NCBI GenBank assembly: GCA_012960135.1
Contig: DUBW01000043.1
Coordinates: 1 to 64,000, forward strand
Direction of reading: 5' to 3'
Source: Methyloprofundus sp.
Lineage (GTDB): Bacteria; Pseudomonadota; Gammaproteobacteria; Methylococcales; Methylomonadaceae
DNA: 64,000 nucleotides
The notes beneath the pieces were generated by a model that was not told the origin of the DNA, searched no databases, and saw only the letters and a list, made by a program, of their open reading frames with translations. Below, in pieces: positions 1 through 64,000 of this stretch; position 1 is the first letter of the stretch; each line of letters begins with the position of its first letter. A program made the translations under genes and the position numbers.

Positions 1-183
1 GGGTATAAAGAATGTATATCGCATAAAGGCGGTCCCTTGTAACGTGGCTGGCAATATTAATGTCGGAACAATAGTACCGTAAGAAAAAGTGTATTTAATC
101 TGACCCAACCCAACCCTAAAAAATTGGGTTTGAGTTTGATAGCCGTTATTACTGTGTATCAATTAGCGGTAGGGAGGCAAACT

Positions 184-220
184 AAAAAAGGCGGCATGGT
201 TTTTCCATGTCGCTTTTTTT
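184..220. terminator. Rho-independent terminator-like hairpin
   Basis: GCGGCATGG-TTTTT-CCATGTCGC stem flanked by A-run and T-run. Confidence 0.65.
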
Positions 221-305
221 GTTAGAGTGTGCCGATAAATAAAAAACTGGAAGAAAACTAATGAAAACAATGCGGTCAGTTCCGAATTGCGAATTAGTTC
301 TGAGC

Positions 306-1004
306 TTAGGGGCAGGTTGAGGGTCCCCTTAATTCTAAAGATGCTGGCTTACCCAGTCTGTTTTCTTCATATGTCTCTAGCCATAATGGATATTTAAGCA
401 TAGCCTTGGAAAATAACTGGCTTTGTAAATGGTGTTTTAGCCAGTTTTTCAAATAAGTATAAGAGCCATCACGGAAGTGTTGTCGATTGACTCGAGAGAA
501 CTGCCGCACAAAAGGTAATAATGCAAAATCAAGCAAGCTGGGTGTAGAGCCCATTAAAAATAGGTGTTGTGACAAGCGTTGTTCTAATGCCTGTATAAAA
601 GGTTCACATTGTAGGCGGCATTCTTCTTCATTATCTTCATGAAAACGTTTGGCACGTTTGTAGCGTTCTAAAGTGGGTTTAAATTGTTGGTCATTTTCAT
701 TAATGATTGTCAGCATTTCAGGCAATGCTTTTGCATCTTCTGCATAAAGTAAATTGTTAGGGTCACTAATATTTAGAGCCCATAACATAATATCTAGACT
801 TTCATCGATAACCTGAGCGTGAGCCTCCGTACCCAACACTAAAACGGGCACTGTGCCTTTTGGGGAAAGCGCTAATAGTTCAGCAGGCTTGTTTTGCATC
901 ACAATAGCGCGAATTAATACGGTTTGTTCAGACATTAAAATGGCAAGTCTGGCGCGCATTGCATAGGGGCAGTTTTGCAGGGAGTACAGTATGGGCTGTG
1001 TCAT
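306..1004 (-). CDS. Glutathione S-transferase family protein
   Basis: N-terminal thioredoxin-like 'LYSLQNCPYAMRARLAI' and GST layout; start placed at internal Met (MTQPILYS) rather than ORF start 1028. Confidence 0.75.
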   Translation of the reverse strand: MTQPILYSLQNCPYAMRARLAILMSEQTVLIRAIVMQNKPAELLALSPKGTVPVLVLGTEAHAQVIDESLDIMLWALNISDPNNLLYAEDAKALPEMLTIINENDQQFKPTLERYKRAKRFHEDNEEECRLQCEPFIQALEQRLSQHLFLMGSTPSLLDFALLPFVRQFSRVNRQHFRDGSYTYLKNWLKHHLQSQLFSKAMLKYPLWLETYEENRLGKPASLELRGPSTCP

Positions 1005-1040
1005 AAAGAGTGTGCTATTTGTGTACAACCCATGGGCTAT

Positions 1041-3290
1041 TTACAGTCCTTTTCTGTATTGATTGCTAGTCGATAGTGCCACCATTTGGTGAAGGTTTTG
1101 CTGGGCTATCTCATCACCGTTTAGGATATTTTCAAATTGACTAATTAATTGTGCTTTGTCTGGATCTGCTTTAGATCCTGAACCAATGTCAGTGAGATCA
1201 ATAAAAAATTCATCAAATAAATCGCCAAGATCATTCACGATGTCGACATTTAAAAACTGCTCGTCATTATAGATGCTAGGGTAGCCACCTTTTTGTTTAT
1301 CAATGGCAAAAGAAACCCCCTTAGTGTTGGTGATAGTGGTTGATTTTTCGCATTTCAGCATACAGCCATCTTCAATACTGGGTTTGTCACAGCCGACAGT
1401 ACGCTGGAAGAAGCACTGTCTGCTGGTCATCATTAAAATAGGGTGATAAATGCTGTATAACAATTTGAAGTTTTTAGGTCGTGCGATTTTTTTGATTTGT
1501 AAGCGGTTTATTTCGTTTGAAATAAAAGCACCCGCACAGTTTAATTCTTCTTGTAGGGTTAATAAGGCATAGGAATTGGTGGTGTTTAAAAAGGGGCCAG
1601 CAATCCACTCAATGTCCATTTCAAACGCTTTGTATGCAATCCCAGTGTTATTGCTGACAAGTCGTTTGGGACGAACCTGTTCTAAAATCCGTACTGATTC
1701 GTCATAATCTTTGCCAATTAAAACTGCAGGGAACCACGGAATTAAACGTGGATTATTTAATAAAATATCGATGTGTTTATTGCAGCCTTTTTTTAGACTT
1801 TCAGGTAATTTGAAATACACATCTGCATCGGTTAAATCACATAAGAATAGATCTTTTATATCGGCTATTAAAATTGATAAGCTCGGCTTGTCAGAGAGTT
1901 TTTTGTGCTTAACTAATTCGGGAATATCGACGTGAGGAATTATTTTGGCAGAATTATTGAGTAATAAAGTCGCTTGGTTTTTAAGTGTGGTTACTTCCTT
2001 AAAGGGAACGCTTAAATTTTCACCCAAGGCCGTGCAATTAAAATCATTAATGTCAAAATTATTGAAAGCAAAGTTTTTGAATGATTTCTCTAAGGCAGTC
2101 TGATTAATGGGTGATTGCTGGGCAGGGCTTAGTGTGGATTCTGTTTGTAGCGTATGCGTTTTATCGTTATCACCTACGATGATAATTAAGCTTAATGGTT
2201 CGTTCAGATGGCCTGAAAAAGATAAAGAAATACTTGGTTTGGCAATGCTAAGGTCTTTTATTTTTTCAGCAAGTTCATCACCCAGAAGGTTTTTTTGCTG
2301 ATAATGATTGTTCTTAACTTGCTCGATATCTTTTAATAAAACCACTTTACTTTCTTTTACCGCATGTTTAAGGCTGTAATCACGCGGGCTGTCGATAAAC
2401 ATATCTTTGGTGAGATTACCGGTTAAAAAAGAGTTGGTAAAGTCGCGGTTAAAAACATGATGTAAGTTAGAATCATCATTTTGTAATTGTCCCGACTGTT
2501 CAAACGTGTCGATTTGTTTACGCCAAGTGTCAACGACGGTATAGACATAGTGTGCATTTTTGATTCGACCTTCAACTTTTAGAGAGTCAACCCCTGCATC
2601 AACGAGTGCCGGAAGATCAAAATAGGCAGAATTATCTTTTAGGTTAAGAGGATAGATATTACCTGTTTCTGTCACTTCATATTCATCGCGACAGGCTTGG
2701 CTGCAACTGCCACGGTTGCCCGAGTTACCTACGCTCACTGAGCTAGAATAGCACTGACCAGAAAAAGCTACGCACAAAGCACCATGTACAAAAACTTCGC
2801 TTAACAGGTCATGTTGATGGGCAACTGAGGTTAGTGATTTTATTTCGTTGATATTAAGTTCTCGCGACAAGTTAAGTCGTGTTGCGCCTAATTTTGCAAG
2901 AAACTTAATTTGCCCTTCGTTATGTGTTGTTAGCTGTGTTGAAGCGTGAACATTTAACGTAGGGAAGTGTTTTTTTACTAAATTGAAAACGCCCAAATCT
3001 TGCACGATAATACCATCGATTTTGGTGTTAACGAGTTTGTTTAGAATCTTAATTAAACTCGCCATTTCTTGCTCTAAAATAACCACGTTTAGGGTCAGAA
3101 ATACCTCACAATCGTACTGGTGAGCGAGGCGTAAAATTCCATCTAAATCGTCAAAAGACAAATTAGATGCTCTGTTGCGAGCATTGAAATTAACTAAACC
3201 ACAATACACGGCATTAGCACCTGCAATAACGGCTGCTTTAATGGATTCAACATCGCCGCCAGGCGATAATAATTCAATTTTTTTATTCAT
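1041..3290 (-). CDS. U32 family peptidase, long RlhA-like form (possible 23S rRNA C2501 hydroxylation protein)
   Basis: MNKKIELLSPGGDVESIKAAVIAGANAVYCG; VHGALCVAFSGQCYSSSVSVGNSGNRGSCSQACR signature of U32 proteins; 749 aa. Confidence 0.8.
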   Translation of the reverse strand: MNKKIELLSPGGDVESIKAAVIAGANAVYCGLVNFNARNRASNLSFDDLDGILRLAHQYDCEVFLTLNVVILEQEMASLIKILNKLVNTKIDGIIVQDLGVFNLVKKHFPTLNVHASTQLTTHNEGQIKFLAKLGATRLNLSRELNINEIKSLTSVAHQHDLLSEVFVHGALCVAFSGQCYSSSVSVGNSGNRGSCSQACRDEYEVTETGNIYPLNLKDNSAYFDLPALVDAGVDSLKVEGRIKNAHYVYTVVDTWRKQIDTFEQSGQLQNDDSNLHHVFNRDFTNSFLTGNLTKDMFIDSPRDYSLKHAVKESKVVLLKDIEQVKNNHYQQKNLLGDELAEKIKDLSIAKPSISLSFSGHLNEPLSLIIIVGDNDKTHTLQTESTLSPAQQSPINQTALEKSFKNFAFNNFDINDFNCTALGENLSVPFKEVTTLKNQATLLLNNSAKIIPHVDIPELVKHKKLSDKPSLSILIADIKDLFLCDLTDADVYFKLPESLKKGCNKHIDILLNNPRLIPWFPAVLIGKDYDESVRILEQVRPKRLVSNNTGIAYKAFEMDIEWIAGPFLNTTNSYALLTLQEELNCAGAFISNEINRLQIKKIARPKNFKLLYSIYHPILMMTSRQCFFQRTVGCDKPSIEDGCMLKCEKSTTITNTKGVSFAIDKQKGGYPSIYNDEQFLNVDIVNDLGDLFDEFFIDLTDIGSGSKADPDKAQLISQFENILNGDEIAQQNLHQMVALSTSNQYRKGL

Positions 3291-3626
3291 CTTGCGGCTC
3301 AGTAATGATAGAAAGTGACTAACAAGTCAGTTTAATGCGGGTTTATAATGGGAGCTAACCATAATACTATGCATTAAAGTTAGAGTTTGTTTACTACTTA
3401 TAGTGGTTCTAATTCTCCCCGTTCCTGAAAGGTAGATGACTTCAAATACTTTTTTGTAATACAGACTCAAAAAAACTCTCAAGCGTGAATCAGGGGGTTA
3501 GCCCGCTTGATTTTTAATGTGACTACAAAACAAGATTTAGCATAAGCGGGGATAATAGCATATTGTTTTCTTCTATTACTTACAAGGGAAAACAAGAGAT
3601 AAAAAAAGGAGTCAGTGCCCTATCTA

Positions 3627-4961
3627 CTAAAGTTTCCATCCTTTCCAATAAGAATAAATGGTGGGGAAAACAATTAAGACCAACAGTAATGTCGAGGCCA
3701 TACCGCCTACCATCGGCGCAGCAATTCGCTTCACGACATCGGCCCCTGTGCCTGTTCGCCATAAAATAGGTGTTAGCCCTATTAATGTGGTCATACCACT
3801 CATCAGCTTGGGTCGTATACGACGTGCTGCACCATCAACAATGGTTTCGGTAAGATCCTGTTGGGTGTGTAAACGATTGTCAGCTATGCGCTGGCGATAG
3901 CTTAAATCCAGATAGAGCAACATCAATATGCCCATTTCGGCGGCCAGTCCTGCCAGTGCAATCATACCAACCCAGACGGCAATGCTCAGATTGTATTCCA
4001 GTAAATATAATAGCCAAACGGCACCGATCAGTGAAAAAGGAATGGCTAATAAAATAATCAGGGTTTCGACTAGTGAGCCGTGATTAATAAATAGCATAAG
4101 GAAGACAATCAATAAGGTGACGGGAACCAGTATTTTGAGTGTTTCTTTAACCCGCTCATAGTATTTAAACTGCCCAGCCCACTCGACTCTGACACCTTGT
4201 GCCAGAGTTACTTTTTCATCAACAACCTGTTGGGCTACGGTAACATAATCGACAAAGCTAATATCTTTGACATCAACAAATATCAATGAGACCAGTTCTC
4301 CTGCTTCATTTCGAAGCATGGGCGGACCATTGATAAATTCAAGTTTGCTTAATTGACTCAAAGGAACGTGTGCACCACTGGGTGTTGGTACCAGGACTTG
4401 TTTCAAGGCTTCGGGATTGTCACGAAAATCACGGGCATAACGTAAATTGATGTCATAACGTTCGCGTCCTTCAATGGTTTTTGACACCGTCAATCCACCA
4501 ACAGCGGCGCTAAGCACTTCTTGCACATCATCGACAGTTAAGCCATAACGGGCGATTTTATCCCTGTCGATGCTGAAATCAATATAATAACCACCGGTTA
4601 ACCGTTCGGCAAAAGCGCTACGGGTATGAGGTGCTGTTCGTTCATCATTTAGCAAGGCGTGTTCGATAGCGACTGCACTGGCCTCAATATCGTCCAGATT
4701 GTCACCAAAGACTTTAATGCCCAGCCCTGAACGAATACCTGTCGCCAGCATTTCAGTGCGGGTCTGGATAGGCATCCACCAGATATTAGGCATACCGGGG
4801 TATTGTAATTTCTGATCCATTTCGGCAATCAGCTGGTCCCAGGTCATCCCTATACGCCATTGATCTTTGGGTTTTAGGGTGATGACCGTTTCAACCATGG
4901 ATAAAGGAGCCGGGTCAGTTGGGCCAGCGCCGAGTTTACGATGGTAGTGGCGAAGTGGCAC
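3627..4961 (-). pseudogene. 5'-truncated CusA/HME-type RND efflux permease (C-terminal part only)
   Basis: 'TDPAPLSMVETVITLKPKDQWR...GIKVFGDNL...' through the normal C-terminal TM region; about 440 aa of an expected ~1040; homology stops abruptly near 4925. Confidence 0.8.
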
Positions 4962-4982
4962 GTACGCAGGACGTCTGGGGCG

Positions 4983-5090
4983 CCGAAGGCATTAGCGGTC
5001 GCGTTAAGTTTTTGCCGCTTGCTTGGGCTGGGATGCCCAAAACAAGCTTTCGCAAAAATAGCGACTCCCCGTGGTTCCATTGGTTCGCTA
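4983..5090 (-). repeat. Dispersed hairpin repeat, copy 1
   Basis: On minus strand CGGGGAGTCGCTATTTTTGCGAAAGCTTGTTTTGGGCATCCCAGCCCAAGCAAGCGGCAAAAACTTAACGCGACC; similar to 50508-50595. Confidence 0.75.
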
Positions 5091-5152
5091 ATAGCTGAAT
5101 AGCGTTACTCTCTCTTACTCTCTGCTTGCTAATAAGGCTTTGAAATAAGATA

Positions 5153-5806
5153 TTATCTCAGGCATTTCTGGTCATTGTGTTGTGGGTTATTGACCCAGTT
5201 ACTTACCGGCTTAAGTTCTATGTTCTGGTATGCATCGCTTATTAATAGTTGTTCTGTGGTTTGCAGAAGCGCTTGTTTATTTAACCAGTCTTTATAATGC
5301 TGACTATCTATGACAGCAGGCATTCGCTTGTGTATGGGTTTTATCAACTCATTAGCTGACCGGGTAATAATGCTACAGCTATAAATAGTTTCTGTACCAT
5401 GCTCCCAGTATTCCCAGAGTCCAGCGAAGGTAATTAGTTGATTGTCTTTACGGCTAATACAGTAGGCCTGTTTACCATGCTTGGACTGTTTCCATTCATA
5501 AAATCCGTTTGCTAGTATCAGGCAACGGCGCTGTTTATATGCTGTTCTGAATGCAGGTTTTTCGGCTAGTGTTTCTGCACGAGCATTGATTAAATGATGG
5601 CTGACTTTGTTGTCTTGAGACCAGTGTGGAATTAACCCCCAGTATAAATTAACTGCTTTATAGCCGTCATTATCCAGCTTGACGATGGTAAGTATTTTTT
5701 GCCCTGGGGGGATGTTGTAGCTCGTTTCATAGTGTGGCAATCCTGGTAACTGAAAAGTGTCTATCAGCTGTTCTGGACTCACTGTTAAGTAAAATCGACC
5801 ACACAT
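5153..5806 (-). CDS. SOS response-associated peptidase (SRAP/YedK/HMCES family)
   Basis: MCGRFYLT catalytic Cys2 start, 'NARAETLAEKPAFRTAYKQRRCLILANGFYEWK', 'HKRMPAVI'. Confidence 0.93.
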   Translation of the reverse strand: MCGRFYLTVSPEQLIDTFQLPGLPHYETSYNIPPGQKILTIVKLDNDGYKAVNLYWGLIPHWSQDNKVSHHLINARAETLAEKPAFRTAYKQRRCLILANGFYEWKQSKHGKQAYCISRKDNQLITFAGLWEYWEHGTETIYSCSIITRSANELIKPIHKRMPAVIDSQHYKDWLNKQALLQTTEQLLISDAYQNIELKPVSNWVNNPQHNDQKCLR

Positions 5807-6185
5807 AAATATCTCAGCTTAATATCAATAGCAAGCTTCATTGTAATTGATACGGAAAATAAGGGCGGTATGTTTTTATAGCGATGAATTTCAGCCCTCG
5901 GTTTCAACACAAGCAAGACTGATCCCTTATAAAGGAGGTCGGGCTTTTTTATTATGGCCTTGTTATCAAGTCCATCCTAATTTCCTCACCATTAAAGGGT
6001 TGTTGTAAACAGCAAGGCAGCAACCCCAACAATACAGCTTCATCTGCTACATTATCAAAAGGAATGCGACCATTATCTATTGTCTTAGCTGCATGTCTAA
6101 CCCTCGGTAGTTTCAATAGTCGTTTAGGTTTTGTCCAAATTCATATAAAATTCCATGCATAAATAATTATAGTTAGGAGAGTTTA

Positions 6186-6689
6186 GTGGGTATTTTGTCA
6201 ATTCTTGAGTTCCCTGATCCGCGTTTGCGTACTGTTGCAGAGCCTGTGAAGAAGGTTGATAAAGCGATCAAGAGCCTGGTTAATGATATGCTAGAGACTA
6301 TGTATGAGGCGCGTGGCGTGGGTTTGGCGGCCACTCAGGTGAATGTACATAAGCGTATTATCGTTATTGATACCAGTGAAGATAAAAACCATCCGCTCTG
6401 TTTAATCAATCCTGAGATTATTGAGCAGACGGGGAAAGAAGAGTCTGATGAAGGCTGTTTATCAGTGCCGGGTGTTTTCGAGCCTGTGCAACGCGCTGAA
6501 GAGATTAAGGTGAGTGCATTAGATAAAGATGGGAAGTTGTTTGAAATAGAAACGGGGGGGTTATTATCAGTCTGTATACAGCATGAAATGGATCACTTGC
6601 TAGGTAAACTATTTGTCGATTACCTGTCGCCTTTAAAGCGTCAAAGAATTAAAAAGAAAATGAATAAGTTACATAAAAGAGAAAAATAA
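6186..6689 (+). CDS. def: Peptide deformylase
   Basis: [35 protein letters not shown] motifs; GTG start. Confidence 0.96.
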
Positions 6690-6693
6690 ACAG

Positions 6694-7617
6694 ATGAGAA
6701 TTATTTTTTCGGGAACACCTGAGTTTGCAGTTCCAGCATTACAAATGTTACTCGACTCTAAGCATGAGGTGGTTGCGGTTTATACTCAACCAGACAGGCC
6801 GGCTGGGCGTGGGCGGAAATTACAGGCTGGCCCGGTTAAGAGCCTGGCATTAAACGCAGACATTCCTGTGTTTCAACCAGGCAACCTGAAGCAGGAAGCC
6901 GATATTGTCCAATTAAAAAGCCTGAATGCTGATTTAATGGTGGTTGTGGCTTATGGGTTAATTTTATCTCAGGAAGTCATAGATATTCCCAGGCTGGGTT
7001 GTATTAATATCCACGGTTCTTTGTTACCTCGCTGGCGTGGGGCCGCGCCAATTAATCGCGCGATTATGGCTGGTGATAAAGAAACCGGTGTTACCATTAT
7101 GCGCGTAGTCAAGAAGCTGGATGCCGGCGATATGTTGCATAAAACAGCATCTACCATTGGTGAGCATGAAACCGCGAGTGAATTACATGATCGCATGAAA
7201 GTTATGGGGGCAGAGGGCTTGCGCAAAACATTAGAGTTGATGCAGGCTAATCAGTTACAGCCTGAAAAACAGAATGAAGCATTAGTCACTTATGCACATA
7301 AGCTGGAAAAAAGTGAGTCAGTGTTAGATTGGACCGGATCCGCGCTTGAATTGTCTAGACAGATACGTGGCTTAAATGCTTGGCCGGTGGCACAGACAAA
7401 ATTGCAGGATAAGATTATGCGTGTATGGCGTGCCGAAGTGATAGACGGCAGTAATCGTGTTACCCCCGGCTTGATTTTAAATGATGAGAAGCATATAGAT
7501 GTAGGTACAGGGGATGGTGTCTTGCGTTTGCTGGAGATTCAGATGCCTGGAAAAAAACGTATGCAGGCAACAGATTTTTTAAATGCGCATCATGTTGCAG
7601 GGGTGCAGCTGAGTTAA
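6694..7617 (+). CDS. fmt: Methionyl-tRNA formyltransferase
   Basis: MRIIFSGTPEFAVPAL, NIHGSLLPRWRGAAPINRAI; follows def. Confidence 0.97.
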   Translation: MRIIFSGTPEFAVPALQMLLDSKHEVVAVYTQPDRPAGRGRKLQAGPVKSLALNADIPVFQPGNLKQEADIVQLKSLNADLMVVVAYGLILSQEVIDIPRLGCINIHGSLLPRWRGAAPINRAIMAGDKETGVTIMRVVKKLDAGDMLHKTASTIGEHETASELHDRMKVMGAEGLRKTLELMQANQLQPEKQNEALVTYAHKLEKSESVLDWTGSALELSRQIRGLNAWPVAQTKLQDKIMRVWRAEVIDGSNRVTPGLILNDEKHIDVGTGDGVLRLLEIQMPGKKRMQATDFLNAHHVAGVQLS

Positions 7618-7749
7618 ATGGCATTTCTTGGCAAGCAAAAATGGAGTGCAATCGCTTTAGCTATGGCTGTTATAAGAACCAGGCTGAAGCTTTTCTACCC
7701 TGCTTGTTAGTGTGTAGGTTACGTCCATCAATAGTAAAGGAAAGATGAA

Positions 7750-9033
7750 TTGAATTCTCGCTTAGTAGCAGCAAATATTATCGTAAAAGTGTTGACAGGC
7801 AAGTCCTTGACAGCGGCACTTGAAGAGGCATGGAGTCAGGTTGATGATATGCAGGAAAAAGCGTTTATACAGGCTTTATGCTATGGCACAATTAGGCAAT
7901 ATTATCGGCTGGAATTTATTCTGAACCAATTAGTCAATAAGCCTATTAAGGACAAAGATATTCAGATTAAAGCTTTAGCATTACTGGGTTTGTATCAGCT
8001 GAATTATATGCGAGTTAAAGATCATGCGGCGGTTTCTGAGACGGTAGCGGTGATGAAAAAAAAGCAGTGGGCAAAGTCATTGCTGAATGCCGTGTTGAGG
8101 CGGTATTTACGTGAACAGGATGAATTGGAGGCACTGGCTGATAAGCACGTTGCTTATGCGCATCCTGACTGGATGATTAAGGCGGTTAAAGCAGATTGGG
8201 AAAGTGAGGGCAAGCAAATTCTGCTGGAAAACAATCAGGCACCTCCGATGAGCTTGCGTGTCAATAAGCGCTTTTGTCAACGCGATGATTATCTAAAATT
8301 GCTGGCAGAGCAAGAAATAGCAGCCAATGCTCTTGAATTTTCGGCTCAGGGCATTATTTTAACTGAGCCTGTGATGGTGGATAAGTTGCCTAACTTTGCT
8401 GCAGGCTGGGTGTCAGTTCAAGATGCAGCGGCGCAATTGGCGGCAGAGCTTCTTGATGCACAGCCTGGAGACAGTGTGCTAGATGTTTGTGCTGCACCGG
8501 GTGGCAAGACTGCGCATATTCTGGAATATCAGCCTGAAATTAAAAGCATGCTGGCAATAGATATTGATGACAAGCGGCTGGCAAGAGTAAATGAAAATTT
8601 AACTCGATTGGGGCTCGACGCTAGCTTGTTGGCTGCTGATGCGACACAACCTGAAAGTTGGTGGGATGGTGCTGTATTCGAGCGCATTTTACTGGATGCG
8701 CCGTGTTCTGCTTTAGGGGTTGTGCGCCGGCATCCGGATATTAAGTTACTGCGCCGCTCTGAAGACATTGCTCAGCTAAAAGCGTTGCAGCAAGAAATTT
8801 TGCAGGCTGTATGGAAGTTGCTGGCCCCGGGTGGAATATTGCTTTATGCAACCTGTTCAATTTTAAAGCAGGAAAATGAATCTCAGATTGAGCATTTTTT
8901 GCAACAACATGATGATGCGCAAGAATTACCGATAGAAGCTGGCTGGGGAGTTGACCGGCCATTTGGCAGGCAGATATTAACGGGTAGCCATTTCATGGAT
9001 GGTTTTTATTATGCGCGTTTGCAAAAAAAGTAA
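7750..9033 (+). CDS. rsmB: 16S rRNA (cytosine967-C5)-methyltransferase RsmB
   Basis: NusB-like N-term; DVCAAPGGKTAHILE, LDAPCSALGVVRRHPDIK, ATCSILKQENE; TTG start. Confidence 0.94.
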   Translation: MNSRLVAANIIVKVLTGKSLTAALEEAWSQVDDMQEKAFIQALCYGTIRQYYRLEFILNQLVNKPIKDKDIQIKALALLGLYQLNYMRVKDHAAVSETVAVMKKKQWAKSLLNAVLRRYLREQDELEALADKHVAYAHPDWMIKAVKADWESEGKQILLENNQAPPMSLRVNKRFCQRDDYLKLLAEQEIAANALEFSAQGIILTEPVMVDKLPNFAAGWVSVQDAAAQLAAELLDAQPGDSVLDVCAAPGGKTAHILEYQPEIKSMLAIDIDDKRLARVNENLTRLGLDASLLAADATQPESWWDGAVFERILLDAPCSALGVVRRHPDIKLLRRSEDIAQLKALQQEILQAVWKLLAPGGILLYATCSILKQENESQIEHFLQQHDDAQELPIEAGWGVDRPFGRQILTGSHFMDGFYYARLQKK

Positions 9034-9574
9034 AACGCTGGCCTTGTATGGTCTGGTCATGCTACTTTGGGCGGGGCCTGCTTGCTATGTAGGGAGGCAG
9101 TATGTCGAAATTAAGCAGGCACAGTTACGATTGCAAGATAATAAAGCCAGGCTTAGCATTAAACTGGATTTTCAGTTGAGCCCTAGTGCGGAAGATGCTT
9201 TGTATAGTGGGATACCTTTATATTGGGATGTCTCAATAGTGCTTAAGCAGCAGCGTGACTTTTGGGACAAAACTTTGAGTGCCCGCACGTATCGATATAG
9301 CCTGGCCTACTATACGTTGCTGAATAATTTTCGCGTAAAGGATGAGCATAAAAAAGCATTTAGGCGCTTTTCCAGTCTGCAAGATGCATTACGATATATG
9401 CAGCATTTTGAGACTGAGGAGATGCCATTAACAGGCTATGTTGCAAATCAATGTATTATTAGTGTGTTAAACATATCGTTTGATAAGGAAATGCTGCCAG
9501 CACCCCTACGGCCTATTGCTTACTTTGATGAGCAGTGGAATCTGTCGACAAATGAGAGGCAATGGTGCGAATAA
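8999..9574 (+). CDS. DUF4390 domain-containing protein
   Basis: Single TM start, layout and location between rsmB and ntrY match the DUF4390 family. Confidence 0.75.
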   Translation: MVFIMRVCKKSKTLALYGLVMLLWAGPACYVGRQYVEIKQAQLRLQDNKARLSIKLDFQLSPSAEDALYSGIPLYWDVSIVLKQQRDFWDKTLSARTYRYSLAYYTLLNNFRVKDEHKKAFRRFSSLQDALRYMQHFETEEMPLTGYVANQCIISVLNISFDKEMLPAPLRPIAYFDEQWNLSTNERQWCE

Positions 9575-11712
9575 AAATTCCTTTTAGCATTTCTATTCTG
9601 TTTCTACTGAGCTTTATTGTCCTGTCTCTACAGTTAATGAGTTCGGCGCTGCAGGATACCTCGCAGCTGGGTGACCTATACACCTGGTTAGTCTTGAGTA
9701 ATGCGGTGGGCACGGTGTGCTTGCTGGTGTTAGTGAGCTACAATATTTTTTCCTTGGTGCGACGGCTAAAAAAACGTGAAGCAGGCTCCAGGTTAACCAG
9801 AAATATTGTTTTATTGTTTATTGTTTTGACTCTGGTTCCGGCAGGCACAGTATTCTATTTCTCCATGAAGTTTTTGCATCAGAGTATTGATAGTTGGTTT
9901 AATGTGGAACTGGATGCGGCGATGGAAGATGCTCTGGAATTAAGCCAAGCGTCTTTAGAGCAACGCGTGCGCTGGAACTTAAGACAATCGCAGCGCTTGA
10001 CTGAATCATTACGTAATAAGTCGTTACAGGAGATTGCTCTAGAAGTAGAGCAGTTGCGTGAGATAGCAGCGGCCAGTGAGGTTACTTTATTGTCGAAAAA
10101 GGGCAAGGTGATTGCCTTTAGCGGTTTGACTCGCAGTGATATTTTACCCAGCCTGCCAGTAAGTTCCTTATTTTTTCAGGTACAGCAAGGAGAGGATTTT
10201 GTTAATCTGGCTTCGGTAGATGATCGCTTAGTAGTGCAAGCCATCGTCGCGATTGAACCGCGAAAAACACATTATTTGCAGATCGTTTACCCCGTACCAG
10301 AGCGTATTGGTGATTTAACAGATTCAGTTGAATTTGCGTACGTCAGGTTTCAGGAAATGACCTACTTACGGCATTCATTAAAGATCAGTTTTTCTCTGGT
10401 TTTATCTCTGGTGTTGTTAATGAGTTTTTTGGCGGCTGTTTCTGCCGCATTTATCAGTGTGCGCGGGATTATTTCTCCGATACGAGATTTAGTCCGTGGT
10501 ACACAAGCGGTAGCTGCGGGATATTATGAGCAATTATTGCCCGCAAAGCGCCAGGATGATTTAGGGTTTCTGGTTGAGTCTTTTAACGAAATGGTACGTC
10601 AGATTTCACGTGCGCAAGATGAAACGCGAAAAAGCACCCAGGAAATTGAGCGCCAGAGAGCTTATTTAGAGACTTTGTTAACCAGCTTAACTTCTGGTGT
10701 ATTAAGCTTTGATTCCAGTCTGAATATCCGCACTGCAAATCAGGCGGCGAATATTATTCTGCATGTGCAGGTCATGCGCTTTTATGGCAGAGATTTAGCT
10801 CATCTGGCAAGAGGTCACCCCGATTTAATGGCTTTGGTTAAGGTGGTTCAGCCTTTACTAGAAAAATCATTTGATATATGGCAGCGTAATATCGTGGTTG
10901 ACGGACCTGATGGGCGCAAGGAGATAGTCTGCCAGGGAACCCCTTTATTTTCTGCTGAAGGGGGTTATATTGGAGCGGTGCTAGTATTTGATGATATAAC
11001 GGATTTGATACAGGCACAAAAAAATGCGGCCTGGTCTGAAGTCGCAAGGCGTTTGGCACACGAAATTAAAAATCCGTTAACGCCTATTCAATTGTCTGCC
11101 GAGCGCTTGCAGCATAAGCTTTTGAATAAACTAGATGGCGATGATAGGCAAATGTTAAGTCGCTCGACACGCACTATTATTCAGCAAGTAGAAGCTATGA
11201 AGCATATGGTCGATGATTTTTCAGAATATGCACAGCCGACCAGAAATCAAACGACTAATCTTGATTTACCCGCACTGGTTCAGGAGGTTGTGGTGTTGTA
11301 TGCAGCCGACCCTAAAGTGGAGTTTGAATTTCAGTTAGGTGCAGAGAGAATGTTACTTAAAGCGGATGCTGTGAGTATTCGTCAGCTGCTACATAATATG
11401 TTTAAAAATGCACTGGAGGCTATGGACGGCGAAGGGAAAATAAGTATCAAGCTGCAAACGGTGAGAAAAAATAATAGTACGGTGGTGCAATTAGCCATTT
11501 ATGATACGGGGTGTGGTATTGATATTAATCAGGCCAAAAAAATTTTTGAGCCTTATGTGACCAATAAACAGAAAGGGACGGGTTTAGGTTTGGCGATTGT
11601 GAAGAAAGTGATTGAAGAGCATGGTGGGACTATTCGTCTGGATAGTCGTTATAAACAGGGAGCTGGCTTTATTATGCAATTTCCAGCGGTATTTGATGAG
11701 ACGCAACAATGA
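9562..11712 (+). CDS. ntrY: NtrY-type sensor histidine kinase
   Basis: N-terminal TMs, HAMP, PAS, HisKA 'ARRLAHEIKNPLTPIQLSAERL', HATPase 'GTGLGLAIVKKVIEEHGG'. Confidence 0.88.
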   Translation: MVRIKIPFSISILFLLSFIVLSLQLMSSALQDTSQLGDLYTWLVLSNAVGTVCLLVLVSYNIFSLVRRLKKREAGSRLTRNIVLLFIVLTLVPAGTVFYFSMKFLHQSIDSWFNVELDAAMEDALELSQASLEQRVRWNLRQSQRLTESLRNKSLQEIALEVEQLREIAAASEVTLLSKKGKVIAFSGLTRSDILPSLPVSSLFFQVQQGEDFVNLASVDDRLVVQAIVAIEPRKTHYLQIVYPVPERIGDLTDSVEFAYVRFQEMTYLRHSLKISFSLVLSLVLLMSFLAAVSAAFISVRGIISPIRDLVRGTQAVAAGYYEQLLPAKRQDDLGFLVESFNEMVRQISRAQDETRKSTQEIERQRAYLETLLTSLTSGVLSFDSSLNIRTANQAANIILHVQVMRFYGRDLAHLARGHPDLMALVKVVQPLLEKSFDIWQRNIVVDGPDGRKEIVCQGTPLFSAEGGYIGAVLVFDDITDLIQAQKNAAWSEVARRLAHEIKNPLTPIQLSAERLQHKLLNKLDGDDRQMLSRSTRTIIQQVEAMKHMVDDFSEYAQPTRNQTTNLDLPALVQEVVVLYAADPKVEFEFQLGAERMLLKADAVSIRQLLHNMFKNALEAMDGEGKISIKLQTVRKNNSTVVQLAIYDTGCGIDINQAKKIFEPYVTNKQKGTGLGLAIVKKVIEEHGGTIRLDSRYKQGAGFIMQFPAVFDETQQ

Positions 11713-13076
11713 GTGGATATAAAGCAAATATTTTAGTGGTAGACGATGAGCCAGATATTCGGCAATTAGTTCAGGAAATTCTTCAGGATGAAGGGTATGT
11801 CGTTTATACGGCAGGGGATGCGGCAGAGGCAAGGCAGATGCAACAGAGGCATCAACCTGATTTGATTTTACTGGATATCTGGATGCCGGATACTGACGGT
11901 ATTACGCTATTGAAAGAATGGGGCGATGAAGAGGGGTTTGTTGCGCCCGTGATTATGATGTCGGGGCATGGCACCATTGAAACAGCGGTTGAGGCAACTA
12001 AGCTAGGGGCTTATGAATTTCTTGAAAAACCATTGTCACTGGCGCGTTTGTTACTGGTTGTTGAGCGTGCGGTTGATGCGCATATGTTGCAGCGTGAAAA
12101 TGCCGGGTTAAAGCAGCAGCTATCGATTGTTCATGAGCCTGTTGGGCGTAGTGCTTTTGCCGAACGAATCAAAGAGCAATTAAAACGCCTGGCACAGCAT
12201 GAAACTAAAGTTATGTTTGTTGGCGAGAGCGGCTCCGGGAAAGAGCTTTATGCGCGTTTTTTGCATGAGCACAGCGGGCGTAAAAACGGGCCTTTTATTG
12301 ATGTTGCTGTGGGAAGTATTGCCTCGGAAAATGCGGAAGTGGAGTTTTTTGGTAAAGAGCAGGGTGGGGGCGTATTCCCGGGCTTGCTGGAAAGGGCGCA
12401 TGGCGGGGTGTTATTTTTAGCTGAAATAGCCGGGATGGATGCCCAGACACAGTTAAAATTCGTAAGTGCCCTGGAATCTAGTTCTTTTTTACGCGTGGGC
12501 GGAACGGAGCAAGTGCATGTGGATGTGCGGGTAATAGTGACGACCCGGGTGGTTTTGGAGCGCGAAGTAAAAGAAGGGCGCTTTCGGCAGGATCTGTATT
12601 ATTTGCTTAATGAGGTCGCGATGGAGGTCTTGCCGTTACGTGAACATAGCGAAGATATTCCGGCATTGCTACAGTTTTATATCGATTTTTTTGTCCAGCA
12701 TGAGAAATTGGCGTTTAGGAAATTCACTATGCCGGCGCTCAATTTTTTACGCAATTATATCTGGCCTGGGAATGTTCGCGAGTTAAAAAACCTGGTGCAA
12801 AGACTAATGATTTTAGGTGCCGGAGATGATATTGAGTTGGCTGAAGTGAAAGCGGCACTTGGTGCCGTGTTGGGCAATGCGGAGATGGAACAGCCAGAGA
12901 CTGTCCCTGTTTTTTTCAAGCTATCATTGAAAGACGCGAGAGAGCAGTTTGAAAAAGCCTATTTAGAATATCATTTTGAAAAGAATCAGGGTAATGTTGC
13001 CAAGCTAGCAGCGGCGGTAGGTGTGGAGCGCACGCATTTATATCGTAAGTTGCATGCCTTGAATATTAAAGAATAG
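11709..13076 (+). CDS. ntrX: NtrX-like response regulator with degenerate sigma54-type AAA+ domain
   Basis: REC domain ILVVDDEPDIRQL...LLDIWMPDTDG; Walker A GESGSGKELYAR; Fis-like HTH 'NQGNVAKLAAAVGVERTHLYRKLHALNI'; GAFTGA not present. Confidence 0.85.
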   Translation: MSGYKANILVVDDEPDIRQLVQEILQDEGYVVYTAGDAAEARQMQQRHQPDLILLDIWMPDTDGITLLKEWGDEEGFVAPVIMMSGHGTIETAVEATKLGAYEFLEKPLSLARLLLVVERAVDAHMLQRENAGLKQQLSIVHEPVGRSAFAERIKEQLKRLAQHETKVMFVGESGSGKELYARFLHEHSGRKNGPFIDVAVGSIASENAEVEFFGKEQGGGVFPGLLERAHGGVLFLAEIAGMDAQTQLKFVSALESSSFLRVGGTEQVHVDVRVIVTTRVVLEREVKEGRFRQDLYYLLNEVAMEVLPLREHSEDIPALLQFYIDFFVQHEKLAFRKFTMPALNFLRNYIWPGNVRELKNLVQRLMILGAGDDIELAEVKAALGAVLGNAEMEQPETVPVFFKLSLKDAREQFEKAYLEYHFEKNQGNVAKLAAAVGVERTHLYRKLHALNIKE

Positions 13077-13369
13077 CGTGTTGATGCATTGCGTGGGTGC
13101 CGCTCTGTTACTCTGTTGCATATAAGCTATAGTGGGCAGATAGTTCAGGAATTGTGCGGCTATCTTCGGGCGTTGATGAGGTGGGTGATAGCGCTGCCTG
13201 CAGTCAATTGATAAAGTTGAATGCTTGTGAATTGCGGCAAGTAAAGCGTTTATTTGTTTACCATCTTAAGAATATTTAGGATAATGTATGGTTGAAGTGA
13301 TTTTATTGCGATGCGAAATATAGAATTTAAAAATTGTCGCCAGCCTTTTTGTGAGATCTAGTACTGATT

Positions 13370-14725
13370 ATGTTTGATAATTTAACTGACCGTTTAGGTA
13401 AAACCTTAAAGAATCTTCGTGGCCAAGGGCGCCTGACAGAAGAGAATATTAAAGAAGCTATGCGTGAGGTGCGTATGGCGTTGCTGGAGGCGGATGTTGC
13501 GCTACCCGTTGTTACGGCGTTTATCGATAAGGTAAAAGAGCGTGCTTTGGGGCAGGAAGTGCAAGCCAGTCTATCACCGGGTCAGGCTCTGATCAAAGTT
13601 GTTCAGGCCGAGCTTGAAAGCGTGATGGGCGAGAAGAATGAGGAGCTGGATTTAAAAGCTAATCCGCCTGCTGTCATTCTGATGGCTGGACTGCAAGGGG
13701 CTGGTAAAACAACAACGGTTGCTAAACTAGGTCGTTGGTTACAAGAGACTAAAAAGAAGTCAGTCGGGGTGGTTAGTGCGGATATATACCGTCCAGCCGC
13801 GATTAAGCAGTTAGAGACACTGGCTGATGATTTGTCGCTGACTTTTTTTGACACAGATGTCACCAAAAGTGCTGCCGAGATTGCGACTAATGCCATTGAA
13901 CAGGCAAAAAAGAAGTTTCTGGATGTCGTAATCGTTGATACCGCAGGTCGCCTGCATATCGATGATGAGATGATGGCGGAAATTAAAGCCCTGCATGCTG
14001 CGATTAACCCGGTAGAAACTTTATTTGTCGTTGATAGCATGACCGGGCAGGATGCTGCAAATACTGCCAAGGCATTTGATGAGGCCTTGCCATTAACTGG
14101 TGTGATACTAACCAAGACCGATGGTGATGCGCGGGGTGGTGCTGCCTTATCTATTCGGCATATTACAGGGAAGCCGATTAAATTTGTCGGGGTCGGTGAG
14201 AAAACTGACGCCCTGGAGCCTTTTTATCCGGACCGGATGGCTTCAAGAATCTTGGGCATGGGAGATATGCTCGGCCTGATTGAAGGTATTGAGCAAAAGG
14301 TCGACAAGGAAAAAGCCGATAGACTGGCTAAAAAATTACAAAAAGGGAAAGGTTTTGATCTCGCTGATTTTGGTGAGCAATTAGAACAAATGCAAAATAT
14401 GGGTGGTGTGGGTGCCATGATGGATAAGTTGCCGGGGATGAATGAAGTACCCCAGGAGATGAAAGATAAAGTAAACGACAAGGAGTTGTCGCGACAGGTT
14501 GCTGTTATTCGCTCCATGACCAGGCAGGAAAAACGTCACCCTGATCTGATTAAAGGTAATCGAAAAAAACGTATCGCTGCAGGTTGTGGGCAAGAGTTGC
14601 AGGATGTTAATCGTGTGTTGAAGCAATTCAAGATGATGCAGAAAATGATGAAGCGCTTCAAAAAGGGAAATATGGCGAATATGGTGCGTGGAATTAAGGG
14701 TAATATGCGCGGCATGCGTATGTAA
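13370..14725 (+). CDS. ffh: Signal recognition particle protein Ffh
   Basis: MFDNLTDRLGKTLKNLRGQGRLTEENI; GLQGAGKTTTVAKL; DTAGRLHID; Met-rich M domain. Confidence 0.98.
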   Translation: MFDNLTDRLGKTLKNLRGQGRLTEENIKEAMREVRMALLEADVALPVVTAFIDKVKERALGQEVQASLSPGQALIKVVQAELESVMGEKNEELDLKANPPAVILMAGLQGAGKTTTVAKLGRWLQETKKKSVGVVSADIYRPAAIKQLETLADDLSLTFFDTDVTKSAAEIATNAIEQAKKKFLDVVIVDTAGRLHIDDEMMAEIKALHAAINPVETLFVVDSMTGQDAANTAKAFDEALPLTGVILTKTDGDARGGAALSIRHITGKPIKFVGVGEKTDALEPFYPDRMASRILGMGDMLGLIEGIEQKVDKEKADRLAKKLQKGKGFDLADFGEQLEQMQNMGGVGAMMDKLPGMNEVPQEMKDKVNDKELSRQVAVIRSMTRQEKRHPDLIKGNRKKRIAAGCGQELQDVNRVLKQFKMMQKMMKRFKKGNMANMVRGIKGNMRGMRM

Positions 14726-14829
14726 ATTAGAGCGACTATTATGTTTTTTAGAAATTTGCTTCACAAAATGATTAAAACGCGTAGAATGGTTGGATTAAAT
14801 TTGGTTAAATGTAATTTTGGGGAAGTTAG

Positions 14830-15087
14830 ATGGTAGTTATTCGTCTTGCCAGAGGTGGGCAAAAAGATCGTCCTTTTTATCATGTCGTTGTGACTGATAG
14901 CAGAAACAGTCGTGATGGACGTTATATTGAGCGCTTAGGTTTTTTTAATCCTTTAGCTAAAGGTGCAGAAGAAAGATTAAGACTTGATAGTGAGCGTATT
15001 GTGCATTGGCAATCTAAAGGGGCACAACCTTCTGAGCGCGTTGCAAAATTAATTAAAGACGCTAAAAAACAAGCAGCTGCAGCATAA
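14830..15087 (+). CDS. rpsP: 30S ribosomal protein S16
   Basis: [41 protein letters not shown]. Confidence 0.98.
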
Positions 15088-15089
15088 GT

Positions 15090-15593
15090 TTGACTGAGGA
15101 TATTGTTAGTGTTGGAAAGGTTTCCGGTATCTTTGGAGTTAAAGGCTGGATAAAAGTCTATTCGTATACTGAAATACGTGAAAATATACTGACTTATTCG
15201 CCCTGGATTTTAAGAAAAGGCAAGGAAAGCAAGCTAGTAGAAGTCATTGATGGTCGGCGGCATGGGAAAACAGTCGTGGCCTATCTGCAAGGGCTAGATG
15301 ATAGAGATAAAGCGGCTGAATTAAATGGCTGGGAAATCTTGATTCATGCAGATCAGTTACCTAAGGCCAGGGTCAATGAATATTATTGGGCTGATCTTGT
15401 CGGTTTGCGGGTTAAATCAATAGATGGCACGGACTTTGGAACTGTAGAGCAAATGCTAGAGACAGGTGCAAATGATGTGGTCGTTGTTGCTGGAGAAAGA
15501 GAGCGGTTAATTCCTTTTTTGCAGGGACAGACTATTGTTAATATAGACTTAACTGCTGGTGAGATGTTGGTCGACTGGGATGCTGATTTTTAA
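15090..15593 (+). CDS. rimM: Ribosome maturation factor RimM
   Basis: [21 protein letters not shown]; operon position rpsP-rimM-trmD-rplS; TTG start. Confidence 0.96.
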
Positions 15594-16339
15594 TGCACTT
15601 TGATGTTGTCACGATTTTTCCAGATATGGTACTTAATAGTGCGCTGAATGGCGTTACAGGGCGTGCTATAAAACAGGGAAGAGTTGGTTTATCAGTCTGG
15701 AATCCTAGAGATTATACTGCTGACCGGCATAAAACTGTTGATGATCGCTCTTATGGTGGTGGTCCAGGCATGGTGATGAAGTATCAGCCGTTAAAAGACG
15801 CTGTTGATAATGCCAAGGGCTCAATTAATGCTGAGCGTGTTAAGGTTGTTTATTTAAGCCCTCAAGGAATACCTCTGACTCAGCAGCTTCTGAATGAAAA
15901 TGCTACTTTACAGCAATTGATTTTAGTTGCAGGGCGTTATGAAGGGATTGATGAGCGCTTTATTGAGGATGAATGTACGGAAGAGTGGTCACTGGGTGAT
16001 TTTGTTATTAGTGGTGGTGAGTTAGCCGCTCTGGTAGTGATTGATGCAATCAGTAGATTGTTGCCGGGTGTTTTGGGGGACGATGAGTCTGCTCAGCAGG
16101 ACTCGCATATGCATGGCTTACTCGATTACCCACACTATACTAGGCCAGAAATCATTGCAGGTAAACAAGTTCCAGATATTTTGTTGAGTGGTAATCATAA
16201 GGGAATTGAGCGCTGGCGGTTGCAGCAATCATTGGGGCGAACCTGGCAAAAAAGACCAGATTTGTTGTTGGATAAAGAATTAACAACACAGCAGCAGGCG
16301 TTGTTAGAAGAATTTAAAATTGAATTAAAGAATAAATAA
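15593..16339 (+). CDS. trmD: tRNA (guanine37-N1)-methyltransferase
   Basis: [54 protein letters not shown]. Confidence 0.97.
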
Positions 16340-16348
16340 GGTGCAGCA

Positions 16349-16696
16349 ATGAGTAATATTATTAGTCAATTAGAAGCGGAACAGCAGAAAACAGATATAC
16401 CAGCATTTAATCCTGGAGATACAGTTGTTGTTCAGGTGAAAGTAAAAGAAGGAAGTCGTGAGAGATTACAGGCATTTGAAGGCGTGGTAATTGCTAAGCG
16501 TAATCGTGGCTTAAACTCAGCTTTTACTGTCAGAAAGATTTCTCACGGTGTTGGCGTAGAGCGTGTTTTTCAAACACATAGCCCTCTCGTTGGAGATATA
16601 CAGATTAAGCGTCGAGGTGCGGTGCGTAGAGCTAAGTTATATTATTTACGTGAGTTGTCTGGTAGAGCGGCACGTATTAAAGAAAAACTTTCATAA
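16349..16696 (+). CDS. rplS: 50S ribosomal protein L19
   Basis: [53 protein letters not shown]. Confidence 0.98.
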
Positions 16697-16717
16697 ATAT
16701 TGTTTTTATGAATTGAG

Positions 16718-16744
16718 AAAGGTGTCTTCGGGCACCTTTTTTTT
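16718..16744 (+). terminator. Rho-independent terminator after rplS
   Basis: AAAGGTGTC-TTCG-GGCACCTTT followed by T-run. Confidence 0.85.
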
Positions 16745-16819
16745 TGCGTGCTGAATATTAGTCTAGGCTAAATTCGGCTATTAAGTCACTGTGGCTCAGT
16801 GACTCAGGGTTTATAAATC

Positions 16820-17729
16820 CGTGAATATATCCACGCCCGTTTCTTCAATTAAAGCGCGGCGAAGTTTTTCTGCTTCTGCAGTTCGCTCAATAATATTGGG
16901 GGTTAGGCAGGCCTTGCCTTCAAAGCGCGTAATGCTTCCGGTTGTCCATTCACTGACAACGGAGACAATAATCTTCTAGTTGATTTTCTTTTTATCCGCT
17001 GCAAAAGCAAAAATCAGTGCCAGGTCGCCCAGATTGTAGATTAAGCGTGAGGTGCCATCGAAGTAATAATGCAAAGCAGTACAGGATGAGGGGTGAATAA
17101 TAAAATTTTCACTGCCGACAACTTTTAAACGGTAATGAATGTACTGTTTGGTTTCCTTGTAGTTTAAAGGTTTTAAATGATATTCGATGGAGATAGGTTG
17201 CGAAAACCGTACCAGTTCAGGCTGGTTTAGTGTGTCTACAAGCTCGGACTGGCCTACCAGTACTAGCTGGAGCATAATATTCCGATTGACGTTAATATTC
17301 GAAAGCAAGTGTAGACTCTTTCAGAGTCTGAATGTCCATATTCTGCGCTTCATCAACAATTAAGACAACTCGTTTGTTAGTGTAATAAAGTCTACAAAGG
17401 CTTGATAGCGTTTAGCTTTGTTGCTGGCAGTCGATTCAATTTTAAAGCCAGCTAAAACACAGGTTAATAAATTACCGAATGTGCTATGAGTATTGGTGAT
17501 TAAACCTACCTCGCAGTCGGCACGTAGTTTGTCACGCAAGCTACGTATCAGGGCTGTTTCCCGAGCCAATGTCACCTGTAATAACAGTAAAACCTGCCTG
17601 ACTAACAAGCCCGTACTGTAAAGTAGTTAAAGTTTTTTTATGTTTTGAGCTTAAGTAAAGAAAGCTTAGGTCAGGAATCAACGAAAGAGGTTTTTTTGAG
17701 AGACCGAAAAACTTAGTATACATAGGCAA
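16820..17729 (-). pseudogene. ExeA/GspA-like AAA ATPase, decayed (frameshifts)
   Basis: N-term 'MYTKFFGLSKKPLSLIPDLSFLYLSSKHKKTLTTLQYGL...VITGDIGSGN' and later fragments 'LVLVGQSELVDTLNQPELVRFSQPISIEYHLKPLNYKETKQYIHYRL' lie in different frames. Confidence 0.8.
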
Positions 17730-18035
17730 TAATGCTAGCTATTGTCTAAGGAGGGGTGTGTTATTGATTCGTTTATTATGCCGTAATTTTTTATTTCTAG
17801 AATGGTTAAGAAGACTAGCTTTTATGTTCAGTGGGTATGTGACGTTATGGGCCCACTCTCTCTCTGCGCAGGTGCACTAAAAAAGCAGATATAATACAGC
17901 TGAAAACTGGCAGCCATGTTAGTTGTAGTTAGCTAGATATTAATTTTAAAACAAGGGTTTAGCGTAATAGGATGCTACCTTGAATATGCGTATGGCTTAT
18001 AAGTTGTTAATAAAAATTAAAAAGGCTGGATATTA

Positions 18036-20786
18036 ATGGTTGGGTTTGTAATTGGACAGCGTTGGATCAGTGCTTCAGAACCAGAGCTAGGGCTGGGGAT
18101 TGTTTCCACAGTAGCGGTCAATCGAGTGACTATTTTATATTTAGCCTGTGATGAGAGCAGGATTTATGCACAAGATAATGCCCCCTTAACCAGAGTCAGG
18201 TTTTCAGTGGATGATGAAATCGAGACGCAAGACGGGCAGCAAGGACTGATACAGAAAATAGAAGAGCATAATGGTGTGGTTCGTTATCAATTTCTGAATC
18301 AACAGGGTGAGCAAGGGTGGGTAGACGAAATGGATTTGAGCCATCATATTCAATTTAATACTCCGCAGGATAAGCTGTTTTTAGGACAGGCAGAGGAAGG
18401 CCGCTGGTTTGCATTGCGCTATCAGACCTGGAGGCACTTGCATCGCCTGCATAAATCTCCGGTAAAAGGCTTATTGGGTGCACGGGCTGCACTCATTCCT
18501 CATCAACTGTATATTGCGCATGAAGTGGCTCAGCGAGATGCGGTACGAGTGATGCTCGCTGATGAGGTGGGCTTAGGGAAAACAATTGAAGCAGGCTTGA
18601 TTATGCATCATAGATTGCATTCAGGCTTGTCGAAACGCATCTTGGTTGTGGTGCCTGAAAGCTTATTGCATCAGTGGCTAGTTGAAATGTTAAGGCGCTT
18701 TAATTTAAAGTTCAGTCTTTTTGATGAGTCTCGATGCCTGGCACTCGAAGATGAAAACCCATTTCTGAGTGAGCAGTTAGTATTATGTAGTCTGGATTTT
18801 TTCACCCTGAATCCTCACAGGAAAGACCAGGCTGTCCAGGCTGATTGGGATATTGTTGTTGTCGATGAGGCGCATCATCTGCAATGGTCTGAACAATCCC
18901 CAGGAGATGCATACTTATTTGTTGAGCAATTAGCAAAACACGCGCCTGGCTTGATATTGTTAACGGCAACACCTGAACAGTTAGGCAAGGAAACGCATTT
19001 TTCTCAATTAAGCTTACTCGATGCAGACCGGTTTTATAGTTTTGAACAGTTTTTGGCTGAGCAGCGGGAATTTAAGCCTATTGCCCGGTTAGCAGACAAA
19101 ATTGTAAGCCAGCTTGATCTCGATAATGCAGATAGAGAATTATTAGCTAATTTACTCGATCACAAATTAACAACGGATTTTTTACAAAATTTTGATGACA
19201 TGACTTTAAGACAGGAAGTCATTGAACAGTTAGTTGACCGACATGGTACAGGGCGTGTTTTATTTAGGAATTCCCGGCATGTGGTGCAGGGGTTTCCGCA
19301 AAGAAAGTTTTTCTCTTATCCGCTAAAGCAGGACTCGGATACTAATGAAGCGACTTATTTGCAGTGGCTGGTAGCGCATTTAAGAGCGTTGGGTCTAGTT
19401 CAGGTTTTGTTGATTTGCAAGCATGCTGAAACAGTGGTTAAGCTGCACAAACAATTACGTGATAAATATGCACTTAAAGCTGCAGTTTTTCATGAAGGAA
19501 TGAGTATTATTGAGCGTGACCGATCGGCCGCTTATTTTGCTGATCAGGATGCTCAGGTTCGTATCTTGCTTTGCTCGGAAATTGGCAGTGAGGGGCGAAA
19601 TTTCCAGTTTGTACATCATTTGATTTTATTGGACTTACCTGAGAACCCTGATTTATTGCAGCAAAGAATTGGCCGGCTCGATCGTATAGGCCAGCGACAC
19701 ATTATTGAAATTCATGTGCCTTATATTGTTGGCAGCAAGCAACATAGCTTATGCCGTTGGTATGCTGAGGGTTTAAAGCTATTTCAGATAAATAGTAATG
19801 CGGCAAGTGAGGTGTATCAATTGCAAAAACACGCACTTGATGAGGTTTGTTTAAGTCCTGTGCAACAAGGTCTGGATGAACTTGTTACTTCGGGCAGTGT
19901 GCTGATGCAAGAGATTGAAGCGCAAATGCACGAGGCACGAGATGTTTTATTAGAGCTTAATTCATGTCGTCGAAATGTAGCTGAGAAGCTTATTTTTGAA
20001 ATTAAAGATATTTCACATGCAGAGACCTTATGGCAGTATTTGGAAGAGGTATTTGAATGTTTTGGAGTGGAGTCTGAGTATCATTCCGATGCTTGCGCTA
20101 TTTTGCGAGCGGAGCAGTTACAGCGGGTCAGCCATTTCCCGGGTGTGCCAGAAGATGGGGTGACGGTAACCATAGACAGGGTAGTCGCTTTAAGCAGAGA
20201 AGATATGCAGTATTTAAGCTGGGAGCACCCTATGCTGGTGTCGGCAATGGATTTGATATTATCTGGAAATATAGGCAATGCGGCGTTAAGTGTTATCAGG
20301 CATGATGATATGCAGGCAGGGCAGTACTTTCTGGAGTGTCTTTTTTTGGTTGAATGTAGCGCGCCTTTGTCTTTGCAGCTAAGTCGTTTTTTGCCTGCAA
20401 CACCGATACGCATTTTGATTGATCAACAGCAGCAAGACTTAACGGCGCAGTTTTTACACGATGAGTTGCAGGAAGTGGATGAGAAAATAGAAATAGAGCA
20501 AATCACTGATTTCATTAATAGTGAACAGAAAAATATTAAAGCCATGATTGCCAGTGCCGAACAAAAATCTGAAATTATTATGCAGGGAATCATTAATCAG
20601 GCTAATACAGATATGCTTAAGGTTCTAGCCAAGGAAATAAAGCGTTTAGATGCTCTGAGTAAGGTAAATTCAGGGATAAAATCAGCAGAAATTAGTGCAT
20701 TAAAAGGTATAACTATTGCATCGCATGGATATATTAAGGGTGCTAAATTGCGCTTGGATGCCGTTCGATTTATTATAAGCAGTTAG
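18036..20786 (+). CDS. rapA: RNA polymerase-associated ATPase RapA (HepA), SWI2/SNF2 family
   Basis: FVIGQRWISASEPELGLGIV; ADEVGLGKTIEAGLI; VVDEAHHL; CSEIGSEGRNFQFVHHLILLDLPENPDLLQQRIGRLDRIGQ. Confidence 0.95.
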   Translation: MVGFVIGQRWISASEPELGLGIVSTVAVNRVTILYLACDESRIYAQDNAPLTRVRFSVDDEIETQDGQQGLIQKIEEHNGVVRYQFLNQQGEQGWVDEMDLSHHIQFNTPQDKLFLGQAEEGRWFALRYQTWRHLHRLHKSPVKGLLGARAALIPHQLYIAHEVAQRDAVRVMLADEVGLGKTIEAGLIMHHRLHSGLSKRILVVVPESLLHQWLVEMLRRFNLKFSLFDESRCLALEDENPFLSEQLVLCSLDFFTLNPHRKDQAVQADWDIVVVDEAHHLQWSEQSPGDAYLFVEQLAKHAPGLILLTATPEQLGKETHFSQLSLLDADRFYSFEQFLAEQREFKPIARLADKIVSQLDLDNADRELLANLLDHKLTTDFLQNFDDMTLRQEVIEQLVDRHGTGRVLFRNSRHVVQGFPQRKFFSYPLKQDSDTNEATYLQWLVAHLRALGLVQVLLICKHAETVVKLHKQLRDKYALKAAVFHEGMSIIERDRSAAYFADQDAQVRILLCSEIGSEGRNFQFVHHLILLDLPENPDLLQQRIGRLDRIGQRHIIEIHVPYIVGSKQHSLCRWYAEGLKLFQINSNAASEVYQLQKHALDEVCLSPVQQGLDELVTSGSVLMQEIEAQMHEARDVLLELNSCRRNVAEKLIFEIKDISHAETLWQYLEEVFECFGVESEYHSDACAILRAEQLQRVSHFPGVPEDGVTVTIDRVVALSREDMQYLSWEHPMLVSAMDLILSGNIGNAALSVIRHDDMQAGQYFLECLFLVECSAPLSLQLSRFLPATPIRILIDQQQQDLTAQFLHDELQEVDEKIEIEQITDFINSEQKNIKAMIASAEQKSEIIMQGIINQANTDMLKVLAKEIKRLDALSKVNSGIKSAEISALKGITIASHGYIKGAKLRLDAVRFIISS

Positions 20787-20878
20787 GTATCGTAATCTGG
20801 TTGTTTAGTAAGTTCTTGTTCCTAGGTGCTGAGTGCCAGAGAAAATTATAATAATTATTTAAAGTATAGAGGAAAAAC

Positions 20879-21613
20879 ATGGGCTTATTTGGTTCGATTA
20901 CGGGAAAATCAAAAGTAAAGGTAGCGAATAATAAAGTACAGAAAGCAAGAGCAAATGATGATGTTGCTCAGGCTGAAAAATTATTTGCTGAAGCAATGGG
21001 TATTTATCAAAGCATACCGTCAGGTAATGGGGCCTTTAATGATGCTCTTTATAACTGGGGTATGGCGTTGCTATACTCGGCACGATTAAAGCAAGGGGCT
21101 GCCGCCGTTGCTCTTTATCAGGAAGCAGGAAAAAAGTTCTCCTATTGTCTGGTGGCAAAACCAGACTATTTAGGCGCAGCTCTAGACTGGGGTGTTGCTT
21201 TGATGGAGTTGGCTGCTTTACAGGATGCTGGGGATAAAGAAGCCAGCTATGTTTTGGCAAAAGAAAAATTCACCATCGCTAACGAGATACAAGAAGGCGT
21301 TGCTAGTTATAACTTTGCCTGTTTGCATGCTGTACACAATGACTTTGACGCTTGTAAAAAAGCATTAGAGCTTGCCTTGGAGTACGGTAATCTCCCTGAT
21401 GAAGATGAGATTAAAAACGATGCAGATATGAAAATAGCTAAAACCAAGCCCTGGTTTGATGCTTTTATTACTTCAATTGATGCACCTGAAAGTGATGAAG
21501 ATTCCGGGAAAGATAAAGACACTGAGGAAGGTTCTCAAAAAGCTGTCTACAGTAATACTAAAATTCGTACTGATGGCTATAAAATAGATTACGATAAAAA
21601 AGAAAAAAAATAG
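20879..21613 (+). CDS. TPR-repeat-like protein, function unknown
   Basis: Helical repeat pattern (ALYNWGMALLYSA, GAALDWGVALMELA, ASYNFACLHAV). Confidence 0.55.
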   Translation: MGLFGSITGKSKVKVANNKVQKARANDDVAQAEKLFAEAMGIYQSIPSGNGAFNDALYNWGMALLYSARLKQGAAAVALYQEAGKKFSYCLVAKPDYLGAALDWGVALMELAALQDAGDKEASYVLAKEKFTIANEIQEGVASYNFACLHAVHNDFDACKKALELALEYGNLPDEDEIKNDADMKIAKTKPWFDAFITSIDAPESDEDSGKDKDTEEGSQKAVYSNTKIRTDGYKIDYDKKEKK

Positions 21614-21840
21614 AATAACCAAGGTTCTTTGCTAAAAGTTGACGCGCTAAAGCGCACAATAAATCACGGCTAGCGATAGAGGTATATACTTACTAAAATA
21701 CTTGGTATTTCCACTATTAATAACTTATACTCTTTGCCATTCAACAATAGCTATCAGAGGGTGTCTTGGCATTATGCAGAGATGCTACTCTATAGCCATG
21801 GTTGATGACACTTAATTATAATTATTTAGGAGAATAATCA

Positions 21841-22422
21841 ATGGCTTATGAATTACCTGCTTTGCCTTATGCAAAAGATGCTTTAGCGCCACATATTTCA
21901 GAAGAAACTTTAGGATTTCATTACGGCAAGCATCATCAGACCTATGTAACAAATTTAAATAATTTGGTTCCGGGATCGGAATTTGAGGGTGCATCTCTAG
22001 AAAGTCTAGTGATGCGTTCATCTGGTGGGATTTTTAATAATGCAGCTCAAGTATGGAATCATACTTTTTACTGGAATAGTTTGGCGCCTAATGGTGGTGG
22101 GGAGCCTGCAGGTGTTTTAGCCGATGCTATTAATGTAACTTTTGGTTCATTTGCTGAGTTTAAGGAAGCTTTTACAAAATGCGCCGTGACAACTTTTGGT
22201 TCTGGCTGGGCGTGGTTAGTAAAAAACGCAGATGGTAGTCTGGAGCTAGTCAGTACAAGTAATGCTGGTTGCCCATTAACCGAAGGGCAAACACCTTTGT
22301 TAACTTGCGATGTTTGGGAGCATGCCTATTACATTGATTACCGTAATGCACGTCCTAAATATCTGGAAGCCTTTTGGGCGTTAGTCAACTGGGAATTTGC
22401 AGCGGAAAATTTTTCTGCATAA
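21841..22422 (+). CDS. sodB: Superoxide dismutase [Fe]
   Basis: [59 protein letters not shown]. Confidence 0.97.
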
Positions 22423-22628
22423 CTTCCAGTTTGCTATAAAAGTACGCTTTTAGCAGACCCTGAATAACTCAAGTGCTTAGCATGGAAATCACAAATAGTG
22501 CTATATTTACCTAAAAATGAGTCGAATATTCATTGTATTTAACGATTTTTGGTGAAAAAAATGCTGTTTAGGATTTTCGTGATGAATGCTTGAGTTGTTC
22601 CGAGCCTTCTTAAGTACATGTAGGTCAT

Positions 22629-22664
22629 AAAAAAGCCTGAGTTTGCAAAAACTCAGGCTTTTTT
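22629..22664. terminator. Bidirectional terminator between convergent sodB and sspB
   Basis: AAAAAAGCCTGAGTTT-GCAA-AAACTCAGGCTTTTTT. Confidence 0.9.
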
Positions 22665-22671
22665 ATGGGGT

Positions 22672-23046
22672 TTATTTTACTACTCGCAAATGAGTTCTCG
22701 TCGGAGGGGTGTCTGGTGGGAGAGTGCTGCCCTCTTCCTCCTCTTGGTCAAAAACCATCCCTTTGCCGTTTTCTTTTGCGTAGATTGCCATCACTGCCGG
22801 TATAGGAGCAATAATATGCATCGGTTGCCCATTAAATCGGGCATTGAATTCAACAGTCGTATTTTCAAGCGACAGGCCTTGAATTGCTTCAGGGCGCATA
22901 TTAAGTACAATTTTGTTATCTTCGATATAGTCCTTGGGTAATGCGGCGTGTGGGTGCGTCGCATCAACCAGTAAATGAGGCGTTAGATTATTATCAATAA
23001 TCCACTCATAGATAGAGCGAATCAGGTAAGGTTTTAACGGTGTCAT
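22672..23046 (-). CDS. sspB: ClpXP protease specificity-enhancing factor SspB
   Basis: MTPLKPYLIRSIYEWIIDNNLTPHLLVDA; follows sspA. Confidence 0.95.
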   Translation of the reverse strand: MTPLKPYLIRSIYEWIIDNNLTPHLLVDATHPHAALPKDYIEDNKIVLNMRPEAIQGLSLENTTVEFNARFNGQPMHIIAPIPAVMAIYAKENGKGMVFDQEEEEGSTLPPDTPPTRTHLRVVK

Positions 23047-23684
23047 TTTTTGCCGGGTACTTTAAGCATTTCCTGTTCTTCTTCGCTTAAGCTGGCAGCA
23101 AATGCTTCACGTTTAAACAGGCGCTGGGCGTAAGCCTCTATAACGGGTGCGTTTTCTGATAAGTTAATGCCTATATCAGGAAGTCGCCATAGCAAAGGTG
23201 CCAGCGTGCAGTCAATTAAAGAAAAGTCTTCGCTCATAAAGAACTCATTAGCTGCAAACAAAGGAGCCGCAGCAATAAGGCTTTCTTTCAGCATTTTTTT
23301 CGCACGGGCAGACTTTTTCTCACCTGAGTTGAGTACCTCGTCCAGTAAGTGATACCAGTCCTGATCTATACGCTTGATAATCATGCGTGCATTGGCCCGG
23401 GAAACTGGATCCATTTGATGAAGGGGCGGGTGAGGAAAGCGCTCATCCAGATACTCCATTATGATGCGAGAATCATATAAGACCAGTTCGCGCTCGACTA
23501 ATGTCGGTGTAGTGCCGTTAGGATTGAGCTCTAATAAGCTTTCTGGTGGGTCGCTAGGGTCAAAATATTCAATTTCTGCAGTGACGCCTTTCTCGTGCAA
23601 AGCAAGCCGGGTGCAATGGCTCAGCGCGCAAGTAGGGGAAGAAAACAAGGTCATGACTGAACGACGAGTATTAACAGTTACCAC
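23043..23684 (-). CDS. sspA: Stringent starvation protein A
   Basis: GST-like fold; RRSVMTLFSSPTCALSHCTRLALHEKGV; paired with sspB. Confidence 0.94.
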   Translation of the reverse strand: MVTVNTRRSVMTLFSSPTCALSHCTRLALHEKGVTAEIEYFDPSDPPESLLELNPNGTTPTLVERELVLYDSRIIMEYLDERFPHPPLHQMDPVSRANARMIIKRIDQDWYHLLDEVLNSGEKKSARAKKMLKESLIAAAPLFAANEFFMSEDFSLIDCTLAPLLWRLPDIGINLSENAPVIEAYAQRLFKREAFAASLSEEEQEMLKVPGKK

Positions 23685-23860
23685 GAATCATAACTCCAAA
23701 TTAATTTATAAGGTTAGACAAATTTTAATATTTTAGCATAGATGGGTCTGATCGGGGGCTGTATATCTATATTTTTCTGTCAATTGCTCGCTTTATGGGG
23801 GTTTTGAAAAAAATAAGGCGTACAGGAGGTAGGGTTTGAGAAAGGCAAGGTGTATTTAAA

Positions 23861-23910
23861 CGTAGGCCGGGTTAGATTTTTTATGGTGCAGTAAAAAAAT
23901 GTTATCCGGC
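23861..23910 (+). repeat. GTAGG-type intergenic hairpin repeat
   Basis: CGTAGGCCGGGTTAGATTTTTTATGGTGCAGTAAAAAAATGTTATCCGGC; inverted arms. Confidence 0.7.
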
Positions 23911-24140
23911 ACTGAGAGAGTAGTATATGCAGGAAAATGCACTCTACGCTAAAAATATGATTTTTTAACCATCCCGGGTGAGAGTTGTTGCGCAGGGTAG
24001 GTTAGTGTGTCATGTGCCGAATGATCTTATCTACGCTACATTAAATAATCTATCCGACCTATAGGTTTATTAAACCATTACGACCACATCTACCAATAGG
24101 ATGGTTTATCTATGCTGACTAGTGTTATCTCGGCTAGTAT

Positions 24141-26045
24141 TTACTGAATCTCTTCTATACTAATCACATCAAACCAGGCGGTCGTATCTTCAGTGGGAAC
24201 ATGATATTGCAGAACCACGGAATAACCAATGCCGGAAATTTTATGTGTGACACGAGGAATCATAACTTGTAGAACCTTAGGGTTAGGGTTGAAGGTTGCG
24301 CGATAAGGTTCGACTACGTCTTCTATGCTTAGTTCTTCAATATCGGTTAAGATAAAATTTATACCATTCTCAGTGCTACGATCCTCCAGGCCTTGCTGGA
24401 GATTCGCTGCATAAATATTTTCATTAATGCGCACTCTAGGGATATGGAGTGTGTGGGTATTTGAATCAAAGATAGAGGATCTTGCGATTGCCTGTTTTGA
24501 ATTTAAAGGATTAATAAGCCCTGTTCCTGTGATTTTTATCGCATACTGGTCATCACTGTAAGGAAAAGAGACAATATGTTCCTCAGTGGTAGCATATGAT
24601 TTTGGCTCTCCAGGAACCTCAATTATCTCCTCTATTGTCTTCCCAGGGTTATTAGGATCATCTATTGTTATTGTTTTAGTAGTCGGGGCTTCATGACCTG
24701 GTGCAGGTTCTCCAGCTTGTTGTAAAATGACAGAACCAACACCGCAAGTATCGCTGTCTCCAGCATCACCTTGAAGTGGCGATGAGATAGCAATCAGATA
24801 GTCTGTTTTACCTGCAGGTACTCCGATATCAACGGTATTCAATGTGCCAAAGCAGGGGTTTACAATGCCGATTAAAGCGCCTTTAAAATAATCTAGGGAA
24901 TAGGCTAGATACATATGGTTAGACGTGCCTGCAGTACCATTAATGATGCTTGCACCACTTGGGTCGTTAGTGGAAGCTGTCACATCAATCCAGCGCTTAA
25001 AAGTATAAACTCCATTTTCTCCCCTGCCTTGATCGTTTAATTCTTTTAGGCGCTCAGAGTCAAAGACATAAAGTACCCAGCTTTTTTTGTTAAAACAGCT
25101 GGTTCCGGGAGGGCAAACTTCAAGAGTAATTTTCTCATCGCCTGCACTGCTTAGAAAGAACCAGTCCTTGTCTTCGGAGTCATATAAATGTCCCTTTATA
25201 ATTTTACCAGAAGTAAGTGGTGTTGCCTGCGCAGAACGATTATTAGGTTCCACATCGATATTGTAGGGCTGGTCAAATATAGTGTCTCCATTAGAGTCTA
25301 CGGGGTTACCAATAATGGTTACTGTAAGGTTAGCCGTAGAGCTTTCGCCGTTGTCGGCAAAATATTGGTAATTAAATATATCGGTAACGACTTCACCAGC
25401 TTTTAAATCAATTACATTAGGAGAAGTCGAATAGAGAGTATAGTTATATTTACCATCTTCTGATACGACTAACACACCATAATCACTTGAGGGAGAGCTG
25501 CTTAGTTGAATGTAATTACCATTGCTATCATTAGCCGTGAGGTCGCCACTAACTATAATAATTTCGTTGGGTATAACCGTATTGATATCATCTCTGGCTA
25601 TTGGCCCATAAGCTAAGACTAGGTTTTCATTAACTTGAATTATTAACTGGGCGTTTGAAGTTAGGCCGGTATCATTTGATAAGGTATATGAAAAACTATC
25701 CGTATCGCTCCCGCTGTCAGGTAGACTAAAATTATCAGTCCAGCTATAGAGCTTATAGTGGTAAGTGCCTCCACTGCCTATCTCATCTAAATACCCATAT
25801 TTACCGGCAGACTGGTTAAAGGTCACAATTGTCCCGTAAAGGTCATTGTCACTCACATCGCCTGTAGCACTAGGTTTTTCAACAATGACTACGACGTTAT
25901 GGTCGTTATTGGCATTTGGAAAGTTATTGGCTGGTCCTGAATCTGTTCCTATAGGGCCGATATTCCCACCAATATTCAAAGCACCGACATTAAATGAGCT
26001 GGCTAAAAGAAGTGCTGCTAATATTGGTGTGTATTTTATATGCAT
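24141..26045 (-). CDS. Large secreted protein with repeated cadherin/VCBS-like domains, function unknown
   Basis: Signal peptide MHIKYTPILAALLLASSFNVGA; 'DVSDNDLYGT...FSYTLSND' and 'DLTANDSNGNY...FNYQYFADNG' repeats; later 'DVEPNNRSAQATPL...DWFFLSSAG' PPC-like segment. Confidence 0.6.
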   Translation of the reverse strand: MHIKYTPILAALLLASSFNVGALNIGGNIGPIGTDSGPANNFPNANNDHNVVVIVEKPSATGDVSDNDLYGTIVTFNQSAGKYGYLDEIGSGGTYHYKLYSWTDNFSLPDSGSDTDSFSYTLSNDTGLTSNAQLIIQVNENLVLAYGPIARDDINTVIPNEIIIVSGDLTANDSNGNYIQLSSSPSSDYGVLVVSEDGKYNYTLYSTSPNVIDLKAGEVVTDIFNYQYFADNGESSTANLTVTIIGNPVDSNGDTIFDQPYNIDVEPNNRSAQATPLTSGKIIKGHLYDSEDKDWFFLSSAGDEKITLEVCPPGTSCFNKKSWVLYVFDSERLKELNDQGRGENGVYTFKRWIDVTASTNDPSGASIINGTAGTSNHMYLAYSLDYFKGALIGIVNPCFGTLNTVDIGVPAGKTDYLIAISSPLQGDAGDSDTCGVGSVILQQAGEPAPGHEAPTTKTITIDDPNNPGKTIEEIIEVPGEPKSYATTEEHIVSFPYSDDQYAIKITGTGLINPLNSKQAIARSSIFDSNTHTLHIPRVRINENIYAANLQQGLEDRSTENGINFILTDIEELSIEDVVEPYRATFNPNPKVLQVMIPRVTHKISGIGYSVVLQYHVPTEDTTAWFDVISIEEIQ

Positions 26046-26387
26046 AGAAAGATTGTGTCTAAAGCCGTGTCGGCAGTTAGTATTGTTAAGAAGTTTAGTT
26101 TAATTTTATATATATTCAAGACGTGTGCTGAGCTCTAGTTATTTTAAAATATACAAAACATTTAATATCAGTCTGTTAGCTAGTTAATATTTAGTGGGAA
26201 TTATCATTTATGGTTAAAACCGAAGTGATAAAAAGGTCGCTGGCGTGTTAAGATGCTTCTCGAGCTTTGATGCCAATAAGTACGTTGGCATGTTTGAACA
26301 GAATTTTAACTACTGGGAGCAGGAATTTTTTTACTAAAACAGAGTAACAATATTCTTGTTTTTGTTTAGAATAAAGAGGACATCATA

Positions 26388-26837
26388 GTGATAAAAAAAT
26401 CTTTAACGTTAGCTTTTTTAATAGCCGGTATAGGCTTTGTTGGTTCTGCTTTTGCTTATGATCCGGGAAATACCGAGAAAACCTGTAGAGACCCAAGGTT
26501 TAAAACCTTTTCACCTGAACATAAAGCAGAGACTGATCCTGAATCAGAGATTTCTTTCACGGTCTCCGGATATGCTGATCCAACGACAATTAAAGCGACG
26601 GCTAAAAATGTGCCATTAGAGTTAATTATCGTTGATAAAAATAGTTTTTATGATGTTTCAGCTAAGCTACCGGCTTCATTAACCGGTAAATATGCGCGTA
26701 TTCATGTCCGGGCCCATGATACTCGGGAATGCATGGCTAAAGATGGCTGGCTGATTAAAATCCGAGACAAGGCTGCAACAACAGAAGTTCTAGAAGTTCC
26801 AGAAGCTGTCATAGAAAGTGCTGAGGAAGCTCAATAA
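26388..26837 (+). CDS. Small exported protein of unknown function
   Basis: Signal peptide MIKKSLTLAFLIAGIGFVGSAFA; two Cys in mature part. Confidence 0.55.
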   Translation: MIKKSLTLAFLIAGIGFVGSAFAYDPGNTEKTCRDPRFKTFSPEHKAETDPESEISFTVSGYADPTTIKATAKNVPLELIIVDKNSFYDVSAKLPASLTGKYARIHVRAHDTRECMAKDGWLIKIRDKAATTEVLEVPEAVIESAEEAQ

Positions 26838-27257
26838 AGAATTTTATTTCCCTGTGCTTGCCATGCAATAACTGGATTCAGTGACTGCTTTAATTGTAGT
26901 TGTTGCATGGGGATTTTCCTTTGCTCATATATAAAACTATCATCAACGCCTGCTTGAGCTGCATCGTAGCGATTGCAGGCAAAGTAAACCTGTTAGCCCT
27001 GCCCAGTAAATAGCCCTGAGGCAAATAGGCCAAGGCTCGCGACTACTGTAAAGTAAGCAGTCTGTTCATTGAACGGTATTTAATTCAGTACATGCGGCAC
27101 GAATAGCCATTATTTCTGCATGCGCGGTAGGGTCATTATTGCAGGCGGCAAAAATTCTCTCATCCCGACAGACACTCGCGCCAAATGGCTCGCCATTATC
27201 AGTATGTACATTGCTTTCAGCTAAGTCGATAGCTTATTGTAAAATTTTCGTATGCAT
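26831..27257 (-). pseudogene. Decayed nucleoside/guanine deaminase-like gene (CDA superfamily)
   Basis: Hand translation of minus strand: MHTKILQ*AIDLAESNVHTDNGEPFGASVCRDERIFAACNNDPTAHAEIMAIRAACTELNTVQ*TDCLLYSSREPWPICLRAIYWAG then frameshift then GVDDSFIYEQRKIPMQQLQ. Confidence 0.88.
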
Positions 27258-27280
27258 TGCAAAGCAAGTGTTTTTTATCT

Positions 27281-28345
27281 TTATAAATCAAGCGGATTGT
27301 CAGGGTTAATGCCTTGCATAAAAGGGAGTCTCCTATCTTGATTGGTCACCTGGTAGACTTTTCCTAACCAGTTATTAAATACCGCTTTTGCGGTATCGCG
27401 CCAAGTATTGTCTAAAAAATCTTCTATGTCCTGTTCTGGAAAATTCGGTATTGCATGCTGGTACTTTAATGCACTGTGTACCTGTTCGGCATACGCAGTG
27501 AAAACTGCTTGTACTTCCGTATTAAAATAATGCTCAGGAAAAGGAGGGTATTGCTCGGTTTCCTGATCAATAAAACGCATGACTTCACGTTTGTATTCTT
27601 TCATCAGACTAATGGCGTCGTATTCAGGGTGTCCTTGAAAATAGACGATACGAAAGCCATCGGGACTCACCGCAAGATGAACGCCTGCTTCTGGACTGGC
27701 AACGAGTATTTTAATACCTTGTTGTTCCAAATCTTGTTGAAATACTTCATTAAAGCGAGAATGCGGAACATCAAAGCGGGTATTGATTTCCGCGATTAAA
27801 GGATGCTTGCGATCTATTACTTTATGTGCATAAACTCCCCAGCGCTTTGCTGGTAGCCGAGTGCGTTCTATGCCATAGAAAAATTGAATTAAGGCGTGTG
27901 TCGCAAGGCAAGAGCATAGGATGGAGGTGACATTTTTTTTAGCCCACTCAAATACTTCCGTTAAGGGTAGCCAGAAGTCTTCATCCTGTAGGTGCTCGTG
28001 GGTAACGTTAGCGCCACTGATAATTAACGCATCCAGACCATCAACTTTGAGTTGCGAAAAGGTTTCATAGTACTGATTTATATGTTCTTGGGCGGTCTGA
28101 TTGCGTGGCAAGCCTTCAATTGTAAAGGGGTGTACGTGAAACTGGGCAATTTGATTACAGGCACCTATCAGCCGGAAAAACTGCCTTTCAGTCGCTTCCA
28201 GTGCGGCATCCGGCATAATATTCAGAAAACCTATATGTAACTCACGTATATGTTGGTGGGAGGCACGGTCAGGATTAAGAATATCCTCGCCTTCTTCGTG
28301 CAGACGCTGAAATGTGGGTAATTGTGTATGGGCAACTAATGGCAT
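27281..28345 (-). CDS. metA: Homoserine O-succinyltransferase/acetyltransferase, MetA (HTS) family
   Basis: ELHIGFLNIMPDAALEATERQFFRLIG; CSCLATHALIQFFYGIERTRL; FQGHPEYDAISLMKEYKRE. Confidence 0.93.
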   Translation of the reverse strand: MPLVAHTQLPTFQRLHEEGEDILNPDRASHQHIRELHIGFLNIMPDAALEATERQFFRLIGACNQIAQFHVHPFTIEGLPRNQTAQEHINQYYETFSQLKVDGLDALIISGANVTHEHLQDEDFWLPLTEVFEWAKKNVTSILCSCLATHALIQFFYGIERTRLPAKRWGVYAHKVIDRKHPLIAEINTRFDVPHSRFNEVFQQDLEQQGIKILVASPEAGVHLAVSPDGFRIVYFQGHPEYDAISLMKEYKREVMRFIDQETEQYPPFPEHYFNTEVQAVFTAYAEQVHSALKYQHAIPNFPEQDIEDFLDNTWRDTAKAVFNNWLGKVYQVTNQDRRLPFMQGINPDNPLDL

Positions 28346-28352
28346 GGCATTT

Positions 28353-29201
28353 TTAAGGTGTTTGCTGGTCTATGGCTGCAGCGATAAGCTGAATGAAATC
28401 AGTGTCGTCTTTAACATTGGCAACATCGCAGGCGTTGAGAGTATAGCCATATGTATCAGCAATCGCTTGATAGCGCGGCAGGCGAGATTTAAATAACTTG
28501 GGAAAAACCCAACTGACAAATTCATCTGGCGGAAGTGTGTCAATATCAGTATAGTTTTTTTCGCGCATGAATTCCGCTAGATGCTGGTCTAAAAACGCCT
28601 CTCTATAATATAGGGGTTTAGGTGATGTTTTGGCTCGATTTATAATAGTCTCATTGAATTCAGGCGAGGTTTTTATATAAATAATCAGCGTATGTTTAGC
28701 AAGATGTTCCAATATCGCTGGGTCATCTAATTCACACACGCTTCCCCCGGCATCGTTGATGAAATGTTTATAGCCATAAAGACTTTCTGCCTTATGAATA
28801 AATTCACTGACATCATACATCGCCGCTATTTCAGCTTTATGGTGTAACGCCTGTCTGCGTTTGAATTGACTTAGTGTCAGGCCGCCTAGTTTGCTATCAC
28901 CTATTTTTCCTAAAAAGCTGGAAACAGGCGCGAGATTATCCACCGAGACGTTATTGCAAATATAGATAGAGTCAGAAAGTAATAAGTCTTTTAAAAAAGG
29001 GACTTCCATTGCCTGTTGTTTGATATTATCCAGTATAGGCTCGTCTAAATATTTGGTGCCGATGCGGTAATCACCTGAATAATGGAACCATTTTTCTCTG
29101 GGTAATTTATTTGCCAGTGTTGTTTTTCCTGCGCCAGACATGGCTAACAGAGTGATGCTTTTAGATTTCCATTGCAGGAATTCCTGAGAACTCATTTTCA
29201 T
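28353..29201 (-). CDS. P-loop ATPase/kinase-like protein of unknown function
   Basis: Walker A-like ITLLAMSGAGKTTLANKLP; just upstream of metA in the same orientation. Confidence 0.6.
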   Translation of the reverse strand: MKMSSQEFLQWKSKSITLLAMSGAGKTTLANKLPREKWFHYSGDYRIGTKYLDEPILDNIKQQAMEVPFLKDLLLSDSIYICNNVSVDNLAPVSSFLGKIGDSKLGGLTLSQFKRRQALHHKAEIAAMYDVSEFIHKAESLYGYKHFINDAGGSVCELDDPAILEHLAKHTLIIYIKTSPEFNETIINRAKTSPKPLYYREAFLDQHLAEFMREKNYTDIDTLPPDEFVSWVFPKLFKSRLPRYQAIADTYGYTLNACDVANVKDDTDFIQLIAAAIDQQTP

Positions 29202-29313
29202 GCAGATTTTTTCCTGGTGCAGTGCCGTGTGCTTTTGTTGAGCGACGGCGTTTTTAAGCTTCTGATTTAATGTGTTTTTTAACCGATTTTTAACTTTCCA
29301 GTAGAGCGTTGTG

Positions 29314-29613
29314 CTAGTCTAGAAAGTCTTTTAATGGTGTGTCATCCATGTCACTACGGCGTGTATCTGAATTAGAGTAACCCAGGTCATCAGGCTCTAA
29401 GTCATCAAAGGGGGCACTCCAGTCTTCAGGGTCTTCAATAAAGTCAAATGTCGAGTTATACCAGCTTTCTTTATCAAATTCGCCAATATCACCATTATTA
29501 TATTGCACGTCTATCGTGTCATCACTCTCTTCAATGGCGACGACTTTAAACAATAGCTTATTTTCTACATCTTTATACCATTGGTCGATAACGGGGTCAG
29601 TTATGGTAGTCAT
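29314..29613 (-). CDS. Small acidic conserved protein (possibly DUF6763)
   Basis: 99 aa, 'IDQWYKDVENKLLFKVVAIEESDDTIDVQYNNGDIGEF'. Confidence 0.5.
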   Translation of the reverse strand: MTTITDPVIDQWYKDVENKLLFKVVAIEESDDTIDVQYNNGDIGEFDKESWYNSTFDFIEDPEDWSAPFDDLEPDDLGYSNSDTRRSDMDDTPLKDFLD

Positions 29614-29899
29614 AATTAATTCCTTGTTTTATATGTTCTTGTAAAAATATTGAGCCGGAATAAATGAAAAGTAGCTTGATAGATCCTTTAGTAGATGAAA
29701 TTTGATCTGTAGTGTTAAAGTGATGTTATGCCTATGAGGTACAGATTGCAAGGGCAGAGTATGGATTGGGGTAAATGCAATGGGCAAGTGTTTTTAAGTA
29801 CTTGCATTATAAAAAATAACCCATAGAAAATAAGCTAGCTTAAGTACAATTGAAAGAATTAGGGAGAGAAAATGTAAAGCAGAATAATATGCTTCACGT

Positions 29900-30676
29900 C
29901 TACTTCCGCTCTAACGTCATAAATCCATGCACGCCACGATTGGATTTCACAGCGAGCCATTGTTTCAGGTATTTAATTTCTTCAGTATCTTGCAGATGCT
30001 CAATACTTTCATTTTGCCTTAGCAATTTAAAAGCGCTGGAAATAACTTTATACCGATCGCCGGTAATTCCTGCGCGTTTTAGCCCTATCGTGTTGAGACG
30101 ATAGTGTCTTGCCGGGTAACCTGCAATCAGGCAGAAAGGAAGAACATCCTTATTTAGCCCGGTGGTACCCTGAACAATTGCATAGGATCCAATGCGGCAA
30201 AACTGGTGAGCAACCACAGTACCGCCCATAAACACGCGATCATCAATTTGCACAAAGCCACCGATGGCGACATTATTGGCAAAAATGGTGTGATTGCCAA
30301 TCTGGCAATCATGGGCGACATGGCTGTTATTCATAAAAAAGCAATTTGAACCAATGCGGGTGACGCCATTTTCTACGGACGCTCTATGTGCTGTAAAGCC
30401 TTCTCTAAAGGTATTGTTGTCACCGATCTCTAACCAGGAAACAGTTGTTTCTTTAAAACTTGTGTCTTGCGGCAAATCTCCTAATACCACATGTGCGTGG
30501 ACTTTATTTCCTGCCCCCATTTTAGTATAGGGACGGATAACGGCATGCGCGCCAATCTCGCAGTTATCAGCGATCTGCGTATGTTCTTCGATAACGGCAA
30601 ATGGGCCGATAGAGACATTTTTGCCTATACTAGCTGGGTCTGCGATATAAGCGCTAGGGTGGATGTTCTGTGTCAT
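29900..30676 (-). CDS. LpxA-like acyl-ACP--UDP-GlcNAc O-acyltransferase (left-handed beta-helix)
   Basis: Hexapeptide repeats; 'MNNSHVAHDCQIGNHTIFANNVAIGG' corresponds to the LpxA active-site His region; divergent 'REGFTAHRAS'. Confidence 0.82.
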   Translation of the reverse strand: MTQNIHPSAYIADPASIGKNVSIGPFAVIEEHTQIADNCEIGAHAVIRPYTKMGAGNKVHAHVVLGDLPQDTSFKETTVSWLEIGDNNTFREGFTAHRASVENGVTRIGSNCFFMNNSHVAHDCQIGNHTIFANNVAIGGFVQIDDRVFMGGTVVAHQFCRIGSYAIVQGTTGLNKDVLPFCLIAGYPARHYRLNTIGLKRAGITGDRYKVISSAFKLLRQNESIEHLQDTEEIKYLKQWLAVKSNRGVHGFMTLERK

Positions 30677-30683
30677 GTGTCGT

Positions 30684-31568
30684 TTAGCCTCGGGGATGAT
30701 ATTGGGAATGCAGTTCTTTTAGTCGCTCATTGGCGATATGTGTATAAATCTGGGTGGTAGATAAATCACTGTGGCCTAGCAAGAGTTGCACTACGCGTAA
30801 GTCAGCGCCATGATTTAATAAATGTGTGGCAAATGCGTGGCGCAGTGTATGTGGAGACAGTGATTTACTGATCGCTGCTTTTTTTGCATAACGTTTGATA
30901 ATATGCCAAAAAGTCTGGCGAGTCATCCCTGCTGCTCTGTTAGTGACAAAAACAGCACTGCAGGGGCGTTCAGATAGCAAAGCTTTACGGCTGTGTTGCA
31001 TATAGTTTTCTAGGCTTTCCATGGCTTGTTCACCGATAGGCGTCAAGCGTTCTTTGTTGCCTTTGCCGGTGACCCGTAAGACCCCCTGGCGTAGATTAAT
31101 CTGGCTGGTGGTTAATGCGACCAGCTCTGATACCCTCAAGCCCGTAGCATAGAGCATTTCTAGCATGGCTTTGTCGCGGGCACCTAATACGGACGTGAGT
31201 TCTGGTGCATTAAGCAGCAATTCTACATCATGCTCGGATAACGAATGAGGTAGGGCGCGACCTATACGAGGCGTATCAATGAGAGCGGTAGGATCAATAT
31301 CGATATGGTTTTCGCGTAATAAATAGGTGTAAAAACGCCGTAGGCTAGATAAAATTCGCGCCGATGAACGAGCGCTAATGCCTTGCTCATAGCGCTGGCT
31401 TAGAAATAATGCGATGTCGCTATTGTTAGCCTGATGTATCGGTTTTTTTGCCAAGCTTTTGTGGAAAATGCGCAAGTCACTGGCATACGCACTGAGGGTG
31501 TTTTGACTTAAGCCATTTTCTACCCACAAGGCATCAATAAATGTGTCGATTAGCTGCTTAGACGGCAT
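30684..31568 (-). CDS. xerD: Site-specific tyrosine recombinase XerD
   Basis: Catalytic residues in 'ATGLRVSELVAL', 'SPHTLRHAFATHLLNHGADLRVVQLLLGHSDLSTTQIYTHI'. Confidence 0.93.
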   Translation of the reverse strand: MPSKQLIDTFIDALWVENGLSQNTLSAYASDLRIFHKSLAKKPIHQANNSDIALFLSQRYEQGISARSSARILSSLRRFYTYLLRENHIDIDPTALIDTPRIGRALPHSLSEHDVELLLNAPELTSVLGARDKAMLEMLYATGLRVSELVALTTSQINLRQGVLRVTGKGNKERLTPIGEQAMESLENYMQHSRKALLSERPCSAVFVTNRAAGMTRQTFWHIIKRYAKKAAISKSLSPHTLRHAFATHLLNHGADLRVVQLLLGHSDLSTTQIYTHIANERLKELHSQYHPRG

Positions 31569-32082
31569 GAGTATCTATTTTTTCGTGTTTTAATAGTGCT
31601 GCTTTGATATTAATCAATTTACCTGAACTAGCACCTGCATAGCCGCCGAGACCCGTTTTGGCAAGTATCCGATGACAAGGAATAAGCAATGGAAACGGGT
31701 TTTTGCGGCAGGCATTAGCCAGGGCTCTAGGGCCAGTGTTTAACTCTTTGGCTAATTCACCATAGGTTTTTGTCATACCGGGTGGTATTTGATAAAGGGC
31801 GCACCAGACGTTCCGCTGGAATTCAGTTCCTTGTTTTAAAAGACCAGTGCGTATTGTCATTTTTCCTGTTAGCCAGTAGTTGTTTATTTGTTGTTCGAGG
31901 GCAGTGGGCAGTCCTGAGTATTTAGCATCTAAGGGTGGGTTAATGATCCACTGGACTGTGGATACTAATTCACCCTGCAGCTGGATTGCAAGTATTCCAG
32001 CCGGTGTCTGGTAATAATAACTTAGCTGGGGTTGCGGCTTGTCAAGAGTCTGCCAGTTAAGTTGCGCATCAAACATATTCAA
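31558..32082 (-). CDS. ogt: Methylated-DNA--protein-cysteine methyltransferase
   Basis: TYGELAKELNTGPRALANACRKNPFPLLIPCHRILAKTGLGGYAGA. Confidence 0.93.
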   Translation of the reverse strand: MNMFDAQLNWQTLDKPQPQLSYYYQTPAGILAIQLQGELVSTVQWIINPPLDAKYSGLPTALEQQINNYWLTGKMTIRTGLLKQGTEFQRNVWCALYQIPPGMTKTYGELAKELNTGPRALANACRKNPFPLLIPCHRILAKTGLGGYAGASSGKLINIKAALLKHEKIDTHAV

Positions 32083-33563
32083 TCCAGCGCTTTTTCTAGC
32101 GCCTCACAGTAGGTTTTAATGACTTTAATACGAGCATAGCGTTTGTTATTCGCTTCAACCAAGGTCCAGGAGGTCTTCTGTGAGTTAGTATGTGCAACCA
32201 TATCATTGACAGCTAGCGAATACTCAGCCCATTTGTCCCGATTACGATAGTCTTCTTCAGTAATTTTATGTTGTTTGTAACTGATTTTCTCACGCCCTTT
32301 AAAACGGCGTAATTGTTCGTCCGGGTCGATATGCAGCCAGAATTTTAATAACACGATACCGTGATCAGTGAGGGATTTTTCAAAATTGGTGATTTCTGAG
32401 TAAGCGCGAGTCCACTCTTGCTCGCTGGCAAATCCTTCAACTCGCTCGACTAACACACGCCCATACCAACTACGATCATAAATAGTGATGCGGCCTGCGC
32501 GCGACATATGGCGCCAGAAGCGCCATAAATAATGCTGTACTTGTTCTTCATCGGTCGGGGCGGCGATAGGGATAACCTGATAGTTTCTGGAGTCAAGTGC
32601 ACGGGTGAGCCGCCTAATGGCGCCTCCTTTGCCTCCTGCATCCCAGCCTTCAAAAACCAGTACGCGGGATGTTTTTTTCTGATGCGCATATCTTGCCAAC
32701 TTGTTGAGTTTACCTTGGTAAAAGTTTAATTTCTCATTGTAGTCTTTTTTATCAAGTTCCAGGCTCAGGTCTAGAGAATCTAGAATTTTGGGTTGATTGC
32801 CATGAATGATTGGCGCTGACCGAGTGGGTACTGGCATACTTTGCTTTAACTCATGCGCTGCAATATGTGCTTTAATTTTGTCCAGTACACGCTGGCCAAC
32901 AGTAAGGCTGCTGTAGCGGATATCGCTGCCATCAATAATGCGCCAGGGATTTTGTGTGCTACTGGTTTCTTTTAAGACAGTTTCAGCAACCCGGGCAAAA
33001 TCATCGTACATTTTAAGGTGTTTTTTATCGCGATTGGTGACTTGCCAGGCTGTCTCGGGATTATTTTCGAGCAGCTTTAGGCGTTTTTTTTGTGGGTCTT
33101 TTTTTAAGTGTAGCCAGCATTTTATAATTAATGTGCCGTCATCTGCGAGTTCTTGCTCTAATTGCTTTATTTGCGTCAGTTGCAACTGTAAATCAGCCTC
33201 TTTAGTGTCTTTGTGTACACGCTGAGCAATAGGGTTGCTATACCAGGAGCCGACATAGATGCCTATAGTGCCTTTTGCGGGCATAGTACGCCAAAAGCGC
33301 CAGAATTTAGGGCGCTCTTTTTCTTCATCGCTAGATGAATCATAGGCATTAGTGCGCATGAAACGGGGATCTAACCATTCATTCAAAAGATTAATAACCT
33401 CGCCTTTACCACCGCCATCAACACCTGAAATCAAAATAATAACAGAAAAATTAAGTGTGCTTAGTTGTTGCTGGGCAGTTAATAATTGTGTGCGTAAGGT
33501 GGGTACTTTTTCATTGTAGTCAGCTTTAGTGACCTTGTGTCCTAGCTCAGCAACTTCAAACAT
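32079..33563 (-). CDS. pap: Polyphosphate:AMP phosphotransferase (two PPK2 domains)
   Basis: Two Walker A-type modules 'ISGVDGGGKGEVINLLNEWLD' and 'FEGWDAGGKGGAIRRLTRALD'; 'YDRSWYGRVLVERVEGF'. Confidence 0.9.
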   Translation of the reverse strand: MFEVAELGHKVTKADYNEKVPTLRTQLLTAQQQLSTLNFSVIILISGVDGGGKGEVINLLNEWLDPRFMRTNAYDSSSDEEKERPKFWRFWRTMPAKGTIGIYVGSWYSNPIAQRVHKDTKEADLQLQLTQIKQLEQELADDGTLIIKCWLHLKKDPQKKRLKLLENNPETAWQVTNRDKKHLKMYDDFARVAETVLKETSSTQNPWRIIDGSDIRYSSLTVGQRVLDKIKAHIAAHELKQSMPVPTRSAPIIHGNQPKILDSLDLSLELDKKDYNEKLNFYQGKLNKLARYAHQKKTSRVLVFEGWDAGGKGGAIRRLTRALDSRNYQVIPIAAPTDEEQVQHYLWRFWRHMSRAGRITIYDRSWYGRVLVERVEGFASEQEWTRAYSEITNFEKSLTDHGIVLLKFWLHIDPDEQLRRFKGREKISYKQHKITEEDYRNRDKWAEYSLAVNDMVAHTNSQKTSWTLVEANNKRYARIKVIKTYCEALEKALD

Positions 33564-33683
33564 AATGGAGTCCGTTAATTATTTAAGGAAAAGTTTTCAC
33601 AAGAAACCGGTACATTGTTTGCTAGCAGGCTAGCAGAACCCTTATAATGACGCAATTTTTTTGTAATCTCAATAGGTAAGTCT

Positions 33684-34112
33684 GTGGAAAATTTTACACC
33701 TTATTCTGCTTTGGCAGGTGGTGGATTAATTGGTTTGAGTGTCAGTTTGCTGCTTTTATACAATGGTCGCATGGCAGGGATCAGCGGCATGATGAACGGT
33801 TTGTTTAGCGCACCTAAAAAGGAAAAAATCTGGCGTGGCTTATTTCTTTGCGGGCTAATTCTCGGCGCATTTATTTTTCAGTATTTCACAAATGGCAGTC
33901 TACAATTACGCCAGGGCTATCCGGTCTTGCTTATTATTTTCGGTGGTTTTCTAGTGGGCTTTGGTACCAGAATGGGCAGCGGTTGTACTAGTGGACATGG
34001 TATCTGTGGTGTGGCTAACTTTTCTATTAGGTCGATTACTGCAACCATTACTTTTATGCTTAGTGGTATGTTAACGGTTTTTATACTTAAGCAGCTATTA
34101 GGGGCTGCTTAA
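33684..34112 (+). CDS. YeeE/YedE family transporter subunit
   Basis: GFGTRMGSGCTSGHGICGVANFSIRS motif. Confidence 0.88.
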   Translation: MENFTPYSALAGGGLIGLSVSLLLLYNGRMAGISGMMNGLFSAPKKEKIWRGLFLCGLILGAFIFQYFTNGSLQLRQGYPVLLIIFGGFLVGFGTRMGSGCTSGHGICGVANFSIRSITATITFMLSGMLTVFILKQLLGAA

Positions 34113-34525
34113 TGAAAATCAATCTAGTGGCACTGTTATCGGGAATTATTTTTGGCGTGGGTCTGGCTTTGTCACAAATGATCGATCCTAATAAGGTATT
34201 GAGTTTTCTGGATGTGACCGGAAACTGGGATCCTAGTCTGGCTTTTGTCATGATAGGCGCTTTAGTCGTGACTATGCTGAGTTTTCGTTTTATTTTAAAA
34301 CGTTCGGCTCCGGTATTGGACTCGGGCTTTCATGTGTCTAGGCAGACTATTATCAATAGACCCTTATTAATAGGTGCAGGACTGTTTGGCATAGGCTGGG
34401 GAATGACAGGGTATTGCCCAGGGCCGGCTGTGGCAAGTTTAGGTTTGTTTTCAGTAGAAGGTATTATTATGGTTGTAGCTATCTACGCGGGCTTTTTTAG
34501 CCAGCACTGGTTAGCTAATAAGTAG
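34112..34525 (+). CDS. YeeE/YedE family protein, second half (DUF6691-like)
   Basis: GLALSQMIDPNKVLSFLDVTGNWDPSLAFVM; GWGMTGYCPGPAVASLG. Confidence 0.88.
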   Translation: MKINLVALLSGIIFGVGLALSQMIDPNKVLSFLDVTGNWDPSLAFVMIGALVVTMLSFRFILKRSAPVLDSGFHVSRQTIINRPLLIGAGLFGIGWGMTGYCPGPAVASLGLFSVEGIIMVVAIYAGFFSQHWLANK

Positions 34526-34533
34526 GGTAAGAA

Positions 34534-35358
34534 ATGGAAATATTAGAACGGGTCATCTCCTTTTTCTTATCTTTTGAATTAATACATATTGCTGCGGGGA
34601 GTCTGGTTGGCTTTGTGATTGGCTTAACGGGTGTTGGTGGAGGCTCATTAATGACCCCAATATTGGTACTCGGATTTGGTATTGCCCCGGCAATAGCCGT
34701 AGGTACCGACTTATTATATGCAGCGCTGACAAAATGTAGTGGGGTTTTTTTTCATCATAGAAATAAAACAGTAGACTGGCACGTGGTAGGCTTATTGGCT
34801 ATGGGCAGTGTGCCTAGTTCTCTGATTACAGTTGCTTTACTGGAGCAGGTGAAAACAGCCGGGTTTAATTCTGACCGCTTGATGATGCTCACTTTGAGTA
34901 TTATGCTGGTGCTGACTTCGATTATTATCTTAATTAAAGGTCGACTACTTACTTATGTTAGTCACCGTCATGGTAATTCAACCCTGGTGAACCTGCTTAA
35001 AACATACCGTCCCCATATCACGGTATTTTCGGGCGTTGCTTTGGGGATACTGGTAACTATTTCCTCGGTGGGAGCCGGGGCAATTGGATCTGCTATTTTA
35101 TTCTTACTTTATCCGCGTAAAAAACCGGTAGCTATCGTCGGTACAGATATCGCACACGCTGTTCCTTTAACGGCGATTGCAGGAATGGGGCATTTGCATT
35201 TTGGCTCGGTAGACTATGATCTGTTATTTGGATTATTGGCAGGAGGCATCCCTGCCATTTATCTCGGTAGCTTAGTTGGTAGGTATATTCCAGACAATTG
35301 GCTAAGAATTTCAATTGCTATACTACTGTTTGCCATGGGCGTAAAGCTTGCTCTGTAG
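34534..35358 (+). CDS. Sulfite exporter TauE/SafE family protein
   Basis: GLTGVGGGSLMTPILVLGFGIAPAIAVGTDLLYAALTKCSG. Confidence 0.88.
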   Translation: MEILERVISFFLSFELIHIAAGSLVGFVIGLTGVGGGSLMTPILVLGFGIAPAIAVGTDLLYAALTKCSGVFFHHRNKTVDWHVVGLLAMGSVPSSLITVALLEQVKTAGFNSDRLMMLTLSIMLVLTSIIILIKGRLLTYVSHRHGNSTLVNLLKTYRPHITVFSGVALGILVTISSVGAGAIGSAILFLLYPRKKPVAIVGTDIAHAVPLTAIAGMGHLHFGSVDYDLLFGLLAGGIPAIYLGSLVGRYIPDNWLRISIAILLFAMGVKLAL

Positions 35359-35534
35359 CAGGCATTTTAAATTTTTCAAAAGAACAGCTTTAATAACGTG
35401 CATTTTCTCAATTCTTTCTGATAAAATATCTAGCTAATCCACTTTCGAATGATATATTTGGATGGCATGGAAGGAAGTGTGTTATATCTCACTTAAACAC
35501 ATGATTTTTAATAATATATAAAAGGTATTTTAGT

Positions 35535-35858
35535 ATGACTTTTGTCGTTACCGAAAACTGCATCAAATGTAAATTTACTGATTGCGTTGACGTTTGTCCT
35601 GTTGATTGTTTTCATGAAGGCCCTAACTTTCTGGTTATCGATCCAGATGAATGTATTGATTGTACTCTGTGTGAGCCTGAGTGCCCTGCAGAAGCTATTT
35701 TTGCAGAAGATGAATTACCAGAAGGTCAAGAGGAGTTTATCGAAATTAATGCTGAATTGTCTCAAACATGGCCAGTTATTACTGATGTGCAAGAGCCGCC
35801 AGCCGAAGCAGAAGACTGGAATGGCAAGCCTGATAAGTTAGCCTTGCTAGAAAGATAA
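35535..35858 (+). CDS. fdxA: Seven-iron ferredoxin
   Basis: [55 protein letters not shown]. Confidence 0.96.
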
Positions 35859-35903
35859 GGCTTTTAGAGGTGGGTAAGGCGATTATCCACCTTAATCCTG
35901 CTT

Positions 35904-36434
35904 TTATGGTTCTAGATATTCATTCTTTAACTGCACATAATGAGCAGATGAATATTCCAGAAACTCCCTTTCTGAGTCGCTTAAAGCGCGCGTCTTTTTA
36001 GCAGGAGAGCCGATATAAAGATATCCACTTTGTAATACTTTTCCTGGCGGCACTAATGCCCCAGCACCGAGCATTACATAATCTTCCAAAACCGCATTAT
36101 CCATGATAATTGCGCCAATACCGATCAGGCAATAATCACCGACTGTACAGGCATGTACGACTGCCCGATGTCCTATTGTTACTCCTTTACCAATTTTTAA
36201 GGGTGCTTCAGCAGGAGCATGTTTTCCTGCATGAGAGACATGCAAGATAGAGCCATCCTGAATATTAGTCGCTGCGCCAATGGAGATACTACTGACATCC
36301 CCGCGTATGACAGCTGTAGGCCAGACAGATACATGGTCTGCTAAGGTCACATCACCAATAATAACCGCACTTGAATCAATGTACGTCGCTTTACCTAGTT
36401 GGGGAGAAATGTTTTTAAACGTTCGAAGGGGCAT
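35904..36434 (-). CDS. Gamma-carbonic anhydrase family protein
   Basis: Hexapeptide repeats with GHRAVVHACTVGDYCLIGIGAIIMDNAVLED. Confidence 0.88.
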   Translation of the reverse strand: MPLRTFKNISPQLGKATYIDSSAVIIGDVTLADHVSVWPTAVIRGDVSSISIGAATNIQDGSILHVSHAGKHAPAEAPLKIGKGVTIGHRAVVHACTVGDYCLIGIGAIIMDNAVLEDYVMLGAGALVPPGKVLQSGYLYIGSPAKKTRALSDSEREFLEYSSAHYVQLKNEYLEP

Positions 36435-36532
36435 GGGAACTTCCTGTTGACTGCAAATATTATCTATTATGATACTTTTTTTTCGGGTATTATTCAGCTA
36501 TAAGTTTAGTTAAAAATATCAAAATGTAAGGA

Positions 36533-37573
36533 ATGTTTATGGCATTGTTTGATGGTATAAGGCGACAATTACGTTCAGTTGTTCAATGGGAAGAGCCTGC
36601 TGAGGGCGCTTTATTTCAACAATGGCAGGGTAATGGCGACGAGCTAAAGAATGCATCTAAATTAATTGTAGGTCCAGGGCAAGGGTGTGTTTTTGTCTAC
36701 GAGGGTAAGATAAAAGCGATACTCAATGAGTCCAGGTTGATCAATCTAGAAACGGATAATACCCCTTTCTGGACGACTGTAACCAAATTTATGCAGTTTT
36801 TTGACAGTGAGCATAAGGCACATATTTACTTTTATCGACGCACAAAAATCCTGGATCAAAAATGGGGTACAAATTCGCCGATTAAGTACGATGATCCAAA
36901 ATACAATTTTCCGGTTTCTTTGCTTGCGTATGGTAATTATAGTTATCGTATCGATGATCCTAAAGCATTTTTTGTCAATGTCGTAGGTACAGAAAATGAT
37001 TTTTATATAGAGGATTTCCGCCAGGTGATGTCCAGTCGCCTGCTTCATCCTTTGACAGACTTTCTAGCAGAAAGTAGATATTCTTACGCTGAGATTGATG
37101 CGCATCGTGAAGAAATTGCAGCGGGAATGAATGCCCAATTACAGCAAGAGTTTTTGAAAATGGGCTTTGTTATTACCGATTTTCGTATCGAAGGAACCGA
37201 TTTTGATGAAGGTACTTTAAAGCGCATCAACAGAATTGCTAACTTAAGTGCTGAAGCACAGGCAGCCGAAGCAGTAGGACTAGATTATGCGAGCATACAG
37301 CAATTAGAGGCAATGCGTGAAGCTGCAAGAAATGAAGGGGGTGGTGCAGGTTTAGGTATGGGCCTAGGGGCTGGTATGGGCATGGGGCAGATGATGTCGC
37401 AAACCATGGGCGCTAACTTTTCTACGGATAAAAAAAATCCGAGTACAGACTCTGGCGTTGAATTTTCTGATCCTATGCAAAAGCTAGTGCAATTAAAAAA
37501 AATGTACCAGGCAGAGTTAATTTCAAAAGATGAATATAGTGCCAAGAAAAAAGAAATTCTGGATAGCTTGTAA
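36533..37573 (+). CDS. SPFH domain protein with C-terminal SHOCT-like motif
   Basis: MALFDGIRRQLRSVVQWEEP...; Gly/Met-rich linker; C-term 'DPMQKLVQLKKMYQAELISKDEYSAKKKEIL'. Confidence 0.8.
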   Translation: MFMALFDGIRRQLRSVVQWEEPAEGALFQQWQGNGDELKNASKLIVGPGQGCVFVYEGKIKAILNESRLINLETDNTPFWTTVTKFMQFFDSEHKAHIYFYRRTKILDQKWGTNSPIKYDDPKYNFPVSLLAYGNYSYRIDDPKAFFVNVVGTENDFYIEDFRQVMSSRLLHPLTDFLAESRYSYAEIDAHREEIAAGMNAQLQQEFLKMGFVITDFRIEGTDFDEGTLKRINRIANLSAEAQAAEAVGLDYASIQQLEAMREAARNEGGGAGLGMGLGAGMGMGQMMSQTMGANFSTDKKNPSTDSGVEFSDPMQKLVQLKKMYQAELISKDEYSAKKKEILDSL

Positions 37574-38235
37574 TGGCTCGATGTCAGAGTTGCTCAGCCC
37601 CCTTGCTGGCAAACACTAACCGATGTCAATATTGTGGTGTGCGTAATGATGTAGACTTACAGGCCAAGCATGATGTTTTAGAGCATACAAAGACTTCTGG
37701 TCGTTTGTGCCCACATTGTGTAAAGCCCCTACAAACGATCCAGTTGCAGCTAGATGAACGGCTTGCTATTGACCGCTGTGCAGATTGCTTTGGCTTGTTT
37801 TTTGACCTGGGAGAACTGGAGATTTTACTCAACCATTCGGTAAGTGATGTGCAGTCAATTAACCTGACGCACCTGGATAATATTAATGCGGATCGGTATC
37901 GCAGCAAACAGATTGTTAAGTATGTTAAATGTCCTGTTTGTCTGGAGTTTATGCGGCGCACTAATTTTGCGCAAAAGAGTGGTGTTATCGTGGACAGTTG
38001 CCGCTTACATGGCTTTTGGTTAGATAGTGGGGAAGTGACGCATTTGCTGGAATGGAAAAAGGCAGGTGGGCAGTTATTACATGCACAGGAGCAAAAGAAC
38101 AAAGCACTTAAAACCAGAAAAACACCAGTAGATCGCTCTGATAGATTATGGGATACTTCAATGCATCAGGGCTCAATTAGCCTGGAAACAGGTTTTCTAG
38201 AACTATTGGCGTCTGCTGTAGAAAAAATATTATAG
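37573..38235 (+). CDS. Zinc-ribbon/zf-TFIIB-like protein
   Basis: MARCQSCSAPLLANTNRCQYCG; two 'CPxC...DxCxxxxxFxxxGE' modules; abuts SPFH gene stop. Confidence 0.75.
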   Translation: MARCQSCSAPLLANTNRCQYCGVRNDVDLQAKHDVLEHTKTSGRLCPHCVKPLQTIQLQLDERLAIDRCADCFGLFFDLGELEILLNHSVSDVQSINLTHLDNINADRYRSKQIVKYVKCPVCLEFMRRTNFAQKSGVIVDSCRLHGFWLDSGEVTHLLEWKKAGGQLLHAQEQKNKALKTRKTPVDRSDRLWDTSMHQGSISLETGFLELLASAVEKIL

Positions 38236-38244
38236 CGAAGGCTA

Positions 38245-39984
38245 CTATTGCATAGCCTTGGCATTAAAAAGTTCAATATGCATTGCGGCAGAGGTTAGAT
38301 GTAACAGTTTGTTTAAGCGACAGGAAACGGGCTCAATATTTGCCCGGTGAAGGTTAATAAATTCACCCGAACGAAACTTGCTATCATTAAAAATTAGGCT
38401 GTCTGGTGAATTAAGCGCCTTTATGCCAGGTAAGAAGATTGCCCATGTATAAACAGAGTCATGATTAGGTAGGGAAATATAGCAAAGTTCAGATTCCAGC
38501 GCTAATAATTTGATACCTAATTGCAACTTATGTTCCGTTAGCTGCGTTAACCTGCAAATCATGCCAATTTCCATGGTATTGTTATTATTGATACCAATAA
38601 TATCGCCAATTTGTATTGTAGACTGGTTGGCGTTTGTATCAAAAATAATCCTGTAGCCTTTGATACTACTGTCGACAACATAAAGCTTATCCGGGTTAAT
38701 AGTAGGAATGTGCTTTGCTTTACTTTCGGACTTTGTCCAGATGTTTTTACGCAGAGAACTTTTGATCGCAAGTTCGGCCTTGCTTTGTTCTTCTCGTAAC
38801 AGACCACTAGGTAGTTGGTTTTGTTTCAAGGCATCTATCGATTCATACCCTTCCGTTACTAATTCGATATTGGGAACTGCCCAACCTCCTGCTATTCGGG
38901 GGTCTCTTTGATCAATGGCTTTTTTGTTTGTGGTACTGGGTCTCAGGGGACTGGCATTGTGTAATTGTTCAATAAGATGACTAAAGCCAATAATACCAGG
39001 GTATTCATTTTCTTCATTAAAGCGGGTAAATTTACGCTGTTGCGATAGGCTTAGAGTTTTCGCGGCCTGTAAAATGTTTTCGCGGTTTATTGATTTGATA
39101 ACGCCAGAACCTGGTGCTTCATTCGGTGCATTTTTGTTAATTTCTATAGCAGCACTATAAGCAGAAAAAAAACGTATTGCATTTTTTTCGGTTTGTTTAA
39201 GGTTGGTTATAACGCTGGGTGGTTTATCCAGGGTTAAATCGAGGCTAGAATATCGGGATGTTTTTTCTATCGGAATTTTTCTGCCCAGCAACATTACCGA
39301 AGTATGCATTTCTACACATGCAGAAACAATAAATATATCGCGTGGACGAAAGTGCTCTAAATCGCAGTGGTAAAGTGCTATTAGATGTTTGAATGCCTTA
39401 TTAATAGTATTGCTGTGATAGCCATGCTGTTCAATATTTAAGTCCTGTATTTTTAGCTTGGATGCCAGACCGTAGAACTTATAGCTTTGTTTCCAGAAGC
39501 CAGGGTAGACTTGTTGATAGATTTCAGCAATATGAAGGTAGGCATTAATCAAGGACTGCAAGCCATAAAACATGCTCTGGGCACTGCTTAAATCGCTTAT
39601 TTTAGGAAGGCAGCTTTCGAATCCATTAGCTAGTTCTGCATAGATAGATACAATATTTTGCGTATTCTGTTGTTCGTGTTTGGCAAGAGGAAGCGAACTA
39701 TTTAAAATAATCGTGTTCAGTGGCGTTAAAAAATCCAGCATGGATTTATAAATGCATTCCAGTAGCAGTGATTTTTGTTTCTTAGTTAACTTGTCTTCCT
39801 GATTGATTGCCTGTATCGCCAATAATACCTGATGAGTTTTTTCAGCGGCTGAGTTACTGTCCAGGGTGGATAGCCAGTGAGTAAATGATTCTTCGGATAA
39901 TTTAAAAGGAATCAGGAAGTCCGTTTCGGTAGCTGTCGTGTTAAATTTAAGAGTATCCGTTTGTATCCGTAATAAGCTTATCAT
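38245..39984 (-). CDS. Conserved protein of unknown function (possible PilZ-like C-terminal region)
   Basis: 579 aa intact ORF; C-terminal beta-rich 'VVDSSIKGYRIIFD...IQIGDIIGI'. Confidence 0.5.
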   Translation of the reverse strand: MISLLRIQTDTLKFNTTATETDFLIPFKLSEESFTHWLSTLDSNSAAEKTHQVLLAIQAINQEDKLTKKQKSLLLECIYKSMLDFLTPLNTIILNSSLPLAKHEQQNTQNIVSIYAELANGFESCLPKISDLSSAQSMFYGLQSLINAYLHIAEIYQQVYPGFWKQSYKFYGLASKLKIQDLNIEQHGYHSNTINKAFKHLIALYHCDLEHFRPRDIFIVSACVEMHTSVMLLGRKIPIEKTSRYSSLDLTLDKPPSVITNLKQTEKNAIRFFSAYSAAIEINKNAPNEAPGSGVIKSINRENILQAAKTLSLSQQRKFTRFNEENEYPGIIGFSHLIEQLHNASPLRPSTTNKKAIDQRDPRIAGGWAVPNIELVTEGYESIDALKQNQLPSGLLREEQSKAELAIKSSLRKNIWTKSESKAKHIPTINPDKLYVVDSSIKGYRIIFDTNANQSTIQIGDIIGINNNNTMEIGMICRLTQLTEHKLQLGIKLLALESELCYISLPNHDSVYTWAIFLPGIKALNSPDSLIFNDSKFRSGEFINLHRANIEPVSCRLNKLLHLTSAAMHIELFNAKAMQ

Positions 39985-40189
39985 GGGTGCATTTAAGTAT
40001 ATTGTAGGCTAACTGTATTATAATTCTACTCACTCAGTGTTGTTAAGTAATAGATAATGATTTTCTTGGCTAAACTTAAAAGCATACAGTATAAATGGCA
40101 TTTTGATTTTTATGTGAGTCAATGGCAGCAGTACTCTCCTAAACTTGAATTAAACCCTAACACTTTATAGAAATTATCGTACCAAAAAA

Positions 40190-42226
40190 ATGAATAACCC
40201 CTTACTAGAAAACTCAGAACTTCCGCAATTTTCACAAATTAAACCCGAACATATAGAGCCAGCAATTGAACAGTTACTGGGTGATGCCCAGTCTAGCGTA
40301 GAGCAATTATTAGCTGAGCATGATAGCTATAGCTGGGAAAACCTTATTGCACCTCTCGATGAAGTCGAGGATAGAATCAATAAAGCCTGGTCGCCTGTCA
40401 GTCATATGAATTCAGTGGTTAATAATGACTTATTACGCGATGCCTATAATGCTTGTTTACCTAAATTAAGTGCCTATTCTACCGAGATGGGGCAGCATAA
40501 AGGGCTGTTTAAAGCTTATCAGGCAATTGCAGCCAGTGATGACTATGCGCTATTAGACACTGCGCAGAAAAAAATTATTCAGAATGCTTTGCGTAGCTTT
40601 CGTTTGTCGGGTGTCGATCTGGATGCTGAAAAGAAAGCACGCTATAAGGAAATTAGCCTGGAACTATCACGGCTTGCCAGCAAGTATGAAGAAAACCTAT
40701 TAGATGCTACCAATGCCTGGCAAAAATTGATCAAAAAAAAGAGCGATCTGGCAGGCTTGCCTGAATCTGCTTTACAACAAGCAAGACAAACGGCAGAGCA
40801 GGAAGGAAAAAAAGGCTGGATGTTAACGCTACAATTCCCGTCCTATATCGCAGTGATGACTTATGCTGATGATAGGCAGTTGCGTGCGGATATGTATAAG
40901 GCTTTTTCCACGCGGGCCTCTGAATTAGGTAGTAATAGTGACTGGGACAACACTGAGATTATGGAACAGACTATTGCTTTGCGCCACGAAAAGGCGCAGC
41001 TGTTAGGGTTTAATAATTATGCTGAACTGTCGCTGGCGACAAAAATGGCCGATTCCACCAGCGAGGTCACTGACTTTTTAGAGGAATTAGCAGAGAAGTC
41101 TTTGCCTCAGGCGCGTAAAGATCTGGCAGAACTCGCTGAATTTGTTCAGCAGCAATACGCTGTAACCAATCTACACACCTGGGATGCCGGTTATTACTCA
41201 GAGAAAATGCGGCAGCATGCCTATGATTTATCGCAAGAGGAAGTAAAACAATATTTTCCTGCGCCAAAGGTTTTGCAGGGATTGTTTAATGTGGTCGAAA
41301 AACTCTATGGCTTGAATATCTCTGAGCTTGATAATATTGATGCCTGGCATAAAGATGTACGCTTTTTTCAGATTAAAGATAAGGCTGGGGAGTTACGCGG
41401 TAAATTCTATATTGATTTATATGCGCGCCCTCATAAAAGAGGCGGTGCTTGGATGGATGATTGTGTGGGTCGGAAAAAAACAGGCGATGTCATTCAAATT
41501 CCGGTCGCTTATTTAACCTGTAACTTTACCCCACCGGCAGGTAATGATCCGGCGCTACTAAGCCATGACGAAGTACTGACCTTATTTCATGAGTTTGGTC
41601 ATGGCTTACAGCATATGCTGACTAAAGTTGATTATTTAGGCGTATCAGGGATTAATGGTGTCGAATGGGATGCGGTGGAACTGCCGAGTCAGTTTATGGA
41701 GAATTGGTGCTGGGAGAGGGAGAGCCTGGCTTTAATCTCAGGGCATTACAAGACAGGAGCTGCTTTACCCGAAGAATTGTTTAATAAAATGCTGGCGGCG
41801 AAAAACTTTCAGGCCGGCATGATTATGGTTAGACAGCTTGAATTCAGTCTGTTTGACTTTAAAATGCATCAGGATTACTCACCTGAACTAGGCGCGAAAA
41901 TTTATGACAAGTTAAACGCGATACGAGAGCAAGTGTCAGTTATGATTCCTCCGGACTTTAACCGCTTTGCACATAGCTTTGCGCATATTTTTTCCGGTGG
42001 TTATGCGGCAGGCTATTACAGTTATAAATGGGCAGAAGTGTTATCTAGTGATGCCTATTCTTTATTTGAAGAGAACGGCATATTTGACCAGCAGACTGGG
42101 GAAAATTTTCTGACGCATATTCTGGAAACCGGTGGTAGCAGCGACGCGATGGAGTTATTTGTTAAATTCAGAGGACGTGAGCCGAAAATTGATGCCTTGC
42201 TTAGACATAGTGGAATAGCCGCATGA
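40190..42226 (+). CDS. prlC: Oligopeptidase A
   Basis: M3 peptidase [11 protein letters not shown] zinc motif; [28 protein letters not shown]. Confidence 0.96.
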
Positions 42227-43689
42227 AATATAAAGACTTAAGAGATTTCATTGCTCAACTGGAAAAAAAAGGTGAACTAAGGCGGATTCCCCAGGAAGTG
42301 GATCCGGTACTTGAAATGACCGAAATCTGTGACCGGACCTTAAAGCAAGGTGGTCCTGCCTTATTATTTGAAAACCCTAAAGGGCATAATATTCCGGTAC
42401 TGGCTAATTTATTTGGTACGCCCGACCGCGTGGCGATGGGGATGGGTGAAAACTCGGTTACTGCATTACGCGGGGTGGGTGAATTGCTTTCGCAATTAAA
42501 AGAGCCAGAACCTCCTAAAGGCATGAAAGATGCGATGGATAAAATTCCAGTCTTTAAAAATGTGCTGAATATGGCGCCTAAGCTGGTGAAAAACCCACCT
42601 TGCCAGGAGCTAATCAGGATTGGCGATGAAATTGATCTGGGTCAGTACCCGATACAAACCTGCTGGCCTAATGATGCCGGACCTTTGATTACCTGGCCTT
42701 TAGTAATTACCAAAGGACCCTATAAAGAACGACAAAATCTGGGTATTTATCGCCTGCAAGTGATTGCTAAAAACAAAGTGATTATGCGCTGGCTGGCGCA
42801 CCGGGGAGGAGCTTTAGATTATCGGGAATGGCAGGAAGCACACCCGGGTGAACCGTTTCCTATCTCAGTTGCATTGGGTGCAGATCCAGCAACTATCCTG
42901 GCTGCTGTTACCCCGGTGCCCGATACGCTGTCTGAATATGCCTTTGCAGGCTTATTGCGTGGCAGTAAAACCGAAGTAGCCAAATCGCAAACCAATGACT
43001 TGCAAGTCCCAGCCAGTGCAGAAATTGTGCTGGAGGGATTTCTATATCCAGGAGAAACAGCGCCCGAAGGGCCGTTTGGCGATCATACCGGTTACTATAA
43101 CGAAGTCGATGAGTTTCCGGTTTTTACCATCGAGCGCATAACTCAGCGGCAGGCACCGATTTATCACAGCACCTATACAGGCAAGCCGCCCGATGAGCCT
43201 GCGGTATTAGGCGTTGCTTTAAACGAAGTATTCGTACCGATCCTGCAAAAGCAGTTTCCTGAAATCACCGATTTTTATCTGCCGCCCGAAGGTTGTTCCT
43301 ATCGTATGGCAGTGATTAGTATGAAAAAACAATATGCGGGTCATGCCAAGCGCGTTATGCTTGGAACCTGGTCTTATCTACGGCAGTTTATGTATACCAA
43401 GTTTGTGATTGTTGTCGATGATGATATTGATGTCCATAACTGGCAGGAAGTGATTTGGGCTATTACCACACGAATGGATCCCGCTCGTGACTTAACGATA
43501 TTGGAAAACACGCCGATAGATTATCTGGATTTTGCCTCACCGGTATCCGGTCTGGGATCTAAAGTGGGCTTTGATGCAACCAATAAATGGCCTGGAGAAA
43601 CGACTCGGGAATGGGGGCGTGTTATTTCTATGTCCGATGATGTCGTGAAAAAAGTAGATGAAATGTGGGAAAGCCTAGGAATAATGTAG
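42223..43689 (+). CDS. ubiD: 4-hydroxy-3-polyprenylbenzoate decarboxylase
   Basis: [48 protein letters not shown]. Confidence 0.96.
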
Positions 43690-43728
43690 GTTATGTTATC
43701 TAACGAAGCGTAGGTAACGAACCCGGTG
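43685..43728 (+). repeat. GTAGG-type intergenic hairpin repeat
   Basis: TGTAGGTTATGTTATCTAACGAAGCGTAGGTAACGAACCCGG. Confidence 0.55.
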
Positions 43729-43767
43729 TAACAGAAATGTACTTAGAGGGCGTGGATAAAGTTTCTT

Positions 43768-43913
43768 TCATGCCTATCCTGTTGCTTCCCAAGGCATCCT
43801 CGCGAGCACAATACTATCCCGCCGGGCCATGACTATAGCGCACTCTGAGGGGTGCAGTATGAATGGATGTGCCCCCTCCGGCCCAGTACATTGGGGGCAG
43901 CCGGGTGGACATG
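43768..43913. mobile_element. MITE-like element copy A
   Basis: CATGCCTATCC...GGGTGGACATG ends; flanked by GTTTCTT direct repeats (43761-43767, 43914-43920); strong similarity to 44528-44650. Confidence 0.75.
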
Positions 43914-43971
43914 GTTTCTTCTACCTGATTTGAATCACTGTAAAATGGCTTTGTGGTGTTTTAATCAATAG

Positions 43972-44460
43972 CTATGTAACTGAGCCCAGATAAACGGTAT
44001 GTTCTTGGCTATGCAAGTTAATCAGCAATTCAGCAAAGAAGTTGGGTGAAATAGTCTGTTCAGCTAATTTTTCTACGGGTAACCATTCTACCCCTACCTG
44101 ATGCTTATCTGGATCGGGGCCTGAGCTGGGAATATAGTCTACAGGGGTCTGGCATTGAATTAATACTTCGAGTTGGTGGCGGGTGTAAGGTTTTGGATCT
44201 AGCTTGGGGATAAAAAAATCGGCGATATGTAGCACGTCAAAGGCTTCGACTGCGCTATTGATTTCTTCTAGGCATTCGCGAATCACCGCTTGATGCAAGG
44301 TTTCTCCAGGTTCTAATGCACCGCCAGGTAGGGTGTAGCGTACACCTTCTTGCGGGCTGTCTTTTTTGATTAATAGGACTTTGTTATCCTGAATAATAAC
44401 AGCGCGTACAGTGATGCGGATACCGGATTGTAATTGATCCATTTGTCTAGTTGGAAACAT
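43972..44460 (-). CDS. NUDIX hydrolase
   Basis: Nudix box GGALEPGETLHQAVIRECLEEINSAV. Confidence 0.92.
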   Translation of the reverse strand: MFPTRQMDQLQSGIRITVRAVIIQDNKVLLIKKDSPQEGVRYTLPGGALEPGETLHQAVIRECLEEINSAVEAFDVLHIADFFIPKLDPKPYTRHQLEVLIQCQTPVDYIPSSGPDPDKHQVGVEWLPVEKLAEQTISPNFFAELLINLHSQEHTVYLGSVT

Positions 44461-44467
44461 TAGAGTT

Positions 44468-44516
44468 TGTAGGCTGAGTTAGCTTATCTAGCGTAGCGTA
44501 GATAAGTAACCCGGCA
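44468..44516 (+). repeat. GTAGG-type intergenic hairpin repeat
   Basis: TGTAGGCTGAGTTAGCTTATCTAGCGTAGCGTAGATAAGTAACCCGGCA; arms TTATCTA/TAGATAA. Confidence 0.7.
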
Positions 44517-44527
44517 TATGTTGATAC

Positions 44528-44650
44528 CATGCCTATTCGAGTGCTTCCTGAAGCATCCCGTCGAGCTATGTCTATAGCGTGCTCTGAGGGGCCCAGTATG
44601 AATGGATGCGATCCCGACCCAGTATTTTGGGAGGCAACCGGATAGGCATG
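44528..44650. mobile_element. MITE-like element copy B
   Basis: CATGCCTATTCG...CGGATAGGCATG terminal inverted repeats; flanked by perfect 8-bp direct repeats GTTGATAC (44520-44527, 44651-44658). Confidence 0.8.
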
Positions 44651-44670
44651 GTTGATACTACCAGTAACTT

Positions 44671-44718
44671 GGCGGGTTACGTTTTTTTGCTTCGCTAAAA
44701 AATCTAACCTAACCTACG
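44671..44718 (-). repeat. GTAGG-type intergenic hairpin repeat
   Basis: Minus strand CGTAGGTTAGGTTAGATTTTTTAGCGAAGCAAAAAAACGTAACCCGCC. Confidence 0.75.
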
Positions 44719-44727
44719 AAGGGTGTT

Positions 44728-45210
44728 TTACTCGTGGTTACAACCTGCACCATGAATATGACCATGCTCCATTTCTGTTTCGGTCGCGGGGCGAATGTCC
44801 ATGACTTCTACATCAAATGTTAGTTGCTCACCGGCAAGAGGGTGATTGCCATCAATAGTGATGTTATCCTCTTCTATTTCGGTAATGGTAACAACAGCGG
44901 GACCATTGCTAGAGTCGGCCTGAAACTGCATACCTACTTCTATGGTGTCAATGCCCTGAAACATTTCTTTTCCAACAGTCTGGATTTGTTGTTCATTACG
45001 TTCGCCATAAGCATCGGCGGCTTCAATAGTCACAGTTAATTTATCACCGACCGATGATTCGCTAAGTGCGCTTTCAAGGCCAGGAATGATATTACCTGCG
45101 CCGTGTAGGTAACTTAAAGGTTCCGCGCCGATTGAGCTGTCGAGTTTTTCGCCGGCTTTATTGGTTAATGTATAGTGTATAGAAACGACAGGGTTTTCAG
45201 TGTTTTTCAT
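44728..45210 (-). CDS. slyD: FKBP-type peptidyl-prolyl isomerase, SlyD-like
   Basis: VSIHYTLTNKAGEKLDSSIGAEPLSYLHGAGNIIPGLESAL; NHPLAGEQLTFDVEV. Confidence 0.85.
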   Translation of the reverse strand: MKNTENPVVSIHYTLTNKAGEKLDSSIGAEPLSYLHGAGNIIPGLESALSESSVGDKLTVTIEAADAYGERNEQQIQTVGKEMFQGIDTIEVGMQFQADSSNGPAVVTITEIEEDNITIDGNHPLAGEQLTFDVEVMDIRPATETEMEHGHIHGAGCNHE

Positions 45211-45245
45211 AAGAATAATGCGTTAAGTTTAAAGAAAGGTGATTT

Positions 45246-46340
45246 TTACGAGTCATCACTTTGCTTGGCAAGTTCGGTGAGTGAGTCAATTAAGTCGGTA
45301 AAGTTTTTTAAAGTATCTGTTCTGATCGTTGCGTGGGCCAGTTTACGCCCTTTTCGAGCGGCTTTATCATATAAATGCAAATGCACTTGAGATAATGAAA
45401 GTAGCTGGTTACTAGCAGGAACATTGCCGATAAAGTTTTGCATGGCGGCGTAACCCAGCGAGTGGGTTGAACCTAAAGGCATATCCATAATGGCTCTGAG
45501 GTGGTTTTCAAATTGGCTGGTTTCCGAGCCTTCAATGGTCCAGTGTCCTGAATTATGTACTCTGGGGGCAAATTCATTGGCAATGATGTTGTTGTCGACC
45601 GCAAATAATTCCAGCGCTATCGTACCAACATAATCAAGTGCCGTCAGGATAGTGTTGATATAGTTCTCAGCTTGCGCCTGTAATGGGTCATTCTGGGTAT
45701 TTTTAGCGAGACGTAAAATACCTTTGTGGTGCTCGTTTTCTGATAATGGGTAGTAGACAATTTCCCCCGAGACGCTGCGACTGGCAATAATTGAGATTTC
45801 CCGGTCAAAGGGTACAAAACCTTCTACGACGCAAGGGGCACTTTTGACGGCCTGCCATGCCTCAGCTAGATCCTGATCACTACTGAGTACAACCTGTCCT
45901 TTGCCGTCATAGCCTAGGCGACGAGTTTTAAGGATAGCAGGGTAACCTATATCCGGCATTGCCTGTTGCAGTTCTTCTAAGCTGGAAACAGCGGAAAATG
46001 AGGCGGTAGCAATGCCTAAGTCCTGCAAGAAAGTTTTCTCGGTGATTCTGTCCTGGCCAATGAATAAAGCTTTTGCAGGGGGGTAAACAGGCGTATTGGC
46101 ATTTAAGAAGTCAATGATCTCAACCGGAACATTTTCAAACTCATAAGTAATAATGTCTGATTCTTCTGCTAACTGCGTCAATAACGCTTTATCAGTATAG
46201 TCACCGATCAGGTGCTTGCCTAAATCTGCCGCACAGGAAGCAGGGGTAGGGTCTAGGAATATAAATTTAAGCCCTAAAGGTTTACCAGCGAGGGCAAGCA
46301 TTCTTGCCAGTTGACCAGCACCTAAAATACCAATAACCAT
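45246..46340 (-). CDS. purK: 5-(carboxyamino)imidazole ribonucleotide synthase
   Basis: [34 protein letters not shown]-grasp features; next to purE. Confidence 0.95.
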   Translation of the reverse strand: MVIGILGAGQLARMLALAGKPLGLKFIFLDPTPASCAADLGKHLIGDYTDKALLTQLAEESDIITYEFENVPVEIIDFLNANTPVYPPAKALFIGQDRITEKTFLQDLGIATASFSAVSSLEELQQAMPDIGYPAILKTRRLGYDGKGQVVLSSDQDLAEAWQAVKSAPCVVEGFVPFDREISIIASRSVSGEIVYYPLSENEHHKGILRLAKNTQNDPLQAQAENYINTILTALDYVGTIALELFAVDNNIIANEFAPRVHNSGHWTIEGSETSQFENHLRAIMDMPLGSTHSLGYAAMQNFIGNVPASNQLLSLSQVHLHLYDKAARKGRKLAHATIRTDTLKNFTDLIDSLTELAKQSDDS

Positions 46341-46834
46341 TAAGCAAGCTCCCGGGGGTCTGAGTTAGCGAGCACGGTTTCTGTCTGCTGTTGGCGGAAG
46401 GCATTAAGGGGGGGCTTGTATTCAGTATGCTTATTGGCAATGATTGCAGCGGCTAATAAAGCGGCATTAGTTGCGCCAGCTTTGCCTATGGCGAGTGTGC
46501 CCACGGGAATGCCGGCGGGCATTTGTGCGATGGATAATAAAGAGTCCATGCCACTTAATGCCTTAGATTGAATAGGTACGCCTAAGACAGGAATCGCTGT
46601 TTTTGCCGCGGTCATACCCGGTAAATGAGCTGCGCCACCTGCACCGGCAATAATCACTTCCAGCCCTTTGCCTTCTGCTGATTCAGCATAGTCAAAAAGT
46701 TTGTCAGGTGTGCGGTGAGCGGAGACAACCTCGACTTCAAACGGTATGCCTAGTTGTTCCAGTTTTTCAGATGCAAAGCGCATGGTTTCCCAGTCAGAGG
46801 TTGAGCCCATGATAATGCCCACTAATGCAGTCAT
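46340..46834 (-). CDS. purE: 5-(carboxyamino)imidazole ribonucleotide mutase
   Basis: [42 protein letters not shown]; start placed at MTALVG. Confidence 0.96.
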
Positions 46835-47171
46835 GTATGTCCTTTTTATGCAGATAAGCCGACGTCGTAGCGATAATATGCTCATTCGTTAGCAAAAAGC
46901 AATTAATTATACTTAAGTTTATTCGATTTTAAAATAAAAGAATTCGGGTAAAATTGTTCTCTGTTGCCGTTGCATTAGAAATAACTAATTAACATGGTGC
47001 TGAGCATAGCCTAATTGCTTAGAGACAATTTGTAGCGTTTGATAAAAGTATTAAAACAGAGCTGATATAGGTGACTTTACTTGAGGAGATGAGGTTGAGG
47101 CTGGCTTGTTGAATGAACTGGAAAGCTATTTGGGGGAAAGGGATAAAATAAAATTATTCCTTATAATCGAG

Positions 47172-47206
47172 AATAATAACCCTCAGTATGGACGAGGGTT
47201 ATTATT
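47172..47206 (-). terminator. Hairpin downstream of the small lipoprotein ORF
   Basis: Perfect 13-bp inverted repeat AATAATAACCCTC / GAGGGTTATTATT. Confidence 0.65.
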
Positions 47207-47218
47207 AGGATTAGACTA

Positions 47219-47353
47219 CTATAGAAGTGAAGCAGTCTTGGCTGAAGATGTTGCGCCCATGCCTGCACTGTCGGCACCTGTTCCACAGCCAACTAAAACC
47301 GAAATGCTGGTAATTAAAAGTACCATTGCGCTAATTTTTTTTAATAATTTCAT
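47219..47353 (-). CDS. 44-aa predicted small lipoprotein (absent from ORF track)
   Basis: Hand translation MKLLKKISAMVLLITSISVLVGCGTGADSAGMGATSSAKTASLL*; lipobox LVGC; GAGGA upstream of ATG. Confidence 0.75.
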   Translation of the reverse strand: MKLLKKISAMVLLITSISVLVGCGTGADSAGMGATSSAKTASLL

Positions 47354-47537
47354 TTGTTAATCCTCATTGTTGTTCATATAGTGAACTTTGGTGTTAAAAA
47401 CTGGTTATTGCAGTATTTACGGAGTTATTCTGGAAAAGATCCTAAGGAGCTTTCTTTTCCTGAATAGCCCTGCAACTTGAAGCTGAGTGCTTTGTTTAGC
47501 TTCGGGATGTATATTAAAGCGTTTGAAATTTTATTTA

Positions 47538-47551
47538 TTGATCCAGATCAA
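47538..47551. promoter_or_regulatory. FNR/ANR box upstream of fnr
   Basis: TTGATCCAGATCAA, exact match to TTGAT-N4-ATCAA; extended palindrome TTTATTGATC..GATCAATAAAA. Confidence 0.85.
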
Positions 47552-47663
47552 TAAAATGAGAATTAAGTAGTCGATGCATTCTGGCGACCATTTTTTGGCC
47601 GATATGCCATAACAGCGTAATTATCGCGCGAAGTGTAGCAATTTTATTAGTACCGGAGTACAT

Positions 47664-48374
47664 ATGGATCAGATGGTAAAGGACTTTAACGTCAGTTGTA
47701 CAAACTGTTCATTAGATGAAATTTGTCTTCCTCGAGGCTTATCTCAACAAGAAGTCGAGAACTTGAGTATAGAAGTTAAAAGCAATATCTCTCTGCAAAA
47801 AGGTGATTATATTTACCGTCAAGGAGATGAATTTAACATGGTCGCGGCGATTAAATCGGGTTCTGCAAAATTAGTTTCTAATGATGGGGCAGGTAATGAA
47901 CATATTCTTAATGTGCTTTTGCCCGGTGAATTGATCGGCTTTGACGGACTGTTTCAGAATAAATATAACTGTTCGGCAATAGCTCTGGAGAACTTATGCT
48001 ATTGTGTGTTGCCAGTAGGCAAGCTTGAGGGTTTATGTGCCAAGATTCCTGGTATTGCACGGGAACTATTAAAACATTCTAGTGAGGCTATCAATGAATC
48101 CCAGAGCCAGGTCATGGCTAGCAAAAGTTCTGCAGAAGAAAAAGTGGCAAAATTCCTAATTAATTTATCTGATCGTTTGAAAAGTCGAGGCTATTCTGCC
48201 GTACAATTTAATATATGTTTAACTCGTCAGGAACTTGGAGAGCATTTAGGGTTAACTCTGGAAACAGTCAGTAGAACACTGGCGCAGTTTCAAAATATTG
48301 GCTTTCTCAATGTGCAACGGAAATTAATAGAAATTAAAGATCTGCAAGGCTTACGCCAAATTTTCACCGCCTGA
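47664..48374 (+). CDS. fnr: Fnr/Anr-family oxygen-responsive transcriptional regulator
   Basis: N-terminal CTNCSLDEIC cluster motif as in FNR, cNMP fold, HTH 'TRQELGEHLGLTLETVSRTLAQFQNIGFL'. Confidence 0.92.
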   Translation: MDQMVKDFNVSCTNCSLDEICLPRGLSQQEVENLSIEVKSNISLQKGDYIYRQGDEFNMVAAIKSGSAKLVSNDGAGNEHILNVLLPGELIGFDGLFQNKYNCSAIALENLCYCVLPVGKLEGLCAKIPGIARELLKHSSEAINESQSQVMASKSSAEEKVAKFLINLSDRLKSRGYSAVQFNICLTRQELGEHLGLTLETVSRTLAQFQNIGFLNVQRKLIEIKDLQGLRQIFTA

Positions 48375-48480
48375 TTAAACCTGACATAACTTTGTAAATC
48401 CCTGATTTTATTTTTTTTACTTTCCATTTTCCACATAAAAACTTTCCCTTTGAAATATATAGCGTATACCAAAACACCTT

Positions 48481-49091
48481 ATGTGCGTATTCTTAGGGCT
48501 CAACAGAAGTCGCTTTTACTACAAAAAAAGGGACCGAACTAAACAACTACAGATAACACAACTCTTCGAAGAAATCCCAATTTATGGCGCCGCTAAAGTA
48601 CATCAACAGCTATTAGAAGAAAACATCCAGGTAAGCCTGAATACAGTGGCAAGCTATCGTCAAGAAATGAAGTTACACACCGTTCTAGCTGTAAAGCAAG
48701 CCCCAATACCATCGTTGCGATTAAATCGCACCAGAAATGCAGCTACAAGCTGCGAGGGTTTGAAATTAACAAGGAGAAACAGGTTGGGAATGCCGACCAA
48801 GGGAGTTAATATTACAGTGACATTCAGACATACCGCCTAAAAAATAAAGAGATGACAATCTCAATGGATGGCAAAGGAAGAGCAACGGATAATTTCTGCA
48901 TCGAACGCTTTTGGCGAAGTGCCAAATGTGAGTGGATCTACCTGAATAGGTATGAGTCAATCACCCAGTTAAAAGAAGGTGTTAACGATCAAAATTTTAC
49001 TTGTAATACGAGGCGGACCCTATATGATTCTTTTGGTTTTTCTATCTTGAAAAAACACTGTAACCAATTGATTGGTATATGGAGTAAATGA
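48481..49091 (+). pseudogene. IS3-family transposase OrfB remnant, internally deleted
   Basis: 'FEEIPIYGAAKVHQQLLEENIQVSLNTVASYRQEM' and 'ADQGS*YYSDIQTYRLKNKEMTISMDGKGRATDNFCIERFWRSAKCEWIYLN'. Confidence 0.88.
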
Positions 49092-49199
49092 AGATGTTGA
49101 GATTCCAGTAGAAACAATCTTTAATAAAGCTCAGATTAGAATAAAGTCACCCTTTGCTTTCACATCCCCATACTTTTAAGAGGTTTTTTATTTACTGCT

Positions 49200-50132
49200 A
49201 TGGAAAAACCAAGCATTCATTTTGCCAACGAACTGGCTGAGCTATTAAAACCATTTGAGCAATCACTAGAGCAACTAAAGGCACAGCCACTAAAGCTAAT
49301 TATCCATGCGGGCACACCAAAAACTGGCACGACGAGCTTACAAACCTACCTTGATAAAAAGCAACGGAAGCTCAGAGGAAAAGGTATTCTTTACCCGCAT
49401 AACCTTGAAAGATTACAAAATCCCACCGCACCAAAACACCAATGGTTTGAGAAAAATTTAGTCACAACACACTTGGAAAACTTCTTAGAAAACTTTAAGA
49501 ATATAATCTCGCAAGTTAAAAAAGACACCCATACCATCATCCTGTCATCTGAAGGTATTTATAATTACTGGTGGGACTTTCCTGACGAATCAAAAGAGTT
49601 TTTATGTGAGCTGAGTAAGCTCTTCGATATTGAAATCTGGGTATGGTTTCGTGACCCCCTCGTGTTTATTGAAAGCTATTACAAACAATGTATTCGCAAC
49701 CCACAAATTAAAAATAACCCCTGTTATGGCAAAAACTTATCCTTTTCTGAAATGTTAGATATCGAATGGTTTTCTCAGCATTTAAACTATCAAGGTTTCA
49801 TCACCGAATGCCAAGTACTGTTTGGTAAAAACAACGTGTCAGCATTTAAATACGAAGGTGATGTGGTACAAGAAGTCATCCAGAAATTAGGGCTAGCAAC
49901 TTCCCACGACAATCCGACTCCAAGGCAAAATAAAAGCTTAAACAGTGCTTCAATAGCATTACTAAGAACGATAAATCACTATGATCTTAAAGCAAAAGAC
50001 AAAGAGCTTTTGATACCTCATTTAAAAGAAATCAATGGAATTCTTGAGGGTTATGCAGGTGATAGTTTGATTGATGAAGAATCTAGAAAAAGAGTCCTGA
50101 AGATCTATAATTCTATAAGCATAGTAGTTTGA
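49200..50132 (+). CDS. Sulfotransferase-like P-loop protein
   Basis: 5'-PSB-like loop LIIHAGTPKTGTTSLQTYL; 'WVWFRDPLVFIESYYKQCI'. Confidence 0.7.
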   Translation: MEKPSIHFANELAELLKPFEQSLEQLKAQPLKLIIHAGTPKTGTTSLQTYLDKKQRKLRGKGILYPHNLERLQNPTAPKHQWFEKNLVTTHLENFLENFKNIISQVKKDTHTIILSSEGIYNYWWDFPDESKEFLCELSKLFDIEIWVWFRDPLVFIESYYKQCIRNPQIKNNPCYGKNLSFSEMLDIEWFSQHLNYQGFITECQVLFGKNNVSAFKYEGDVVQEVIQKLGLATSHDNPTPRQNKSLNSASIALLRTINHYDLKAKDKELLIPHLKEINGILEGYAGDSLIDEESRKRVLKIYNSISIVV

Positions 50133-50145
50133 GGGTGCCTGTAAT

Positions 50146-50515
50146 AAAGAAAAAATAGGCCATCGATTCACTGCGTCATACACCCCTAAAACAAATGGAA
50201 CGGTAGAGTGAGTGAATGGAACGATTAATGATAAGGCTATCAAAGGTGCGTATTCTTACGATCATGAACACCCATGCGCATAGAACCAGAAAAGTGTTCA
50301 CGATCCGATGCGGTTAGGTGTTCACATTCGATAATAATGAGTGTTCACGATGCTTGCTAATGGGTGTTCATGATGGGTGCGAATATGCAAAAGGTACAAC
50401 GTATAGTAATATCATTGAATTAAAGGCTAATTTAGACGATTTTTTGATCTTTTACAGCCCATGGTAGCTTACAGAGAGAATTAAAGGTTAGAGCGTTCTT
50501 TGAAGCGGTTCAATG
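50146..50515 (+). pseudogene. IS481-like transposase remnant, interrupted and 3'-truncated
   Basis: KEKIGHRFTASYTPKTNGTVE*VNGTINDKAIKG | TTYSNIIELKANLDDFLIFYSPW, then frameshift to HGSLQRELKVRAFFEAVQWW. Confidence 0.8.
50247..50389. mobile_element. IS21-like terminal remnant or MITE inserted in the IS481 remnant
   Basis: Inverted ends TGCGTATTCTTACGATCATGAACACCC / TGCATATTCGCACCCATCATGAACACCC; AAAGG duplicated on both sides; four GTGTTCA repeats at 50294, 50318, 50341, 50364. Confidence 0.75.
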
Positions 50516-50595
50516 GTGGTGCGGGGAACCCCTACTTTTGCGAAAGCTCATTTTGGGCATCCAAGCCCACAATGCGGCAAAAGCTTAACGGGACT
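50508..50595 (+). repeat. Dispersed hairpin repeat, copy 2
   Basis: CGGGGAACCCCTACTTTTGCGAAAGCTCATTTTGGGCATCCAAGCCCACAATGCGGCAAAAGCTTAACGGGACT; matches minus-strand copy at 4983-5090. Confidence 0.75.
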
Positions 50596-50630
50596 GATTA
50601 AAATCTACGATGCCCTGATTCGCCCTGCGA

Positions 50631-50669
50631 CCACTAAATAAAAACCCTAGAGGGGTTTTTATTTAGTGG
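50631..50669. terminator. Strong bidirectional terminator-like hairpin
   Basis: CCACTAAATAAAAACCC-TAGA-GGGGTTTTTATTTAGTGG. Confidence 0.75.
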
Positions 50670-50748
50670 CCTAAAATTGCTTGACGCGATGTCTTGTATT
50701 TTCTCTACGCAAAAAGACGCTTCGAGAAAACACCCGACCCTATCGCTA

Positions 50749-50991
50749 TCAGGAACTAAAAATTTCACTTCGCTTAAACTCCGTTTCCAGGATTTTCAGC
50801 GATAGAATAACCCCCGAAATATTTAAAAAAATCACCTGATATGTTTCAGGCTGACCTTTTAAGAAATCATGGTATAACATCATGAAACCTGATACTTTTG
50901 ATTGAGATTCGTCAGAAATAAATGAAATATCTTCCACGTGCCAAGGAGCTTGTAGATCAAGGGCCATGCTAAATAAAGTGGCACTATTCAT
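50749..50991 (-). pseudogene. ISL3-family transposase N-terminal remnant
   Basis: MNSATLFSMALDLQAPWHVEDISF resembles the ISL3 transposase start; diverges afterwards. Confidence 0.65.
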
Positions 50992-51033
50992 CTTTGTACT
51001 ATCGCATTACCCACTACGGTTCACGTAGAGCCA

Positions 51034-52542
51034 TTATTTTGAATTATGTATGTCGATGTTGGCCGTTTCTATATTTCTGCCTGTCTGGGCTATGTCATTA
51101 CGCTGGGCTTCAATACTTTGTAAATAAGCATCATCTATATCGCCTGTAACATACTGATGGTCAAAGCAGGAAGTATCAAAATGCTTAATATTGGTATTAC
51201 CTTTTTGTACAGCATCAATTAAGTCTTCCAGGTCTTGATAGATCATCTTATCTGCGCCTATGGCGCTACCGATTTCGTCTTCGGTACGATTGTGCGCAAT
51301 CAATTCATGCGCTGCCGGCATATCGATACCGTAGACATTAGGATAACGTACTGCTGGAGCTGCAGAGGCAAAATAAACTTTTTTTGCGCCTTTATCACGC
51401 GCCATTTGAATGATTTGTTCTGAGGTTGTGCCGCGTACTATAGAATCATCAACTAGTAGAACATTTTTGCCTTCAAATTCGAGGCCGATAGCATTTAGTT
51501 TCTGCCGTACTGATTTCTTGCGCCTTTGCTGGCCAGGCATAATAAAAGTGCGGCCTATATAGCGATTTTTTATAAACCCTTCACGAAATTTGACGTCTAA
51601 CGTGTGTGCCATTTGCAGGGCAGAGGTGCGGCTGGTGTCGGGTATGGGGATGACCACGTCGATATCATGATCTGGCCAGTCTCTTAGAATTTTCTCAGCT
51701 AGTTTGTCGCCCATACGCAAGCGCGCTTTGTACACAGAGATGTTGTCAATGATTGAATCGGGGCGGGCAAAGTAGACGTATTCAAAAATACACGGACAAT
51801 GGTCAGTAGTTTCAGAGCATTGCTGTGTGTGTAGTATGCCTGATTCTTCAATATACACGGCTTCTCCGGGTTCGATATCCCTGATCAACTCAAATCCCAA
51901 TACATCAAGTGCAACACTTTCCGAGGCGATTATAAATTCAGAACCCTGTTCTGTTTTGCGTTCGCCAAACACAATAGGGCGTATGCCATGTGGGTCCCGG
52001 AAGCCTATTACCCCGATATTAGGAATCATAACTACGACGGCGTAAGCGCCTTTACAACGCCGGTGTACTCCTTCGACAGCCTTGAATATATCATTTTTAT
52101 TGAGGTCTAGTTTACCCAGTTGCTGTAATTCATGGGCAAAGATATTGAGCAAGACTTCGGAATCTGAATTAGTATTCAGATGACGCTGATCTTGAATAAA
52201 GAGTTCTTTCTTTAATTGCTCGGCATTGGTCAGGTTGCCGTTATGCGCGAGAGTGATGCCAAAAGGCGAGTTGACATAAAATGGCTGCGCTTCGGATGAG
52301 CTAGAGCACCCTGCCGTTGGATAGCGTGCGTGGGCAATGCCCATATGGCCTTTTAGTTTGACCATCTGCTCGGTGGTAAAGACATCACGGGTTAAACCGT
52401 TGTCTTTGCGTAAATGTAAACGTCCGTTTTCACATGTTACAATGCCTGCTGCATCTTGTCCTCTGTGCTGTAACACAGTGAGCGCATCATACAGATCCTG
52501 ATTTACATTTTGGTGGGAGACAATCCCTGCAATACCGCACAT
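51034..52542 (-). CDS. purF: Amidophosphoribosyltransferase
   Basis: [51 protein letters not shown]. Confidence 0.98.
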
Positions 52543-52565
52543 GTTATTTCCTGCGTTTTTAGAGT

Positions 52566-53063
52566 TTATTGAAAATTTAAAGAGTCGGCAATACCCTCAG
52601 GTATATGCGCTTTTAACCAGACTGCTAATGTTTGAAAGTGCGGCAGTAGCTGAGATTTCTGCCACCATGAACTTTCAGGTGCAGGCGTCAAACCAGCTAG
52701 CATGACTAATAGAATAATGATGACGCCGCCTCGAGCTATGCCAAAAACAAGCCCTGCTAAACGATCGGTTCCTGTTAAACCGGTGTTTTTAATCAGCGCG
52801 CCGAGTAGTTTATTGATAATTGCGCCGACAATTAAGGTTATTATAAAAAGTAGTACAAAAGCCAGGGCAATTCTAGCATTGGTATCGCTGATGCTGGTTT
52901 TAAAAAAAGCGGCAAAGGGGAGGCAAAAACTAAAGCCTACCCAGCTTGCGACTCCCCAGGTAACCAGAGCAAATGCTTCGCGAATCAAGCCTCGGAAAAG
53001 GCCGGTGATAAGTGAAATACTGATTAAGCCGATAATGGCATAGTCTATCCAGATCAATTCCAT
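52566..53063 (-). CDS. cvpA: CvpA family protein
   Basis: Four-TM protein '[32 protein letters not shown]'; next to purF. Confidence 0.93.
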
Positions 53064-53071
53064 TATTCGCT

Positions 53072-53572
53072 CTATTCAGAAACCAGAAGAGTTTTTACTT
53101 TGTATTGTGTTTCCAGGTTCTGCTGGGTTTGTTGCGCTCTTTTTTCGTCTAGTTCAGGACCAACATGCAGGCGATATAAAGTTCCCTGGCCGGTCGTTAC
53201 CGAGTCTACATAGGCAGTAAATTTACTCTTGCGTAATTTATCCCGAAATTCTAACGCATTTGCTTCCTTGCTAAAACTACCCACTTGAATAGTCCAGCTT
53301 TTAAGATTCGTGCCTTTTACTGACTGCTTGATCGACTCGGCTTGTAAATCAACTTGCACGGGTACGGGTTTAGATAATACTTGTGCGGATGTTTTTGGAA
53401 TGTTATCTAAAAGCAGTTGCATGTCTTCTTTAGGTTCTTGTGGTAGTGATAGCTCATTAGTAAAGTTATCCACACCAGGTACCTGGTCATCAAATAACAT
53501 GGGCACGAAGATCGCCGCGAGGGCGGTGATAACAATCGCCCCTACAATTCTTTGCTTTAATATCTCGTTCAT
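53072..53572 (-). CDS. dedD: SPOR domain protein (DedD-like)
   Basis: N-term TM 'LKQRIVGAIVITALAAIFVPMLFD'; C-term 'WTIQVGSFSKEANALEFRDKLRK' SPOR; between folC and cvpA. Confidence 0.9.
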   Translation of the reverse strand: MNEILKQRIVGAIVITALAAIFVPMLFDDQVPGVDNFTNELSLPQEPKEDMQLLLDNIPKTSAQVLSKPVPVQVDLQAESIKQSVKGTNLKSWTIQVGSFSKEANALEFRDKLRKSKFTAYVDSVTTGQGTLYRLHVGPELDEKRAQQTQQNLETQYKVKTLLVSE

Positions 53573-53573
53573 A

Positions 53574-54875
53574 CTATTGTCCTTGTGGGTTGCTAAAGAG
53601 GGTTAAATATTCGGATACCAGAAAAAATGATCCAAATATTAAAATGATACCTTGATCAGATTGCGCCTTGACTTTGGCGGCGGAATAGCTGCTCAGAAAG
53701 TCTTTAAAGCCAAGGCTGACATCATTAATCCGGCAGTGCTGGAAAGCATTTTTCAATTCGATTTCTGTACTGGTTCTTGGGTTGTCTAACGGTGAAATGT
53801 ACCAGTGTTTAATAAACGGCTGCATTAGACTAATTACGCCACTTAGATCTTTATCATTCATCATCGTGAAAATGGCATGTACAGGTGTATTTTTAAAATC
53901 AGCCTGCAAATGATCAATTAACGCCTGAGCTGCTTGTGGATTATGGCTGACATCTAATAAAACTGGAGGTTCTGATTTACTTAGGGACTCCGATTTAATT
54001 AACTGAAAGCGCCCTGACAGTTTAACACTGCTCAGTCCTTGTTTGATGGCTTGCTCGCTCACGGTGATTTTAGGCTGTAAATTAGCTATAGCGGTTAGAA
54101 CCGAAGATGCATTTCTATACTGATGTTCGCCTTTTAGCTGAGGTGCTGGTAAATTATCTAAGTGGTTATCGCCATATCGCCAGTCCCATTCGGTTGCGTT
54201 TTTGTGATAAGTAAATTCATGACCCAGGCGTAATAGTGGGATGTTTATTTTCGTAGCACATTCTTGTAAGGCTTTGGGTGGGTCCAGATCGCCGGTAATG
54301 GCAGCAGTATTGGCACGAAAAACCCCTGCTTTTTCATAAGCAATGGCTTCTCTGGTCTCACCCAGCCAGGTGGTATGGTCTATGGAAATACTGGTGACAA
54401 TCACGGCATCGGGATCAATCATATTAACCGCATCAAGGCGGCCGCCGAGACCTACTTCTAATAACTGTATATCCAGGCCTGAGCGGGAAAAAATATCTAA
54501 GGCAGCCAGGGTACCAAATTCAAAATAGCTTAATGAAATATTATTTCTGACCGCTTCTATGCGTTCAAATGCAGCGCAGATAATTTCATCACTAACGGCG
54601 ATACCATTGATTTTAATGCGCTCGTTATAATTGATAATATGGGGCGAAGTATAAGCACCCACTCGTAAGCCTTGAGCCAGGTAAATAGCTTCCAGAAAAG
54701 CAATGCTCGAGCCTTTGCCATTGGTTCCGGCAACAGTAATGGTGACTGGTTTTTTATGCGCAGAGCGAGCGAGAGCATTAAACACTCGGGTGACTCGGTC
54801 TAAACCAAGATCAATACTTTGTGGATGTAGACTTTCTTGCCAGTCCAGCCAGCCTTTCAGGGTTTCAAAATGCAT
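53574..54875 (-). CDS. folC: Bifunctional folylpolyglutamate synthase/dihydrofolate synthase
   Basis: ITVAGTNGKGSSIAFLEAI; GLGGRLDAVNMIDPDAVIVTSISIDHTTWLG. Confidence 0.96.
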   Translation of the reverse strand: MHFETLKGWLDWQESLHPQSIDLGLDRVTRVFNALARSAHKKPVTITVAGTNGKGSSIAFLEAIYLAQGLRVGAYTSPHIINYNERIKINGIAVSDEIICAAFERIEAVRNNISLSYFEFGTLAALDIFSRSGLDIQLLEVGLGGRLDAVNMIDPDAVIVTSISIDHTTWLGETREAIAYEKAGVFRANTAAITGDLDPPKALQECATKINIPLLRLGHEFTYHKNATEWDWRYGDNHLDNLPAPQLKGEHQYRNASSVLTAIANLQPKITVSEQAIKQGLSSVKLSGRFQLIKSESLSKSEPPVLLDVSHNPQAAQALIDHLQADFKNTPVHAIFTMMNDKDLSGVISLMQPFIKHWYISPLDNPRTSTEIELKNAFQHCRINDVSLGFKDFLSSYSAAKVKAQSDQGIILIFGSFFLVSEYLTLFSNPQGQ

Positions 54876-54991
54876 AATAAATAATGATTATCAAGCAGAG
54901 TGTTATGCCGTGTACATGAAGTACTGATTATATCCAGCTCGCATCGTTATGCCTGAACCCTTGATTGTATGATATAGAAAATAGAACTGGG

Positions 54992-55858
54992 TCAGTGTGA
55001 AGAATTTGCGGTAAGAATTGCTAAAACCGAGCTAATTTCCTGACGCATTTCACGGCGGTCGATAATCATATCTATAGCGCCGTGTTCTAGTAAAAATTCA
55101 CTGCGCTGAAAACCTTCAGGCAATTTTTCGCGTACGGTTTGCTCAATAACTCGTGGCCCGGCAAAACCGATCAGCGCTTTCGGCTCGGCTGCATTAATAT
55201 CGCCTAGCATCGCGAAACTAGCCGATACACCACCCATGGTCGGATCAGTCATAAAAGAGATGTAGGGTAAGCCAGCAGCAGAGAGTTTAGTCAGTGCTGC
55301 ACTGGTTTTGGACATCTGAAAAAGGGAGAATAAAGACTCCTGCATACGTGCGCCACCGCTGGCAGTAAAGACGATAAAGGGCGCTCCGGTTTCCAGGCTT
55401 TTATTAATTCCCCGCACAAATTTTTCACCGACCACAGAGCCCATGGAACCACCCATAAAACCGAAATCAAAAGCAGCGACGACGATATCCTTACCTTTCA
55501 GGGTGCCACTCATAACCACCAGCGCATCATTTTCCTTGGTCTTTTTTTGCGCCTGGGAAATCCGGTCTTTATACTTTTTGCTGTCTTTGAACTTGAGAGG
55601 GTCAAGTGGCTTTAGGTTGGCAGCTATTTCTTCGCGACCTTCCTTATCAAGAAACAGGTCTATACGTCGCCTTGCACCAATACGCATATGATGGTCGCAT
55701 TTAGGGCAGACACTAAAGTTTTTTTCTAGCTCGCTATTGTACAAAATTGCATTACAACTAGAGCATTTATTCCATAAACCTTCGGGGACAGGTGTTTTTT
55801 TGCTGTCAGGTTCTTTTTGAATAATGGTAGAGGGGACTAATTTTTCAAACCAACTCAT
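54992..55858 (-). CDS. accD: Acetyl-CoA carboxylase carboxyltransferase subunit beta
   Basis: Zn ribbon [41 protein letters not shown]. Confidence 0.97.
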
Positions 55859-55872
55859 TGGTTGTTCCTTCC

Positions 55873-56682
55873 TTAATCTTGATTATCCATGGCAAAACGC
55901 ATGGATTTTAATAATTCAATGATATCTTGTTTAGCAACTTCAGGGGCAGTTAAATTTGCCTCAATTTTACTAATTAATGCACTGCCGACAACGACAGCAT
56001 CACCAAGCCCGGCAATAATTTTAGCAGTTTCCGCATCTTTGATTCCAAATCCAATGCCTACTGGTAACTGCGTGTTTGCGCGAATATCAATTAATTTTCT
56101 TTGTACGTCTGATGTGTCTAGATTACCCGCACCAGTAATACCTTTTACAGAGACATAATACAGAAAGCCGCTACCGACTGAATCCATTTTTTTAATTCTG
56201 TTAGTGCTGCTATTCGGGGCTAGTAAAAAGATCTGGTCAATATTATACGAGTTTAACAAAGCAGCACATTCTTCTGCTTCTTCAGGGGGTAAATCAACAG
56301 TTAAAACGCCATCAACGCCTGCATTTTTAGCTGCCAGCGCAAAAGATTCATAACCCATCGCTTCGACAGGGTTTGCATAGCCCATTAAAACAACTGGAGT
56401 GGTTTGATTATTGGTCCTGAATTCGCTAACAATTTCCAGAGTACGGCGTAAGCTCATTTTATGCTCTAAAGCACGCTCACTAGCACGCTGAATAACTGGG
56501 CCATCAGCCATAGGGTCAGAAAAAGGTACGCCTAATTCGATAATATCCGCACCTGCTTCAACCATAGCATGCATCATGGGAACAGTGAATTCAGGGTTAG
56601 GATCCCCGGCAGTAATAAAAGGAATAAGTGCCTTGTGTCCCGACTGTTTAAATTCGGCAAATTTAGTCGCTAAACGGCTCAT
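55873..56682 (-). CDS. trpA: Tryptophan synthase alpha chain
   Basis: [47 protein letters not shown]. Confidence 0.98.
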
Positions 56683-57890
56683 ATTTGAACTCCTTCATGA
56701 TTTGCAATGGTCTGCATATCTTTGTCGCCCCGACCGGATAAATTCACAATTAAAATCTCATCTGATTGCATTGTCGGTGCTAATTTCATCGCGTAAGCCA
56801 GTGCATGACTTGATTCCAATGCAGGAATAATACCTTCCATGCGAGTTAAAGCATAAAAACCTTCTAAAGCTTCTTTGTCAGTGATGCTGACATATTGTGC
56901 GCGGCCTATATCTTTTAACCACGAGTGCTCAGGGCCTACTCCCGGGTAATCTAAACCCGCAGAAATGGAATGTGTTGCAATGATTTCACCGTCATCATCT
57001 GCCATTAAATAAGTGCGGTTACCGTGTAAAACTCCGGGGCGGCCGGCACATAAAGGCGCTGAATGACGGCCGGATTCAATGCCATCGCCCGCTGCTTCTA
57101 CGCCGATCATTTTGACATCAGCATCATCAATAAAAGGGTGAAATAAGCCAATCGCGTTGGAGCCGCCACCGATACAGGCGATTAATACATCCGGTAATTT
57201 TCCAGCTTGAGTAAGACATTGCTGCTTTGCTTCACGGCCAATAATGGATTGAAAGTCTCTAACCATCGCGGGATAGGGAGCAGGGCCTGCAGCCGTACCA
57301 ATAATATAAAACGTATTATCAACATTAGTTACCCAGTCACGAATCGCTTCGTTTAGGGCATCTTTTAGTGTTTTCGAACCTGAGGTGACAGAAACGACTC
57401 TTGCGCCCAGCAATTCCATGCGGTAGACATTTTGTATTTGCCTAGCTACATCGACAGCGCCCATATAAACCACGCACTCTAAACCTAAGCGCGCGCAAAC
57501 AGTGGCCGTAGCAACACCATGTTGACCAGCGCCAGTTTCAGCTATAATGCGCGTTTTACCCATACGCTTAGCCAATAAAATTTGGCCAATGGTATTATTG
57601 ATTTTATGCGCACCAGTGTGATTCAAATCTTCACGTTTAAGATAGATTTGTGCACCACCTAATTCACGACTCCAACGTTCGGCATGATATAGCGGCGAAG
57701 GCCGCCCAACATAATGTTGAAGGTCTTTATCCAGTTCGGCCAGGAACTCAGCATCGACCATGTATTTTTTGTAGGCCGCCTCGAGTTCTTCTACCGCAGG
57801 AATTAATGTCTCTGCGATAAATAAACCACCATAAGGACCAAAATGTCCCCGTTCATCCGGCATATTGTATGAATTAGTTGTTTCTGTCAC
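56679..57890 (-). CDS. trpB: Tryptophan synthase beta chain
   Basis: [48 protein letters not shown]. Confidence 0.98.
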
Positions 57891-58515
57891 TTAGGTAAAC
57901 CTCAGTTAAAAATGCTGCTATTTTATTATTATCTTTTATACCTTTTGCCGCTTCCACACCGCTACTCACGTCTAAAGCATAGGGTTGTACTTGTGCGATT
58001 GCATCGCGTGCATTATGTGAGCCTAATCCACCGGCAAGAATAATGGGTAAATTACAGTGCTCTGGGATTAAATCCCAGTTAAACTGTTCACCGGTACCGC
58101 CTTTTGCCTTGGCATGATAGGCATCAAGCAATAAGCCCTGGGCATCGTGAAATTCAGTTGTTAATGCGTCGATATTAACTTCAGAATGCATTCTGATTGC
58201 TTTAATATAGGGCTTGGCATACATACGACACTCATCCCCCGACTCGTCGCCATGAAATTGTAAAACGTCAATTGCAACTTGTGCAATGACCTCTTTAATC
58301 TGCTCTTTAGTGGCATCAACAAAAAGCGCAACCACTGTAGTAAATGCAGGTAATGCAGCAACTATTTCCTGGGCTTTAGCGATGCTAACATGTCGGGGGC
58401 TCGCTGCATAAAAAACCAGGCCGATGGCATCAGTACCCGCATAAGCTGCATAAACTGCCTGCTCAGCCGAAGTAAAGCCGCAAATTTTGACCCGTGTCCG
58501 TTTTATTTTCTGCAT
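57874..58515 (-). CDS. trpF: Phosphoribosylanthranilate isomerase
   Basis: [46 protein letters not shown]. Confidence 0.97.
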
Positions 58516-58606
58516 ACAAAATTAAGCAATGAAGCCGAGTAGAATACCATATTGCACGACTCCCTTGAAGAGAAGAAATAGCCTGGCGGGCAGATTTATA
58601 AAATAG

Positions 58607-59356
58607 TTAGTGGCTGTGCGGATGACCATCGTGATTGTGAGTATGCGGCGTACTTTCCTCAGCTTCGGGTGGAACATTTATTTCAATGCTATGTACATGG
58701 GGTGCAGAGCTATTATGACTGTGTGCATGCTGGACTTCGCTCTGCCTCGGAGCATTATTCTTTTCCATTACAGGAGCAACAGCGGCTCCGTAATGATAGA
58801 CCATAAAACCGCCTAAATCAGCGCCTAGAGTCAGGAGTAAAACTAATAACCCGGATAAAAAAAAGTGACCATAGGTTTTGGTATAGAGAAAGCTATCTGT
58901 GGCAAAAAAGCGACGTAGTGATAAAATTAGCGCTATCACGGTCACACTGATGCCAAAAGCCTGATGGCGTAGCATAATTGCATGAGTCGCATCATTATGC
59001 AGGGCAGAATACGCCGCCTGAAATCCTGCTGAAACGGTAACAATTGCTGAGAGTGTGCCTAAATAAAGTAATGGAGTGGCAAACCTGCGCCACGTAAGCT
59101 TAGAGAATAAGCCACCTACAGTGTCGGCAACAAAAAATAAGCTAAACAAGGCGATAGGAAAGTGCACTAGCAAGGGATGGATATTATCCATTGCGCTAAT
59201 GCCAGGCATAATAGCGGCAAATATTTCAGCCGGGCTTTTAGTCGCAAGTGAATCTAGAAAGGTTAAAAAAGCTTCCAATCCTTTTACCGGGCTAAATCCA
59301 CCATGATTACCCCCACCATGAATCTGGGGTAATACATCAAATATTAAATCTATCAT
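58607..59356 (-). CDS. DUF2231-like membrane protein with His-rich C-terminus
   Basis: IHPLLVHFPIALFSLFFVADTVGGL; C-term HAHSHNSSAPHVH...HTHNHDGHPHSH. Confidence 0.75.
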   Translation of the reverse strand: MIDLIFDVLPQIHGGGNHGGFSPVKGLEAFLTFLDSLATKSPAEIFAAIMPGISAMDNIHPLLVHFPIALFSLFFVADTVGGLFSKLTWRRFATPLLYLGTLSAIVTVSAGFQAAYSALHNDATHAIMLRHQAFGISVTVIALILSLRRFFATDSFLYTKTYGHFFLSGLLVLLLTLGADLGGFMVYHYGAAVAPVMEKNNAPRQSEVQHAHSHNSSAPHVHSIEINVPPEAEESTPHTHNHDGHPHSH

Positions 59357-59445
59357 TTTTCTTGTGTTTATTATTTCGTACGTTGTGCGTTTCTGGATGA
59401 GTATTTATGTGATGCATTATACGGTTATGATGTGTTATTTCATAG

Positions 59446-59970
59446 TTATTCGGTAGGGATTAGAAGCAAGGCTTTGTAAACTGCCTGGCGGCGAACTTCT
59501 TGTCTATCCCCGGCAAAGTGTTGTAATGATATATGTGCGGGTTGAGTGTTTTTTTGCCAGGCAATATAGACAGTGCCGACTGGTTTTTCTATCGTTCCAC
59601 CTGCAGGGCCTGCAATTCCGGTAATCGCAATGGCATAATCTGCCAGACTATTGTGTAATGCACCCTGAGTCATTTGCCTTGCTACTTCGGCACTGACTGC
59701 ACCAAATTGTTCAAGCGTTTCAGTATGTACCTGCAGCATATCAGTTTTAGCAGCATTGCTATAGGTAATAAAGCCCCGATCAAACCAGAGTGAACTACCA
59801 GCAATATCGGTAATGCATTGTCCTAACCAGCCCCCAGTGCAGGATTCGGCAGTGACCAGCCGGGCATGCTTGTCGATCAAGAAATGACTAAGCTTTTCGG
59901 CGGCCAGAGTAAGGTCCAGATTTGAATTCATAAACGCTTCACTTGCTATTAATATTAAAGCTAAGGACAA
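59446..59970 (-). CDS. pncC: CinA-family C-terminal protein (nicotinamide-nucleotide amidohydrolase PncC)
   Basis: LVTAESCTGGWLGQCITDIAGSSLWFDRGFITYSNAAK; AITGIAGPAGGTIEKPVGTVYIAW. Confidence 0.93.
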   Translation of the reverse strand: MSLALILIASEAFMNSNLDLTLAAEKLSHFLIDKHARLVTAESCTGGWLGQCITDIAGSSLWFDRGFITYSNAAKTDMLQVHTETLEQFGAVSAEVARQMTQGALHNSLADYAIAITGIAGPAGGTIEKPVGTVYIAWQKNTQPAHISLQHFAGDRQEVRRQAVYKALLLIPTE

Positions 59971-60029
59971 TACTTTGTTAAAATCAAATACTAATTATAA
60001 AGGTACTTTCTGCTACTTTCAGAAATAAA

Positions 60030-60098
60030 TGTAGGACGTAGCTTTAGCCCGCTTTTTGGAATGTTTAAGATATTTGCGGGCTAAAGCCACGCCCTACA
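60030..60098. repeat. Imperfect inverted intergenic repeat (GTAGGRCGTRGCTTTAGCCCGC type)
   Basis: TGTAGGACGTAGCTTTAGCCCGC / GCGGGCTAAAGCCACGCCCTACA; 21 of 23 arm positions complementary. Confidence 0.85.
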
Positions 60099-60134
60099 GA
60101 TCAAGTATTGCACTCAAGGATTTAAAATAGACAC

Positions 60135-61322
60135 ATGACAGATTTAGATTGGCACGAATATTCAGTAGAAACACAGGCAATTAGAGCGGGACATCGGCGC
60201 AGTCATGAGGGTGAGCATAGTGTGCCTATTCATATGACTTCTAGTTATGTGTTTAACAGTGCAGAAGAGGCAGCATTGCGCTTTACTGGCGAGCAACCAG
60301 GGAATATCTATTCACGCTTTACCAATCCAACTGTTGATACCTTTCAGCAGCGCCTGGCGCTGATGGAGAAAGGTGATCGCTGTCTTGCCTTTGCTTCGGG
60401 TATGGCGGCGATTATGGCAGTGGGGATGAGCCTACTTAAAGCGGGTGATCATGTCGTCTGTTCGCGTAGCGTATTTGGCAATACGGTACTGACGTTCGAG
60501 AATTACTTTGCTAAATTTGGTGTCGAGACTACCTTTGTAGAATTGCCTAATCTGGATGGCTGGGCAGCGGCGATACAGCCCAATACTCAGTTTTTATTTG
60601 TCGAAACGCCATCTAATCCGTTAATGGAACTGGTAGATGTTCGTGCATTGGCAGATATTGCTCACCAGAGAGATTGCCTGTTGGTGGTGGATAATGTTTT
60701 TTGTACACCGATTATGCAACAGCCGTTATCGCTGGGTGCCGATATCGTAGTTCACTCAGCGACTAAATATCTAGACGGGCAGGGGCGTTGCGTAGGTGGT
60801 GCCGTCATTGCCAGCGACGAAATTATTGAAAAATTGATTTATCCCTTTTTACGCACCGGTGGCGCGACAATGAGTGCCTTTAATGCCTGGGTGTTTCTGT
60901 CGGGACTGGAAACCTTGGCAGTTAGAATGAAGGCGCATTGCGATAGTGCCTTGGAACTGGCAAAGTGGCTGGAACAACAACCCGCTGTGGAAAAAGTACA
61001 TTACCCTGGTCTTGAGTCGCATGCCCAGCATGAACTGGCTAAACAGCAACAAAGTCACTTTGGTGCTGTAGTCAGTTTTGAATTGAAAGGTGGAAAAGAA
61101 CTCGCCTGGAAATTGATTAATGCTACACAAATGCTGTCGATTACTGCAAATCTAGGTGATGTAAAATCCACCATTACTCACCCGTCGACTACCACGCATG
61201 GACGTTTAGCGCCTGAAGTAAGATTACAGGCTGGTATTAAGGATAGTCTGGTGCGCGTGTCGGTAGGACTGGAAAATATTGAAGATATCAAGCGGGATTT
61301 ATTGCGCGGTTTGATACTGTAG
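60135..61322 (+). CDS. metZ: O-succinylhomoserine sulfhydrylase
   Basis: YSVETQAIRAGHRRSHEGEHSVPIHMTSSYVFNSAEEAA; PLP Lys region VVHSATKYLDGQGRCVGGAV. Confidence 0.95.
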   Translation: MTDLDWHEYSVETQAIRAGHRRSHEGEHSVPIHMTSSYVFNSAEEAALRFTGEQPGNIYSRFTNPTVDTFQQRLALMEKGDRCLAFASGMAAIMAVGMSLLKAGDHVVCSRSVFGNTVLTFENYFAKFGVETTFVELPNLDGWAAAIQPNTQFLFVETPSNPLMELVDVRALADIAHQRDCLLVVDNVFCTPIMQQPLSLGADIVVHSATKYLDGQGRCVGGAVIASDEIIEKLIYPFLRTGGATMSAFNAWVFLSGLETLAVRMKAHCDSALELAKWLEQQPAVEKVHYPGLESHAQHELAKQQQSHFGAVVSFELKGGKELAWKLINATQMLSITANLGDVKSTITHPSTTTHGRLAPEVRLQAGIKDSLVRVSVGLENIEDIKRDLLRGLIL

Positions 61323-61341
61323 GTATTTATAACAAAAGTAA

Positions 61342-61373
61342 GAGCGGCCTTTAATTGCGATTAAAGGCCGCTC
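61342..61373. terminator. Perfect 14-bp stem hairpin after metZ (terminator or REP-like repeat)
   Basis: GAGCGGCCTTTAAT-TGCG-ATTAAAGGCCGCTC. Confidence 0.65.
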
Positions 61374-61390
61374 CTATGAGACTTCTTTGT

Positions 61391-63061
<1,671 letters not shown>

Positions 63062-63070
63062 TTAGCACTA

Positions 63071-63619
63071 ATGTCACTTATGAGATATTTCATTTTTTTA
63101 TTTCTGTTTTGTTTTACCTGTTTAAGTATGGCTGAAGATGCGACTTGGTTATTAGTCGATACGCAGAAAAAAATAATACAGGTCAAGCAGGGAAAGCATA
63201 TTCTAGAAAGCTTTGATAAGATTTCCATAGGCCGGAAAGGGGCTAACTATAAACAAAGGTCAGGCGATGATATTACGCCTCTTGGAAACTATAAGATTGC
63301 TTATATTAACGATCAGAGTAACTTTAGGGTGTTTTTTGGACTGAACTACCCTTCAGTATATGATGCTGAATTGGCCTTAATTGATAAGCGAATTTCTGTC
63401 CTGGAATTTCAGGAAATTAAGCAGGCGCACGAGAGTAATTCGCTACCTCCGCAAAATACCGTATTAGGTGGGTATATCGGGATTCATGGCATAGGTCAGG
63501 GAGACAAAAAGGTTCATGGTATTTTTGACTGGACTCAGGGTTGTGTGGCAGTGTCTAATCCGCAAATAGATAAACTGTCAAAGTGGATTTATCAAGGGAT
63601 GCGGGTGCAAATAAAATAA
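63071..63619 (+). CDS. L,D-transpeptidase (YkuD/ErfK family)
   Basis: Signal peptide; IGIHGIGQGDK...GIFDWTQGCVAVSN catalytic His...Cys motif. Confidence 0.85.
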   Translation: MSLMRYFIFLFLFCFTCLSMAEDATWLLVDTQKKIIQVKQGKHILESFDKISIGRKGANYKQRSGDDITPLGNYKIAYINDQSNFRVFFGLNYPSVYDAELALIDKRISVLEFQEIKQAHESNSLPPQNTVLGGYIGIHGIGQGDKKVHGIFDWTQGCVAVSNPQIDKLSKWIYQGMRVQIK

Positions 63620-63757
63620 TTTGGCAAAGTTTTTAAAACAGGATAAAATTCAAACAATACTTATGTCTAGTATTGTTTATTGTCAGCCTAAGCTCCGAGT
63701 GTACTTTTTTAGTTTGTGTGCAGTAATAGTTAGGTTTTAGTTTTATTTTAAGGAATA

Positions 63758-64000
63758 ATGAAAATGATTAAATTATTAAAAGTTTCCGCTGTAATTTTAG
63801 GTACTAGTTTAGCTGTGGGTTGTGCAAGTACTGGCGATCTTGAAAAATTACAAGCAGATGATGCACGCGTTCAGTCGCAGATTGTATCGATCTCGGCTAA
63901 AGCTGATCGCGCAGCGAGTGATGCAAGTGCCGCAGCAGCTGCCGCAAACCGTGCAGCTGATTCTGCAGCTGAAACAAATCAAAAATTAGATCGTATGCTA
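63758..64000 (+). CDS. Lpp/OprI-like major outer-membrane lipoprotein (3' end beyond window)
   Basis: Hand translation MKMIKLLKVSAVILGTSLAVGCASTGDLEKLQADDARVQSQIVSISAKADRAASDASAAAAAANRAADSAAETNQKLDRML; lipobox and Ala-rich coiled coil. Confidence 0.85.
   Translation, partial: MKMIKLLKVSAVILGTSLAVGCASTGDLEKLQADDARVQSQIVSISAKADRAASDASAAAAAANRAADSAAETNQKLDRML

Follow-up and report, generated by a model that had tools for sequence, protein, structure and literature searches.

The window analyzed here is a 64,000-nucleotide stretch of the Methyloprofundus sp. contig DUBW01000043.1, in which a NUDIX hydrolase gene (43972-44460, minus strand) lies between two short noncoding elements. Element A (43769-43913, 145 bp, plus strand) and element B (44528-44650, 123 bp, plus strand) share the same orientation, start 759 bp apart, and are both intergenic, with neither overlapped by an open reading frame of at least 80 aa. 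Pairwise comparison showed 78% identity between them across a 99-bp stretch (E 2e-17), and both have CATGCCTATCCGGTTGCYTCCCA-type ends. The left end of A reads CATGCCTATCCTGTTGCTTCCCAAGG, and its right end, CATGTCCACCCGGCTGCC on the other strand, is decayed and strongly diverged (6/23 positions). The right end of B is CATGCCTATCCGGTTGCCTCCCA on the other strand, and the terminal inverted ends of B are 83% complementary over 23 bp, with the outermost 12 bases pairing almost perfectly; decay is greater in A than in B. A relaxed end pattern gave three exact matches in the window, all of them ends of A and B, and six matches when 3 mismatches were allowed, compared to 0.05 expected by chance. The first-pass annotation had described two copies of a MITE-like element with common blocks, matched flanks and, in B, matching ends, all of which are present in the sequence. 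Its coordinates hold for B, and A starts at 43769 rather than 43768, the T at 43768 being part of the flank.

B is bounded by a perfect 8-bp target-site duplication, GTTGATAC, at 44520-44527 and 44651-44658, as had been claimed for its flanks. A is bounded by GTTTCTTT on the left (43761-43768) and GTTTCTTC on the right (43914-43921), which match at 7 of 8 positions; the flanks reported earlier as GTTTCTT do match, as an 8-bp duplication with one mismatch rather than as a perfect 7-mer. The probability that 8-bp flanks agree by chance with no more than one mismatch is about 25/65536 (0.0004) per element, and the duplications of A and B are different sequences. That the two copies flank one gene in direct orientation, with 882 bp from the left end of A to the right end of B, could mean that they are the ends of a single, larger composite element with the NUDIX gene as its cargo. 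We consider this extremely improbable, given that each copy has a duplication of its own, the outer flanks (GTTTCTTT and GTTGATAC) do not match, and relatives that have neither element carry the NUDIX gene in this same position, between ubiD and FKBP.

We scanned 84,980 species for exact matches to CATGCCTATYCNRKTGYYTCC, which returned 31 loci, and end pairing in these loci together with matches from the same order gave 24 elements, 22 of them beyond A and B. The ends form inverted pairs in the 24 elements examined, of which 20 measure 111-214 bp and 4 measure 1.11-1.19 kb; the other elements with the same ends (about 20) are hosted by Gammaproteobacteria and Desulfobacterota. An 8-bp flanking duplication with at most one mismatch was present in 19/24 elements, without any mismatch in 16, and its sequence was specific to each copy, which agrees with the earlier proposal of a MITE that transposes with a 7-8 bp target duplication. 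Two Thiocapsa loci with an identical flank were counted once, leaving 18 independent cases. The duplication was absent from the remaining 5, including the same-order 1.1-1.2 kb elements G103 and G134; recombination or decay may account for these five. Five loci from the end-pattern scan (L015, L021, L025, L033 and L042) had no partner end and look like chance matches; about 15 chance matches are expected in that scan, as estimated from the degeneracy of the pattern. The plasmid collection, searched in distant mode, and viral contigs, scanned with the end pattern, gave no match.

The duplications of A and B both begin with GTT and are both followed by CTA, and the first-pass annotation had cautioned that these letters, which it read as GTT and CTACC, might be element sequence or target preference. 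We computed base preferences over the 18 independent sites and compared them to random positions in the same loci, using 5,000 random draws. The first base of the duplication was G, or the last base C, in 72% of half-sites compared to 26% at random positions; the second position was T/A in 53% compared to 24%; and the dinucleotide TA lay just outside the duplication in 31% compared to 4%. Not one of the 5,000 draws was as high as the observed value for any of the three, and leaving out A and B hardly changed the figures. These site statistics indicate that the GTT at the start and the CTA after the end reflect a target preference of the whole family and not element sequence.

The autonomous relatives that the first-pass annotation had suggested looking for were found in other genomes. 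Two Thiocystis elements of about 1.19 kb, L020 and L024, carry at both termini the same 23 bp as the right end of B, and they are flanked by the 8-bp duplications GTGGGTTC and GGTGCAAG. L024 (Thiocystis sp.) contains an intact single frame of 416 aa that matches PF12760 Zn_ribbon_IS1595, PF12762 DDE_Tnp_IS1595 (1.5e-31) and the IS1595 transposase model NF033547 (3.4e-48). In L020 (3914-5156, Thiocystis minor), the transposase is split into two overlapping frames of 158 and 261 aa, through either a frameshift or decay. L095, another Thiocystis element, has CATGCCTATCCG ends and the 8-bp duplication GATTGATC. G103 (1193 bp) and G134 (1111 bp) also carry IS1595 transposases between related ends, in genomes of the same order as the window genome, which we take to be Methylococcales from the GTDB placement of Cycloclasticus. 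Given that these ends are common to the 1.2-kb elements with IS1595 transposases, A and B can be assigned to the IS1595-type MITEs. The Sedimenticola element L016 retains sequence from the interior of the Thiocystis element (0/200 shuffles reached its score), and some of the short elements are visibly internal-deletion derivatives, in which such retained sequence is expected.

We did not detect a comparable parent for A and B among the elements compared. When their interior was aligned to the IS1595 elements and the other short elements, nothing exceeded chance: the interior of B reached a best p of about 0.045 over 23 comparisons, and the alignment of its last 52 bp with a Thiodiazotropha element was not significant once the shared end was removed (p 0.22). 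The alignments therefore did not trace the interior to an IS1595 element. The interior of a MITE may be unrelated to any IS element, and descent from one is not required of a MITE. The sole IS1595-type transposase gene found in the genome of A and B (G000:C16:7589-8008) is a pseudogene with two in-frame stops, and its ends are unrelated to those of A and B; an intact partner transposase was not found in this genome, which is 90% complete, so that about 10% may be missing. At the sensitivity of the search, this 2.5-Mb genome contains only the two copies. No copy of A or B was found in the genomes of other members of the genus, and in a class-wide search with A the matches from other genomes were all short and no better than chance.

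B interrupts a GTAG-tagged double-hairpin repeat of about 120 bp and lies within its variable loop: the left arm and part of the loop lie at 44468-44527 (plus strand), and the rest of the loop and the right arm lie at 44659-44719 (plus strand). When the flanks of B were joined with one copy of the duplication, they aligned over their full length to numerous unoccupied copies of the repeat in 17/18 genomes of the genus. The loop of 19 unoccupied copies measures 21-31 bp (mean 26.8, standard deviation 2.7), and that of the host repeat measures 30 bp with one copy of the duplication and 38 bp with both. Because 30 bp falls within the normal range and 38 bp outside it, the second copy is extra, as a duplication should be. 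Neither the ubiD-NUDIX gap nor the NUDIX-FKBP gap holds an element in syntenic relatives of the same genus, wherever these gaps could be read, although the relatives are only about 75-84% identical and their intergenic regions have diverged too far to reveal a nucleotide-exact orthologous empty site. The first-pass annotation had named invariant flanks in all copies, or a lack of empty sites in close relatives, as outcomes that would speak against transposition. What we observed instead was copy-specific duplications, same-genus relatives lacking both insertions and, for B, unoccupied paralogous copies of the repeat.

The GTAG repeat itself is REP/BIME-like, with the form GTAGGCTGGGTTAG...TAACCCAGC, a loop of 21-31 bp, and GCTGGGTTACG...CTAACCCAGCCTAC (loci L147-L166), and it is dispersed through 17/18 genomes of the genus at up to 48 matches per genome. 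The genome of A and B also contains several IS200-like Y1 transposase genes, one of them long and uninterrupted (C48:2673-3011), which could be the partner of this repeat. To the left of A, at 43686-43726, lies a decayed single relative of the repeat, which places both MITEs in or beside such repeats.

A GTAG-type repeat to the left of both copies, together with the GTT that begins both flanks and the CTA that continues both on the right, is what would be seen if A and B had come from segmental duplication of one stretch comprising the element and its flanks, with the matched flanks being part of the repeat. The flanks beyond the elements do not align, however, the spacing from repeat to element is about 42 bp compared to 13 bp, and there is no second repeat arm to the right of A. 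The common letters are accounted for by the target preference of the family, and the differing duplications of A and B, together with the 19 elements that have copy-specific duplications, contradict this origin, which we judge to be very unlikely.

We also considered that A and B could be conserved structured RNAs or attachment sites, such as a riboswitch, a small RNA or an attC-like site, rather than transposons. The fold of B is a single long hairpin (-51.1 kcal/mol, z -3.9), and the interiors of A and B are more alike than the ends of A. The inverted ends of B account for its strong fold, however, and A folds no better than shuffled sequence (z 0.32). An Rfam search of A and B returned nothing but a chance snoRNA match, same-genus relatives have no copies, and the flanks of A and B are direct repeats and not the inverted core sites of attC, all of which leaves a structured RNA or attachment site with slightly less credence still than segmental duplication. 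We saw no sign of a retained function in the folding, in the Rfam search or in the relatives, which lack the insertions.

Collectively, our findings indicate, with a probability of roughly 95%, that A and B are nonautonomous MITEs of an IS1595-family group with CATGCCTATCCGGTTG-type terminal inverted repeats, which an IS1595-type DDE transposase supplied in trans would have inserted in two separate events, and which are now most likely fixed relics. The sequence itself shows the ends and duplications, the link to the family by way of common ends, the target preference and the absence from relatives, and from these we infer that an IS1595 transposase moved A and B. Such a transposase would recognize the ~23-bp ends of A and B in trans and join them to target DNA that is cut in a staggered fashion, at weakly palindromic sites of the form (TA)GTTNNAAC(TA), which would leave the 8-bp target duplication; B would have entered the loop of the older GTAG-tagged palindromic repeat in this way. 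Weighing against the IS1595-MITE account are the 7/8 duplication and decayed right end of A, the two copies in the genome, which is low for a MITE, the interior without a match to IS1595 elements, and the broken IS1595 gene of the same genome, which lacks these ends. Given that both copies are diverged and the genome shows no intact partner transposase, we infer that A and B are probably immobile. Most likely, A and B were inserted separately in an ancestor that then had the partner transposase; the partner was later lost and the copies slowly decayed.

In summary, two anonymous repeats can now be assigned by their ends, target rule, partner transposase family and empty-site test, and B provides a case of a MITE inserted within another dispersed repeat. 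It is conceivable, though we hold it as somewhat less than an even chance, that the elements with CATGCCTATCCGGTT ends make up an IS1595 group not yet described, with miniature members (111-214 bp) that are spread across Gammaproteobacteria and Desulfobacterota, among them co-resident symbionts of a single deep-sea mussel, and that often lie in genomes where no autonomous partner can be detected. A literature search for the end sequence returned unrelated matches only. One 142-bp element of the group occurs in two copies that are 100% identical (L014 1620-1761 and L030 506-647), on contigs filed under a Cycloclasticus symbiont and a sulfur-oxidizing symbiont of the mussel Bathymodiolus heckerae. 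The L030 copy has the perfect duplication AAACATAC and the L014 copy has none, and their identity reflects either recent transfer between co-symbionts or mis-binned contigs.

A and B are genuine but ordinary mobile elements of a kind already described, and general understanding is unchanged, given that IS1595-derived MITEs with 8-bp duplications have been reported (PMC3852290). Published members of the IS1595 family (PF12762/PF12760) usually yield 8-bp duplications, and they share with the group of A and B both this length and an AT-rich target (PMC8101967; PMC12561309). The 1.2-kb relatives with common ends resemble the family further in carrying a single transposase gene with a Zn-ribbon and an ISXO2-like DDE domain, whereas A and B are devoid of genes. 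In the group of A and B the ends start with CATGCC, unlike the GGGGCTGTACTAGA ends of ISApl4 of the IS1016 group (PMC12561309). Judged by tabulated dimensions, the IS1595-derived ISHwa6 MITE of Haloquadratum walsbyi (165 bp, 7 copies, 25-bp inverted repeats and 8-bp direct repeats; PMC3852290) is nearly the same as A and B in size and in the lengths of its inverted repeat and duplication, although its host is archaeal. MITEPye1 of Paracoccus yeei is related to IS1182 (PMC11578231) and so belongs to another IS family, but it resembles A and B in its low copy number (1-3 per chromosome), intergenic position, long hairpin and presumed mobilization in trans.
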